Positions 1 to 52,997 of a DNA stretch of 52,997 nt are shown here, in pieces (position 1 is the stretch's first letter; each line of letters begins with the position of its first letter). The translations under genes and the position numbers were made by a program. The stretch is from a bacterium (GTDB taxonomy: Bacteria > Bacillota_I > Bacilli_A > Izemoplasmatales > UBA1188), in NCBI GenBank assembly GCA_017541975.1, contig JAFXYB010000016.1, forward strand, positions 1 through 52,997. Direction: 5' to 3'. A model generated the notes under the pieces. That model did not search any database and was not told where the DNA came from. It worked only from the letters and a program-made list of their open reading frames with translations.

Positions 1-442
1 AGTACCATAACTGTATTCCATTATCAGCTTCATCTGCTACTTCAAAACCTTTATACTTTAAATATTTTGGGTCAGCTAAAAATGGTAATTTCTTTTTGCT
101 AGATAAAATACATAATCCAATCTTTCCTTTTGACTTAGAATCTTTAATGCAAGCATCTAATAAATCATTTGAATAGCCATGACCTTTAAATGATCCTGAT
201 ACCCATAAACAATCTATATACATGTAACCATTTGCATCTATTGGATTCCATGCATTTTCTGCTGGTATATATTCTATAAAGCATTTACCTCTTTCAACTG
301 ATTTTAAAAATACTAATCCATCATCAAATCTATCTTTTAACCAATTCTTTTTCGATGACACTTGAATATCATTATTATTAGATATCGCACAACATATATG
401 TTCTTTTTCTAAATTATCTTTTGTAACTTTTATGTAGTCCAT
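1..442 (-). CDS. GNAT family N-acetyltransferase (YoaP-like), C-terminus cut by window edge
   Basis: A reading frame starts at the ATG at 442-440 and stays open for 147 codons to the window edge. The translation begins MDYIKVTKDNLEKEH and contains the acetyl-CoA-binding GNAT core: a beta strand YMYIDCLWVSGSFKGHGYSN (R/Q-x-x-G-x-G/A type loop in which GSFKGHGYS is the pyrophosphate-binding turn) followed by a helix and GLCILSSKKKLPFLADPKYL. The arrangement resembles YoaP-type acetyltransferases, which carry an extra C-terminal domain that would lie outside the window. A good ribosome site (GGAGAAAA, just upstream of the ATG) supports the start. The substrate is unknown. It is the third GNAT gene in a row on this strand but is not closely similar to the next two. 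Confidence 0.8.
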   Translation of the reverse strand, partial: MDYIKVTKDNLEKEHICCAISNNNDIQVSSKKNWLKDRFDDGLVFLKSVERGKCFIEYIPAENAWNPIDANGYMYIDCLWVSGSFKGHGYSNDLLDACIKDSKSKGKIGLCILSSKKKLPFLADPKYLKYKGFEVADEADNGIQLWY

Positions 443-580
443 TAATTTTCTCCTTTCGGAATTTTTTTGTATTTTTACAGTTTTTTCCGATTACATTAAT
501 ATCGAAAAGAACCTATAGTTTTCTCAATAATCATTATAATTAATTTTAGATTTTTGTTCCGTTCCACAGCATTTTCGAAC

Positions 581-662
581 AATACGCAATGTATAAACCA
601 TTCATATTATCAATAATACGCAATGTATTTGCAGGGCATTTTATTGTCATTACGCAATATAT
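581..662. repeat. Three 14-bp direct repeats at 34-bp period
   Basis: The motif aatacgcaatgtat occurs at 581-594 and 615-628 and, with two changes, as attacgcaatatat at 649-662. Starts are exactly 34 bases apart (about three helical turns), which suggests binding sites for a protein on one face of the helix. The 20-base sequences between copies are unrelated to each other. Confidence 0.75.
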
Positions 663-689
663 CAATACGTTTGTCTCAATAAAAACAAT

Positions 690-753
690 GGTTTAGTGCT
701 GACAACTGCTCAAAATATGTTTCCTAAGACATCTTATTTTTTAGTTTCAACCG
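690..753. repeat. 64-bp imperfect direct repeat, copy A
   Basis: This stretch matches 2065-2128 in the same orientation at about 54 of 64 positions, with a long exact core (aaaatatgtttcctaagaca). It lies just downstream of the two-gene acetyltransferase block, and copy B lies just upstream of it. The core contains a short imperfect hairpin (atgt...acat). Confidence 0.8.
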
Positions 754-814
754 ATTATAAACACAAAAAGGTGACAAATTATACTAAAAGCCTTGGTTTT
801 TCTAAGACTTTTTA

Positions 815-1333
815 CTATAGTTTTAAGAAAGCAGGCATTTCTTCTCCTTCTCCACCTTTATAAAACTGTGGTTGTTCTATAAAGCCAAAGGATGCATAAA
901 GCTTCTTTGCAACTTCATTTTCAGGCTCATAGGACAACCAGCAAATATCTGCCTTACCACAAGGGAATGTACGAATATAATCTAATGCAAGTTCCATTGC
1001 CTTCTTTCCATATCCTTTACCCTGATATCTTTTGTCAATCATAAATCTCCAAAGGCAATAACTTTTTTTAACCATTTCTATAAAGGCAGAATCTTCACCT
1101 TCAAAATCATCTTCGCTCATTCCATAGCCTATCATTAAAAAGCCAATCGGCTTATTGTTTTTACATATAGCAAAAGGAAGTGCGACACAACCATTTGTAA
1201 TAGCAACATATGCCTCTGCTAGTGAATTATTGTTCGAAGCAACAAAGTCCTTTTGACATCTTTTTACTTTTAATCTCCAAATAGTCTCTATGTAATTTTT
1301 ATAAGTTATTTTTTCTAATGTAATATTATCCAT
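815..1333 (-). CDS. GNAT N-acetyltransferase, diamine/spermidine acetyltransferase-like
   Basis: A 172-residue single-domain GNAT enzyme that should transfer the acetyl group of acetyl-CoA to a small amine. The acetyl-CoA loop is visible as KRYQGKGYGKKAMELAL (Q/R-x-x-G-x-G), followed by the C-terminal AKKLYASFGF motif typical of the family. The arrangement, with an N-terminal IETIWRLKV...CQKDFVASN, resembles BltD/PaiA-type polyamine acetyltransferases. It lies 15 bases downstream of a paralogue in the same orientation, with similar length and order of motifs, so the pair probably arose by duplication and is cotranscribed. Both lie between 64-bp direct repeats. The substrate is an inference from overall resemblance. 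Confidence 0.88.
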   Translation of the reverse strand: MDNITLEKITYKNYIETIWRLKVKRCQKDFVASNNNSLAEAYVAITNGCVALPFAICKNNKPIGFLMIGYGMSEDDFEGEDSAFIEMVKKSYCLWRFMIDKRYQGKGYGKKAMELALDYIRTFPCGKADICWLSYEPENEVAKKLYASFGFIEQPQFYKGGEGEEMPAFLKL

Positions 1334-1348
1334 AATGTTTTTCCTTTT

Positions 1349-1870
1349 CTATTTCACTTTTAATACTAAAGTGATTTCATCTTCATAATTATCTCCATTT
1401 GGTACAAAGCCAAAGGATTCATAAATGTGTTTAGCAACTTCATTACCTAATACATAACTAGTGGTAATAATATCTTCTTCTCCATCAGGAAATGTTAAGA
1501 TATAATCTAGTGCCAATTTTACTGCATCTTTGCCATAACCTTTATCTTGATAATCCTTATCAATCATAATTCTCCATAAATCATAGCTATGTTTTAAGGT
1601 TTTTGGACATCCTACAAAATCATAAGAATTATGTCCAATTAGTAAGAAACCTATAGATTCATCACCATCATATATGCCAAAAGCCTTAGCATACTTTCCT
1701 TCCATTACTGTTGCATAAGCATAAGCCATGGATTTAAAATTATCGCCAACATAATCCTTTTGTTCTTCCTTTAATTCCAACCAACCAATTTCCCAATAAT
1801 TATCTGTATTAATTGGAATTAATTTTAAATTATTATGTTTCATCTTATATTCTTGTACTTTTTCTAGCAT
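1349..1870 (-). CDS. GNAT N-acetyltransferase, paralogue of the downstream gene
   Basis: A GNAT enzyme of 173 residues when started at the ATG at 1870-1868 (MLEKVQEYKMKHNN). That ATG has a GGGGTG ribosome site; an in-frame start 18 codons further up, at 1924, has none, so the shorter form is preferred and also matches its paralogue's length. The acetyl-CoA loop is DKDYQDKGYGKDAVKLALDY and the C-terminal motif is AKHIYESFGF. It shares with the 815-1333 product the W..L...QKD.V..N...A.AYA N-terminal pattern and the LDYI.TFP segment. It is likely an amine acetyltransferase; the substrate is unknown. Confidence 0.87.
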   Translation of the reverse strand: MLEKVQEYKMKHNNLKLIPINTDNYWEIGWLELKEEQKDYVGDNFKSMAYAYATVMEGKYAKAFGIYDGDESIGFLLIGHNSYDFVGCPKTLKHSYDLWRIMIDKDYQDKGYGKDAVKLALDYILTFPDGEEDIITTSYVLGNEVAKHIYESFGFVPNGDNYEDEITLVLKVK

Positions 1871-2064
1871 GATAACACACCCCAATTTATATATAATTTT
1901 AAACTGTACACCCTTGTTTATCATTGTATCATATTTTAATTACAGTTCTAATAATTTTGATATTCTACGCATTAATTTAAAATACATGATTAAACTGTCT
2001 GCCTTATTTTCTCTTTTGTATGCTGTTTTCGGAAATTTCCTAATTAAGCTTGCAATACCGCAAG

Positions 2065-2128
2065 GGTTTAATGCTAACAAATGCCTAAAATATGTTTCCT
2101 AAGACATCTCGTTTTTTCGTTACAACCC
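2065..2128. repeat. 64-bp imperfect direct repeat, copy B
   Basis: Partner of 690-753, same orientation, about 84 percent identical by eye. A shorter echo (aaatgctgacaaactc, about 2145-2160) follows it. It lies between the acetyltransferase pair and the terminator of the RlmCD-type gene, so the two copies bracket a 1.3-kb, two-gene block. No transposase or terminal inverted repeats are seen. Confidence 0.8.
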
Positions 2129-2165
2129 TTAGTTGAAACTACTTAAATGCTGACAAACTCATAAA

Positions 2166-2224
2166 AAGAAAAAAGCCCATCCAACCTCAAATTTTGATTT
2201 TTTGATTAAAATGGGCATTTTTTA
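2166..2224 (-). terminator. Rho-independent terminator of the dnaE-uvrB-methyltransferase operon
   Basis: On the minus strand the arms ATGCCCAT and ATGGGCTT (2211-2218 and 2173-2180) pair around a long AT-rich loop and are followed by a T tract. The hairpin begins about 25 bases past the stop codon of the methyltransferase gene. Confidence 0.75.
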
Positions 2225-2245
2225 TTAATTTTTGATTATTTTGGA

Positions 2246-3592
2246 CTATTTCTTTGTCAGCAAACAAACAGTTTCAACATGTCTTGTTCTCGGAAACATG
2301 TTAAATGCTTCCACTTTTTTTATTATATATTTTGAAGATAATAGTTTTAAATCATTCGCAAGAGTAAAGGAATCACACGAGATATATATGATTGTATTTA
2401 TATCGTCTTTTAAAATGACATTAATAACTTCTCTTTTAATACCAGTTCTTGGTGGGTCGACAAATAAAACATCTATTTTAGTTTTACCTATGAACTTTCT
2501 ATAATCCTTTGCATCACTAGCATAAAATTTGACATTTTTAATGCTATTTAATGAGGCATTGTATTTTGCATTATCTACTGCTTCGCTAACTTCTTCAATT
2601 CCATATACAATTTTAGAGTATTTAGATGCATTTAAAGAAATACCTCCCGCTCCTGAATAAAGATCTAAAACTATATCATTCTTATTAAGGCTTGCTAATG
2701 ATATGGCTTTTTCATATAGTTTTGAGGCACAAGACGTATTGACTTGAAGAAATGATTTATTACTTACTCTATAGATTACATTCAAGAGTTTTTCTTCTAT
2801 TTCAGGTGTTCCAAAGTAGACATGTTCAACACCAGAATAGATGAATGTATCAAATGAATTATCGATTGACACTGAAATACCTGTAATGTTTTTAAAAGCT
2901 CTTGATAATTCATTAGATATATCTTTAAATTCTGAGTAATCTTTTCTTGAAAGAATCATTATACTAATTTTATTAGTATATTCTGATTTTCTTAAGGATG
3001 CACCTTTAATGTAACCTTTTTTATTAATAAAATCAGTAATTTCTAAGTTGTACTTCCTTATTAGATTTAATAATGTGTTGATGATTGACACGAATTCAGA
3101 ATCAATTTGAATACAAGATGTAATTCTAACAAGCTTGTTTGTTTTTTCGATAAACGATCCAAAAAAAGGTTTGTTTTGTTCATCTAAAGAAAAGAAAACA
3201 GTTACTTTATTTCTATAACCAGATATTTTATCGCCAGATGTTATATTGATATTTCCAATATCTGTTTTTAGGGCTCTTTCAATATTGTTTCTTACGATTT
3301 CCTTTTTTAGTTCTAGTTCATATTCGTAAGTTATATTGTTAAATGGACAACTACCTGATTCTGTTGGGTGATCACATACAGGCGATATTCTATGTTCGCT
3401 TGTTTTGACGAATTCAACGATTTTTGCATATGCTAGATTTTTCTCTTCCTTGATTACTTTTACTTTTGCAACTTCATTAGGGTAAATATCATCAACAAAG
3501 CAAACAAGGGAGTCAATTTTACATACTCCCTTCCCATAATTATTGATACCTATACAATTTACTATGAATTCTTTATCAACTATGTTTTGCAT
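2246..3592 (-). CDS. rlmD: 23S rRNA (uracil-C5)-methyltransferase, RlmD/RlmCD family (TrmA/RumA type)
   Basis: A 448-residue SAM-dependent methyltransferase that should methylate one or two uracils of 23S rRNA (in Firmicutes one enzyme, RlmCD, handles both U747 and U1939). An N-terminal TRAM-like RNA-binding domain (residues 1-60) precedes a central domain and a Rossmann methyltransferase domain with SAM motif DLYSGAGGISLNASK, DPPRTG motif and catalytic cysteine in YISCD near the C-terminus. The usual iron-sulfur Cys motif (C..CGGC) is reduced to CDHPTESGSC, so the cluster is probably lost. The start overlaps the end of uvrB by 17 bases, indicating translational coupling; the ribosome site is AGGAAA. 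It is the last gene of the dnaE-uvrB operon and is followed by a terminator. Confidence 0.93.
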   Translation of the reverse strand: MQNIVDKEFIVNCIGINNYGKGVCKIDSLVCFVDDIYPNEVAKVKVIKEEKNLAYAKIVEFVKTSEHRISPVCDHPTESGSCPFNNITYEYELELKKEIVRNNIERALKTDIGNINITSGDKISGYRNKVTVFFSLDEQNKPFFGSFIEKTNKLVRITSCIQIDSEFVSIINTLLNLIRKYNLEITDFINKKGYIKGASLRKSEYTNKISIMILSRKDYSEFKDISNELSRAFKNITGISVSIDNSFDTFIYSGVEHVYFGTPEIEEKLLNVIYRVSNKSFLQVNTSCASKLYEKAISLASLNKNDIVLDLYSGAGGISLNASKYSKIVYGIEEVSEAVDNAKYNASLNSIKNVKFYASDAKDYRKFIGKTKIDVLFVDPPRTGIKREVINVILKDDINTIIYISCDSFTLANDLKLLSSKYIIKKVEAFNMFPRTRHVETVCLLTKK

Positions 3593-5564
3593 TTTCTATT
3601 TCCTGTCTTAGTTCGAATAGAGCATCTCTTAATTCCATTGCTCTTTCAAAGTCGAGTTCTTTAGCGGCTTTAAGCATAGCTTTTTCCATAGATTGTAGAA
3701 TCCTATCTCGTTCTTTAATAGATACCTTAGTAATATCGAGTTTTTCTTTGGATTCTTGAGTATCTTTCAATTCTTTAGATAGAACGAATGCTTCACCAAT
3801 TGGTTTGATGATTGTTTTTGGAATTGTTCCATGAGTTTTATTGTATTCTTCTTGAATATGACGTCTTCTTTCTGTTTCTTTGACTGCATTTATAATAGAG
3901 TCAGTCATTTGATCAGCATATAGGATTACTTCGCCATTTTCATTTCTTGCAGCTCTACCGATTGTTTGAATAAGAGATCTCTCACTTCTTAAGAAGCCTT
4001 CTTTATCAGCATCTAGGATAAGTATCTTAGATACTTCTGGTATATCGAGTCCCTCTCTTAATAGATTTATACCAACCAAACAATCGTATTCACCAAGACG
4101 AAGTTTTCTAATTATTTCAAGTCTTTCTAGTGCTTTTATTTCACTATGGAGATAGGCAACCTTATAGTTAAGTTTTTTAAGGTAAGCTGATAAATCTTCG
4201 CTCATCTTAATTGTAAGAGTAGTTATGAGAGTTCTATAACCATCTTTGATAGTTTTATCTACTTCTCTTACAACATCATCAATCTGATTCTTACATGGCC
4301 TAATTTTAACCACAGGATCTAAAAGGAAAGATGGACGAATAATTTGTTCAACTATTGGACATCCTTTCATCTTTTCATAGTCTCCCGGAGTTGCACTCAT
4401 ATAGATAACTTGTTTGAGCCTATCCTCAAATTCAGTGAAATTTAGTGGTCTATTATCAAGCGCGCTTGGAAGACGGAATCCATAATCGACTAGCGCTTGT
4501 TTTCTACTTCTATCACCATTAAACATTCCCCTAACCTGTGGTACTGTAACGTGAGATTCGTCAATTATTATTAGATAATCATTTCCAAGATAATCTAGAA
4601 GTGTATATGGTGTTTCATTTGGACCTTTGAGGGCAAGATGCCTTGAATAGTTTTCTATTCCAGAGCATGTACCTATTTCTCTAAGCATTTCAAGATCATA
4701 TGTTGTACGTTCTTTGATTCTTTCCGCTTCAAGTGGCATATCATGATCTAAAAAATATTTAATTCTTTCATCCAATTCTTCTTTGATTCTTCTAAGAGAC
4801 TCTTCTAAAGTAGCTTTATCAGTTACGAACTGAGTGGCTGGATAAATTGATATAAGTTCTAGTTCTTTATTGGCATGAAAATTTGTAACATCTATTTCTT
4901 TTATTGAAACAATCTCATCAAAATCGAGTTCTACTCTAATTCCTTCAGTAGATGAATATGGTGGGAGAATATCTATTGTATCACCTTTAACCACAAAAGT
5001 ACCACGTGATAAATCATTTTTAGAACGAATATAGAATGCATCAGATAATTTCTTTATTATCTCTTTTCTTGATATCTTATCATGATGACGTAGCACAAAC
5101 ATCTGATTCTCATATGAATCAGGAGAACCGATACCATATATACATGATACAGATGCGACGACGATTACATCATCTCTTTCAAGAAGAGATGCGGTCGCAG
5201 AGTTTCTTAGTTTATCAATTTCTGAGTTTATGTCAGCTTCTTTTTCGATATAGGTGTCAGATGATACTACATATGCTTCTGGTTGATAATAATCATAATA
5301 TGAAATGAAATATTCAACTCTATTTGATGGAAATAATTCTTTTAGTTCCATATAGAGTTGCCCAGCAAGGGTTTTATTGTGCGCTAAAACAAGAGTTTTT
5401 TTACCAACTCTTTCGATTACGTTTGCGATTGTGAATGTTTTTCCAGTACCTGTGGCACCAAGAAGTATCTGTTCCTTAACGTTATTATTGATATTGGAAA
5501 CAAGCTTTTCAATTGCTGATTCTTGGTCGCCAGATGGTTTGAAGTTGCTTTCAAGTTTAAACAT
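3576..5564 (-). CDS. uvrB: Excinuclease ABC subunit B
   Basis: UvrB, 662 residues (normal length), the damage-verifying helicase-like subunit of nucleotide excision repair; it loads from UvrA and recruits UvrC for incision. Walker A is GATGTGKT (residues 36-43), the DNA-clamping beta hairpin region reads SYYDYYQPEAYV near residue 90, the DEAD-like Walker B is IIDESH, and helicase motif VI is QTIGRAARN. The C-terminal UVR helix pair (KELDFERAMELRDALFELRQ) that binds UvrC is intact. It overlaps dnaE by 8 bases and the methyltransferase gene by 17, so all three are one transcript. No LexA-type box was recognised nearby. Confidence 0.98.
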   Translation of the reverse strand: MFKLESNFKPSGDQESAIEKLVSNINNNVKEQILLGATGTGKTFTIANVIERVGKKTLVLAHNKTLAGQLYMELKELFPSNRVEYFISYYDYYQPEAYVVSSDTYIEKEADINSEIDKLRNSATASLLERDDVIVVASVSCIYGIGSPDSYENQMFVLRHHDKISRKEIIKKLSDAFYIRSKNDLSRGTFVVKGDTIDILPPYSSTEGIRVELDFDEIVSIKEIDVTNFHANKELELISIYPATQFVTDKATLEESLRRIKEELDERIKYFLDHDMPLEAERIKERTTYDLEMLREIGTCSGIENYSRHLALKGPNETPYTLLDYLGNDYLIIIDESHVTVPQVRGMFNGDRSRKQALVDYGFRLPSALDNRPLNFTEFEDRLKQVIYMSATPGDYEKMKGCPIVEQIIRPSFLLDPVVKIRPCKNQIDDVVREVDKTIKDGYRTLITTLTIKMSEDLSAYLKKLNYKVAYLHSEIKALERLEIIRKLRLGEYDCLVGINLLREGLDIPEVSKILILDADKEGFLRSERSLIQTIGRAARNENGEVILYADQMTDSIINAVKETERRRHIQEEYNKTHGTIPKTIIKPIGEAFVLSKELKDTQESKEKLDITKVSIKERDRILQSMEKAMLKAAKELDFERAMELRDALFELRQEIENAKHS

Positions 5565-8523
5565 TTATTTCTTTTAACTCCCTTACTACAAACTGTAGTT
5601 CACCTCTATTTTCTTTTAGGCTACCAGTTACTTCATAAAGTGTGTTATTTCTTAAATAATGGGCACATTTATAATAATCTTTAGAGAATAATACAGCTTT
5701 TGTATTATAGAACTCATCTTCTAGATAGAAATGAGCCATCGATTCACCAGATTTTGTCTTAAGTGTTTTAAGATTAGTTAAATAGGCAATAATCTTAACA
5801 ATTGGTGATCCTTCTTCAATATCTGATATCTTAGGTAGACTACCACGGTATTGAATGATTGGATGATATTTAGAATTAAATCCTAATAGTTCAAATTCTT
5901 TATTCTTAAGGAATTCAAAATCATATTCATCTATTTTGACAATAGATGTATTGGTCATACCTCTTATGAAACTTGAATCAAATTCATAAAGACCATCTAA
6001 GGATGATATCATTGTGTTTTTATTGTATGTTGTATAATCAAATGCCCCAGCAAATATTAAATCTTCTATGATTTCTCTTGGGATAATATCTTTTGATTTT
6101 TTAACAAATGTTTCAAAAGATAAGCCTTCCATATTTCTTATCTCAATGATTCTTTGAGCATATTCACTACCTATACCTCTAATTTTTGTAAAAGGCATAT
6201 AGATATTATTTCCTCTAACGATAAACTTATCCATAGAATATCTAATATCAGGTGCAGCGACATTTATGTGGAGTTCTCTTGCCTCTTTAATGTATTTATT
6301 AAATGTTGAAGATGGTGATGATATTAGTAAATTAGACATAAACTCTTTAGGGAAATTAGCTTTTAGATATGCAAGTTCATAAGCAATCTTTCCATAGACT
6401 ATCGAGTGGCTTTTATTAAAACCATATTCACTAAACTTGTATATATCATTGAAAAGACGAATAGTTGTCTTTTCATCTCGTTTGAGTTTCTTTGCGCCTT
6501 CAAAGAATTTGGCTTTGAGTTCTAAGATAAGCTTTGAGTTCTTTGAACTCATAGCTCTTCTTAAAATATCACCTTCTGCGAGTGAAAGGCCTGAATATAC
6601 TTGAACGATTGCCATAATCTGTTCCTGATAGACGATAATGCCTAAAGTTTCCTTTAAGATTGATTCAAGACATTTATCATAATAATCAATTTGTGATTTG
6701 CCTTCTCTTCTTCTTAAATATTCTGGAATATTGTCCATTGGTCCAGGTCTATATAGAGATAAACAGATAGATAAATCCAAGAAATTATCTACTTTCATAT
6801 CCTTTAGAAGTTTGGTCATACCAGCTGATTCAAATTGGAAGATACCTGTAGTTGATTTTTCTCTTAATAATTTAAATGTTTTCTTATCATCTAGTGGGAT
6901 TTTATTTAAATCGATATCGATGTTTTTGTTAATCCTTACATCGTCCACAATATCGTGGATAAATGTTAAATTCCTAAGTGATAAGAAGTCCATCTTTAAA
7001 AGACCGACTTCTTTTAGTGAGTCGGAATCGTAAGTTGTCTGCAGGAACTGATTTAATCCAGGATGAACCTCAGTATATTCCCTTAAATCGTTATCAGATA
7101 TGATAATTCCAGCTGCATGTGTACCTATAGATCTTGGAAGACCTTCGATTTTTGATGCAACATGTATCAATGATTTTACATCGTCATATTCATTCATCAT
7201 TTGAACTATTCTCTTATTTCTTCTAAGAGAATCGATTGAATTATCGCTTTCAGAAATAACTTTTGAAATAGATGCGATGATTAATTCTGGGATATCAAAA
7301 TATTTTGAAACATCTCTAATTGAACTTTTCGCAAGGAAAGTTTGGAAAGTAGAGATTAAGGCAACATGATATTCACCATACTTTTTAGACACATAATCAA
7401 TTACTCTATCTCTTTTTGAATCTTCAAAGTCAGTATCGATATCTGGCATTGTAGATCTTTCAGGGTTTAAGAATCTTTCAAAATATAAATCATATTCCAG
7501 TGGATCTACATCAACGATTCCAAGTGAATAAGAAACGAGGCTTGAGGCAGCGCTTCCTCTTCCAGGCCCTACGTAGATGCCATTCTTTTTTGCGTATAGA
7601 ATATAATCATAAACAACTAAGAAATAATCGTCAAATCCCATATTATGAATAATTGATAATTCATAGTCCAATCTTTCTTTATATTTCTTTTTGTCTTTTG
7701 TGGTATTTTCTAGCCTTCTTGATAAACCTTTTGATGAAAGAGCTTTTAAATAAATATCACTTGGAGTATCATTTCTTGTCTTGTAGACAGGAAAATGATG
7801 TTCAAATTTCATTTCGATATTAATTGTATCTTTAAAAAATTCTGTGCTTGTTAGAAGCTCTGGATAATCTTTGTATTCATCAAGGTATTTGTTGTATGGT
7901 TTAAAATGATAGGAAGCAGTTATATCCATATCAAAAAGATTCGCATCTTTGAGTTCGGTATTAGTAAGGATTGATTCTAGTATTTCTGATGCCTTTTTAT
8001 CTTCTTCATTTATATATTTAACTTTCTCAATGATTACTATTTTGTATTTGTCTTTGATTATAGGGTATAGGAATGCCTCACAAGGATAATATGAAAAATC
8101 AACACCAAGTAAAACATCCAATCCTTCGTTATTTAAATATTTATATTCCTCATCAATCACTGAAATATCTTTTGATTCATAATATGTTAAATCAAAACAA
8201 TAATAGAGATTCTTTGATTTCATCAAAGAGTTGATTGAAATTGCTTGTTTATTGTTTATTGATGATGCGAAATAAAGAATATCTTTATAGCCTTCAAAAT
8301 TCTTTGCGTAGAGGATATAATCATAATTAGTTCCAGTAGCGCGATAACCAAGAATTGGTTTAATGCCTTGCCTCTTCATTTCAAGATAGAAAGTGACAAA
8401 AAAGGCTGTGCTTTTATCTACAAGCCCAAGAGTGTTATAACCATAGTTCTTAAAACATACTAAGTCTTCAATCTTAATAAGAGAACCATTAAATGAATAA
8501 GAAGATTCAATATTGATACTCAT
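5557..8523 (-). CDS. dnaE: DNA polymerase III subunit alpha, DnaE type
   Basis: DnaE of 988 residues, shorter than the usual 1100-1160. Order: PHP domain (1-210), polymerase palm/fingers, helix-hairpin-helix (near 800) and an OB-fold (about 915-985). GPGRGSAASSLV (319-330) and the catalytic PDIDTDF (360-366) are intact, with the third acidic residue in KMDFLSLRN. The PHP domain lacks the metal-binding His cluster: the usual HxHSxYS start is replaced by MSINIESSYS, so proofreading by PHP is not expected. In Firmicutes DnaE works with PolC in lagging-strand initiation and damage tolerance; its operon with uvrB fits a repair role. First gene of the operon; a perfect 9-bp inverted repeat lies just upstream. 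Confidence 0.97.
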   Translation of the reverse strand: MSINIESSYSFNGSLIKIEDLVCFKNYGYNTLGLVDKSTAFFVTFYLEMKRQGIKPILGYRATGTNYDYILYAKNFEGYKDILYFASSINNKQAISINSLMKSKNLYYCFDLTYYESKDISVIDEEYKYLNNEGLDVLLGVDFSYYPCEAFLYPIIKDKYKIVIIEKVKYINEEDKKASEILESILTNTELKDANLFDMDITASYHFKPYNKYLDEYKDYPELLTSTEFFKDTINIEMKFEHHFPVYKTRNDTPSDIYLKALSSKGLSRRLENTTKDKKKYKERLDYELSIIHNMGFDDYFLVVYDYILYAKKNGIYVGPGRGSAASSLVSYSLGIVDVDPLEYDLYFERFLNPERSTMPDIDTDFEDSKRDRVIDYVSKKYGEYHVALISTFQTFLAKSSIRDVSKYFDIPELIIASISKVISESDNSIDSLRRNKRIVQMMNEYDDVKSLIHVASKIEGLPRSIGTHAAGIIISDNDLREYTEVHPGLNQFLQTTYDSDSLKEVGLLKMDFLSLRNLTFIHDIVDDVRINKNIDIDLNKIPLDDKKTFKLLREKSTTGIFQFESAGMTKLLKDMKVDNFLDLSICLSLYRPGPMDNIPEYLRRREGKSQIDYYDKCLESILKETLGIIVYQEQIMAIVQVYSGLSLAEGDILRRAMSSKNSKLILELKAKFFEGAKKLKRDEKTTIRLFNDIYKFSEYGFNKSHSIVYGKIAYELAYLKANFPKEFMSNLLISSPSSTFNKYIKEARELHINVAAPDIRYSMDKFIVRGNNIYMPFTKIRGIGSEYAQRIIEIRNMEGLSFETFVKKSKDIIPREIIEDLIFAGAFDYTTYNKNTMISSLDGLYEFDSSFIRGMTNTSIVKIDEYDFEFLKNKEFELLGFNSKYHPIIQYRGSLPKISDIEEGSPIVKIIAYLTNLKTLKTKSGESMAHFYLEDEFYNTKAVLFSKDYYKCAHYLRNNTLYEVTGSLKENRGELQFVVRELKEINV

Positions 8524-8528
8524 AACGT

Positions 8529-8569
8529 TCGCCTAAAAATATTATATATTATTTAGGCGATAAATTATA
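8529..8569 (-). promoter_or_regulatory. Inverted repeat and -10 elements upstream of dnaE
   Basis: TCGCCTAAA (529-537 of this kilobase) and TTTAGGCGA (552-560) form a perfect 9-bp inverted repeat with a 14-base AT-only centre, 6 bases from the dnaE start. On the minus strand TATAAT occurs inside the centre (8546-8541) and again just upstream (8569-8564), but neither has a good -35. The repeat could be an operator or a leader hairpin; it does not match the Bacillus LexA consensus I know. Confidence 0.5.
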
Positions 8570-8635
8570 GACTATTTTTCAACTATTTAATACATTTGTG
8601 ATAAAATTAATTATATTGAAGGGGTGATAGTCGAT

Positions 8636-9808
8636 ATGTATAAATTTTTCGGTAGGTTGTTTATTAAAGATTATCTAAATACGAAAGACGAGATGGTTAG
8701 AAGCAAATATGGTTCGATGGCAGGAATTATTGGAATTGTATCAAATCTTCTTTTAGGTTTACTCAAAGTAGTATTTGGAATAATTACACTATCTATTTCA
8801 ATTATCACAGATGCTATAAACAATATTACTGATTCATTATCTTCAATAATCACGACTGTGGGCTATAAATTATCGATTAAAAAAGCTGATGAAGATCACC
8901 CTTTTGGTCACCAAAGGATAGAATTTATATCTGGGTTAATTGTGGCAGTACTAATGTTTTCTATTGCGGCAATATTATTCAAAGAATCAATAACGAAAAT
9001 TATTGAACCTGTAGAATTAAAACTAGATTATGTGACAGTTATCATTCTTGGTGTATCTATCATTATTAAAGTATGGCAAAGCTTCTTCTATAGATCAGTA
9101 TCAAAGGCGATTGATTCTGTGTCACTTAAAGCTTTATCAAGGGATTCATTAAATGATGCAATTTCAACATTATGCGTTTTAATCGGCGCATTAGTATTCA
9201 TTATTTTTGACACAAATGTCGATGGTTATGTAGGCTTATTATTATCGTGCTATGTAATCTATTCATCAATCAAATTAATCTTTGAAGCGAGCAGTCCATT
9301 AATTGGTGAAATACCTGATAAGGATATCATTTTGGGATATAAAAAAGATATTATGTCATATGAAGGAATACTTGGTGTGCATGATATAGTATGCCACTCA
9401 TATGGACCTACAAAACTCTTTATGACTGCACACGCTGAAGTTGATAGTAGAGTACCAATTCTTATATCTCATGAGATAATTGATAATATTGAAAGAGACT
9501 TTAGAGAACAAAAAAATATCGACCTAACAATTCACCTTGATCCAATCGATTATAACGATGAATTTACTAAGAACTTAAGAAATGAAATCCGTAAAAAAAT
9601 CAAAGATATTGATGCTAGATGTGATATTCATGACTTTAGGGTTGTAAGAGGGGAAAATCATACAAATGTTATCTTCGATTGTGAGATACCTGTCGACTTT
9701 AAATACACAAAAAACGAAATGAAAAATATCATAAATGATATAGTAAAAGGTATCGATAGTAGCTACTATGTGGTACTACAAATAGATCAACTATACGATA
9801 GGATATAA
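8636..9808 (+). CDS. Cation diffusion facilitator (CDF) family metal exporter, possibly Mn/Fe type
   Basis: A 390-residue CDF exporter that should use the proton gradient to expel divalent metal. The ATG at 8636 is preferred over an in-frame GTG at 8624 because GAAGGGG lies about 11 bases before the ATG. The membrane domain (about 25-220) carries the CDF signature LSISIITDAINNITDSLSS and HPFGHQRIEF; the C-terminal cytoplasmic domain (220-390) is longer than usual. Aligned by eye to YiiP, the transport site is D59/N63 in TM2 and D170/D174 in TM5 (DSLND), lacking the His typical of zinc exporters; a His-free site is typical of manganese exporters such as MntE. It is divergent from dnaE, convergent with the ABC exporter genes. 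Confidence 0.9.
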   Translation: MYKFFGRLFIKDYLNTKDEMVRSKYGSMAGIIGIVSNLLLGLLKVVFGIITLSISIITDAINNITDSLSSIITTVGYKLSIKKADEDHPFGHQRIEFISGLIVAVLMFSIAAILFKESITKIIEPVELKLDYVTVIILGVSIIIKVWQSFFYRSVSKAIDSVSLKALSRDSLNDAISTLCVLIGALVFIIFDTNVDGYVGLLLSCYVIYSSIKLIFEASSPLIGEIPDKDIILGYKKDIMSYEGILGVHDIVCHSYGPTKLFMTAHAEVDSRVPILISHEIIDNIERDFREQKNIDLTIHLDPIDYNDEFTKNLRNEIRKKIKDIDARCDIHDFRVVRGENHTNVIFDCEIPVDFKYTKNEMKNIINDIVKGIDSSYYVVLQIDQLYDRI

Positions 9809-9812
9809 TAAC

Positions 9813-9845
9813 AAAAATATGGCCATGAAAGGCCATATTTTTTTA
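9813..9845. terminator. Bidirectional terminator between CDF and ABC exporter genes
   Basis: AAAAATATGGCC and GGCCATATTTTT pair around the loop ATGAAA, with A and T tracts on both sides. It can terminate both the plus-strand CDF gene and the minus-strand ABC gene, which ends just beside it. Confidence 0.88.
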
Positions 9846-11735
9846 TTCATATTGAAGCATATAAAGGTTGTAATAACGACCTTTAAGCTTTAAAAGTTCT
9901 TGATGGTTTCCAGATTCAACTATTCTACCTCCATCAACGAACATAATCTTATCGCTATGTTGAATTGTAGATAGTCTATGGGCAACCATAATAGTTGTAC
10001 CAATAGATTTAATTTTCTCTAAACTATCTTGAATTAGAACTTCTGTCTCAGTGTCAATATTAGAAGTTGCTTCATCGAGTATAATCATCTTTGGTTTATA
10101 GACGATTGTACGAGCGAATGATAGCAACTGTCTTTGGCCTTGAGAATAGTTATTACCTCTTTCTTTTACGATTTCATCATAACCATTTTCAAGGTTAGAA
10201 ATAAATTCATGAGCATTTACATACTTACAAGATTCTACTATTTCATCATCACTGATTGTTTCATCTCTTAAAGTGATATTTTCTTTGATTGTACCAGTAA
10301 ACAGGAAGACATCTTGAAGCATTTCACCGATATTCTTTCTAAGTGAATAAATATCGTATTCTTTAACGTTTATTCCATCAACTAATATTTCACCTTTTTG
10401 ACAGTCATAATATCTACCAATTAGTGATAGAATTGTGGTTTTACCAGCACCAGTTGGACCAACAAATGATACTGTTTCACCAGGACTGACATGGAATGAC
10501 ATTCCTTTAATTATCCATTCTTCATCATATTTAAACCAGACATCCTTAAATTCAATTTCACCTCTAAAGTTCTCTACTTTTACAGGATTTTCGCTGATTA
10601 CTATTGATGATTTAGTATCTAGGATTGTATAGATCTTTTCAGCACTTGCAAAGGCACTTTGAATAACGTTATACATCTGGGCAATACTTTGAATTGGATC
10701 AAATAGATTCATATTTAACATTTCAAATGAAGTTAGATTTCCGAGGTCAAAGGCAATCTCAGGATTTAATACATATACTGCACCAAAGTAATATATTAAA
10801 ACATTTGAAATCAAATACAGTGTGTAGATGAATGGTCTAAAGAGTCCAAATAATATCATTGCATTTCTTTGTTCTTTTCGGAGTCTTTCAGATAATTCAT
10901 CAAACTCTTCTTGTTTTGCTTCTTCTTTGTTAAATATTTGGGTAATCTTCATTCCAGATAAGTTTTCTGAAAGATATGAGTTTAATTTAGATCTACAGTG
11001 AGTTATCTTTCTAAATTGAATTCTTGAATACTTTCTAAAGAAGAATGTAGCAACGAATATTAGAGGTATTACTGTAAACACGATTAAAGTTAGTTTAACG
11101 CTTAATAGGAAGAGGAATATTATACCATATATGAGTCTAGTAACTTGTGATAGAAGGTTAACTAATACATTTGTGAAGAGATCTGATAGTGAATTTGTAT
11201 CATTAGTTACTCTTGTGACAAATTTACCAACTGGAGTTTTATCGATTTCGCTGAGTGATAAACGTTCTATATGTTCAAAGAGTTCACCTCTTATATCATA
11301 TAGAATTCTTTGACCGAGTTTATTTAGAGCTATTCCTCTAAAATATGTTATTACAGTGCTTAATAGAATAAGGAAAAGCATGAATAAACATATTTTTGTA
11401 ATATCACCAAAGGTAATAGGTGTTGAGAAACTGAAAACATTACTGATGAAATCACTTGAAACAAAGATTCCTTCAGGATAACCGCCATCAAGCATAGTTA
11501 CTACCCAACCGATGGCAATATTTAAATAGCTTATAAGGAATGAAGAAATAAAGACACTTATAATGATGATTATGAAATTCTTACTATAAGGCTTTACATA
11601 CTTAAAGAGTCTAGACATTAACTCTTTATCGCTAATGCTTCTTGAATCATCTTCACCGTAAAACTCTTTAAGCTTTTCTTTCTTCTCTTTGATTTTAGCT
11701 TCTCTATTAGCTTTTCTTATTTCTTTTTTAGACAT
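9843..11735 (-). CDS. ABC exporter half-transporter with catalytic NBD (heterodimer partner 2)
   Basis: A 630-residue fusion of six membrane helices and a nucleotide-binding domain, of the multidrug/lipid exporter type. A Lys/Glu-rich N-terminal extension (1-45) precedes the membrane domain (about 50-330). The NBD has Walker A GPTGAGKT (426-433), a modified signature SQGQR (531-535 instead of SGGQ), Walker B ILDEA with the catalytic Glu (E555), and the H-loop AHRLS. It overlaps the next ABC gene by 8 bases; that gene has an Asp in place of the catalytic Glu. The pair therefore matches asymmetric heterodimers such as TM287/288, BmrCD or LmrCD. The substrate is not known. Confidence 0.93.
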   Translation of the reverse strand: MSKKEIRKANREAKIKEKKEKLKEFYGEDDSRSISDKELMSRLFKYVKPYSKNFIIIIISVFISSFLISYLNIAIGWVVTMLDGGYPEGIFVSSDFISNVFSFSTPITFGDITKICLFMLFLILLSTVITYFRGIALNKLGQRILYDIRGELFEHIERLSLSEIDKTPVGKFVTRVTNDTNSLSDLFTNVLVNLLSQVTRLIYGIIFLFLLSVKLTLIVFTVIPLIFVATFFFRKYSRIQFRKITHCRSKLNSYLSENLSGMKITQIFNKEEAKQEEFDELSERLRKEQRNAMILFGLFRPFIYTLYLISNVLIYYFGAVYVLNPEIAFDLGNLTSFEMLNMNLFDPIQSIAQMYNVIQSAFASAEKIYTILDTKSSIVISENPVKVENFRGEIEFKDVWFKYDEEWIIKGMSFHVSPGETVSFVGPTGAGKTTILSLIGRYYDCQKGEILVDGINVKEYDIYSLRKNIGEMLQDVFLFTGTIKENITLRDETISDDEIVESCKYVNAHEFISNLENGYDEIVKERGNNYSQGQRQLLSFARTIVYKPKMIILDEATSNIDTETEVLIQDSLEKIKSIGTTIMVAHRLSTIQHSDKIMFVDGGRIVESGNHQELLKLKGRYYNLYMLQYE

Positions 11736-13503
11736 GTTCTACACCTCCTTCCTCTTCGAGTTTTTGGAGATTGTAAATCTGTTTATATATAGCATTATTT
11801 TTAAGCAGATTCTCATGACTATCATATCCTGATAATACACCGCCGTTATCTAAAACGAGTATCTTATCGGCATCTTTTATTGATGATACTCTATGAGCGA
11901 TAAGGATAGTTGTTCTTCCTTTTCTTTCTTCTTTTAGATAAGAGAGGATTTCAGCTTCTGTTTTAGTATCTACTGCAGAGAGTGAATCGTCAAGAATTAA
12001 TATCTTTGGATCTTTGTATAGAGCTCTTGCAATAGATATTCTTTGCTTTTGGCCACCAGATACTGAGACACCTCTTTCACCGAGAATTGTCGAATATCCT
12101 TTAGGGAATTCTGATATATCCTTATGCACTCCAGCAATCTTAGCGTTTTTAATAATTTTATCTGTATCTACTATATTAGAGCTGAAACCGATATTAGATT
12201 CAATTGTATCAGAATATAAGAAATTATCTTGTGGAACGTAGCCGATTAGATTTCTTATATCTTTAATTGAATATTTCATGATATCAACACCATCTATTAA
12301 TAATTCATTTTCATTGACGTTATAAAGACGGAGTAACAGATTTACGAGTGTTGTTTTACTTGAACCAGTCCTTCCAATGATTCCCACAAATTCACCAGGC
12401 TTGATGGTGAATGTAATATCCTTTAAAGCATGTGTAGCTTTAATTGTAGGATATTTGAATGATAAATGGTTGAAGGTTATCTCACCTTTAACATTATCGA
12501 TTGGTACTGGGTTTTCTGCATCAATAAGGTCAGTTTTAGCATTTAAGATTTCATCGATTCTCTTGAGTGATGCCTTACCACGAGAACGAATATTGATGAT
12601 TTCACTAATCGCAAACATTGGCCAAATTAAAGTATCAAAATATTTGATGAAGAGGATTAAAATCGCAATAGATATTTCACCAGTTACCATAGTGAAATAT
12701 GATCCTGCGAAGATAATTGCGAAATATGCACCCCAAATGAATAATTCAATAAAGTTCATAAAGAGTACATCAAATCTTAAATACCTCATATTAGCATCTT
12801 CATTTTCTTTATTTTTCTTCATAAAAGCTTCGTGTTCTTTTCTTTCTCTAACAAAAGCTTTTATAACTCTTATACCTGAAAATGATTCTTGAGTGAAATC
12901 ACTGAGTTTTTCAAAATTATCTTGTCTTGTTTTATATCTCTTTTCAAGAATAACATCAGAAAATAACGCAATTAAAAGTATTAATACGAGTGGTATTAAA
13001 CAGAATATTGTAACCATCACATTTTCGCTGAACATCCTATAAAGAATTATAGATGTTAGGAAAATTGAATCGAATGTTTCCATGATTCCCCAAGCAAATG
13101 ATTCTTCAACTGCTTGAACATCGTTGATATAATAGCTCATTAAGCCACCAACTTTGTTGTCACTATAGAATGTTTGAGATAAAGTTAGGGAGTTCGCAAA
13201 CATCCTATGTCTTAGATCTCTAGCAACTCTATGTCCTATAGACATAAAGCCAAATCTCCACATAAATCTTGAAATGAAGCTGATAATGGCGCAGCCTAAA
13301 AGATAGAGAGCTTGAGTCCCTAAATAATTAGCATAATTATCGAAAGTTAATGTACCTTTATCAATACTATCAATAATATTAGAAGCGATTATTGGTGGGA
13401 TAACGCTTCCGAATATATCTACAACTAGTAATGATACGACACCAATAACGATAAAATACCAATATCTAAGATAATATCTATTAACATTTTTACCAAATAT
13501 CAT
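11728..13503 (-). CDS. ABC exporter half-transporter with degenerate NBD (heterodimer partner 1)
   Basis: A 591-residue membrane-NBD fusion, first gene of the pair. Six helices lie in residues 15-300. Walker A is GRTGSSKT (377-384), the signature VSGGQ (481-485) is canonical, but Walker B is ILDDS with Asp506 where hydrolysis normally needs Glu. In heterodimeric exporters this marks the non-hydrolysing site, completed by the noncanonical signature (SQGQR) of the partner, exactly as found here. The upstream minus-strand neighbour is tRNA-Gln, 44 bases away, with a likely terminator stem between, so the pair probably has its own promoter. An AGGAGA ribosome site precedes the start. Confidence 0.93.
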   Translation of the reverse strand: MIFGKNVNRYYLRYWYFIVIGVVSLLVVDIFGSVIPPIIASNIIDSIDKGTLTFDNYANYLGTQALYLLGCAIISFISRFMWRFGFMSIGHRVARDLRHRMFANSLTLSQTFYSDNKVGGLMSYYINDVQAVEESFAWGIMETFDSIFLTSIILYRMFSENVMVTIFCLIPLVLILLIALFSDVILEKRYKTRQDNFEKLSDFTQESFSGIRVIKAFVRERKEHEAFMKKNKENEDANMRYLRFDVLFMNFIELFIWGAYFAIIFAGSYFTMVTGEISIAILILFIKYFDTLIWPMFAISEIINIRSRGKASLKRIDEILNAKTDLIDAENPVPIDNVKGEITFNHLSFKYPTIKATHALKDITFTIKPGEFVGIIGRTGSSKTTLVNLLLRLYNVNENELLIDGVDIMKYSIKDIRNLIGYVPQDNFLYSDTIESNIGFSSNIVDTDKIIKNAKIAGVHKDISEFPKGYSTILGERGVSVSGGQKQRISIARALYKDPKILILDDSLSAVDTKTEAEILSYLKEERKGRTTILIAHRVSSIKDADKILVLDNGGVLSGYDSHENLLKNNAIYKQIYNLQKLEEEGGVEHV

Positions 13504-13547
13504 ATTAGATCTCCTTAAGAATTAGTACGTTTAAATAAAAAGAGAAC

Positions 13548-13624
13548 TGGCAGGACTAGAGGGTTTCGAACCCCCGAATAACAGGGTCAGAGCCTGTTGC
13601 CTTAAGCCACTTGGCGATAGTCCT
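13548..13624 (-). tRNA. tRNA-Gln (CUG anticodon)
   Basis: A 77-base cloverleaf with an AGGACTA/TAGTCCT acceptor stem, D arm GCC...GGC, anticodon stem ACAGG/CCTGT with loop CTCTGAC (anticodon CTG), T arm GGGGG-TTCGAAA-CCCTC and encoded 3' GCCA. The anticodon reads CAG. The gene is enclosed by complementary flanks (GTTCTCTTTT at 13629-13638 and AAAAAGAGAAC at 13537-13547), which can extend the acceptor stem and, with the 3' T tract, act as a terminator. Confidence 0.93.
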
Positions 13625-13685
13625 AAATGTTCTCTTTTAATAATATCATAAAAACTAGGTTTTTATTCAATAATGTAAAATAATT

Positions 13686-14366
13686 TTATCTTGTTCTGAC
13701 TTTTGCTTCCCTAAAGAAGGAAGGTAGTGACATTATCGATATAATGAGGATTAATGAACCGACAATACCACCAATAAAATATATAGTTCCATATTCAGTG
13801 CCTTGATGTTCGAACATACTAGGCCAGAAAGATATAAAGAAATATACAAAGAATGCAACAGCATCAGCGAAAATAAAACATTTAAGAGAAACAAGTTTTC
13901 TATTCAATTCATCAATATTGCTGTTTGTTCTATTGACTGTTAGTCTCTTAACAAATGTAACAATAGATAGAGCCGCAAGTACGATTAATACAACTGGTCT
14001 TGTCTCACTAGTAAGGAACTTAAAGAAAATCTTTAAAGGTCCTTCATCTTTATATGTGATATTCAATTTTACGATATTGAATATAAATGAATATACCATA
14101 AAGAGCATTATTGCAACTACAGATGGTAGTGAGAAAGGCGCTTTTACAACATACATAGGCGTATAGGCAGAGTGTTCAACTTTATTGTCACTCACAGTTA
14201 TTCTCTCATAAACTGGTTTAGAACACCTTGGGCAGATTTTCTCTCCCTCCTTTAATACTTTTCCACAACTTGGGCACATCATAAAACCAGGAGATAAAAC
14301 TTCGCCACAATTATTACAAACACTTTGACCGAATTCATTTTCTGTACCACATTTTGGACAAATCAA
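13686..14366 (-). CDS. Double zinc-ribbon membrane protein of unknown function
   Basis: A 226-residue protein with two N-terminal zinc ribbons (CPKCGTENEFGQSVCNNCG and CPSCGKVLKEGEKICPRC), giving eight cysteines in four CxxC pairs within the first 50 residues. A short linker follows, then about four hydrophobic segments (roughly 78-100, 122-140, 160-178, 192-216). Such zinc_ribbon_2/DZR membrane proteins are common in low-GC Gram-positives, but their function is unknown. It has its own AGGAGG-like ribosome site and is divergent from the galM operon. Nothing in the neighbourhood (tRNA-Gln downstream) suggests a role. Confidence 0.85.
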   Translation of the reverse strand: MICPKCGTENEFGQSVCNNCGEVLSPGFMMCPSCGKVLKEGEKICPRCSKPVYERITVSDNKVEHSAYTPMYVVKAPFSLPSVVAIMLFMVYSFIFNIVKLNITYKDEGPLKIFFKFLTSETRPVVLIVLAALSIVTFVKRLTVNRTNSNIDELNRKLVSLKCFIFADAVAFFVYFFISFWPSMFEHQGTEYGTIYFIGGIVGSLILIISIMSLPSFFREAKVRTR

Positions 14367-14422
14367 TTCAATTTACCTCCTTTCTACTCATAAAAATATT
14401 ATACAATATTTTTTCTTTTATA

Positions 14423-14431
14423 TGCTATAAT
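14423..14431 (+). promoter_or_regulatory. Extended -10 promoter of the galactose operon
   Basis: TGCTATAAT is a perfect extended -10 (TGnTATAAT) 77 bases before the galM start. The -35 position (about 14403) is a poor match, as is common for extended -10 promoters. A divergent TATAAT on the minus strand (14403-14398) can serve the zinc-ribbon gene. Confidence 0.55.
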
Positions 14432-14507
14432 TTATTTGAAAGAAATAAAAAATGTATAAATTCTATAGATTATCAATTATTTTTATCATTTTTTCTTGCG
14501 AGGTATT

Positions 14508-15512
14508 ATGTATAAAATAGCCAATCATTCTAGGGGACTTAGATTAATTGATTTTTATAATGAAAATAATTTCCATGTAATTTTATCTAATTACGGGGCA
14601 AGTATTTATGAGATTGAAGCTCCAGACAAGAATAGAAAAATGGAATCGGTTACCCTTACACCTCAATATGCTTTTTATTATAGAAGTCCAAAATATGCTG
14701 GGTTATCTGTCGGTAGAGTTCTTGGTAGAATTGAAAAAGGTGAGTTTATAATAGACGGTAGAAAATATAACATTACGCCAAATGATAAAGGAAATCTAAA
14801 TCACAGTGGTGATAATACCTTCGCTTATAAATTCTTCGATTTCAAAATTGAAGAACAAAAAGAATACACAAAAGTTATTTTTAGTTTGAATATAAAAGAT
14901 ATGGAAGATGGATTCCCTGGAGATCTTGAACTGAGAGCAAACTATTTCCTATATCACATTCAAAATAGAATCAAGATTGAGTATCAGGCAATTTCTTCTA
15001 AAGATACTCTTTTGAACATCACTAATCATACATATTTCAATCTCTCTGGCAATCTTAAAAGAGATATTCTTGACCATGAGCTCTCAATCAACAAGGGTTA
15101 TATCGCAAAAATGGATGATGACCTTGTCATCAAACAAATTGAAGTTGTCAGCAAGGAATTCGATTTTAGAAAACCAAAAGAGATTGGAAAAGACATCTAC
15201 TCTGATGCGGTTCTTTTCCCAGCTAAAGGTTATGATCACTTATTTACTGGATCAAAACCACTTCTTTTAACTCTATATGATAAAGAATCTGGTAGATTCC
15301 TTGAAATATCATCTAACTACAAGGATGTCACAATCTACACAAACAATATTACAGATAATACAATCTACGTTGGAAACGTTATTGATTCGCCATATCTTGC
15401 GATTGCAATTGAACCAAATAGGATGAGTAAAATTCTATCTTCTGATGGAATCATTCAAAAAGCAAGAACATTATATAATTATTATATTGATTATTTATTT
15501 GACGTGAGGTAG
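14508..15512 (+). CDS. galM: Galactose mutarotase (aldose 1-epimerase)
   Basis: A 334-residue mutarotase that interconverts beta- and alpha-D-galactose before galactokinase. The ATG at 14508 has GAGGT just upstream; an in-frame TTG four codons earlier lacks a site. Family landmarks are NHSGDN near residue 95, the catalytic-His segment NHTYFNLSG (about 170-180) and the C-terminal catalytic-Glu segment IAIEPNR. It is the first of three tightly linked genes; galT starts 4 bases after its stop. Together they convert galactose to glucose-1-phosphate and UDP-galactose; the epimerase galE is not in this window. Confidence 0.93.
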   Translation: MYKIANHSRGLRLIDFYNENNFHVILSNYGASIYEIEAPDKNRKMESVTLTPQYAFYYRSPKYAGLSVGRVLGRIEKGEFIIDGRKYNITPNDKGNLNHSGDNTFAYKFFDFKIEEQKEYTKVIFSLNIKDMEDGFPGDLELRANYFLYHIQNRIKIEYQAISSKDTLLNITNHTYFNLSGNLKRDILDHELSINKGYIAKMDDDLVIKQIEVVSKEFDFRKPKEIGKDIYSDAVLFPAKGYDHLFTGSKPLLLTLYDKESGRFLEISSNYKDVTIYTNNITDNTIYVGNVIDSPYLAIAIEPNRMSKILSSDGIIQKARTLYNYYIDYLFDVR

Positions 15513-15516
15513 TGTC

Positions 15517-17004
15517 ATGTTATCGATTACTGTTGAGAAACTGATTTACTATGGTAAATGTCATCTTGATTTGATGATGGAAGATGAAATGTATGTTAGA
15601 AATATACTTCTACATTTTTTAAACATCGACGAACCTTATGATGGAGAAATCGATAAAGAATCAATTGAAAATATGACATCTCCTATAGATATCATTAAAG
15701 AACTAAAATCATTGAATGATAAACTATCAGATAATGACATTGATTTCATCTTCTCTCTTCTTACACCAAGACCAAAAGAAATAATCATGAAATTCAACGA
15801 TATTTATGAAAGTCAAAACCCTAGTGATGCAATTGAATATCTTTATAACCTTTCTATCTACAATAACTACATCAAAGAGGAAAGAAATAAAAACATCGAA
15901 TGGGTTTTTGAAGGCGATATTTCAAATTTCCTCGTTTCTATCAATATGATGAAAACGGAAAATACTAGAAAGAAAGATGATGAATCTTATCCAAAATGTG
16001 AACTATGTAGTTCAAATGTTGGGTATTATGGCAAAAACAACGATGATTCAAAATCAAATCTAAGAATTGTTCCATTAAATATCATGAATGAAGAATGGTT
16101 TTTAGAACCATCAGCTTACGCACATTATAATAAACATATGCTTCTTGTAAGTAAAGAGCATACAAGCGTTTATACAAATAAGAAAACTATTGAAATAGAA
16201 CTTGATTTTTTAGACAAATTCCCACACTTGTTTATTGGAGCTAATCCAGATATTGAAAGGGTTGGAACAAAAAATCTCAATCATATGCATTTTGAATGTG
16301 GCGATGATACTCTCCCAATAATGAATGCCAAAATAAGATATAACTTGAAGAAAAAAGAAATCCCTGATTCAGAAATATCTTACCTTGACTGGTATACTTC
16401 TTGTTTCATGATTAAGTCAAGAAATAAAAACTCTATTGCTACTTTGGCAGAACTATTCATCCAAAGTTTCGATAATTACGATGATGATTCAATTAATTTA
16501 ACTTCTAAAGATGATAAAGCAAAATATAGTTCTGTTGCTACTCTCGCAATAAAGACTGATGATATATACATCTTATATCTCATCCCAAGAAACAATAGAA
16601 TTATAAGCGCATATCCAAATGGTATATTTAATACGAGAAATGAAAACACAAATATTAAAGATGACTATATTTCATTAAAAGAATCCTGTGGCTTATTCTT
16701 CCTTCCAAGTAGATTAAATGAAGAAATAATGCTTATTGGAGATATTATCTCCACAAACTATTATTCTATTTCGGATATGATTAGTAAGAATAATTCTTTA
16801 GAAAAACATCTACAATTAATTAACAATCTTCTTCTAAAATACGGAAGAAAGAAATCTAAAGAAACCGCATTAGAATTAGTAAAATATGAAATCGGTAAAT
16901 TATGCGAAAAAATTCTATCTAACACAAGTATTTTTAAAGATACGATTGATGGTCAAATAGCCTTATTCAAGTTTATTGATAGTTTAATGTTAGAGGTAAA
17001 GTAA
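15517..17004 (+). CDS. galT: UDP-glucose--hexose-1-phosphate uridylyltransferase, Firmicutes (class II) type
   Basis: A 495-residue GalT of the long Firmicutes class, exchanging UMP between UDP-glucose and galactose-1-phosphate. The class pattern is seen: YPKCELCSSNVGYYG (metal/structural cysteines), W...PSAYAHYNKHMLLV, FPHLFIGANPDIERVG, and the active-site His-x-His in LNHMHFECGDD, where most class II enzymes read SHDHFQGG. The changed residues around the HxH are noteworthy, but the histidines remain. It lies between galM (4 bases) and galK (1 base), ribosome site GAGGTAG. Confidence 0.92.
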   Translation: MLSITVEKLIYYGKCHLDLMMEDEMYVRNILLHFLNIDEPYDGEIDKESIENMTSPIDIIKELKSLNDKLSDNDIDFIFSLLTPRPKEIIMKFNDIYESQNPSDAIEYLYNLSIYNNYIKEERNKNIEWVFEGDISNFLVSINMMKTENTRKKDDESYPKCELCSSNVGYYGKNNDDSKSNLRIVPLNIMNEEWFLEPSAYAHYNKHMLLVSKEHTSVYTNKKTIEIELDFLDKFPHLFIGANPDIERVGTKNLNHMHFECGDDTLPIMNAKIRYNLKKKEIPDSEISYLDWYTSCFMIKSRNKNSIATLAELFIQSFDNYDDDSINLTSKDDKAKYSSVATLAIKTDDIYILYLIPRNNRIISAYPNGIFNTRNENTNIKDDYISLKESCGLFFLPSRLNEEIMLIGDIISTNYYSISDMISKNNSLEKHLQLINNLLLKYGRKKSKETALELVKYEIGKLCEKILSNTSIFKDTIDGQIALFKFIDSLMLEVK

Positions 17005-17005
17005 A

Positions 17006-18226
17006 ATGTCAAATATTGAAAAAATATATGGTTCAAAAAAACAATGGTATTTAAACAGAAAAGATAAAGTTTCTGATGACTTCTTCAATCAATTTAAAGA
17101 ATATCCAAACTACTTTTTCTCATCTCCAGGTAGAATCGAAGTACTAGGAAATCATACAGATCACAATAATGGTCTTGTAATGGTTAGCGCAGTTGATCTC
17201 GATATTTTCGCTGCAGTTAAACCACGAAAGGACAACCAAATTGTGCTAAATAGCGAGGGATATTCAAATAAAATTATCATTCAAATAGATGATTTAGAAA
17301 TTAAGGATAATGAAGAAGGAAAGAGTGAAGCCTTAATTAGAGGAATACTTTATAAATTCAAAGAACTTGGTTATAACATCGGTGGTTTTTCTGCCTCAAT
17401 GACATCTAACATATTCAAGGGCGCAGGTCTATCATCAAGCGCAGCCTTTGAATTATTAATCTGTCAAATCTTAAACTTCATATATAATGATAATAAGATT
17501 GCCGAAATTGAACTTGCGAAGATTAGTCAATTTGCTGAAAATAAATATTTTATGAAACCTTCTGGCCTATTAGACCAAACAGGAATTGCCCTTGGTGGAT
17601 TCAACTTTGTAGATTTCAAAGATGTAAATAACCCACAAGTAGAAAACTTCAGTTTTTCTTTAAAAGATTATCGTATTGTTTTAATAAACACTGGTGGTTC
17701 ACATGCAAATCTAACAAAGAATTATGCTGCTATTAGAGAAGATATGCAAAAAGTTGCACAATATTTCAAGAAAGAAACATTAAGGGAAGTATCAGAAAAA
17801 GAATTCTATGATAACCTCTACTTCATAAAGAAAAAGTTAGGTGGTAGGGCAATCCTTAGATCGATGCATTACTTTGAAGAAAACAAGCGTGTTAAAGAAG
17901 CTTATGAAGCATTAAAGAATAACGATATTCAAACATTCTTCAATAAAGTAAATGAAAGCGGTAAGTCATCATATGAAATGCTTCAAAATTGTTACATCGA
18001 TAAAGATACTAAACAAGGTATCGCACTTGCCTATAACTTAGGTAAAAAATGGATTAAGAATGGTGCTATAAGAGTTCATGGTGGTGGTTTTAAGGGAACA
18101 GTAATCGCTTATGTACACGTTGATGAACAAATAGATTTCATCGAAAAAATGAAAAATATCTTCGGTGAAAGACACGTTACTAAAGTTAATCTAAGACCGC
18201 TTGGGGCATCGATAATTGAAGAATAA
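17006..18226 (+). CDS. galK: Galactokinase
   Basis: A 406-residue GHMP-superfamily kinase that phosphorylates galactose at C1 with ATP. The galactokinase signature is GRIEVLGNHTDHNNGLV (near residues 42-58), the ATP loop is FKGAGLSSSAAFE, the catalytic Asp lies in KPSGLLDQTGIALGG, and the C-terminal motif is GGGFKGTVIAYV. It starts one base after the galT stop and ends the operon before a bidirectional terminator. Length and motifs are normal for GalK. Confidence 0.96.
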   Translation: MSNIEKIYGSKKQWYLNRKDKVSDDFFNQFKEYPNYFFSSPGRIEVLGNHTDHNNGLVMVSAVDLDIFAAVKPRKDNQIVLNSEGYSNKIIIQIDDLEIKDNEEGKSEALIRGILYKFKELGYNIGGFSASMTSNIFKGAGLSSSAAFELLICQILNFIYNDNKIAEIELAKISQFAENKYFMKPSGLLDQTGIALGGFNFVDFKDVNNPQVENFSFSLKDYRIVLINTGGSHANLTKNYAAIREDMQKVAQYFKKETLREVSEKEFYDNLYFIKKKLGGRAILRSMHYFEENKRVKEAYEALKNNDIQTFFNKVNESGKSSYEMLQNCYIDKDTKQGIALAYNLGKKWIKNGAIRVHGGGFKGTVIAYVHVDEQIDFIEKMKNIFGERHVTKVNLRPLGASIIEE

Positions 18227-18227
18227 T

Positions 18228-18267
18228 AAAAAAATAGTTTTGTGAATTAACACAAAACTATTTTTAT
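18228..18267. terminator. Bidirectional terminator between galK and the MFS gene
   Basis: AAAAATAGTTTTGTG and CACAAAACTATTTTT form a 15-bp stem around a six-base loop, with A/T tracts on both sides, between two converging genes. Confidence 0.9.
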
Positions 18268-18283
18268 TGTGAATTATTATTTA

Positions 18284-19747
18284 TTAATCGTCTCCACCAA
18301 GCGCTTCAAGGCCTTTTACATTTTCAACCTTTTTAGCCTTAATGTTCTTAACTAGAATACCGAATACAACACATGCAAGGGCATAAAGAATTACTGCATA
18401 AATTGGAAGTGCAATCCATACTTGAGACTTCATAAAGATTAAACCTAAGAGAATTGGTGTAATTGTTTGAGCTGACATACTTGCAGCATAATAGAATCCA
18501 GTAAACTTACCAATTGTTTTACCAGTTGATAACTCAACTACCATTGGGAATGAACAGTTATGAACAAGTGCCATACCAAATCCTTTAAATAACCATACTA
18601 CATAGATTAACATTGGAATAGTAAATTCGCCATTTGCAGCACCTTCTTTTAAGATACCTGTAGGACGAACAAATAAGCACATAATAATCATGCCTAGTAT
18701 TGTGATGCCAAGGCCAAGTGTGATTGTCCATTTTCTACCAATCTTATCTGCGATAAAACCAGCGATTGCGAAACCACCAACCGATGCAACGCCACCTACA
18801 ATTGTAAGGAGCATTGTACCACTTGATTTAGCTTTTAAATAATAGATAACGAAGTTACCAATATAAGTGCCAATACCATTATCAGCCATGAACCATAAGA
18901 ATTCGGCACCGAGAATCGCAAACAACATAATCCTATTTGCTTTAGACATAGGCTTATCATCATCAAGTTTATCCGCAACTGCTGCTTCTTTTTCTCCTTC
19001 TTCAAGTTCATCTTTAAGTTCTTCTGCAAGTTTATTCTCTTTGATTGTAAAGAATAATACTAAGGCAGACACAACCATGAGTAATGATGCAACTAAGAAT
19101 GGTGTTTCAATAACCCAAAGCATTCCAGCTCTATCAGTACTATTGATATAATTTGAAAGCGCAAGGCCACCCAAACCAAGAACTGTAGCGAATGCGCCAC
19201 CAAAGTATCCCATAATATTGATAATACCATTAGCTTTCGCTCTTAATGGTTTTGGAGTGATATCAGGCATTAAAGAAACCGCAGGGTTTCTATACATCAT
19301 CATAAATAGTAAGACTATTGCCATCATCACAACCATACCAACTACGTTTTGTAAGTGGAATAAGAGTGGGATGAATGGAAATGCGATTGCCGATACTAAT
19401 GTACCAATTAAAATATAAGGCATTCTCTTCCCGATTGGTGTTTTAGTCTTATCAGATAAATTACCAAATATTGGTAATAGAATTAAGGCAGCGAGATTAT
19501 CTGCGGCCATAATGATGCCGACAATCCATTGAACTTCTAGAATTTTAGCTTCATCTGCAGCTTTAAGTTCTGCAGAAGTCATTCCATAAATTGTTTGTGC
19601 AAAGATGTCAGTTAAAAATGTTGGGCACCAAGAATCGTATACTTGCCATAATAAAAGGATTCCAAAGAAGGCAAATCCAATTAAGGCAGTACGCTTATAG
19701 TTAAGTTTTAGTCTTGGTGTTTCTTTAGCTTGTAAACTATCTTCCAT
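18284..19747 (-). CDS. MFS transporter, sugar-transport (SLC45/GPH-like) type
   Basis: A 487-residue, 12-helix major facilitator protein. The loop after helix 2 reads GNLSDKTKTPIGKRMPYI, which resembles SLC45/sucrose-type and GPH transporters (G..SD......GRR.P); the central loop (about 245-270) is very rich in Glu, Asp and Lys. Substrate is probably a sugar or glycoside symported with H+ or Na+. It converges on the gal operon, separated by a terminator, and could feed it, or the sulfosugar operon upstream, which has no importer of its own; neither link is proven. An extended -10 (TGATATAAT) precedes it, close to the right end of an IS200/IS605 element. Ribosome site AGAGGT. Confidence 0.87.
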   Translation of the reverse strand: MEDSLQAKETPRLKLNYKRTALIGFAFFGILLLWQVYDSWCPTFLTDIFAQTIYGMTSAELKAADEAKILEVQWIVGIIMAADNLAALILLPIFGNLSDKTKTPIGKRMPYILIGTLVSAIAFPFIPLLFHLQNVVGMVVMMAIVLLFMMMYRNPAVSLMPDITPKPLRAKANGIINIMGYFGGAFATVLGLGGLALSNYINSTDRAGMLWVIETPFLVASLLMVVSALVLFFTIKENKLAEELKDELEEGEKEAAVADKLDDDKPMSKANRIMLFAILGAEFLWFMADNGIGTYIGNFVIYYLKAKSSGTMLLTIVGGVASVGGFAIAGFIADKIGRKWTITLGLGITILGMIIMCLFVRPTGILKEGAANGEFTIPMLIYVVWLFKGFGMALVHNCSFPMVVELSTGKTIGKFTGFYYAASMSAQTITPILLGLIFMKSQVWIALPIYAVILYALACVVFGILVKNIKAKKVENVKGLEALGGDD

Positions 19748-19788
19748 AAAACCTCTTTTTAAATTATTATTTTGTATTGAACAATTAT

Positions 19789-19797
19789 ATTATATCA
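19789..19797 (-). promoter_or_regulatory. Extended -10 of the MFS transporter gene
   Basis: Read on the minus strand, 19797-19789 is TGATATAAT, a perfect extended -10 about 42 bases before the MFS start. The -35 position (19817-19812, TACCTA) is poor and directly abuts the inferred right end of the IS element at 19818. Confidence 0.5.
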
Positions 19798-19817
19798 TGA
19801 GATATAAAAATTAGGTA

Positions 19818-19921
19818 GTGACATACTCTCTCACTTATAGAAGTTGAGAGCTTCTCGGGCAAGGATTCTAACGAATCCAGTAAGCGAGCTATCACCCTGT
19901 GCCCCAGGGTTCATCTTAGGA
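19818..19921 (-). ncRNA. Probable omega RNA (TnpB guide RNA) at the right end
   Basis: The 104 bases after the tnpB stop have no reading frame but fold into three hairpins: 19894-19910 (ACCCTG/CAGGGT), 19863-19878 (GGATTC/GAATCC) and about 19826-19850 (CTCTC...GAGAG). This is where IS605 elements encode the omega RNA, whose scaffold ends at the element's edge and whose guide is the flanking DNA. The guide here would begin TACCTAATTTTTATAT (19817 downward). The RNA probably also includes part of the tnpB 3' end. Confidence 0.6.
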
Positions 19922-21073
19922 TTAGGAATTATATATTCTTAATCCTTCTTTTTTTAGGTTTATACTAGCATTTATATCCCTATTATGTACTGTATGACAG
20001 TTTGGACATTCCCATGTTTTATCTGTTATTGTTAATAATTCATTTTTATGTCCACATACATTGCATAGCTTACTTGATGGAAAATACTTATCTACTATAA
20101 TTAACTTTTTACCTAAATCTTCTAATTTATATTTAAGCATATTCCTAAATATTCCAAAACCATTGTCATATGTAGCTTTACTATTTAATTTGCTTTCTTT
20201 TGACATATCTTGCATATTAATGTCTTCTATTACAACTATATCATATTGATTGGCTATTTCTTTTGATAATTTGTTGTAATAGTCGTTTCTCTTGTTTTTT
20301 TGATATTCTAATAGCTTAGCTACCTTAATTCTTTGTTTTTCATATCTTTTTGATGATTCTATTTCTTTTTTATGATTTGGTCTTTGTCTTCTTGATAATG
20401 TCTTTTGTAAAAAATGTAATCTCTTTTCATTTTTTATATATAACTTTAAAAAATCATCATTTGTCTTAATGATATCATCAGATATGAACAGATTCTTCAT
20501 TTGATAATCTAGTCCTAATATTTTAGATTCATCAATTTTATAATTAATAGATTCTTTTTCATATTCATATAATACTGAAACATAATATTTGCCTGATGAT
20601 ACTCTAGATATAGTTGCTGATTTTAATTGATAATCACTTGCTATATCTCTGTGTACTTTACATTGAACTTTACCAATCTTTGGTAATTTTATATATTTTT
20701 TATTTAATATTTCAATGTTATCATTTACGTTCATAGTTGAATATGAATCATTATGCATTGCTTTTCTTTTATATTTTGGGTATCCCTTTTTATACTTAAA
20801 GAAATTATTAAAGGAATCCGCTAAATGTCTTAATTCTTGTTGTAAAGATATTGAATCTATTTCTTTTAAGAATTCTTTCTCTCTTTTTAAGTCATTTAGC
20901 ATTAATGCATAATCTTTATATTTTAATGTTATTTTTTCTTCTTCATATTTTTTAGTGCTTAAACTTAAAAAATAATTAAAAACAAGGCGACAACACCCAA
21001 ATGTTTTACCCAGTAACACCTTTTGTTCGCTTGTAGGATAAATTCGGAACTTAAACGCCTTGTTTTTCTTCAT
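19922..21073 (-). CDS. tnpB: RNA-guided endonuclease TnpB, IS200/IS605 family
   Basis: A 383-residue TnpB, full length. An N-terminal FRIYPTSEQKVLLGKTFGCCR start (typical of OrfB_IS605) is followed by the RuvC-like nuclease: first Asp in ILGLDYQMKN, Glu in VVIEDINMQDM, last Asp in HNRDINASINL. The zinc ribbon is CNVCGHKN...CPNC. All catalytic residues are therefore present. TnpB cuts DNA next to a target-adjacent motif under omega-RNA guidance and helps retain the element at its site. Start and tnpA stop touch at 21073, so the two are coupled. Confidence 0.96.
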   Translation of the reverse strand: MKKNKAFKFRIYPTSEQKVLLGKTFGCCRLVFNYFLSLSTKKYEEEKITLKYKDYALMLNDLKREKEFLKEIDSISLQQELRHLADSFNNFFKYKKGYPKYKRKAMHNDSYSTMNVNDNIEILNKKYIKLPKIGKVQCKVHRDIASDYQLKSATISRVSSGKYYVSVLYEYEKESINYKIDESKILGLDYQMKNLFISDDIIKTNDDFLKLYIKNEKRLHFLQKTLSRRQRPNHKKEIESSKRYEKQRIKVAKLLEYQKNKRNDYYNKLSKEIANQYDIVVIEDINMQDMSKESKLNSKATYDNGFGIFRNMLKYKLEDLGKKLIIVDKYFPSSKLCNVCGHKNELLTITDKTWECPNCHTVHNRDINASINLKKEGLRIYNS

Positions 21074-21471
21074 TATTTTTCACCTTGTGTTTTAATATAT
21101 TCTTTAATAATATCAATAGTAACACCACCTGTTGTGATTAAACAGTATGATTTAGACCAAAAGTATTCTTTCCATAGCTTTTCTCTAATGCCTAGATATT
21201 CTTGTTTAATAAGTCTAGATGATGCAGATTTATATGCGTTCACGAATTTTGATATCTCAGAATTAGGGCAAGCCTTAAACAGCACATGTATATGATCAAT
21301 ATCGTGATTCCACTCAACTATAGTAATATGATATGTTTTACCAATATATTCAAATATTTCCTTTAATCTATCTGATATATCATCATTTATTACTTTCCTT
21401 CTATATTTAACAACCATAACTAGATGGTAATTAAGACTAAACACCGAATGGTTATTTGTGTCAAATTTCAT
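21073..21471 (-). CDS. tnpA: IS200-type Y1 HUH transposase TnpA
   Basis: A 132-residue single-strand transposase that cuts and rejoins the hairpin ends of the element. The HUH motif is DHIHVLF and the catalytic tyrosine is in IIKEYIKTQ near the C-terminus. Length is normal (about 130-155). It starts with MKFDTNNHSVFSLNYHLV, the standard IS200 opening. A very good promoter lies 41 bases upstream and a GGGGTAG ribosome site precedes the ATG. The gene looks intact and, with tnpB, potentially active. Confidence 0.96.
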   Translation of the reverse strand: MKFDTNNHSVFSLNYHLVMVVKYRRKVINDDISDRLKEIFEYIGKTYHITIVEWNHDIDHIHVLFKACPNSEISKFVNAYKSASSRLIKQEYLGIREKLWKEYFWSKSYCLITTGGVTIDIIKEYIKTQGEK

Positions 21472-21511
21472 AGAATCTACCCCGATTTTCTATACTACCA
21501 CTGATACTTAT

Positions 21512-21540
21512 ATTATACCATAATTCATGTTAATTTACAA
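21512..21540 (-). promoter_or_regulatory. Promoter of tnpA
   Basis: On the minus strand TTGTAA (21540-21535), a 17-base spacer, then TATAAT (21517-21512). It lies inside the IS element, between the left-end hairpin and tnpA. Confidence 0.75.
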
Positions 21541-21611
21541 TACATTTCTATACTAAATCGTACGATTCATCCCCAACCTAAAGAGGATGGAGTATTCTCG
21601 TATGGTTTGAT

Positions 21612-21632
21612 AAAAAGGTGAGTGCACTCACC
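21612..21632 (-). terminator. Terminator of asnA
   Basis: A perfect 16-base palindrome GGTGAGTGCACTCACC (21617-21632) directly after the asnA stop, followed on the minus strand by TTTTTA. The IS element begins right after this T tract. Confidence 0.88.
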
Positions 21633-21633
21633 T

Positions 21634-22641
21634 CTATAGTAGATTTATACCATTCTTTTTATATTCATCTATCATTGATTCAGGCCATATAGATGATTGA
21701 ACCTCACCAATATGAGCTTTTTCCAAAAAGAACATGCACATTCTAGACTGACCAATACCTCCACCTATAGTATATGGAAGTTTTCCTTCCACAAGCATCT
21801 TTTGAAAAGGAAGATTCAGTCTATCTTCATTATTTGTAAGTTTTAACTGTTTAACAAGACTTTCTTCATCTACTCTTATACCCATAGATGATAATTCTAG
21901 TGGTATATCTAAAATTGGATAATATACGATAATATCTCCGTTTAAATTCCAATCGTCATAATCCGGTGATCTAAGATCATGTGGAGAACCTGATTTTAGT
22001 TTATCACCTATACCAATAATAAATATTGAACCATACTTTTTGCAAGCCTCGTATTCTCTTGATTTTGGTGAGAGATTTGGATATTCATCTTCTAATTCTT
22101 GCGATGTTACAAAGGTGATATTATCACTTAATTTAAAACTTAAGATTGGATATTCTTTAATGATATATTCCTCAGTCCTTTTAAGTGAACCATATATCTT
22201 TGATACTATATCTTTCAATGTATCTAAATTTCTATCAGCCTTATTGATTATCTTCTCCCAGTCCCATTGATCGACAAAGACAGAATGAATAGGATCTAAT
22301 GTTTCGTCCTTCCTAATGGCGTTCATATCTGTATATAATCCTTTACCAATAGAAAAATGATATTTATTAAGTGCATATCTCTTCCATTTTGCTAAAGAAT
22401 GAACGATTTCTGCAGGTGAATTTACACCATTCACAGAAAAAGAAACTGGTGTTTCAACACCATTTAAATTATCATTGATACCGGAATCACTTCTTACAAA
22501 TAGAGGAGCTGATACTCTTATTAAATCTAATGTTTTCGCAAGGTCTCTTTCAAAAAAATCTTTGAGTTTTTTAATTGCATATTGGGTATCAGTGACATTT
22601 AGTTTTTCTTGATAGTTATCAGGTATTTTGATTGAATCCAT
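21634..22641 (-). CDS. asnA: Aspartate--ammonia ligase (asparagine synthetase A)
   Basis: A 335-residue AsnA, the class-II-tRNA-synthetase-like enzyme that makes asparagine from aspartate, ammonia and ATP. Recognisable segments include LIRVSAPLFVRSDSGINDNLNGVE, HSLAKWKRYAL, VFVDQWDWEK and the C-terminal GGGIGQSRMCMFFLEKAHIGEVQ. Length is normal (about 330). Ribosome site GAGGTAATT. It stands as a single gene between two terminators. Confidence 0.97.
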   Translation of the reverse strand: MDSIKIPDNYQEKLNVTDTQYAIKKLKDFFERDLAKTLDLIRVSAPLFVRSDSGINDNLNGVETPVSFSVNGVNSPAEIVHSLAKWKRYALNKYHFSIGKGLYTDMNAIRKDETLDPIHSVFVDQWDWEKIINKADRNLDTLKDIVSKIYGSLKRTEEYIIKEYPILSFKLSDNITFVTSQELEDEYPNLSPKSREYEACKKYGSIFIIGIGDKLKSGSPHDLRSPDYDDWNLNGDIIVYYPILDIPLELSSMGIRVDEESLVKQLKLTNNEDRLNLPFQKMLVEGKLPYTIGGGIGQSRMCMFFLEKAHIGEVQSSIWPESMIDEYKKNGINLL

Positions 22642-22708
22642 AGTAATTACCTCTTTTTAATATGATATTTTATCATAGTTTTTATTTATGATAAACAAAT
22701 ATTAATTA

Positions 22709-22741
22709 AAAAAATAAAATCTAGTTGAAACTAGATTTTAT
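22709..22741 (-). terminator. Terminator at the end of the sulfosugar operon
   Basis: AAAATCTAGTT and AACTAGATTTT pair (22717-22727 and about 22730-22740) with a T tract on the minus strand, right after the stop of the membrane-protein gene. Confidence 0.8.
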
Positions 22742-22745
22742 TTTG

Positions 22746-23570
22746 CTATTCTAGATTATAAGCGATTTCTTCTTGTTTTTTATGTATTATTGATTTAATG
22801 GTTCTTTTAATGCCATATGATACATAGATTATAGTTGCAAAAAGTGCAAAATATATCATTATCATCATTAAGGTGGCTACAAATCTTAAATTATTATTTA
22901 TAAGATTTGATGCAACATCCTCAATAAATGGAGCACCACCAGCATTATAATAAAGCATATAATCCCATCCATATACATAATCTAATATTATGACTGGAAT
23001 TGAATATGATAAATGGAAAATAAATGCATAAAAAATAGTTTTAAAATCTAATTTCACATAATCAGTTATTATAAGTAAAACACCAGTAAATGTCATGAAA
23101 AAATGCCATAACATTGAATATAACGCTCCAAAAGTGAAGAACGGATAATAATTTAAAGCACGGAGGAAAAATATATTAGAAAGCCCTCCAACGATTCCAC
23201 CAACAACTAGCCATCCTGTTGCAGCATCTTTTACTTTTCCTTTTGAAAATCCAGCAAGCACTGATGCTAACATTACGATTGAACAAGTATCAAATGGTAG
23301 TATATAAACATTAAAGCCTCTTCCGGTCGTAATATCAAAGTATGATTCCCATACAGTCTTAATAATATATAAGGCTATATATACGATACCTGATATTCTT
23401 AGATATTTTAATATATTCTCTTTTTTAGCTTTTCTAAATATAATTGCAAATACGACAAGCAAGAATAGACTTAAACACATATAAAGAGGTCTTCCAAATC
23501 CATCATAATCTTGTCCTGAATAACCTTCTATATTATATTTATAATCAAAAAAACCATATCCCTCAAACAT
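22746..23570 (-). CDS. Multi-pass membrane protein, YwaF/TMEM164-like
   Basis: A 274-residue protein with about seven hydrophobic helices and a positively charged C-terminus (KRTIKSIIHKKQEE). The segment YILPFDTCSIVML resembles the LP.H.C motif of YwaF-type integral membrane proteins (TIGR02206/TMEM164 family), but the His is Asp here, so the assignment is tentative. It follows the TauE/SafE gene on the same strand after 48 bases with its own AAAGGAG site, and may be the last gene of the operon, before a terminator. No function can be given. Confidence 0.75.
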   Translation of the reverse strand: MFEGYGFFDYKYNIEGYSGQDYDGFGRPLYMCLSLFLLVVFAIIFRKAKKENILKYLRISGIVYIALYIIKTVWESYFDITTGRGFNVYILPFDTCSIVMLASVLAGFSKGKVKDAATGWLVVGGIVGGLSNIFFLRALNYYPFFTFGALYSMLWHFFMTFTGVLLIITDYVKLDFKTIFYAFIFHLSYSIPVIILDYVYGWDYMLYYNAGGAPFIEDVASNLINNNLRFVATLMMIMIYFALFATIIYVSYGIKRTIKSIIHKKQEEIAYNLE

Positions 23571-23618
23571 TTTAATACTCCTTTTATAGCATACCCTTTA
23601 GTGTATGTTATATCGCAT

Positions 23619-24356
23619 TTAGATAATTGCCATTAAACCAGATATAAATAATAACAAATATGTTATTTTCATAAACACTTTTTGGTTTAATTTATTAACA
23701 ATTAATTTGCCAAAAGCAATTGAAAGAACTGAAATAACAATCACTACTACCATTAAAAACCAAATATGTGGATCAACAAATTTATTAGAAGCAATATCGC
23801 TTACGAACCCGATAGAATTTAAAATAACCCACATCATTGATAGAGTTCCTCTAAACTCATGTTTATCTTTAAGGCTTGAAACTGCAAATATAACAACAAG
23901 TGGGCCACCAGATGTATATAAAAAGTGCAATATTCCAGCAATTATTAATACAATGCATTCTAACCATACTGGTAGTTTTTTATCATCAAACTTAAAAAAG
24001 AAAAATACTATAGCAATTAAGCAAATAATTATTCCATATGTTTTAAAGATGATATCACTTAAATCATATTTTTGGATTTCTTTATTTATAATGAATCCAG
24101 AACCAAATCCTATTCCTACAAATAGAATTAAGAATAAGAATTTTCGCCAGTTAATATTTTTAAAATTTACAATGACTACAACTAAACAAACAAATATTGC
24201 AATAAAATTTAATATCGGTTTAGCGATGTCATAACCAACAAACCTGATAGATGCTGGCATTGCGATTACTGTACCAGCAAATCCAGTCACTGTTTGAATG
24301 ATGTTGGCAAGAAAGATAACTAAAATGAATAAAAATTCAAGAAATGAGATTTCCAT
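23619..24356 (-). CDS. TauE/SafE-family anion (probable organosulfonate) exporter
   Basis: A 245-residue membrane protein of the sulfite exporter TauE/SafE family, with the two repeated halves typical of it (NIIQTVTGFAGTVIAMP in the first half, GILHFLYTSGGPLVVIF in the second). In sulfoquinovose gene clusters a TauE-type protein exports the C3 sulfonate end product (DHPS or sulfolactate). Its start codon overlaps the isomerase stop by one base (TAATG), so it belongs to that operon. The role is inferred from family plus context. Confidence 0.9.
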   Translation of the reverse strand: MEISFLEFLFILVIFLANIIQTVTGFAGTVIAMPASIRFVGYDIAKPILNFIAIFVCLVVVIVNFKNINWRKFLFLILFVGIGFGSGFIINKEIQKYDLSDIIFKTYGIIICLIAIVFFFFKFDDKKLPVWLECIVLIIAGILHFLYTSGGPLVVIFAVSSLKDKHEFRGTLSMMWVILNSIGFVSDIASNKFVDPHIWFLMVVVIVISVLSIAFGKLIVNKLNQKVFMKITYLLLFISGLMAII

Positions 24357-25687
24357 TAGTACTTCTTACTATCTATATCAATGATTTCCCAGTTTTTGAT
24401 TCTTGCAAGATATTTGATAGCTGTTTGATATTTTGTGTAACCCATTATAACGTGATGAGCAACGCCAGTATATACAACAGTATCAATAATGTCCTTGATA
24501 TGATAATCAAATATAACCTTGGCATATGTGCCAGATAATTCTTTATTCATATCTACTGCCTTACCTTCAACATAGAATACTCTTGTCTTTCCTCTTGCAG
24601 TATCTATTCTTAGAATAGACATATCACCACTCTTTAGTACAAAGTCAGCAGTAACACCCTTGCCTCCAGCAAAGTATGTTTCTAAACTTCTTTTGCATAT
24701 ACCATTCCAGAGATTGCATGGTGCAACACCATCATGCCATAGTAGTGCAAAGTTTTCTTTATAGTTTACTTGTGATAAATCGGCCATAAAAGGTGTAGCT
24801 TCGCCAGCAGCTCTAACAAGAACCATACTTAATGCAGCTTCAATATCGCCTTCACATGCAAGTAAAATACCACGAGATTGAAGAATTGACATCATTGCAC
24901 AAGGTGATACGCCATAATTCTTGGCAAATTCAGGCCAACAACGAATCGCAAGAACATCTAATCCCTCTTTTTTCACGAAATTAGTTGCGAGTACACAGAG
25001 TTTAGCAACTTGATTAATTTGGAATTCATTTAGTTTCGATGTATCGAATGTCTTAAGTACATTCTCTTTTTCTTTTTCAAATTTAGCATCATCTACTTCG
25101 CCACTAAATAAATCATTTAATTCATAATGAGTAATTAATGTACCAAGTTCTTTATAAAGATGTAATTCATCTACACCAACATTAAAGAACCCATCAGCAC
25201 GATAACCAATTAAACCTACTTTTGCGTTTTCAATAGCTACCTTCATCTTTATTGCGGTGATGAAATCTTCATCTAGTTCATTTCCTACATGGACGATATA
25301 GTTATCAGAACCACCTTTATATAGGTTTGAAGCATTTAAATTAACACCACATACGGAATTTAGTCTTATCTTACCACCATCATATGGAAGTTCATCGAAT
25401 CCCCAAAGTAAAAGTGGCTTTCTAACTAAATTATTAATTGTAAGTGCAAGGTGTCCAAGATGGAATGTTGCAGAAACAAGTATAACCGCATCTACTCTAT
25501 TATCTAAAAGATATAGAGATGCTTTTTCTGCATCACTTGGATCAATTACCATCTCATTATAGTTAAACCAATCTACTGTTTTATCCTCTTCTATTAATTT
25601 GGTTCTTTCTTGATAAAGTTTGAATGCTGTTTCAAAATCGAATGTTTTTCTAACTAAACATACGATACCAATTCTTGGTTTATTCAT
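24356..25687 (-). CDS. AraA/FucI-family sugar isomerase, probable sulfoquinovose isomerase
   Basis: A 443-residue relative of L-arabinose/L-fucose isomerases. The N-terminal half has the alternating strand/helix fold with RVDAVILVSATFHLGHLAL and LLLWGFDELPYDGGK; the C-terminal half has the metal/substrate regions RCWPEFAKNYGVSPCAMMS, CEGDIEAALSM and the C-terminal GVAHHVIMGY. The second Met (25687) is chosen because AAGG lies seven bases before it and only one base before the first Met. In the sulfo-TAL pathway an isomerase of this superfamily turns sulfoquinovose into 6-deoxy-6-sulfofructose; the neighbours (GH31, transaldolase, reductase, TauE) argue for this role. Symbols sftI/sqvD are used elsewhere; I leave it blank pending proof. 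Confidence 0.85.
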   Translation of the reverse strand: MNKPRIGIVCLVRKTFDFETAFKLYQERTKLIEEDKTVDWFNYNEMVIDPSDAEKASLYLLDNRVDAVILVSATFHLGHLALTINNLVRKPLLLWGFDELPYDGGKIRLNSVCGVNLNASNLYKGGSDNYIVHVGNELDEDFITAIKMKVAIENAKVGLIGYRADGFFNVGVDELHLYKELGTLITHYELNDLFSGEVDDAKFEKEKENVLKTFDTSKLNEFQINQVAKLCVLATNFVKKEGLDVLAIRCWPEFAKNYGVSPCAMMSILQSRGILLACEGDIEAALSMVLVRAAGEATPFMADLSQVNYKENFALLWHDGVAPCNLWNGICKRSLETYFAGGKGVTADFVLKSGDMSILRIDTARGKTRVFYVEGKAVDMNKELSGTYAKVIFDYHIKDIIDTVVYTGVAHHVIMGYTKYQTAIKYLARIKNWEIIDIDSKKY

Positions 25688-25698
25688 ATTCATACCTT

Positions 25699-26538
25699 CT
25701 AATAGTTGTTTTTGTTTACTACTTCATAAGTGCTTGAGAAATCACTTGATGAGAGTTCTTCATTCATCGCTTCTTCATATACTTTTGCGATATGTCTTAA
25801 TGCAGGAACTCTTGCGCCTACACTGTTCGCAAGATCAACTGCAAAATGAACGTCTTTGTTCATATTAGATACTGAGAAAGCAGTTGGATATGTATGGTTT
25901 ATGATATTTTCATGCTTAGTATCTAAATAGAAAGCTTGTGCTCCGCCATAACTAAGTGCTGTAACTACATCATTTAAATCTAATCCAGATTTTTCAGCAA
26001 GACCTAATACTTCATTTACACCATTTTGGATTTCAGAAACTAATGCATTATGAATTATCTTCATTTCAAGTCCTTTTGAATTAGAACCAATATGAATGAT
26101 GTTTTTGCCCATACATTTTAGAATTGGAAGGACATATTCGAAAGTTTCTTTGTCTCCACCAAAATAAATACCAAGTTCACCTTTTATCGCAGCTGGTTGT
26201 GATTTAACTACTGGAGCATCAGATAAAGTTACACCTTTTTCTTTTAATAGATTCACCATTTTAAGATTGGTTTCTGGTGAGATAGTTGACATATCAATCC
26301 ATACTTGACCTTTTCTCACATATGGAAGCATCTCATTAACTAGTGATTCAAAATTGTCGTTATTTGGAACCATTGAGATAATTACATCGGCAAATGATGC
26401 ACATTCACTGTAACTTTCTGCGAATTTAAATGGAGTTTCTTTCTTATAAATATCATATCCAATTAAATCGTACTTCTTACTGATATTTGTGGCCATTGGT
26501 AGACCCATAATACCTAGCCCTATAAATGCAACTTTCAT
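25699..26538 (-). CDS. 3-hydroxyisobutyrate dehydrogenase-family reductase, probable sulfolactaldehyde reductase
   Basis: A 279-residue NAD(P)-dependent beta-hydroxyacid dehydrogenase. The Rossmann motif is GLGIMG (7-12), the substrate loop DAPVVKSQPAAIKGELGIYFGG (107-128), and the catalytic Lys is K160 in GLEMKIIHN. The E. coli member YihU reduces 3-sulfolactaldehyde to 2,3-dihydroxypropane-1-sulfonate (DHPS) and uses a GRTS loop for the sulfonate; the loop here reads VKSQ, offering a Lys instead of Arg. In a fermenting organism this step would regenerate NAD+. It lies 2 bases after the transaldolase gene and 11 before the isomerase start. Confidence 0.88.
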   Translation of the reverse strand: MKVAFIGLGIMGLPMATNISKKYDLIGYDIYKKETPFKFAESYSECASFADVIISMVPNNDNFESLVNEMLPYVRKGQVWIDMSTISPETNLKMVNLLKEKGVTLSDAPVVKSQPAAIKGELGIYFGGDKETFEYVLPILKCMGKNIIHIGSNSKGLEMKIIHNALVSEIQNGVNEVLGLAEKSGLDLNDVVTALSYGGAQAFYLDTKHENIINHTYPTAFSVSNMNKDVHFAVDLANSVGARVPALRHIAKVYEEAMNEELSSSDFSSTYEVVNKNNY

Positions 26539-26540
26539 AA

Positions 26541-27221
26541 TTAATTATCCTTTGTATTATCCCAAGCTTCAGTAAAAGTTTTTAATCCAAATGTAGTATA
26601 TGGATGAGTAAAACTATTTTCCAATACTTCAAGTGAACAAGTGATGATATCAACATCAAGTTCAGCGAGTTCAGCGATAGTTTTACCACTTCTAACTGCA
26701 GCACCGATAATTTCTGTTTTATATTGTTTAACTCTATAGATATTTGTAAGCTCTTCCATATAGGCATAAGTATCTTCACCATTGTTTTCTTTCCACCCGA
26801 TAAATGGTGATACAAACATCGCATTAATTCTACCAGCTTGAATAGCTTGAGATGGTGAGAATACTAAAGTTACATTAGTTCTAATGCCAGCTTCTTCTAG
26901 CTCTTTTGCAGCCTTAAGCCCTTCTAAAGTGCAAGGAATCTTAATTACAAAATTATCTGATATTTTGGCGATTTTCTTGGCTTCATTAACCATATCAGTT
27001 GCACTATCTAGATGAGGATTAATTTCTACTGATACTGGGAAACGATCTTTACCTTCTAAGTGATTATCTTTGACCCACTTGGCAATATCATTTATTGCCT
27101 TTAAGAATGGCTTACCACTATTCATAATATGACGAGGGTTAGTTGTAACTCCGTCAATGTTGTAGCATTTATATGCTTTATCAATTTCATCAATTTTTGC
27201 TGAATCTAAAAAGAATTTCAT
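26541..27221 (-). CDS. Small transaldolase, probable 6-deoxy-6-sulfofructose transaldolase
   Basis: A 226-residue TalC/Fsa-like single-domain TIM barrel. Asp6, TTNP (26-29), the Schiff-base Lys K94 in FVIKIPCT and the NVTLVFSPSQAIQAG segment are all present. In the sulfo-TAL pathway such an enzyme moves the dihydroxyacetone unit from 6-deoxy-6-sulfofructose to glyceraldehyde-3-phosphate, giving fructose-6-phosphate and sulfolactaldehyde. The phosphate-binding strand normally ending VGR.DD reads IGWKENNG, a difference that could suit a sulfonate substrate, but this is inference. It begins 3 bases after the GH31 stop with GGAG ribosome site. Confidence 0.88.
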   Translation of the reverse strand: MKFFLDSAKIDEIDKAYKCYNIDGVTTNPRHIMNSGKPFLKAINDIAKWVKDNHLEGKDRFPVSVEINPHLDSATDMVNEAKKIAKISDNFVIKIPCTLEGLKAAKELEEAGIRTNVTLVFSPSQAIQAGRINAMFVSPFIGWKENNGEDTYAYMEELTNIYRVKQYKTEIIGAAVRSGKTIAELAELDVDIITCSLEVLENSFTHPYTTFGLKTFTEAWDNTKDN

Positions 27222-27224
27222 ATG

Positions 27225-29210
27225 TTATTTATCTCCTTTAAAATGTTTATTGCTTATTTCGTTAAATAGATTTCTGTATTTTGAATCGTTTTTATATAGG
27301 GCGAGTGGCATATCAGGACTTGCCTCTATTTCATGTGTACCACTTGGGTAAACAATTCCTGTGAAGAACTGAATCCATTCACCTTCTGGAATGTATACTT
27401 TTCTCTTTGTAGTATTTTCTCTTAAAATTGGTGCAACTAAGATATCTCTACCAAAGAGGTATTCCCTCTTTTCTACTCTTGATTCTTTATCGTTATAATA
27501 GAGGAATAATGGTCTCATTACAGGAACACCATCACTATAATATTCATTTAAAACATCATCACGATATTCTTTGAGTTCATAGAAGATATTTGAGTATTCA
27601 CTGAACTTATCAATGATATCTTCATTATTGAATTGAACATTATCAGTTGGTCTATTTCCTTCATGAGTTCTATATATTGGTGAGAAGATATTCATTTGGC
27701 TCCATCTAAGCATTAAATCAGTGTTTCTCTTCATCCACATAACTGTGGTATAACCACCGATATCTGAGTGTACAACACCGCATCCAGAACAGGCCATTGA
27801 TATTGTGGCAGGAATCACTGATGACATACCATATTCATCTGAGAAATCAACATGTTGATCACCATTCCACATTGAATTTGTATATTTAGGTGTGTGAGAA
27901 TAAGCCGCTCTTGAGAAGATGAATATATCTTTTTCTCTTCCCATCTCTCTTATTGCATCATATGAGCATTTTGCCCATAGGGTTGGCCAGATATTGTGAA
28001 GGGATTCAGCACTTCCACCCTTAACAACTGAATCAGTAGGAAGGTATTCACCGAAATCTGCCATCCAACCATCAAGACCAAATGATATCATATTGGTTTT
28101 TATTATTTCTTTATACCAGTTGTATGCTTCTTCGTTTGTAAGATCTACGATACCTGCATCAAAGGTAGTTGATTTAATGTGGTAGATCTCTCCATCTTGT
28201 CTTTTTACTAAATAACCTTTTTCTTTAGCTTCTAAATATAATGGAGCATCTTCTTTTAGGAATGTATTAATATATCCAAGGAAATGAACACCATCAGCTT
28301 TTAATTCTTCGATAAATTCTTTTAGTCCTTTATATAAATCATCATCTACTTTCCAGTTCCAATATACTTGGTATCCAAAGCTAGTAACTACATGACCACA
28401 CCAGTCTTGTGCCCAGATACCACTTATCTTTATACCTTTTTCTTTGGCAACTTTATATTTTTCTCTTAAAACCTCTGTACCACCTTGCATCGCAAGAATT
28501 GCACCATCACCAGTCCAAGATGGAACACGTGGTGATATTCCCGCAAGATTGCACATCTTTTTAATTAGTTCAAGTTGACTATCTGCGGTTAAGATTGTGA
28601 TTTTCTTTGGAGCACCTCTAAATCTAAGTTCTATTCCATCTTTATTGAAATGAAACTTTGCGTATCCATCAAAATCACAATAAAATGCATAATTCATACT
28701 GGATGTAAATACAGGTGCTGAATAATAAGTTTGAAATTGATTACGGCTTATTATTCTTTCTGGTTTAGGACCAAATATTTTCATTTCAATTAACTTTTCT
28801 AAAATAGTTGAAACTTGTTGGTGCTCACTAACCCAAATTGGGACATTTTTATTTTTTAAATTGAGATGTACATATTGTTCACCACAACCATAGATTTCTT
28901 CATCATTAAATGTCTTAAAACCGATTGAGAAACGATTATATTCTTTTTGAATACCAAATGTTAGTTCTATGTTTTCATTTTCACTGACATTAACGTTAAT
29001 TGATACATTTTTGTCTCCATATACATAGTTATTCTCATAACTATCTCTGAGACTCAAATGTTTGAAAAATTTAATATGGTTCTTAGTTTTAAATGAACCT
29101 CTCTTCATCTTATAGGTTGAAGTTCCAATACCAGTGCCTATAACTATTTCTCCATTTTTTATTTGGTTAAGAAATAATTCTTTTAATTTTTCACTACTAT
29201 ACTTATCCAC
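27225..29210 (-). CDS. GH31 glycoside hydrolase, sulfoquinovosidase-like (YihQ family)
   Basis: A 661-residue GH31 enzyme closely resembling sulfoquinovosidases: ISGIWAQDWCGHVVTSFG, GWMADFGEYLPTD (nucleophile D385), MWNGDQHVDFS (acid/base D451), HSDIGGYTTVMWMKR and RTHEGNRPTDN. With a near-constant offset of 20-21 from E. coli YihQ, W304 and Y508 are kept (W284, Y487), but R301, which contacts the sulfonate, is Gln (Q281; codon CAA at 28370-28368). The enzyme should release sulfoquinovose or a related sugar from its glyceryl glycoside, in the cytoplasm (no signal peptide). The start is GTG with AAGGAG ten bases before. Second gene of the TetR-led operon. Confidence 0.9.
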   Translation of the reverse strand: MDKYSSEKLKELFLNQIKNGEIVIGTGIGTSTYKMKRGSFKTKNHIKFFKHLSLRDSYENNYVYGDKNVSINVNVSENENIELTFGIQKEYNRFSIGFKTFNDEEIYGCGEQYVHLNLKNKNVPIWVSEHQQVSTILEKLIEMKIFGPKPERIISRNQFQTYYSAPVFTSSMNYAFYCDFDGYAKFHFNKDGIELRFRGAPKKITILTADSQLELIKKMCNLAGISPRVPSWTGDGAILAMQGGTEVLREKYKVAKEKGIKISGIWAQDWCGHVVTSFGYQVYWNWKVDDDLYKGLKEFIEELKADGVHFLGYINTFLKEDAPLYLEAKEKGYLVKRQDGEIYHIKSTTFDAGIVDLTNEEAYNWYKEIIKTNMISFGLDGWMADFGEYLPTDSVVKGGSAESLHNIWPTLWAKCSYDAIREMGREKDIFIFSRAAYSHTPKYTNSMWNGDQHVDFSDEYGMSSVIPATISMACSGCGVVHSDIGGYTTVMWMKRNTDLMLRWSQMNIFSPIYRTHEGNRPTDNVQFNNEDIIDKFSEYSNIFYELKEYRDDVLNEYYSDGVPVMRPLFLYYNDKESRVEKREYLFGRDILVAPILRENTTKRKVYIPEGEWIQFFTGIVYPSGTHEIEASPDMPLALYKNDSKYRNLFNEISNKHFKGDK

Positions 29211-29224
29211 CCTAAATGTTCTCC

Positions 29225-29824
29225 TTATTTCTTTAAATAGTTCATTATTATTTCTTTTAATGTCTTAATTTCTTTTAGTTTATCTAGTTTATTGTCTTGT
29301 TCTAAGATATCGGTACTAGATAATTTCTTACATAAACCTAAAAGAGAATGAGTTGTTGAGAAATAGAAATTATTGATATCATCTATTTCTTTTACTGTAT
29401 TATCCTTTAATCCCTCATTATAGGCATTTAAAAATACGTCATAGAAACTCTTAATATTCTTTTCATATTCATTAAGAGGTAGTCCTTTATTTAAGACAAA
29501 ACTATCGAATTCTGAAACAAAACGATAGAATTCTTTTTGGTTTTCATATATTTCAATAAACGCATTATAAAAATTATTCAAGCCTTCAAAGCCAGTAGAA
29601 AATGATGAAAGATTAAAGTATTTATTTAAAATTCTTTCTTCTATCTTTATTGCAACCTCTAATACTATGTTTTCTTTTTTAGAAAAATATCTATAGATTG
29701 TAGCTTCTCCAAGACCTACTGATTCCGCAACATCTTTAATAGTTACTGCGTTGATACCTTTTTCTAAAAAGATAGGAATGACATTATTGATTATTAGCTC
29801 GTATTTCATGTCTTTAAACGTCAT
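29225..29824 (-). CDS. TetR/AcrR-family transcriptional regulator of the sulfosugar operon
   Basis: A 199-residue TetR-type repressor. The N-terminal HTH reads GINAVTIKDVAESVGLGEATIYRYF (about 25-49), followed by a helical ligand-binding domain. The ATG at 29824 is chosen because GGAGG lies seven bases upstream; an in-frame TTG lies inside that site. It is the first gene of the operon, 14 bases before the GH31 gene, and two inverted-repeat operators overlap its promoter, so it most likely represses itself and the whole pathway until a sugar-derived inducer binds. The inducer is unknown. Confidence 0.92.
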   Translation of the reverse strand: MTFKDMKYELIINNVIPIFLEKGINAVTIKDVAESVGLGEATIYRYFSKKENIVLEVAIKIEERILNKYFNLSSFSTGFEGLNNFYNAFIEIYENQKEFYRFVSEFDSFVLNKGLPLNEYEKNIKSFYDVFLNAYNEGLKDNTVKEIDDINNFYFSTTHSLLGLCKKLSSTDILEQDNKLDKLKEIKTLKEIIMNYLKK

Positions 29825-29847
29825 AAAAACCTCCAAATAATAGGTAG

Positions 29848-29904
29848 CATATCAAATTGATAGTCTATCTATCATTATGATAGCACTATGGTTATATAAT
29901 GTCA
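29848..29904 (-). promoter_or_regulatory. Promoter and two TetR-type operators of the sulfosugar operon
   Basis: On the minus strand: -35 TTGACA (29904-29899), 17-base spacer, -10 TATCAT (29881-29876). Two 15-base inverted repeats with arms TATCA/TGATA lie at 29868-29882 (ctatcattatgatag, overlapping the -10) and 29848-29862 (atatcaaattgatag), with starts exactly 20 bases apart, two helical turns. The placement over the -10 and start region fits repression by the adjacent TetR protein. Confidence 0.78.
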
Positions 29905-29917
29905 ATTAATATAAGTA

Positions 29918-29956
29918 TTAAAAAAACAACCAATACATAAGGTACTGGTTGTTTTT
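29918..29956 (-). terminator. Terminator of the XRE regulator gene
   Basis: On the minus strand AACAACCAGTAC and GTATTGGTTGTT pair around a short loop, followed by TTTTTTTAAT. It lies between the XRE gene stop and the promoter of the TetR operon. Confidence 0.85.
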
Positions 29957-29978
29957 AAACTTATTATTTAAGATAGAA

Positions 29979-30608
29979 TCATTTAGTTTTAGGGATTTTA
30001 AAGAGATTTGCGATTGAATAAAATACAGGGATTGTAATAAATATTACCCAAAGAGGGTGCCAAATGCCATATATTGATCCAAATACGATAAAGATGATTA
30101 CTACTAAGACTGGATAAGCAAATTTAGCTGGAGACTTTCTTAAAACCGCTTTAATTATTGATTCAATAACGATTGGAATTAAGAATAATGCCCATGTTGG
30201 ATGCCAGATACCAGTTAAGAATCCAACTAAGAGGAAGGCAATTGTCGCAAGAAGGAATAATGCACCAGTGATACCACCGATTATCGCCCTTTGTCTTACA
30301 ATTTTAGGATCTTTACTGTTTTCATATTTTTCATCATCATCGTCATCATAATCATATTCTTCATATGAATAATCTTTTTGATCCTCTTTATTAGCTTCTA
30401 TAATATCTTCTTCAGAAATTATATCATCTAATGTTACTCCATATATCTTAGATAACATAATTAAATTATCTGTATCTGGAGATGCTTCAGCTCTTTCCCA
30501 TTTAGATACTGCTTGTCTTGATACGCCGATTTTATCAGCGAGTTCTTCTTGTGATAAACCACTTTTCTTTCTTAAATCATAAAGTTTGTTTGCAATTTTT
30601 ACGTTCAT
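29979..30608 (-). CDS. XRE-family regulator with membrane-anchored C-terminus
   Basis: A 209-residue protein starting at the ATG at 30608, which has AAGGAG upstream; a longer in-frame start ten codons earlier reads through that site. The N-terminal helix-turn-helix (LRKKSGLSQEELADKIGVSRQAVSKWERAEASPDTDNL) is typical of Cro/CI-XRE regulators. An acidic linker (YDYDDDDDEKYE) leads to four hydrophobic segments ending in two copies of a GIWHP.W..F..IP motif (about 133-148 and 182-197). Membrane-bound XRE proteins of this layout are common in Firmicutes and probably sense a membrane or envelope cue. Inverted GCAAC/GTTGC sequences lie upstream. Confidence 0.88.
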   Translation of the reverse strand: MNVKIANKLYDLRKKSGLSQEELADKIGVSRQAVSKWERAEASPDTDNLIMLSKIYGVTLDDIISEEDIIEANKEDQKDYSYEEYDYDDDDDEKYENSKDPKIVRQRAIIGGITGALFLLATIAFLLVGFLTGIWHPTWALFLIPIVIESIIKAVLRKSPAKFAYPVLVVIIFIVFGSIYGIWHPLWVIFITIPVFYSIANLFKIPKTK

Positions 30609-30687
30609 AGTTTTTCTCCTTTTCTTTTTATGCTTCAATTGTACATAAAAATGAGGGTTGCTTCTACCAATTCTCGTTTGAAATTAC

Positions 30688-30720
30688 GCAACTTTTGGTT
30701 GCAAATTGGCCGCAACTTGC
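30688..30720. promoter_or_regulatory. Inverted repeats upstream of the XRE regulator gene
   Basis: GCAAC-TTTTG-GTTGC (30688-30702) is followed by GCAACTTGC (30712-30720), giving a cluster of GCAA/TTGC half sites about 90-110 bases before the XRE start. These are plausible operators; no protein has been tied to them. Confidence 0.4.
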
Positions 30721-30745
30721 ATATGAGTGCCAAAATAATGGTATT

Positions 30746-31291
30746 TTAGTGATAATGTTTGTTGTTTTCAAATAATCTTACATCAAAGAAAATATGTTCA
30801 ATATTTAGCTCTTCTTTGATGATTTTTATCATTTCATTTCTGTAATCTAGGAATAAATCATCATAGAATTCTTTACAATATTTATTTAGTTTAAATGTAT
30901 ATGGGTTTATTTCATATACATAGTTTTTATAGATGAATCTTATGAGGGCAACCGTGAAGTCTGAATAGATAGCCTCTTCGTGGTTTTCAATAAAGATTTG
31001 ATTAATTCTATCATAAACTCTAAGTAATTTGTCATCTAATTTGAAATCTTTTTTCCCATAGATATTTGATACTGCAGTTTTTCTTGAAGTAATAATCCTT
31101 TGCCTTGATTTAGAGAAAAAGAGAGGTATTTTAGTTTCACCTTCTTTTGACGCAATTGATTTAACATCTGAATAGTCATAAAAACGATAATAAAATTCTT
31201 TATTATCTTTCATGATAAAACCAAATATTGTTTTTTGTATATTAAAGTTTTCTGGATATCCAAAATAATAATTCTTTTTATATACTTTCAT
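30746..31291 (-). CDS. Hypothetical cytoplasmic protein
   Basis: A 181-residue protein beginning MKVYKKNYYFGYPENFN; the ATG is preceded by AGAGGGATAT, whereas an in-frame upstream TTG has no site. I do not recognise the family. It is rich in Lys, Tyr, Phe and Asn, has no signal peptide or membrane segment, and is predicted to be mixed alpha/beta from its alternating pattern. It stands alone between the XRE regulator and a membrane protein gene on the same strand. Confidence 0.7.
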   Translation of the reverse strand: MKVYKKNYYFGYPENFNIQKTIFGFIMKDNKEFYYRFYDYSDVKSIASKEGETKIPLFFSKSRQRIITSRKTAVSNIYGKKDFKLDDKLLRVYDRINQIFIENHEEAIYSDFTVALIRFIYKNYVYEINPYTFKLNKYCKEFYDDLFLDYRNEMIKIIKEELNIEHIFFDVRLFENNKHYH

Positions 31292-31354
31292 ATATCCCTC
31301 TTTTATAAGATATAACAAATACAAAAAATATTCAATAAATTGGATATTTGCAAA

Positions 31355-31382
31355 ATAAAAAAGTTCTTGCGAACTCTTTTAT
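31355..31382 (-). terminator. Terminator of the membrane-protein gene
   Basis: On the minus strand AAGAGTTC-GCAA-GAACTTTTTT: a stable GCAA tetraloop hairpin followed by a T tract, just after the stop at 31394. Confidence 0.85.
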
Positions 31383-31393
31383 TATTCTTTGAT

Positions 31394-32068
31394 TTAAATA
31401 ATCCCAAGTGGAATTAATATTGCAAGCATTAAGATATTTAAACCAATTAGTGAGAATAAAAATATCTTCTTTCCTTTTGGTTGCATCTTTGGAACATAGT
31501 TTGATGCAAGGAAGAACGGAATATATGTAGTGATGAATACTGGAAGTACACCCCACCAAGGATAAACCCAAATAAATGATCCGTTTTCACATCCAGCAAG
31601 GAATGATTCAATTAAGGCAAAAAGTAATGCCATACCAATTGCACCTACAAGACGCATTGATAATTTAAACTTACCCTTTTCAAATAGAATCTTATCTGGA
31701 TCATCTCCAAGCATCTTATATGAGATGATACCTGCCATTGAGAACATCATTGATAATTCCCAGCTTACACCAATAAGAAGTATGAAAGTTGTGCTTTCTC
31801 CTGATACGCACCATAGTGGGTATCCTGTAGCCTTACAAATAATCGCGTTCATTATTTCATAGAACCAGTGGACAGAATATAGGGCTACACCTGCGATTAG
31901 TGCATCATAGTTCTTATTTTTGATTTCAGTCCAGTAAACATAGAATACTACCGCAAGAATAAAGATAAATGTCCAATTGAAGTTACCGGTATGCCTTACT
32001 TGTTCAAGGGCAGCCGCAACCTTATCGGCAGCATCTTCACTGCTTGGGCCAAAGAAAATGAAATGCAT
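31394..32068 (-). CDS. Integral membrane protein of unknown function
   Basis: A 224-residue protein beginning MHFIFFGPSSEDAADK; the ATG at 32068 has GGAGG eight bases upstream, so a longer frame from 32128 is not used. About six membrane helices are visible (residues 30-47, 58-75, 95-120, 138-160, 168-188, 200-223). Polar signature segments WFYEIMNAIICKATGYPLW and SWELSMMFSMAG within helices suggest a functional core, perhaps a transporter or enzyme, but I recognise no family. Single gene between the ABC-2 operon and unknowns. Confidence 0.78.
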   Translation of the reverse strand: MHFIFFGPSSEDAADKVAAALEQVRHTGNFNWTFIFILAVVFYVYWTEIKNKNYDALIAGVALYSVHWFYEIMNAIICKATGYPLWCVSGESTTFILLIGVSWELSMMFSMAGIISYKMLGDDPDKILFEKGKFKLSMRLVGAIGMALLFALIESFLAGCENGSFIWVYPWWGVLPVFITTYIPFFLASNYVPKMQPKGKKIFLFSLIGLNILMLAILIPLGII

Positions 32069-32144
32069 AAAACACCTCCAATTTTTAATTATATTTTTAT
32101 TGTTTTGGTTAATAAAATTATAACACATATTATTAATAAATAAA

Positions 32145-32170
32145 ATAGTAGCCAGTTCTACTGACTACTA
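32145..32170 (-). terminator. Terminator of the AbrB-ABC-2 operon
   Basis: On the minus strand GTAGTCAG and CTGGCTAC pair around TAGAA, followed by TATTTTATTT, just after the permease gene stop. Confidence 0.75.
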
Positions 32171-32177
32171 GATTATA

Positions 32178-32930
32178 TTATTTTGATTTCATCTTATTTC
32201 TAAATACAATAATTGCGACAACGAATAGAACTACCGTATACGCTAAAACGATTAAGAGCGGTAATACAAAATCATTAAAACTATCATTTATTCCATTTAA
32301 TGTGTTTTGAATAATCATTGTGGCATTCTTAAATGGCAGTATTTTCATGAATGTGATAAAACCTTCGCTTAATCCTTCTATTGGAAACCACATGCCAGAT
32401 AGTACTGATTGTCCTGCGATTACGATTGAAGAAACACCACCAATTGATTTTTCACTACATATTGAACCAAATAATATTCCTACTGCGATAAAGAATAATG
32501 AAGTGATGATACTCATTAGTATCGCAAGTATCATATTAAAACTAAATATTGTTGGCTCTATTATTCCTCCAACTAAAAAGAAAAGTATTGATTGAAGGAA
32601 AGCAATAGGAACTATTGATATGGCATATGATAAGATAAATTCATATGATTTTGCCTTTGAGACATATAGTCTTGTGAGGAATGAAGTATTTCTATCTATT
32701 GCGATTAAAAGGCCTGTGAAGAGCGATAAAAACGCTTCAGAAAATACTACAATGCCAGGAGCTAGATATTTCATCTCAAATTGAGTTGTAAGATCATGAA
32801 ATATCAAATAGAATAGGATTTCCATAAAAAGAGGAAAAGCAATTGTGAAGATGAGTGATAATGGATCTCTTACAATTTCCTTTAAATTTCTCTTTGTGAG
32901 TATCAGGATTCTTGATAATGAACTATTCAT
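32178..32930 (-). CDS. ABC-2 type transporter permease
   Basis: A 250-residue permease with six predicted helices. The cytoplasmic start LTKRNLKEIVRDPLSLIFTIAFPLFMEILFY and the central GMWFPIEGLSEGFITFMKILPFKNA are typical of the ABC-2 (DrrB/NodJ-like) family that exports drugs, lipids or polysaccharides. It overlaps the ATPase gene by 8 bases and is the last gene of the AbrB-ATPase-permease operon. The substrate is unknown. Confidence 0.92.
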   Translation of the reverse strand: MNSSLSRILILTKRNLKEIVRDPLSLIFTIAFPLFMEILFYLIFHDLTTQFEMKYLAPGIVVFSEAFLSLFTGLLIAIDRNTSFLTRLYVSKAKSYEFILSYAISIVPIAFLQSILFFLVGGIIEPTIFSFNMILAILMSIITSLFFIAVGILFGSICSEKSIGGVSSIVIAGQSVLSGMWFPIEGLSEGFITFMKILPFKNATMIIQNTLNGINDSFNDFVLPLLIVLAYTVVLFVVAIIVFRNKMKSK

Positions 32931-33657
32931 CTAATTCACCTCCTGAAACAATACTAATAAAGGCATCTTCAACACTTGTTTTATTTGTCTTAACAAATAA
33001 TTCTTCCTTTGTGCCGACAAATAATAGCTTACCATCCTTCATTATTCCAATCCTATCAGATAATGCTTCAGCTTCTTCCATATAGTGAGTTGTGAGGATG
33101 ATAGTCATATTCTTTTTTAGTTCTCTTATTGTTTTCCAAAGTTCCCTTCTTGCGATAACATCAAGTCCAAGAGTTGGTTCATCTAAGAATAATACTTTTG
33201 GTTTTGTGACTAATGCAAGGGCAATGGAAAGTTTTCTTTGCCATCCACCAGATAGCTTTGAAGCTTGTTTAGAGGATACTTTATCTAATTCAAATGAAGA
33301 ATAAATATATTTCTTAATATTTTCTATTTCTTCTTCCTTTTGACCTGATAATTTTGCATAGAAATCAATGTTTTCTTCTACTGTTAGCTTTCTCGCAACT
33401 GCAGTTTCTTGCATAGATATATCGACTATTTCTTTGATTTTATCTGGATCTTTATTAATTGAATAATCATAGATATATGCATCTCCACTTGTTGGTTTTG
33501 TTAAAGTTGAAAGCATTTTGATTGTGGTAGTTTTACCAGCACCATTTACACCAAGAAGGGAAAATAGTTCTCCTTCTTCTATTTCGAGATTTAAATCATC
33601 TACTGCAACTATATCTTTATATTCTTTTCTTAAGTTTTTAATTGTTATAGCGTTCAT
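32923..33657 (-). CDS. ABC transporter ATP-binding protein (ABC-2 partner)
   Basis: A 244-residue ATPase of the DrrA/CcmA class. Walker A GVNGAGKTT (about 34-42), signature LSGGWQRK, Walker B VLFLDEPTLGLD with the catalytic Glu, and H-loop TTHYMEEAE are intact. It pairs with the permease immediately downstream (8-base overlap) and overlaps the upstream AbrB-like gene by 20 bases, so the three are one translationally coupled unit. Export of a drug, lantibiotic or lipid is possible; nothing points to one. Confidence 0.95.
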   Translation of the reverse strand: MNAITIKNLRKEYKDIVAVDDLNLEIEEGELFSLLGVNGAGKTTTIKMLSTLTKPTSGDAYIYDYSINKDPDKIKEIVDISMQETAVARKLTVEENIDFYAKLSGQKEEEIENIKKYIYSSFELDKVSSKQASKLSGGWQRKLSIALALVTKPKVLFLDEPTLGLDVIARRELWKTIRELKKNMTIILTTHYMEEAEALSDRIGIMKDGKLLFVGTKEELFVKTNKTSVEDAFISIVSGGELDE

Positions 33658-33856
33658 TTGGAATAATACCTCCCATTAAAGAATAAAAAGCATCAGACTT
33701 AACTATAGCAATTCCTCTCATCTTATCACCAAGAACCATCAAAGTGTCTCCTTCCTTGATATCAAACATCTTTCTGGCTTCTTTTGGAATTGTGATTTGG
33801 CCTTTCGGACCAACCTTCACACTAACAATAAATCTCTCATCATTATTTTGATTCAT
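33638..33856 (-). CDS. AbrB/MazE/SpoVT-family DNA-binding protein
   Basis: A 72-residue swapped-hairpin DNA-binding protein: VSVKVGPKGQITIPKEARKMFDIKEGDTLMVLGD is the standard AbrB-type domain (about 10-45), followed by a short tail. It is the first gene of the ABC-2 operon, overlapping the ATPase gene by 20 bases. Three tandem 9-base repeats lie in its leader directly after the -10 and could be its own binding sites. There is no toxin gene beside it, so an antitoxin role is unlikely. Confidence 0.9.
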   Translation of the reverse strand: MNQNNDERFIVSVKVGPKGQITIPKEARKMFDIKEGDTLMVLGDKMRGIAIVKSDAFYSLMGGIIPNERYNN

Positions 33857-33859
33857 ATT

Positions 33860-33915
33860 TATTCTTACCTTTCTTACTTTTCTTACATTATACTACTATT
33901 AATGCCATTTGTCTA
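33860..33915 (-). promoter_or_regulatory. Promoter and three 9-bp leader repeats of the AbrB-ABC-2 operon
   Basis: On the minus strand: -35 TAGACA (33915-33910), 17-base spacer, -10 TATAAT (33892-33887). Directly after the -10 come GTAAGAAAA, GTAAGAAAG and GTAAGAATA in tandem (33886-33860), the last ending 4 bases before the start codon. The repeats cover the transcription start and the ribosome site. Confidence 0.72.
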
Positions 33916-33925
33916 TAAATAATAG

Positions 33926-33950
33926 AAAAAGCTAGCACAAAAGTGCTAGC
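33926..33950 (-). terminator. Terminator of the LRR lipoprotein gene
   Basis: GCTAGCAC-AAAA-GTGCTAGC is a perfect 8-bp hairpin (33931-33950); on the minus strand it is followed by TTTTTCTATT. It lies 24 bases after the LRR gene stop. Confidence 0.9.
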
Positions 33951-33973
33951 TTATTTGAATAACCATGTCTTAT

Positions 33974-36900
33974 TTAATGTGCATAGTTGTACACTTCGTC
34001 AGCGTTGCGACCAACCATTCCATTTTCATAAGAGCCTTTAGTAATATAGATATAATTAGAATAATTATATATTATCTTTAAATTCGAACAATTACGGAAT
34101 GCTTCGTTATAGTTTGTCATATCGCCTTTTTGAATAGTTTTTAAAGTGGATGGTAATGTTACAGTCATTATTGATTTACAATTATAGAAAGTTAAAACAC
34201 CTATTTTTTCTACGCCTTCTGGAATAACTAAGTCAACTAATAGTTCACCGTTTAAATACAAGTTTCTCGCATATATTAATGGATTGCTGTAAAAATTAGA
34301 CCCAATATATGCCATCCTCCATTCAAATTCTATTTGGCACCAAGATGCGACATCATCTATATAAACTTTTGTTAAAGATGAACAGCCATAAAAAGCATTC
34401 ACGCCTATTCTTCTTACTGTACTTGGAATATATATAGATTTTAAAGATGAACAACCAGAGAAAGCATTTTCGCCAATTTCTATAATACCATCTTGCATTT
34501 CAATCGTTTCTAATGAACTACAATTTTGGAATGCTTGGTTCCAAATGTTAGTGATCGTATTTGGAAGTATTACAGTTTTTATGAGCTTATTTTCGTAGAA
34601 TGAATATGGGCCAATTACTTCAACACCATCAGGTACGATAATGCTTTCGCCAATAGAAAGAGGAACAAGAATTAATTGTTTACCATTTTTTGTATATAAA
34701 CATCCATCTATTGATTTGTATTGTTCGTTATTTTCATCTACTGTGATTAATTGAAGATTTGGAGATCCAAAAGCTGATTGTCCTATATAGGTTACACTAC
34801 TCGGAATGGTAACTGATGTTATAGATGAACAATTGTAGAAAGCATAATTTGGTATTGTTGTTATTGTATTTGGAATAACGAGATTAGTTATAAGTTCATC
34901 ATTTAAATATAAATTATGTGTATAAGAAAGTGGATTAGAATATTGACTATCAAAATTAATATTGCACCAAGATTCTAAACTTGAAATATTTACTCTTTCT
35001 AAAGACGAACAGCCAGAGAATGCATAAGTTCCTATTGATGTAACACTATCTGGGATAGTGACTGACAAAAGTGATGAACAACCAGAGAATGCATAAGTTC
35101 CTATTGATGTAACACTACTTGGGATAGTGACTGACAAAAGTGATGAACAACCAGAGAATGCATGGTCTGGTATTGTTGTTATTGTAATTGGAATAACGAG
35201 ATTAGTTATAAGTTCATCATTTAAATATAAATTATGTGCAAAAGAAAGTGGATTAGAATATTGACTATCAAAATTAATATTGCACCAAGATTCCAAACTT
35301 GAAATATTTACCCTTTCTAAAGATGAGCAATAATAGAACGCATAATTGCCTATTGTTGTTACTGTATTTGGAATAGTGACTGACAAAAGTGATGAACAAT
35401 AATAGAATGCATAATTATCTATTGTTGTTACTGTATTTGGAATAGTGACAGATGTTAAAAAATCAGAATAATAAAATGGAATTGATCCAATTGATGTAAT
35501 TGTGTTTGGAATTATAATATTGGAATTATCTCCAATATAATTAACCAATTCTATTTTGTCATCTATTGTAGTAACTACAAAATCATCTTCTATTATAGAC
35601 AGTATTGAATCCGCCTTATCATTAATAATATTAATCGCATAATATGCTACATTTCCATTATCTGAAGAACCAGTAGTTAATTCTAAACTTGAATTATTTA
35701 CTATTTCTAAAAGTCCAAAACAACTACTAAATGCATAGCGTTCAATTGATGTTAGAGATTCAGGAATTGTAATTGATGATATGTTGTAACAATTATTGAA
35801 TGAATACTTCTTTATTGTGGTAACACCATCTGGAACAACGAAATCACTTATTTTCTTATTATTTAGATAAAGGTAATGAGCATTATAAAGTGGATTTGAA
35901 TAATTATTATAGAAATCTATATCACACCATGATGCAGTGTCTAAAATATTGACCTTTCTTAGAGATAAGCAATTGGAAAATGCGTTATTGCCTATTGCTT
36001 CAAGACTACTAGGAATTGTGATTGATGTCAGAGATGAACAACCGCTAAATGCATAGTATTTAATAAGTTTTGTACCCTCTTGAATGACGACAGTCTCTAT
36101 ATATGGACAGTTATAGAATGCATATTCTCCAATCGATGTAACGCTTTCTGGGATAGTAATGTTAGTGTTATTCCCTATGTAATCGCATAGTATAACATCA
36201 TCATTATCAGTGTAAACCACAAAATCATCTATTTTTGATAATTTAGATTTTGATTCATCATCTGCTATACCTTTTGCATAGTAGGCAACATATCCATTAT
36301 TACTAGTTCCAATTGTCATTACTAAATTTGATTTATTTATTACCTCTGAAAGTTTGAAGCATCTACCAAATGCATTAGTTCCTATTTTTGTAACGCTTTC
36401 TGGAATTGTGACTGATATTATATTAAAGCAATTATAAAATGCATAGTCTCCTATTGAAGTAACACCATCTGGAATAACGAGGTCAGTAACGAGTTCATTA
36501 TTTAGATATAAATCCAAATAATTGGAATTTGAACTCGATATTGAGCTTGCAAAATTAATATTACACCAAGATTCTAGGTTTAAAATATTTACTCTATTTA
36601 GGAATGAACAATTATAAAATGCATTAGTTCCTATTTTTGTAACACTTTCTGAAATTGTAATTGATTTGATTGAACGACAGTATGTGAATGCATAAGCTTT
36701 TATTGATGTTATACCATCTGAAATAACGAGGTCAGTAACGAGTTCATCATTTAGATATAAATTTTTAGCATAAGGGAGTGGATTTGAAGCTGAATTGTAA
36801 AAATCTATATTACACCAAGATTCTAAATTTGAAATATTGACTCTTTCTAGAGATGAGCAATAATTGAATGCATCACTTCCTATAGTTGTTAGAGTACTTG

Positions 36901-39900
36901 GAACGGTTACTGATTTGAGTGAATAACAGTAAGCGAATGAATATTTTCCTATTGAAGTGACACCATCTTGTATAATGAGGTCAGTAACGAGTTCGCCATT
37001 TAGATATAAATTATGTGCATAATATATTGGATTTGAATAATAATTACCGAAATTAATATTGCACCAAGATTCTGTGCTTGAGGTATTAACTTTTTCTATA
37101 GATGAAGAATACCAGAATGCATCGTTTCCAATTGATGTAAGTGTATTTGGAATAGTTACTGATGTTATAGTTGTGGCATGATAGAATGCGTAATTTCCTA
37201 TAGATACAACACCATCTGGAATAATGAGGTCAGTAATAAGTTCATCATTTAGATATAAATTATACGCGTAACTTAATGGATTCGAATTATAATTATAGAA
37301 ATCAATATTACACCAGGATTCTATGCTCGAAATATTTACTCTATTCAAAGATAAACAACCATAAAAGGCGTCATTACCAATTGAAATAACGCTTTCTGGG
37401 ATAGTAACTGATTTTAGTGAATCGCAATAATAAAATGCCATATTTCCAATTGATGTAAGAGTATTTGGAATAGTTACTGATGTTATAGTTGTGGCAAGAT
37501 AGAATGCATAGTCACCTATTGAAGTAACACCATCTGGGATAACGAGGTCAGTAACGAGTTCATCATTTAGATATAAATTATGTGCATAATATAATGGATT
37601 TGAATAATAACCATCAAAATCAATATTACACCAAGATTCTAAACTTGAGATATTTACAATCCTTAAATATACACAACCATAAAAGGCGCTATTTCCTACC
37701 GATATAACGCTATCTGGGATTGTGATTGATTCTAATGAATCACAATAATAAAATGCCATGTTTCCGATTGATGTAACAGTATTTGGAATAACAATTGATT
37801 TGAGTGATTTACAATATTCAAATGCATTATTATCAATAGATCTTATTATGCGTCCATTTAGTTCTTCTTCGAAATCAAATGAAGTAATGGTTTTGTCTAA
37901 TATTCTAAAATCAAATATAGTTGTATTATCAGCCAAATAGTATTCATACTTATCGGTTCTCACTTTTGTTATTGAACCAAAACCATAATATAATACAATG
38001 TTTGAATTAACTAGATATTCATTATTTAAATCAATTGTAATATTTTTCCATTCTGATTTGGAACCTCTATAATAGGTATTAGAAATAGATGAGCAACCAT
38101 AGAATGCATTATTTCCTATTGATTTAAGAGTATTTGAAAAAGTGATTGATGTGATAGTTGTGGCACGATAGAATGCAAAATCTCCTATTGATGTAATGCT
38201 ATCTGGGATAATAAGATCAGTAATTAATTCATCGTTGAGATATAAATTATGTGCATAATATAATGGATTAGAACTATAACTGCTGAAATCAATATTACAC
38301 CAAGATTCTATGCTTGAAATATTTACTCTATTTAAAGATGAGCAACCATTGAATGCATTTATTCCTATGAATGTAATGGTACTTGGGATTGTGATAGATT
38401 CTAAATATTGGCAATTAGAAAAAGCATTATTAGCAAGTGATGCTACAGTAATTCCTTCTAATTCTCTTTCTAAATCGCATGATGTAATACTTTTATCGAG
38501 CGCTTCTAGATAGTATGCCTTGTTAGTATCACCTAAATAATATTGATATTTATCAGTACTAACTCTTGTTAAAGACTTAACATCTTCATAGAATATCAAA
38601 ACACTATATTTATCGATGTCGTTTCCATCTCCGACAGCTATTTTATTCCAATCCGCTTTTGAGCCAGCATAGAGTATATATGATAACGAAAGACATCCCA
38701 TAAACACACGATCGTCTATTGTTTCTACACTTTCAGGAATTGTGACTGATACAATGTTCGAACAATTAGAAAATGCGCCATATGTTATGTAATCACAGTC
38801 AGTTATAATGACATCTCTTAGTGACGAAGGTATAAGATAAGGTTCTGATATTATATAACGTGTAGAATCATTTGTTGTATGATAATGGTATTGATAAACA
38901 CCAGTACTGGCTCCTCCTCCAAATATGTATCCAAAAGGATATTGATTTAGGTCGTTAGGAGAGTATCTTTTTTCGCCAACAAATGGCAAGGTAATTGATA
39001 CGAGAGATGAACATCCTTTGAGTACCCCTTCTTTTAACGATGTAACACTATTTGGAATGACAATTGTTTTTAGAGATGAACAGCCATTAAATGCATAAGC
39101 ACCTATTGTTTTTATATTAGCCGGAAGATCTATTGTTGCAAGAGATGAACAATTAGAGAATGCATAATCTCCTATCGATGTTACACTATCGGGAATGATT
39201 ATAGATGTAAGTGATGAACAACCTCTAAATGCATTATCTGCTATTGTTATTGTGCCATCAGCAATAATGACATTTTTCAAAGATGTGCATCCTCTAAAGG
39301 CGTTGAATCCTACTTCATTGTATATATTTGGCACGGTCAAATCTATTACTTTTTTCCCATTTAAATAAAGGTCATAAGACATATATGCATCTGTGCCTAA
39401 TATAGGCATTGGATTATCATCATAGTAAGATATATATAACCATGATTGTAAATTAGATATGTAAATATTAACACCTTTGCAACCAGAAAAAGAATCGTTT
39501 CCAATCAATTCTACTGATGGAGGAATTATCAGTGTTTTAAGTGATGAACAACCTGCAAACGCTTGATCTTTTATATATTCAACACCTTCTTCAATTTCAA
39601 TGGTTTCTAAAGAAATACAATTCATGAATGCAAGAGTTTCTAGATATTTTGAAGTTTTTGATATAGTTAATTCATTAAGTAAATTACCATCTATGTATAG
39701 ATTATAATTAATATTTCTTATTCCCTGATTATTGACTCTTTCCCAAAACTCCAAACTTGGAACATCTATATTGAATATTGTTTTTGAACTATTGACAATA
39801 TATAAACTAAGTTTTGTTATGCTACTTGGTATGTAGATATCTATAACTGGTGAATCAAAACTAATAGAGTATCCGGCATATCCACCTATTGTTTCTACAG

Positions 39901-40609
39901 GAATTCCATGATAGGTTGCCGGAATAACAATTTTGTTATGTTCATAGTCTCTTGGTATTTTTGCTTCATAATAGGAACCATCATCAGACAAAATAAACCA
40001 AAGTGCATCAACATATGATAGCGAATCTATTATTTCTTCTTCTTTATGGCCACATCTTAAACATGTTCTTTCTCTTTTACCATTTTTATTATCAGTTGGC
40101 TCACTAACTGTAGTCCATTTAGAATAGTTGTGTCCTAAAGCTTCAATAGTTCTTGTTTCGCTTTCTCCACATGAACATATTCTTTCTTCTACACCATCTT
40201 CTATGCAAGATGGATTCTTTATAGTATGCCATGAACCATATTCATGAACATGTTCTGTGGTTATGTTTTCTTTAGTTGTAGTAGTTATTTCTTCCGTAGT
40301 TGTAACCATCTCTTGAGTTGTGGTTATAACTGGTTCTTTTGTAGTTGTGATATTCTCTTTTGTAGTAGTGATTACTTCCTTTGTAGTAGTTGGTTCATTA
40401 AAGGTTGTAGTAGTTGTAGGAATATCTTCTTTAGTAGTGGTTATTTCTTTACTAGATGTTGTACTACTACTATTGTTATCTACTGTTGTAGTAGTTACAT
40501 TATCTTTAGTCGTTGTTAAAGGGGTTGTACTAGTAGTATCATCACTTGTGCAACCAATGATTATTAACAATAAGGATAGGATTAATATTATTATTCTTGT
40601 GCGTTTCAT
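33974..40609 (-). CDS. Giant BspA-type leucine-rich-repeat surface lipoprotein
   Basis: A 2211-residue lipoprotein. The signal peptide ends in a lipobox (IIIGC, Cys20), so it is lipid-anchored outside the cell. A Thr-rich stalk (about 22-125) leads to two Cys/His modules (CIEDGVEERICSCGE...ALGH and RERTCLRCGHKEE, about 127-195), then some 2000 residues of LRR_5 units (NAFYGCSSL..V.IP..VTSIG), each near 23 residues. A longer segment starting ESWCNIDF..SNPL.YAHNLYLN.EL.TDL recurs about eleven times between LRR blocks. Such proteins bind host tissue, other bacteria or polysaccharides. No LPXTG or other C-terminal anchor is present. DNA copies inside are nearly identical in places, so length may vary. 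Own promoter and terminator. Confidence 0.93.
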   Translation of the reverse strand: MKRTRIIILILSLLLIIIGCTSDDTTSTTPLTTTKDNVTTTTVDNNSSSTTSSKEITTTKEDIPTTTTTFNEPTTTKEVITTTKENITTTKEPVITTTQEMVTTTEEITTTTKENITTEHVHEYGSWHTIKNPSCIEDGVEERICSCGESETRTIEALGHNYSKWTTVSEPTDNKNGKRERTCLRCGHKEEEIIDSLSYVDALWFILSDDGSYYEAKIPRDYEHNKIVIPATYHGIPVETIGGYAGYSISFDSPVIDIYIPSSITKLSLYIVNSSKTIFNIDVPSLEFWERVNNQGIRNINYNLYIDGNLLNELTISKTSKYLETLAFMNCISLETIEIEEGVEYIKDQAFAGCSSLKTLIIPPSVELIGNDSFSGCKGVNIYISNLQSWLYISYYDDNPMPILGTDAYMSYDLYLNGKKVIDLTVPNIYNEVGFNAFRGCTSLKNVIIADGTITIADNAFRGCSSLTSIIIPDSVTSIGDYAFSNCSSLATIDLPANIKTIGAYAFNGCSSLKTIVIPNSVTSLKEGVLKGCSSLVSITLPFVGEKRYSPNDLNQYPFGYIFGGGASTGVYQYHYHTTNDSTRYIISEPYLIPSSLRDVIITDCDYITYGAFSNCSNIVSVTIPESVETIDDRVFMGCLSLSYILYAGSKADWNKIAVGDGNDIDKYSVLIFYEDVKSLTRVSTDKYQYYLGDTNKAYYLEALDKSITSCDLERELEGITVASLANNAFSNCQYLESITIPSTITFIGINAFNGCSSLNRVNISSIESWCNIDFSSYSSNPLYYAHNLYLNDELITDLIIPDSITSIGDFAFYRATTITSITFSNTLKSIGNNAFYGCSSISNTYYRGSKSEWKNITIDLNNEYLVNSNIVLYYGFGSITKVRTDKYEYYLADNTTIFDFRILDKTITSFDFEEELNGRIIRSIDNNAFEYCKSLKSIVIPNTVTSIGNMAFYYCDSLESITIPDSVISVGNSAFYGCVYLRIVNISSLESWCNIDFDGYYSNPLYYAHNLYLNDELVTDLVIPDGVTSIGDYAFYLATTITSVTIPNTLTSIGNMAFYYCDSLKSVTIPESVISIGNDAFYGCLSLNRVNISSIESWCNIDFYNYNSNPLSYAYNLYLNDELITDLIIPDGVVSIGNYAFYHATTITSVTIPNTLTSIGNDAFWYSSSIEKVNTSSTESWCNINFGNYYSNPIYYAHNLYLNGELVTDLIIQDGVTSIGKYSFAYCYSLKSVTVPSTLTTIGSDAFNYCSSLERVNISNLESWCNIDFYNSASNPLPYAKNLYLNDELVTDLVISDGITSIKAYAFTYCRSIKSITISESVTKIGTNAFYNCSFLNRVNILNLESWCNINFASSISSSNSNYLDLYLNNELVTDLVIPDGVTSIGDYAFYNCFNIISVTIPESVTKIGTNAFGRCFKLSEVINKSNLVMTIGTSNNGYVAYYAKGIADDESKSKLSKIDDFVVYTDNDDVILCDYIGNNTNITIPESVTSIGEYAFYNCPYIETVVIQEGTKLIKYYAFSGCSSLTSITIPSSLEAIGNNAFSNCLSLRKVNILDTASWCDIDFYNNYSNPLYNAHYLYLNNKKISDFVVPDGVTTIKKYSFNNCYNISSITIPESLTSIERYAFSSCFGLLEIVNNSSLELTTGSSDNGNVAYYAINIINDKADSILSIIEDDFVVTTIDDKIELVNYIGDNSNIIIPNTITSIGSIPFYYSDFLTSVTIPNTVTTIDNYAFYYCSSLLSVTIPNTVTTIGNYAFYYCSSLERVNISSLESWCNINFDSQYSNPLSFAHNLYLNDELITNLVIPITITTIPDHAFSGCSSLLSVTIPSSVTSIGTYAFSGCSSLLSVTIPDSVTSIGTYAFSGCSSLERVNISSLESWCNINFDSQYSNPLSYTHNLYLNDELITNLVIPNTITTIPNYAFYNCSSITSVTIPSSVTYIGQSAFGSPNLQLITVDENNEQYKSIDGCLYTKNGKQLILVPLSIGESIIVPDGVEVIGPYSFYENKLIKTVILPNTITNIWNQAFQNCSSLETIEMQDGIIEIGENAFSGCSSLKSIYIPSTVRRIGVNAFYGCSSLTKVYIDDVASWCQIEFEWRMAYIGSNFYSNPLIYARNLYLNGELLVDLVIPEGVEKIGVLTFYNCKSIMTVTLPSTLKTIQKGDMTNYNEAFRNCSNLKIIYNYSNYIYITKGSYENGMVGRNADEVYNYAH
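34850..35350. repeat. 318-bp near-identical duplication within the LRR gene
   Basis: The stretch around 34855-35035 recurs around 35173-35353 with an offset of 318 bases (106 codons) and only scattered changes; both encode ESWCNINFDSQYSNPL and NLYLNDELITNLVIP. This is more similar than other internal repeats, indicating recent duplication or gene conversion. Confidence 0.8.
35013..35219. repeat. Tandem 69-bp LRR unit, three copies
   Basis: A 69-base (23-codon) unit beginning ccagagaatgcat starts at 35013, 35082 and 35151. The first two are almost identical over their full length; the third diverges partway. They encode consecutive LRR_5 units with the sequence SVTIP.SVTSIGTYAFSGCSSLL. Confidence 0.85.
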
Positions 40610-40657
40610 TGAGTATAATCTCCTTCTTAACTATAAATATGGTACTTCTTCAATTTA

Positions 40658-40686
40658 ACTATAACATAGTTATATATTTAATTCAA
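40658..40686 (-). promoter_or_regulatory. Promoter of the LRR lipoprotein gene
   Basis: On the minus strand TTGAAT (40686-40681), 17-base spacer, TATAGT (40663-40658), about 50 bases before the start codon, which has AAGGAGA upstream. Confidence 0.65.
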
Positions 40687-40738
40687 TAGTCGTAGAATTG
40701 CCGGTAAATATTATTGTATTTTTTGTGTTTATATATAA

Positions 40739-40764
40739 TAAAAGAGGCATAAAACCTCTTTTAA
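40739..40764 (-). terminator. Terminator of tRNA-Gly(CCC)
   Basis: AAAAGAGG and CCTCTTTT (40741-40748, 40756-40763) form a hairpin; on the minus strand TTTTATTATATAT follows. It is 46 bases past the tRNA 3' end. Confidence 0.75.
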
Positions 40765-40809
40765 AGACATTAATAATATTTTAGAAGATACCTACATACT
40801 TAATCAATA

Positions 40810-40884
40810 TGGAGCCATAGACGAGGGTCGAACTCGCGTTCTTTGCTTGGGAAGCAAAAGTAATAGCCGTTATACTACTATGGC
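40810..40884 (-). tRNA. tRNA-Gly (CCC anticodon)
   Basis: A 75-base cloverleaf: acceptor GCCATAG/CTATGGC, anticodon stem TTTGC/GCAAA with loop TTCCCAA (anticodon CCC), T arm GCGAG-TTCGACC-CTCGT, encoded TCCA end. It reads GGG. The 5' end directly abuts a 13-bp hairpin that follows the lipoprotein gene, leaving no room for a normal promoter, so it may be processed from the lipoprotein operon transcript. Confidence 0.93.
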
Positions 40885-40914
40885 AAATTTAAAGGGCAGG
40901 AGCCCTTTAAATTT
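40885..40914 (-). terminator. 13-bp hairpin between lipoprotein gene and tRNA-Gly
   Basis: AAATTTAAAGGGC (40885-40897) pairs perfectly with GCCCTTTAAATTT (40902-40914) around AGGA. It follows the lipoprotein stop by 4 bases and runs straight into the tRNA. The 3' arm ends TTTAAATTT rather than in a clean T tract, so termination may be partial, or it may be a processing signal. Confidence 0.6.
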
Positions 40915-40918
40915 TTAA

Positions 40919-42307
40919 TTAACTAGCGTGATTTATACTTGTTGTGTGAAGTTGAATGCCATTATACCAGTAAGCAAATCCTTCAATTGCAATTTCATCA
41001 CCAACTTCGAGTGCTTCTACTGCTTTATATACATCGCTGTCTTTATTGCAAAGATATGATTCAACTACGAATGTGTATTTAGCTTCTCCTACTTGGATTT
41101 CATAATATAGGTCATCACCTTTTGTTCCAGATCCATCCCATTTATATAGAGCCTTCTTAGTTACTGTTGCACCAACTACTCTTACTAATTGATTCTTATA
41201 GTTTACAATTTCATCAGTACCAAGTTTATCTGTTATATTTGTAGCTGTTGCAACATAAGGTGTGCCTTCAACAAATTCATATGTAGCATCGATGATTTCA
41301 ACTTCTCCAGCCCATTCAGCTTTGTAACCTGTAACCTTAATTTTCTTACCAGGAGTTAATAGAGCTGCGTTAGCTTCTGTACTTTCAAGGTTATATGCGA
41401 AATATCCGCCATCTTCATCTTGAAGATATACAGATACTACACCTTTACCGTTGTTTTCCCACCAAGATTGATGAGCTTGAACGTAAGTTTCGATTGAAAC
41501 TTTTGTATCTAATGGAGCTTCTAAATATTCTTGATATGTAGTAGCTGTTTTAGAAACTTTAGTTGTATGTAGTTGAATACCATTATACCAGTATGCAAAA
41601 CCTTCAACAGTAACTTCATCACCAACTTTTAAAGCTTTAACTGCTTTATATACATCTGTATTCTTATCACATAGATATGATTCAACTACGAATGTATATG
41701 TAGCTTCTCCTACTTGGATTTCATAATATAGATCATCGCCTTCTGAGCCTGATCCATCCCATTTATATAGAGCTGCTTTAGTTACTTTAGCATCAACTAC
41801 TTTAACCAATTGATTCTTATAGTTAGCTATTTGGTCAGTACCGAGTTTGTTTGTTACATCAGTTGCAGTAGCAACGAATGTATCATCTTCGTCACCTACA
41901 AATTCATATGTAGCATCGATGATTTCAACTTCTCCAGCCCATTCAGCTTTGTAACCTGTGATTTTAATTTTCTTACCAGCCGTTAATAGAGCAGCGTTAG
42001 CTTCTGTACTTTCAAGGTTGTATGCGAAATATCCACCATCTTCATCTTGAAGATATACAGATACTACACCTTTACCTTCGTTATTCCACCAAGATTGGTG
42101 AGCTTGAACATAAGCTTCTACACATACTTTAGATTCTAATTCAGCAGTAACGAATTCTTGATAAGACATAACTTTATCGTCTGATGCCTTAGTTGTGGTT
42201 GTTAGAGCTCCGTTAGTAGTTGTAGTTGTAGGAGCTACTGTAGTCTTACAAGCAGCAAGAGTAAAGATAAATGTTAAAGCAATTATTAATGATAATATTT
42301 TTTTCAT
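40919..42307 (-). CDS. Lipoprotein with two tandem OB-fold-like domains
   Basis: A 462-residue lipoprotein (start ATG 42307 with GGAGG upstream; a longer frame has no site). Lipobox LAAC (Cys20) and a Thr-rich linker (to about 45) precede two copies of a 209-residue unit. Each begins YQE(F/Y)..A.L..KV..E.YVQAHQSWW and ends GFAYWYNGIQLHTT, with shared KITGYKAEWAGEVEIIDATYEFV and ALYKWDGSG segments. The alternation suggests nucleic-acid/oligosaccharide-binding OB folds, but this is a guess from pattern. DNA of the two units is nearly identical in places (offset 627 bases). It directly follows the sugar-binding protein gene (about 75 bases) and may help capture the same substrate. Confidence 0.82.
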   Translation of the reverse strand: MKKILSLIIALTFIFTLAACKTTVAPTTTTTNGALTTTTKASDDKVMSYQEFVTAELESKVCVEAYVQAHQSWWNNEGKGVVSVYLQDEDGGYFAYNLESTEANAALLTAGKKIKITGYKAEWAGEVEIIDATYEFVGDEDDTFVATATDVTNKLGTDQIANYKNQLVKVVDAKVTKAALYKWDGSGSEGDDLYYEIQVGEATYTFVVESYLCDKNTDVYKAVKALKVGDEVTVEGFAYWYNGIQLHTTKVSKTATTYQEYLEAPLDTKVSIETYVQAHQSWWENNGKGVVSVYLQDEDGGYFAYNLESTEANAALLTPGKKIKVTGYKAEWAGEVEIIDATYEFVEGTPYVATATNITDKLGTDEIVNYKNQLVRVVGATVTKKALYKWDGSGTKGDDLYYEIQVGEAKYTFVVESYLCNKDSDVYKAVEALEVGDEIAIEGFAYWYNGIQLHTTSINHAS

Positions 42308-42381
42308 TTTTATCCTCCATTTATTTTTTATTATCTTCATAACAATACTATTATATAACAACTTTTAAGATTTAAAAGTTA

Positions 42382-43848
42382 TTATTGGGTTTTTGGCTTA
42401 ATTTCATCAAGCCTATAAAGTAAATTAACTTCTCTAAACATCTTTTCAAAATATTCGTCATCAATCGTCTCGCCTCTTCTTGCTGATTTTACGACTCTTT
42501 CAATCATTTCACCAGCAGCATTTCTTAAAGATGCTGATCCAGCAAATACAGGGGTGATGAAAGTATTATTTGTATTTTCTAGTAAGAGCTTAGTTGCATC
42601 AATTTTAACCTTATAATATTTTTTATTATCACCATCAACTATTTCTCCAGCTCTACTTAAATAATCCTGATATTCACTTGAATTTTGAGCTTTGAGAGTT
42701 ACCGGTGAATAGCCTTCAGTCTCACTATAGGCAATTTGGACATCATTTGTTAAGAGATACTGTGCGAAAATCCAAGATGCAAGAACTTCTTGTGGATCTT
42801 TTTTGTTGAAAACACAAATTGATGGACCTTGAGAAATCATTAGTGGGTTTTCTGTATCGAACTGAGGAATTGGTTTGACTACAATTTCAAATTCAATTCT
42901 AGATTCTTCTGGGATATCTTGGTGTGGAGCTGAACCACCAATCCAAGTTGCACCTGCAGTCGAATCAATTGCGAATATGCATTGATTCGCATTAAAGAAA
43001 TTGCCTGGATAACTTGAAATACCAAATGTTGAAAATGCTTTAGTTTTACCATGTTTTGCAATTTCTTTCAATAATTCTTTTGTCGTATCATTGAAGATTT
43101 CAATATTGCCAAGTTCATCTGAATATCCAGCATTCTTTTGTGCAAGCATTTGTATCATCATATTATCAGTTGATTTATAGATGAAAGGAATTAATACTTG
43201 GTTTTCTTCTTTCTTTTTTAAAGCTTTTTCTGATACTTCAAAGATAAAATCCCAAGTTAGGATATCTGGGACTTCATAACCCAAGCTTTCCACATATGTC
43301 TTATTGATATAACAAGCTTCAGTAGATCTCATAAATGGAATAAGATAGTGTTCACCATCGAGTTTACATTCGTCTAAGAACTTTTGTACCATCTCATCTT
43401 TTCTTGGTGAATCATATTTGATTTCGGTTCCACCAAAACCATATTTTGGATTATTGATTAATTGATCTAGACAAACTATAACATTAGAACCAGTCATATA
43501 TGTTGCAACATGGTCTGGATATGATATGCAAACATTTGGTGTAGTATTAGTTGAAATATTTGTGATTACATCATTATAGATTGCCTTGTAATCGGTATAT
43601 GATTTTAAAGTTACATTGATATTAGGATAGATTTTTTCAAAATCTTCAATAGCTTTTTCATAGATCTCTTTTTGAGTTATATTGGAATCGTTTTTTGCCC
43701 AAAAAGTGATATTGTATTCTCTCGATTCATCAAAAGTGCTTGGAATAACAAATTCATCTATTCTTCTAACTTTATGGCATGATGTTAAAGAAAGAACAAT
43801 TAATATTAAAAATATTAAGATAGAAGATTTTACTATATAGTTTCTCAT
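42382..43848 (-). CDS. Sugar ABC transporter substrate-binding lipoprotein (family 1)
   Basis: A 488-residue extracellular solute-binding protein. Signal peptide and lipobox LTSC (Cys24) anchor it to the membrane. Family features include YNITFWAKNDSN near the start, YPNINVTLKSYTDY, LIPFMRSTEACYINKTYVESLGYEVPDILTWDFI and QNAGYSDELG, typical of oligosaccharide/glycerol-3-phosphate binders (UgpB/MalE cluster). It ends the importer block after two permease genes (3 bases after the second). The exact sugar is not readable from sequence. Confidence 0.93.
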   Translation of the reverse strand: MRNYIVKSSILIFLILIVLSLTSCHKVRRIDEFVIPSTFDESREYNITFWAKNDSNITQKEIYEKAIEDFEKIYPNINVTLKSYTDYKAIYNDVITNISTNTTPNVCISYPDHVATYMTGSNVIVCLDQLINNPKYGFGGTEIKYDSPRKDEMVQKFLDECKLDGEHYLIPFMRSTEACYINKTYVESLGYEVPDILTWDFIFEVSEKALKKKEENQVLIPFIYKSTDNMMIQMLAQKNAGYSDELGNIEIFNDTTKELLKEIAKHGKTKAFSTFGISSYPGNFFNANQCIFAIDSTAGATWIGGSAPHQDIPEESRIEFEIVVKPIPQFDTENPLMISQGPSICVFNKKDPQEVLASWIFAQYLLTNDVQIAYSETEGYSPVTLKAQNSSEYQDYLSRAGEIVDGDNKKYYKVKIDATKLLLENTNNTFITPVFAGSASLRNAAGEMIERVVKSARRGETIDDEYFEKMFREVNLLYRLDEIKPKTQ

Positions 43849-43851
43849 ATT

Positions 43852-44727
43852 TTATCCTTTCGTGCCACTTCTTTGTACACCTGTCATTATTTGTTTTCTA
43901 AAGATTAAGAATAGAACAATGAGTGGTATCGATATTGCGACAACCGCAGCCATCATAGCTGGGATGTTTTCTCTACCAAAACCATTTTGTCTTATTTCTT
44001 GAATACCATTAGAAACGAGATAATAATTTGGATTATCTGTCACAAGTCTTGGCCATACATAAGAATTCCAACATTCAATTACCTTTAAAATAAGAATTGA
44101 AACCATAGTAGGTCTTGCGATTGGAATCATTACTCTTGTAAGATATTGAAAATCGCTTTTGCCATCTACTTTTGCAGCGTAGTAGAGAGCATCAGGAATC
44201 GATTCAAAATTCTCTTTTAAGAGATAGATATAAAATACAGAAGTCACAGATGGAAGCACAAGGCCAGTGAAGGTATTCCTAAGACCTAGATTTACCATCG
44301 TTGTATAGTTGGTGATGATGACAAGTTCATTTGGAATCATCATGAGTGATAAAACAAGGGTAAAGAGAATGTTTTTGCCTTTGAAATCAAGTCTTGCGAA
44401 GGCAAAAGCCGCAAGTGTAGTCACAACCATCATTAAGGCTGTAGTAATAACTGTGAATATTATTGTATTTAAGAAGTATCTACTAAGTGATACCAAAGTA
44501 AATGCGGTCTGGTAGTTTTCAAGTGTAGGTTCAAGTGATATGAACTTAGGAATATATTCAGCATTATATTCAGCGTAGCTCTTGATAGATGATAAAATCA
44601 TCCAATAGAATGGGAATAAAACTATTATTGCCCAGATTGATAAGAATGTATAAAGAAGGATTTTCTTTATTATTTCTTTTGTCTTAGAGACTTGTATGAC
44701 TTTCGTTAAATCGTTTTTCTCTTCCAT
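43852..44727 (-). CDS. Sugar ABC transporter permease, MalG/UgpE type
   Basis: A 291-residue permease with six helices. The EAA loop that docks the ATPase reads YYAAKVDGKSDFQYLTRVMIPIARPT (about 185-210). It pairs with the upstream MalF-type permease (11-base gap). No ATPase gene is in the operon; as in many Firmicutes, a shared MsmK/UgpC-type ATPase encoded elsewhere would be needed. GGAGGC ribosome site. Confidence 0.95.
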   Translation of the reverse strand: MEEKNDLTKVIQVSKTKEIIKKILLYTFLSIWAIIVLFPFYWMILSSIKSYAEYNAEYIPKFISLEPTLENYQTAFTLVSLSRYFLNTIIFTVITTALMMVVTTLAAFAFARLDFKGKNILFTLVLSLMMIPNELVIITNYTTMVNLGLRNTFTGLVLPSVTSVFYIYLLKENFESIPDALYYAAKVDGKSDFQYLTRVMIPIARPTMVSILILKVIECWNSYVWPRLVTDNPNYYLVSNGIQEIRQNGFGRENIPAMMAAVVAISIPLIVLFLIFRKQIMTGVQRSGTKG

Positions 44728-44738
44728 AAAGCCTCCTA

Positions 44739-45632
44739 TTAATGAAATACCTTTTTTCTGCTTATTGTGAGGTTTATAACGGTAATTACAAGAACGATAA
44801 AGAATAGGATGATAGCGGCTGCGCTTGCATATGATGGATAGCCACCGCTATCACCATATAGCATATCATACACATATCCTACAATCGTATTCATTCCTGC
44901 GCTATTTAAGTTTACACCAAAGAGCGCTACTGCATCTGAATACTCTTTAAAAGCACCAATAAAACCAGTGATAATAAGATAGAAAAGACTTGGCGAGATG
45001 ATCGGAAGAGTTATTCTTCTAAACATCATAAAACTAGATGCACCATCTATTTTTGCTGCATCATAGTATTGTTCTGGAACGCCTGCAAGTGCACTTGTTA
45101 AAATTAAAATTTTAAAAGGCATTACAATCCAGATAATATATACACACATTACAAACATCTTTGCCCAGTATGGACCGTTAATAAAATCTACTGATTCAAA
45201 ACCAAATAGATTTATAATTAAGTTCATCAAACCATCAGTATATTCTGTAGGTTTAAATAGAATCATAAATACAAGACCTACCGCAAGTGTATTTGTAACA
45301 TATGGCAAGAAATATATTGTTTGGTATAACTCTTTTAAAGCTAAGATTTTATTTAATGCAAGCGATATTAAAAGAGATAGGCCAGTAGATATTGGAACTG
45401 TAATAATAACCATTATGAAGGTATTCTTAATCGCTTGAAGAAAATATGGATCTTGAAGAACATAAGAATAGTTATAAAAACCAATTCCAAATCTAGTTTG
45501 CGTAACAAAGTTATAGCCTTCTTCAAACGAATAAACTATTACATCAAATAAAGGGTAGACCAAAAATAACGCTAAGAATAATAGCGCTGGAAGCAGATAT
45601 AACCAAGCTTTATTTCTATGACCTACTACCAT
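44739..45632 (-). CDS. Sugar ABC transporter permease, MalF/UgpA type
   Basis: A 297-residue, six-helix permease, starting with the typical WLYLLPALLFLALFLVYPLFDVIVYSF. The EAA loop is YYDAAKIDGASSFMMFRRITLPIISP (about 197-222). It lies 10 bases after the FRG-domain gene and 11 before the second permease gene. The GGAGGGG site overlaps closely with the start codon region. Part of the importer whose substrate is unknown. Confidence 0.95.
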   Translation of the reverse strand: MVVGHRNKAWLYLLPALLFLALFLVYPLFDVIVYSFEEGYNFVTQTRFGIGFYNYSYVLQDPYFLQAIKNTFIMVIITVPISTGLSLLISLALNKILALKELYQTIYFLPYVTNTLAVGLVFMILFKPTEYTDGLMNLIINLFGFESVDFINGPYWAKMFVMCVYIIWIVMPFKILILTSALAGVPEQYYDAAKIDGASSFMMFRRITLPIISPSLFYLIITGFIGAFKEYSDAVALFGVNLNSAGMNTIVGYVYDMLYGDSGGYPSYASAAAIILFFIVLVITVINLTISRKKVFH

Positions 45633-45642
45633 TTCCCCTCCT

Positions 45643-46398
45643 TTATTTACCGTATTTAATTCTATTAACTAAATCCTTTATCTTGGATACATTCATGTAG
45701 AGTGTATCTTCATTGATATTCTTCTTGCTTAATTCTTCAAGGATACTTGCCTTAGCTTCTTTCTTGATAACGATGGTATCGATAATATCATTAAAATCGA
45801 TACCTTCTTTTTCAAATATCTCTTCAAGTGAGCATTCATCTCTTCCCCAAAGAAGAAACAATCCTTTTTGCATATATAATCTATCAAATTGTTGAGTGGC
45901 ATCTACGAAGATAGGCATATCTAATCCTTCGTTACCGATTAAGGTATTTTCTTTATCGATATATTTTTGAAGCCATTCATAGAGGAGTTTATTGTTTCTT
46001 ATTACTTGACTTGATAATTTTCCTTTTTCTTTTAAGAGATTTTCATATTTAGTTTTATTGAAGATGAAGACTTTGCCATCATCTTCTTTGTGCTTTTCTT
46101 TCTTGTCGTAGCAGGCAAAGAAAAGCGCTACATCAAATGAATATGAAAAATCTAACATTCTTGTAGGAAGTGAAAAATGTTGGGCAAGTTCGATACATGT
46201 TAGTTCATCAAAACCAAAAATATCTTTCATTTCATCGACAAATTCAAACATCTGTCCATCAGCTTTTAAAATATGATTTTCTCTAAGTCCTGATGGAATT
46301 AAAACATAGTTTGCGAATGCTTGTCCACGAAAAACAAATACATCTCCTCTTCCATCTAATGCACTTTTATATTCATCATAATTAGATATTTTTTTCAT
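45643..46398 (-). CDS. FRG-domain protein at the head of the sugar ABC operon
   Basis: A 251-residue protein with an N-terminal FRG domain (DVFVFRGQAFANYVLIPSGLRE, residues 18-40, giving the domain its name) and the downstream ELAQHFSLPTRMLDFSYSFDVALFFACYD segment typical of it. FRG proteins are of unknown function and are often seen with phage-defence or stand-alone genes, seldom in sugar operons. Here it is the first gene, 10 bases before the permease gene, with its own GAGGAT site and a strong promoter plus 22-bp palindrome upstream. Cotranscription with the importer is very likely; its role in it is not known. Confidence 0.88.
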   Translation of the reverse strand: MKKISNYDEYKSALDGRGDVFVFRGQAFANYVLIPSGLRENHILKADGQMFEFVDEMKDIFGFDELTCIELAQHFSLPTRMLDFSYSFDVALFFACYDKKEKHKEDDGKVFIFNKTKYENLLKEKGKLSSQVIRNNKLLYEWLQKYIDKENTLIGNEGLDMPIFVDATQQFDRLYMQKGLFLLWGRDECSLEEIFEKEGIDFNDIIDTIVIKKEAKASILEELSKKNINEDTLYMNVSKIKDLVNRIKYGK

Positions 46399-46417
46399 TT
46401 TACATCCTCATTTTTTT

Positions 46418-46475
46418 TGGTATAAGTAGACTTATACCACTCGCTAATTATACCATCTTTAGATAGTTCATTCAA
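46418..46475 (-). promoter_or_regulatory. Promoter and 22-bp palindromic operator of the FRG-sugar ABC operon
   Basis: On the minus strand: -35 TTGAAT (46475-46470), 17-base spacer, -10 TATAAT (46452-46447). Over the expected start lies a perfect palindrome, TGGTATAAGT-AG-ACTTATACCA on the plus strand (46418-46439, 10-bp arms). A partial extra half site (GGTATAA) overlaps the -10. The position is that of a repressor operator; the repressor is not in the window. Confidence 0.82.
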
Positions 46476-46492
46476 TCTGATTAAAGAAATTG

Positions 46493-46846
46493 TTAGATTT
46501 CTTTTTTAATCCATGAAATTATTATGTTTTTTAAATATTCTTTTTCTTCTGTAGTTAGCTTTCTATTTTCTTCTATACCATGCCACTTTTTAATGCACCC
46601 TCTACAACAAGTTGCAGTAGCGTGCTGTGCGACAAATGCTGGATGGCCTCTATATGGTGTTTGTTTACCATCTACAAAACCGTTATTTAAATCTAATCTT
46701 TTATTGATAATTTCTAAAACATGTGCTTCTAAAGTTTCAATATCATGGGTTTTGGCATATAAAAGATCTTTTCCTTTAAGATGAAAAGATGATCTAAACT
46801 TCGATTTAGATAAGGCATTAAAGCACTCTTCGACTGACTTAAACAT
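46493..46846 (-). CDS. DUF4186 family protein
   Basis: A 117-residue protein matching the pattern of the DUF4186 family: SKFRSSFHLKGKDLLYA, then TPYRGHPAFVAQHATATCCRGCIKKWHGIEENRKLT. The conserved His and Cys residues (GHP, QHATATCCRGC, KWH) could bind a metal. Length is normal for the family, whose function is unknown. Weak ribosome site. It is a single gene between the FRG operon promoter and a divergent channel gene. Confidence 0.85.
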   Translation of the reverse strand: MFKSVEECFNALSKSKFRSSFHLKGKDLLYAKTHDIETLEAHVLEIINKRLDLNNGFVDGKQTPYRGHPAFVAQHATATCCRGCIKKWHGIEENRKLTTEEKEYLKNIIISWIKKEI

Positions 46847-46898
46847 ATTAATATTTTAACTCTTTATCTCGTAAAGATAAACGGATTTATCTAAAGTA

Positions 46899-46927
46899 TT
46901 GAGAAAAACCTAAATATACTTTAAAAT
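46899..46927 (+). promoter_or_regulatory. Promoter of the CASTOR/POLLUX-like channel gene
   Basis: TTGAGA (46899-46904), 17-base spacer, TAAAAT (46922-46927). An inverted repeat ACCTAAAT (46908-46915) / ATTTAGGT (46945-46952) brackets the -10; its second arm overlaps the ribosome site AGGTGA of the gene. Confidence 0.65.
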
Positions 46928-46958
46928 ATAAACATAATACAATTATTTAGGTGACTAT

Positions 46959-48779
46959 ATGAAAAAAATCAAATCTTTTATTTCTAAATTAAGATCAAAA
47001 GCCACAATTAAAACATACCAAAGACCTTTAGCGATTACACTCATCACGATGCTTGTGATAAACTTCATGTTGGTATTTATTGCCGCAGGGGTTGCCTTAA
47101 CACTCGATGATGGTGGAGCACAATTTGGCGGAAGTTATTTTAAAGCTTTAGGAGAAGCATTCAAATGGATGCTTACACCTAACTCAATAAATAACCTTCA
47201 AGGCGCAGATTTAAAGATTATCGTTCTTGCGGTCGTTGTCATCGCAATCGGTATGGTACTATTCTCTGGTGCAATCATTGCGACTTTAACTGCCGCAATC
47301 AAATCATATATCGATAATAAATCACAGGCAAGAGGTGCACTTGATATTGAGGATCACTTCGTTATCCTTAACTGGAACAGTAAGGTCCCTGATATGATTC
47401 ATAATCTTTTCGAAAAAGAATTTGAACATAACATCATTATCCTTTCTGAACAATCTAGAGATTATATTAAGAGTGAAATATCTTCTGTCTTAAGTTCATT
47501 CGGTAAAACTAAAAGAAAACTTAATCTTATTATCAAAGATGGTAATCCGCTTTTAAGAGGAAACTTAGAGGATATCTCAATTGAAAAAGCTCAAGCAATT
47601 GTCGTTGTCGGAAGAGAAGACTTAGAATATGGTGAAAATGCCAATATTTCTAATTCTGACTTAAACGTTTTAAAGATTGCCTTAGCACTAGGTGATTTCA
47701 AGATTCCAAAAACTTGTAATATCGTATGTGAAACAGATTCTGAACTTACAAAAGAAAAAATTCAAAATCTTTCTACTACTATCGAAACATTAAAGGATAA
47801 ATCTTTAATTCCTGTATCATTCAATAAAAAGATTGGTCAGATTATCGCTCAAACAGTAATAAACCCAGAAATGGCAAGTATTTATCTTGAATTATTATCA
47901 TATAGTGGTTTTGAATTCTATTCATACGATGAAGAAACCGTTGAAGAATATTTAGAAAGATATAATAATGCTATCCCAATTATCAAATACAATAAACTAT
48001 TTGTTCTTGCTGAAGATGATGAATTAATTAGCGTTAAGAGAGATACTCCTTATAAAACAACTAGAACATTAAAATTAACTAATGTTAATCCAACAGTTGA
48101 TACTACTATCTTTGTAATCGGAAACAATAGAAAAACTCAATTTGTATTAGATAATCTTCATAGAGCTTCCCTTGGTTATGATGCAAAACTTAGAATCAAA
48201 TATTATAACCAAAATGATAATGATACTTTAATTGAAGATATCAAGAAGACTGAAGGCGATAAGAAAGTACTAATACTTTCTGATGATAGTGTAAGTCAAG
48301 AAAGCTTCGACTCAAATGTATTTATCACATTAATCGCCCTTCAAACCACTTTCCCAGAAAGAAAGAATATCTCATTCATCACTGAATTATTAGATTCAAG
48401 AAATCTAAACAGTGTAAAAGATTTCAAGATAAAGAATTCTATTATCTCAAATAGAATGATGTCACTTCTAATCGTTCAACTTGCCTTAAATGCTGATTCA
48501 AGAAGATTCTTTGATGGTCTTCTTACTACTGATACTGAAGAAGGCGGAAATGAATTCGATATTCAAATTGATAACGCTAACGAAATGTTAGATATGTCAC
48601 AAGATCTTCATTTTGATAGAAAAGCCGATTTAATTCAATCCTTCTACTACTCTTACGATAAGAAATATATGCTTATGGGTATATTAAGAGATGGAAAGAT
48701 TAATTTCATCGCCAACAATCAAGACACAGAAAGTATTGATATTCTAGATACAGATCGCTTGATATTCATCAAATATTAA
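46959..48779 (+). CDS. CASTOR/POLLUX-like putative ion channel
   Basis: A 606-residue protein with two membrane helices around a pore-loop-like stretch (about 25-125: GGSYFKALGEAFKWMLTP between them) and two cytosolic RCK/TrkA-N-like domains. The first domain reads EDHFVILNWNSKVPDMIHNLF and KAQAIVVVGREDLEYGENANISNSDLNVLKIAL; the second begins TTIFVIGNNRKTQFVLDNLHRA. This is the layout of CASTOR/POLLUX (SYM8/DMI1)-related channels, which conduct K+ or Ca2+; in bacteria the role is unclear. Single gene with its own promoter and terminator. AGGTGA ribosome site. Confidence 0.88.
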   Translation: MKKIKSFISKLRSKATIKTYQRPLAITLITMLVINFMLVFIAAGVALTLDDGGAQFGGSYFKALGEAFKWMLTPNSINNLQGADLKIIVLAVVVIAIGMVLFSGAIIATLTAAIKSYIDNKSQARGALDIEDHFVILNWNSKVPDMIHNLFEKEFEHNIIILSEQSRDYIKSEISSVLSSFGKTKRKLNLIIKDGNPLLRGNLEDISIEKAQAIVVVGREDLEYGENANISNSDLNVLKIALALGDFKIPKTCNIVCETDSELTKEKIQNLSTTIETLKDKSLIPVSFNKKIGQIIAQTVINPEMASIYLELLSYSGFEFYSYDEETVEEYLERYNNAIPIIKYNKLFVLAEDDELISVKRDTPYKTTRTLKLTNVNPTVDTTIFVIGNNRKTQFVLDNLHRASLGYDAKLRIKYYNQNDNDTLIEDIKKTEGDKKVLILSDDSVSQESFDSNVFITLIALQTTFPERKNISFITELLDSRNLNSVKDFKIKNSIISNRMMSLLIVQLALNADSRRFFDGLLTTDTEEGGNEFDIQIDNANEMLDMSQDLHFDRKADLIQSFYYSYDKKYMLMGILRDGKINFIANNQDTESIDILDTDRLIFIKY

Positions 48780-48786
48780 CAAATTT

Positions 48787-48808
48787 AACCGGGATTTTCC
48801 CGGTTTTT
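48787..48808 (+). terminator. Terminator of the channel gene
   Basis: AACCGGGA-TT-TTCCCGGTT hairpin followed by TTTAATT, 8 bases after the stop. Confidence 0.85.
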
Positions 48809-48845
48809 AATTGCATTAAATATTTCAAATATTTAAAAAATATAC

Positions 48846-48874
48846 TTGCAAAAACTAATTTGCTAGTATATAAT
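48846..48874 (+). promoter_or_regulatory. Promoter of tRNA-Gly(GCC)
   Basis: TTGCAA (48846-48851), 17-base spacer, TATAAT (48869-48874), 11 bases before the tRNA. Confidence 0.85.
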
Positions 48875-48885
48875 ATCTATGCGAT

Positions 48886-48960
48886 GTCGCAGTAGTATAA
48901 TGGTTATTATATGTGCTTGCCATGCACAATATGGCGGTTCGATTCCGCTCTGCGGCTCCA
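48886..48960 (+). tRNA. tRNA-Gly (GCC anticodon)
   Basis: A 75-base cloverleaf: acceptor GTCGCAG/CTGCGGC (one G-U pair), anticodon stem GTGC/GCAC with loop TTGCCAT (anticodon GCC), T arm GGCGG-TTCGATT-CCGCT, encoded TCCA end. It reads GGC and GGU. Own promoter and terminator. Confidence 0.95.
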
Positions 48961-48972
48961 ATAATAAACTAT

Positions 48973-49008
48973 ACGTTAGAATTTAAACGATTCTAACGTT
49001 TTTTCTTT
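48973..49008 (+). terminator. Terminator of tRNA-Gly(GCC)
   Basis: ACGTTAGAAT (48973-48982) and ATTCTAACGT (48990-48999) pair around TTAAACG, followed by TTTTTTCTTT. Confidence 0.9.
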
Positions 49009-49068
49009 AAAAATATAATATATACAAAAAATATGAATATATATTATAATGTATAACGAGGTAAAAAT

Positions 49069-49857
49069 ATGATTTATGCAGAGACAGAAGGTTTAGCGAT
49101 AACCTTAATAATCGCCATCATTATTTTAGGTGTGCTAATTGGTATTGCAAGTATAGTTGCCTTAATATTTAGTATCTACCTAGCAGTTAAATACATTAAA
49201 TACAATAGACAAAAAGCTAAATGTGGTGTTGCAGGTAAAGATGTCGCAAGACAATTACTTGATAAGAATGATCTTGGTCATATCAAAGTCGTAAGGGCAA
49301 GTCTTATCGCTGCATTTACAGTAGGTAATAGCTATAGTCACTATTTCAAGAGAGTTAGACTTAGAGGATTAATCTATAAGAAAGATTCACTAACTTCAGT
49401 AGCAATCGCTGGTGAAAAAGTTGGTTTAGCTTTATTAGATAAAGAACAAGATCCTGATATGGTAAAGAGAATTAGACTTCTTCCTATCATCACATTCGGG
49501 CCATTCTTCTTCATTTTCTTAGTTCTTATCGGCTTATTACTAGACTTCTTATTCTTCAATGCTGATGGTACTGTATTCCTAATCTTAAGTGTTATTGCCG
49601 TATTATTCTATGTATGGACATTTATCCTATCTATTAGAACTTTAAAATCAGAAAAGAAAGCTCAAGATAGAGCAATTGAAATCTTAAGACAAGATAATTA
49701 TCTTACTGAAGATGAAGTTCAAGATGCAAAAGATTTATATCATCTATATAATATAAACTATATACTTGATGCAGTAATCGCCTTCTTAGAAGCCCTCAGA
49801 AAGATCTTAATGTTAGTTCTTAAGATAATGGCGAAAATGAACAAATCAAATAACTAA
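49069..49857 (+). CDS. YugP-like (Zn_peptidase_2) membrane protein lacking the zinc-binding histidines
   Basis: A 262-residue membrane protein whose order of segments follows YugP-type zinc metallopeptidases: an N-terminal helix, GVAGKDVARQLLDKNDL, a strand region ending RVRLRGLIYKKDSLTSVAIA, central helices (138-165, 170-192), then DRAIEILRQDNYLTEDEVQDAK and a C-terminal helix. At the place of the HEVGH zinc motif it reads GEKVG (115-119), so both zinc His are gone while the Glu remains; the preceding DHYDP region also is changed (SHYFK). It is thus probably a non-catalytic member. Single gene with GAGG site, bidirectional terminator behind. Confidence 0.78.
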   Translation: MIYAETEGLAITLIIAIIILGVLIGIASIVALIFSIYLAVKYIKYNRQKAKCGVAGKDVARQLLDKNDLGHIKVVRASLIAAFTVGNSYSHYFKRVRLRGLIYKKDSLTSVAIAGEKVGLALLDKEQDPDMVKRIRLLPIITFGPFFFIFLVLIGLLLDFLFFNADGTVFLILSVIAVLFYVWTFILSIRTLKSEKKAQDRAIEILRQDNYLTEDEVQDAKDLYHLYNINYILDAVIAFLEALRKILMLVLKIMAKMNKSNN

Positions 49858-49859
49858 TA

Positions 49860-49887
49860 GAAAAGGCAACCAATCGGTTGCCTTTTC
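49860..49887. terminator. Bidirectional terminator
   Basis: AAAAGGCAACC-AATC-GGTTGCCTTTT, perfect 11-bp stem with A and T tracts on both sides, between two converging genes. Confidence 0.92.
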
Positions 49888-51333
49888 TTATGGCCAAGTT
49901 CTTCTGACTCGTTTAACTGCACCTTCAGTCGTGCTTGAATAATAACTACTTTGTTTCTTTTCTGATACTTTGTATATGCCTTTATCTAATATTAGATATA
50001 CTTCTTCATTGAACCAGTCAGTATCTTTCAATTTAGTTAAATTATTTGATGCATAGATAGCTATATAATCACCATTAGAACTAATGCATATATTACCATT
50101 CATTGATTCAAATACATTTTTTCCTTGACTTATAGTCTCCGCATTATTCAACATAGAAGTCACATATACTCTATCAGTGTGTTTTGCTATTCTATTTATA
50201 AAGGCTTGTGTTGGGAAAATATTATCTAGATTAGGTGTATATTCATTGCATCCAGCACAACAACATACACAACATATTTTTGGTTTAATCTTGTTTAATA
50301 AGCAATCATTTGAAGATGTGTTAGATCCATGATGTCCAGCCTTGAATAATTCAACTTCTGGGAGAGTCTTTTCTATTGATGAACCATCATAGTATTCAGC
50401 CATATACTCTTCCCCTTCCTCTTCTAAATCACCTGTGAGTAGGAAATGAAGATCACCATAATTGAACATAGTACAAACTGAATAGTTATTTTCGTCAGTA
50501 TCTTTATTTTTGCCCATATCTCTGTCTCTATAGAAATAATATTTGTTGTATATCACATCGAAAGAGATATTTAACGTTTCAGATAAACTATAATGCTTTT
50601 TAGCGCCATCTTCTTCATTAAAACACTGCGCCGCAGTATAATGCACTGCACCTTTTGACACTGCATAAGCAACTGCATCACAATAATCACCATAAAGAGT
50701 ATTATTTCCCTTTTCAGTAGTAGTACTTATATCAGTAAGTGCAAAATCGATAATTGTGCCAACCTTATAATAATATAGTAATCCAGTTCTTTCACTATCA
50801 TAACCAAATGGAGTGGTTGTTTTCTTTTTAGTACCTACAAAACCAGCGATATGGTCTTGATGGGCATGTGTTGCGATAACGTATTCGATAATTCCATCCG
50901 TGCAATATTGATTTACATATTCACAAATTGTAGGTGCCGAGTTTTGTCTTGAACCTGCGTCTATGATGATATCTATATCTCCAGCTTTAATATATGTTGA
51001 ATCACCAGCATATTCATTGCCAAGTTCCATAAAGTGGATTTCAAAGTTTTCATATATTGCATCTTCAACATATCCATCATCACATAGTTTAACGTTATCA
51101 CCAGCATATTTTATACCATTATCATAACTTTCACCACTATGAACTCTTGTGGTAGTTGTAGGATTAGCTATGGTTGTGGTTTGATTTTCATTTGGCATTA
51201 ATGCAGCTAATATCTTATCCATGTTAGGATAGATTAAAAAGTAAAACACTAAACCAAGTATTATTAATAATATAATAATCAAAATAGGAAGTTTACTTAT
51301 TTTCTTTGCTACCTTTTTACTTACCTTCTTCAT
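49888..51333 (-). CDS. Membrane-anchored metallo-beta-lactamase-fold hydrolase (ComEC/Rec2 nuclease-domain-like)
   Basis: A 481-residue protein. A Lys-rich start and one helix (residues 15-33) anchor it; a Thr-rich stretch (about 50-63) then leads to an extracellular metallo-beta-lactamase fold. Metal motifs: HFMELGNEYAGDSTYIKAGDIDIIIDAG, ATHAHQDH (HxHxDH), LLTGDLEEEGE (metal Asp) and FKAGHHGSNTSS. This matches the stand-alone hydrolases related to the C-terminal domain of ComEC, which degrade DNA or phosphodiesters. All metal ligands look present. An unusual CCVCCCAGC cluster lies near residue 352. Single gene. Confidence 0.88.
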   Translation of the reverse strand: MKKVSKKVAKKISKLPILIIILLIILGLVFYFLIYPNMDKILAALMPNENQTTTIANPTTTTRVHSGESYDNGIKYAGDNVKLCDDGYVEDAIYENFEIHFMELGNEYAGDSTYIKAGDIDIIIDAGSRQNSAPTICEYVNQYCTDGIIEYVIATHAHQDHIAGFVGTKKKTTTPFGYDSERTGLLYYYKVGTIIDFALTDISTTTEKGNNTLYGDYCDAVAYAVSKGAVHYTAAQCFNEEDGAKKHYSLSETLNISFDVIYNKYYFYRDRDMGKNKDTDENNYSVCTMFNYGDLHFLLTGDLEEEGEEYMAEYYDGSSIEKTLPEVELFKAGHHGSNTSSNDCLLNKIKPKICCVCCCAGCNEYTPNLDNIFPTQAFINRIAKHTDRVYVTSMLNNAETISQGKNVFESMNGNICISSNGDYIAIYASNNLTKLKDTDWFNEEVYLILDKGIYKVSEKKQSSYYSSTTEGAVKRVRRTWP

Positions 51334-51415
51334 GACTCATACCTCAATTAATAATTTACATTATTATTATTTCATTAATTTGCCAAACTATCAATAATCT
51401 AATAGTAAAAAAACA

Positions 51416-51444
51416 TTGACTAGATATAATTAGAGTGATAAAAT
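51416..51444 (+). promoter_or_regulatory. Promoter of tRNA-Gly(UCC)
   Basis: TTGACT (51416-51421), 17-base spacer, TAAAAT (51439-51444), 17 bases before the tRNA. Confidence 0.82.
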
Positions 51445-51461
51445 ATCAATGCGGCAAAAAT

Positions 51462-51535
51462 GCAGGTGTAGTTCAATGGCAGAACGTCAGCCTTCCAAGC
51501 TGAACATGAGGGTTCGATTCCCTTCACCTGCTCCA
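51462..51535 (+). tRNA. tRNA-Gly (UCC anticodon)
   Basis: A 74-base cloverleaf: acceptor GCAGGTG/CACCTGC, anticodon stem TCAGC/GCTGA with loop CTTCCAA (anticodon TCC), T arm GAGGG-TTCGATT-CCCTT, encoded TCCA end. It reads GGA and GGG. Third tRNA-Gly isoacceptor in the window. Confidence 0.95.
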
Positions 51536-51547
51536 AATAGAATGAAA

Positions 51548-51597
51548 TTGTCCCCAAAAGTTGGACCAAATGGTACAATAAATAGGGGACTTTTTAT
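51548..51597 (+). other. Possible IS3-type end remnant and tRNA terminator
   Basis: TTGTCCCCAAAAGTTGGACC (549-568 of kb 51) resembles terminal sequences of IS3-group elements seen in Firmicutes, as I recall them. Its GTCCCC also pairs with GGGGAC at 51585-51590 ahead of TTTTTAT, which gives a hairpin that could terminate the tRNA transcript. No transposase gene is near. Confidence 0.4.
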
Positions 51598-51621
51598 ATG
51601 AGAATATCAAACTTTTTATTT

Positions 51622-52479
51622 TTATAAATTCTTTAGTATATTGTCTTTACTTATTGTAGTGATTTTTGTCATAATGAATCTTTTCTTTCCAACATCTTTT
51701 ATAGATGAACCAATAGAATAAATATCATCGTCTATTATTAAGAATCTATCGTGTACTATATTTGTTCTTATTAGAGTAAGGTTATGATTAATTTGAAATT
51801 TAGAGATATCTTGTTTTGTGATATCAGCTGATGGAAACGTGTAAATAGTTATAGGAACTACTATTTCATTTAACATATCTAAAACAGTTATATTAATATA
51901 TCCATCTATTATGATTATTTCCTTCTTAGTTGATAAAATAAGCTTTTTAATATATGAATATGCTTCAAATATACTATTTTCAAAAAATAGCATATTAGAT
52001 AATATTTTTTCAGTTGATTCAAGTGATAATAATCTATTATTCATATTAGATGTATTTTCAATTAAATTATTAACTTTATTATTTAAAGATATTATATTTT
52101 CTTGGCATTCTACACAACGCTTATCATTTACTGAATATCCCCTTAATAAATATTGTTTTAAAACTGAATTAGCCCATATACGAAATTGATTTCCTCTATT
52201 GGACCTAACTCTATAACCAACAGATAGTATTATATTTAAATTATAGAATTCAACAGGTTTGTCAGAATTTGCAATGTGCATTTTTTGCACGTTGCTATTA
52301 TCACATTCCTTTTCGCTTAAAATATTTTTTATATGCTTAGATATGACACTCCTATCCCTGTCAAATAAAGTAGATATTTGTTCTTTTGTTAACCATACAG
52401 TATCCTCAATAGGTGATACATTTACATCCAAACTAAAATCACCATCTTCAAATTTTATTAATTCATACTTCTTTTCCAT
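51622..52479 (-). CDS. RhuM-family protein with C-terminal PLD-like domain
   Basis: A 285-residue protein. The N-terminal RhuM domain (1-118) has the winged-helix-like VWLTKEQISTLFDRDRSVISKHIKN and the family hallmark FYNLNIILSVGYRV...QFRIWANSVLKQYL. A short coiled coil (125-165) leads to a C-terminal domain (165-285) with IIIIDGYIN and VHDRFLIIDDDIYSIGSSIKD, a phospholipase-D-like H-x-R...D motif (H243, R245, D250; R replaces the usual Lys). RhuM proteins are of unknown function, often near restriction or defence genes. It is the most downstream of at least three tandem related genes; its ATG lies inside the end of the previous gene (22-base overlap). Confidence 0.86.
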   Translation of the reverse strand: MEKKYELIKFEDGDFSLDVNVSPIEDTVWLTKEQISTLFDRDRSVISKHIKNILSEKECDNSNVQKMHIANSDKPVEFYNLNIILSVGYRVRSNRGNQFRIWANSVLKQYLLRGYSVNDKRCVECQENIISLNNKVNNLIENTSNMNNRLLSLESTEKILSNMLFFENSIFEAYSYIKKLILSTKKEIIIIDGYINITVLDMLNEIVVPITIYTFPSADITKQDISKFQINHNLTLIRTNIVHDRFLIIDDDIYSIGSSIKDVGKKRFIMTKITTISKDNILKNL

Positions 52480-52931
52480 AATACCATCTCTTTAGTAATA
52501 TTTTCTGTATTTATTACACTAGCTTCTAACTGAAGTATATTAGATTGATATGAAATAATCCTATCAGCATTAACTACATAACCATTTAATAGATACTTTT
52601 TAAGAATAGAATTAGCCCATATACGAAACTGTATTCCACGTTTTGAATTAACCCTATATCCAATAGCCAGAATCATATCTAGATTATAATATGCTACATT
52701 ATATGTTTTTCCATCAGAAGCAGTTAGTGCGTTTTCCGCACATACTGAAATAGGCAATTCATGTTCGGAAATGATATTATTTACATGGCGTGTTATTCTT
52801 GTTCTATCTACGCCAAATAATGATGCCATATCATTTTGTGTTAACCATACGGTTTCTTCATTAGGGCTTACGTTCACATCTAAACTAAAATCGCCATCTT
52901 CAAATTTTATTAATTCGTATTTCTTTTCCAT
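52458..52931 (-). CDS. RhuM-family protein, short copy lacking the PLD-like domain
   Basis: A 157-residue copy with the same first 22 residues as the next gene (MEKKYELIKFEDGDFSLDVN...) and the RhuM hallmark YYNLDMILAIGYRVNSKRG..FRIWANSILKKYL. After residue 130 it passes directly into ENITKEMVLWKRSMN. That same tail, with one or two changes, ends the partial gene upstream, where it follows PLD-type sequence. It therefore looks like a copy that lost the coiled coil and PLD part by in-frame deletion. Its DNA-recognition residues differ from the neighbour (NDMASLFGVDRTRITRHV), so the copies may bind different targets. Confidence 0.8.
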   Translation of the reverse strand: MEKKYELIKFEDGDFSLDVNVSPNEETVWLTQNDMASLFGVDRTRITRHVNNIISEHELPISVCAENALTASDGKTYNVAYYNLDMILAIGYRVNSKRGIQFRIWANSILKKYLLNGYVVNADRIISYQSNILQLEASVINTENITKEMVLWKRSMN

Positions 52932-52997
52932 AATACCATCTCTTTAGTAATATTTTCTAGCTTTATCATAAAGAATCTCTTCTTACCTATATCATTA
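52910..52997 (-). CDS. C-terminus of a third RhuM/PLD-like gene, cut by the window edge
   Basis: The frame from the window edge to the TAA at 52912-52910 encodes NDIGKKRFFMIKLENITKE and a short tail. GKKRFFMIK matches GKKRFIMTK of the 51622-52479 product, placing it at the end of a PLD-like domain. The tail overlaps the start of the next copy by 22 bases, exactly as between copies two and one. Only 28 residues are in the window. Confidence 0.7.
   Translation of the reverse strand, partial: NDIGKKRFFMIKLENITKEMVLWKRNTN

Follow-up and report, generated by a model that had tools for sequence, protein, structure and literature searches.

A tandem array of RhuM-type, PLD-like genes at a contig end, and exchange of the reader block among its relatives

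The window, that is the whole stretch of DNA analysed here (positions 1-52,997), is the entire contig C29 of G000, a draft genome of 1.18 Mb in 29 contigs, 82.5% complete. Its end carries a tandem array on the minus strand. Copy 1 (51622-52479, 285 aa) is full, with a RhuM-type reader, a long helix and a PLD-like domain. Copy 2 (52458-52931, 157 aa) is an open reading frame with an internal deletion: the reader, part of the coil and the tail ENITKEMVL are present, the PLD-like domain is not. Of copy 3, which is truncated by the contig end, the final 88 bases (52910-52997) are all that remains, with the tail NDIGKKRFFMIKLENITKEMVLWKRNTN. The copies overlap by 22 bases in both places, the stop of copy 2 lying inside copy 1 (52458-52479) and that of copy 3 inside copy 2 (52910-52931), just as a sequence-only reading of this DNA had described. 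The array of three consecutive copies announced by that reading is real but shorter, with one full copy, one deleted copy and 88 bases of a third. Similarly, the claim that each copy starts with the same 22 residues rests on two starts only, those of copies 1 and 2, which have their first 23 residues, MEKKYELIKFEDGDFSLDVNVSP, in common.

The array is beyond chance: copies 1 and 2 are 57% identical across 143 residues (E 8e-45), and the same kind of arrangement was also found in other species. It might be asked whether similar starts misled the assembler into producing the tandem junctions, as the contig ends within the repeat and this gene region is also where other contigs, from sister genomes, break off. 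We consider this very improbable, since the two junction repeats (52390-52505 for copies 2 and 1, 52842-52957 for copies 3 and 2, minus strand) agree at 103 of 116 bases and differ at 13, both inside one contig, and since overlapping or fused copies are present in independent genomes. Identical DNA at the shared starts, on which the earlier concern about an assembly error hinged, is ruled out: 13 of 93 bases differ over the first 31 codons. These differences therefore indicate an older duplication or conversion, and no copy made by the assembler. A similarity search of the genome's contigs found no continuation of the array on another G000 contig. Taken alone, the array is the unremarkable-looking end of an unusual family, whose candidate group is already known.

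Both copies matched the RhuM family above the curated Pfam cut-off of 33.7 bits (PF13310; copy 1, 69.2 bits, 4e-19; copy 2, 79.3 bits, 4e-22), the match covering not the whole model but its N-terminal end, positions 1-69 of 252. Copy 1 also matched PDLC04879, a PADLOC model of group PDC-S05, over the full length (1-283 of 285, E 1.5e-78). An AlphaFold2 model of copy 1 (mean pLDDT 79.5, pTM 0.44) has, in order, a small beta sheet, a helix-turn-helix with a wing, a single helix (94-156) and an alpha/beta domain. The protein was divided into blocks A (aa 1-30), B (31-90), C (91-118), D (119-160) and E (161-285). In copy 1, the conserved start (block A) lies at 52390-52479, the reader block (aa 31-118), which comprises the helix-turn-helix, the wing and a connecting helix, at 52126-52389, and the PLD-like domain, with its HDR...D...GxS motif, at 51622-51999, all on the minus strand.

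A sequence search of solved structures gave nothing significant. With Foldseek, copy 1 matched TrmBL2 (wing-helix, coil, PLD-like; the best match in the PDB) and NucT. The C-terminal half has a PLD fold, for which NucT and a number of PLD structures gave E values of about 1e-3 or lower; over the whole chain, matches were weak (TM 0.23-0.30). Among viral models, BRO proteins were among the best matches. Residues D192, Y194, H243, D244, R245, D250, G257 and S259 are each conserved in 60-62 of 62 relatives from several phyla (Bacilli, Bacteroidota, archaea and others). What would be H-x-K-x4-D reads H-D-R-x4-D in 60-62 of the 62, the lysine being replaced by arginine; to judge from this HKD-like motif, catalysis by the domain is likely.

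Several known systems resemble these proteins in part. PDC-S05, which comprises single-gene candidates (PDLC04879, PDLC04869), is a predicted defence group only, the prediction coming from genome context; PMC12988326 calls it unvalidated, and no experiment on protection against phage was found. The RhuM family was proposed to act as a toxin in restriction loci, with a Fic/Doc fusion where the C-terminal half is PLD-like here (PMC3710099). The RhuM literature consists mostly of mentions of the name, a function being proposed only in the HEPN paper. HsdS subunits exchange their DNA-recognition segment between conserved flanks, and the array proteins are analogous in this respect; they differ in being unrelated in sequence, in having their own effector domain, and in the lack of a methylase partner beside the copies of the genus. 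Copies 1 and 2 had no HsdS match in Pfam, PADLOC or NCBIfam. TrmB and TrmBL2 have the same order of wing-helix, coiled coil and PLD-like domain, whereas copy 1 has the conserved HDR motif and no sequence match to them in Pfam or NCBIfam. BRO proteins form multicopy, domain-shuffling families, and the viral BRO, or Bro-N, reader fold is alike, but the viral proteins carry other C-terminal parts. Finally, BfiI is a PLD nuclease with one motif per subunit; nucleases of the NucT and BfiI type share the fold and the single motif with the array protein, which has arginine for the motif lysine and whose activity is predicted.

Copy 2 had been described as lacking both the coiled coil and the PLD-like part while keeping ENITKEMVL. 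The PLD-like part is indeed gone and the tail kept, but the first part of the coil is kept as well. Reading of the printed sequences placed the deletion junction at AGAAAATA (52499-52506, minus strand). This 8-base microhomology occurs in the coil and again in the tail of an intact relative, G005:C4, as a short-homology deletion would lead one to expect, in agreement with the earlier impression that recombination had removed the segment. It is conceivable, though we think it unlikely, that copy 2 still functions as a subunit consisting of a reader alone; paired with copy 1, it would broaden, restrict or block what copy 1 does, one effector then being served by two readers. Copy 2 is an open frame overlapping copy 1 with part of the coil kept, and the same order of reader and reader-PLD recurs as an open fusion in G005:C4 and, in frame just upstream, in G006 C9 and C3. 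Against this, the other PLD-deleted copy, G006:C32, is frameshifted, and in the fusions of G006:C6 and G003:C140 the PLD part is broken or missing, which resembles decay. The deletion of the PLD core in G006:C32 (L039, about 3704-4299) is a second, independent one; coil and tail of this copy resemble those of copy 1, and its start is of the local type.

Copies of the family were found in 6 of the 7 genomes of the genus (G000 and five sisters), on many contigs, and many of them are decayed. The number of matching stretches per genome was 3-9 by alignment search and 3-7 with copy 1 alone as query; these are not gene counts, as one broken gene may give several stretches and some stretches are ORF6N-PLD genes. 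G005:C4 contains an in-frame reader+reader-PLD fusion of 406 aa, G006:C6 a broken fusion, G003:C140 a reader+reader, and G001:C85 a full copy followed by an overlapping, decayed one. Contigs C9, C3 and C32 of G006 all break in the same sequence just upstream of the gene, and the first two look, by their sequence, as if they read in frame into the end of a preceding reader. Outside the genus, tandems occur in L088 and L106, and L146 has an ORF6N-PLD gene followed directly by a RhuM reader without PLD. At G000:C8, G001:C45 and G001:C26, in this genome and one sister genome (L184, 2801-3772; L185, 1017-1994; L186, 2419-3495), the coil and PLD-like domain of the family are attached to an ORF6N reader. 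These relatives match the other PDC-S05 model, PDLC04869; with the same coil and PLD-like domain on an ORF6N reader, effector and reader are therefore modular. The family is also present on Bacteroides plasmids, labelled ‘RhuM family protein’, and full-length members are rare in phage records. The idea of an expanding module is thus supported by the dispersed and tandem copies of the genus; for the window's own array, ongoing growth is conjectural.

The recognition helices differ between copies 1 and 2, as had been noticed, block B being just 35% identical. Comparison of relatives extended this to an exchange of blocks. Copy 1 and L078 are 86, 84 and 82% identical in blocks A, D and E and 48% in B, while L078 and G006:C9 are 80% identical in B and 44% in E. 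Likewise, copy 2 and G001:C15 share 76% in B and 21% in D, and L032 and L082 53% in BC and 92% in DE. Since the identities cross between pairs, rate differences cannot explain the pattern. In distance matrices of a 12-sequence genus set, the flanks A, D and E agreed mutually (0.28-0.76) and block B agreed with neither A nor E (-0.15 to -0.03). In topology tests with 17 sequences, the DE tree was rejected on the BC alignment (177 log units, p-AU 2e-11) and the BC tree on the DE alignment (580 log units); the two halves of the PLD region differed by just 20-28 log units, with rejection by AU and not by SH. The reader block (aa ~31-118) is uncoupled in phylogeny from both flanks, and block A goes with the C-terminal half.

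An orthologous site downstream of an aldolase gene, a locus other than the window's, shows directly that exchange within the gene has taken place in the family. G001:C50 and G003:C140, from two close genomes, have flanks 96-98% identical; inside the gene, divergent segments enclose a recognition segment of more than 100 bases that is almost the same in both, a patchwork at the nucleotide level. Homology stops near codon 90, and the G003:C140 copy runs on into a second reader, its PLD part lost. The module had been called recombining, and tests, matrices, crossing identities and patchwork together bear this out for the specificity block. The ORFs read next to the array included no recombinase gene; the exchange would need nothing beyond ordinary homologous recombination or gene conversion. 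Reader-block exchange, double readers (including reader-reader fusions) and the conserved leader presented below are not described in the papers found on the family or on PDC-S05.

Most solitary copies of the genus have a common leader, in which a terminator-like hairpin with a U-run lies immediately 5′ of the ribosome-binding site. It was found at G005:C4, G001:C15, C85 (two) and C50, G003:C140 and C132, L078, L081, L082 and the gene-less G000:C5, and not in copies G005:C17, G006:C6 and G036. Its elements are a small ORF, a covarying hairpin and a partly paired ribosome-binding site (L078, 5880-5990; L050, 6380-6510; L166, about 1501-1566; L173, about 1501-1564). In most leaders, reading of the sequences gave a short ORF that contains (Q/K)-L-N and extends into the hairpin; the U-run folds onto an A/G-rich region. 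Of the 12 stem pairs 9 are changed on both sides, and 92% of cells pair, a value reached by none of 500 shuffles, slid versions giving at most 57%. By a rougher rule, a terminator-like hairpin precedes 9 of 220 other ORFs at such a distance. In G001:C15 and L078 the hairpin is not the terminator of the upstream gene, because that gene is divergent there. No Rfam match was obtained for the leader in L078, L081 and L082. Such a leader may work by translation-dependent attenuation. The window's array shows no leader because the contig ends before it. At G000:C5 (L002, about 1505-1533), an intact leader and 29 bases of a RhuM start are left and the remaining gene is gone; a sister genome carries a RhuM gene at the same tRNA cluster. 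A similar hairpin precedes a DUF1016-type gene at G006:C29, a partial gene at the contig end and below the Pfam cut-off.

Some distant relatives adjoin type I restriction genes. Of 130 genes lying nearest to distant RhuM-PLD genes, up to 6 gave a match to a model of type I methylases and 5 to one of specificity subunits; among 128 farther genes, the 25 families listed included no type I family, unlisted ones having at most one member each. Many distant RhuM-PLD loci have no type I neighbour. Beside the copies of the genus no partner methylase or immunity gene was evident, nor was a methylase present among the ORFs read beside the array.

We give about an even chance to what is, as a whole, the best explanation, namely that the array is part of a multicopy, modular reader-effector family, and similar odds to its best reading as a recombining defence repertoire. 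The Bro-N/RhuM-type winged helix would read DNA, the helix of some 60 residues would pair two subunits, and the PLD-type domain, with one H-D-R...D half-site per subunit, would cut or modify nucleic acid. The family would grow by head-to-tail duplication at the start/stop region and decay by short-homology deletion, as in copy 2, and replacement of the reader block between conserved flanks would diversify it as type I specificity subunits swap target domains. Its most likely role would be to counter phages or plasmids with sequence-directed nucleases whose set keeps changing. This explanation is supported by the block exchange, the tandem and fused copies, the conserved PLD motif, the fold matches to NucT, TrmBL2 and BRO proteins, the PDC-S05 match, the type I genes adjoining some distant relatives, and the joining of coil and PLD to an ORF6N reader. 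It leaves the sparing of self DNA unexplained, with no evident partner methylase or immunity gene in the genus; the change of the HKD lysine to arginine, the many decayed copies and the weak whole-chain fold matches also speak against it. As for the functions named beforehand, defence is plausible and compatible with the PDC-S05 match and the type I neighbours (5-6 of 130), which are absent from the families listed for the farther genes; self-recognition found no specific support.

Regulation and selfish spread are two less likely alternatives. The proteins could be transcription regulators of TrmB-like build, whose PLD-like domain senses a ligand and does not cut, and the array a set of diverging regulators. 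TrmBL2 is the best PDB fold match, with identical domain order, and the reader resembles viral BRO and phage regulators. We nevertheless judge this improbable, as HDR...D...GxS is conserved in 60-62 of 62 relatives over several phyla, NucT-like nucleases match as well, a TrmB match is absent from Pfam and NCBIfam, and decay and high turnover are ill-suited to a host regulator. Or the genes could be selfish or mobile, spreading, recombining and decaying with no host benefit, which would agree with dispersed copies at different sites with a common leader, with presence and absence between sister genomes, and with the many remnants, including the leader with only 29 bases of gene. This too has a low probability in our view: intact frames are still present, the effector motif is shared across phyla, and neither insertion machinery nor a clean target-site boundary was found.

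To return to the defence repertoire, we propose, tentatively and with considerable doubt, a more specific form of it: a family of single-protein sequence-directed nucleases in which exchange and stacking of reader blocks (two on one effector) go on continually and provide a strain-specific repertoire, expression being held back by a leader (small ORF, terminator, partly paired ribosome-binding site) that senses the state of translation. Swapping of the reader block between copies across related bacteria would be expected of cells that repeatedly alter the target of the protein, which may be phage DNA. RhuM-type genes are widespread, and a swappable reader cassette separates the specificity part from the effector. 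Copy 1 and L078, with the same effector and different readers, are natural chimeras that make the recognised target directly testable.

As the sequence-only reading had noted, the array lies beside a tRNA-Gly and a possible IS end; these are tRNA-Gly (TCC) at 51462-51535 and an IS-like repeat end at 51537-51611, outside the module, both on the plus strand. These surroundings are not constant to the module, as sister genomes G005, G002 and G004 have the same tRNA-Gly without RhuM, and most other RhuM copies are not close to a tRNA gene. A preference for tRNA genes was considered and dropped (5 of about 18 loci within 0.5 kb, too weak without a proper background). The IS-like repeat was likewise rejected as carrier of the module, its other three copies adjoining tRNA-type sequences without RhuM and the tRNA-Gly site being RhuM-free in the three sister genomes. 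In sister genomes, the best matches to the repeat cover the tRNA part of the query and not the repeat. The end, TGAAATTGTCCCCAAAAGTTGGACC..., occurs four times in the genome (window 51537-51611; L053, 71-145; L054, 71-141; L055, 1501-1570), and every occurrence follows a tRNA gene or a tRNA-like 3′ end at a distance of about 8-14 bases, three of the four tRNAs being called by ARAGORN. The repeat resembles an insertion element with a preference for tRNA 3′ ends. Elsewhere in the window, an FRG-domain protein (PF08867, 5e-14) is encoded at 45643-46398, and a similar FRG-type gene lies in the same neighbourhood in G005.
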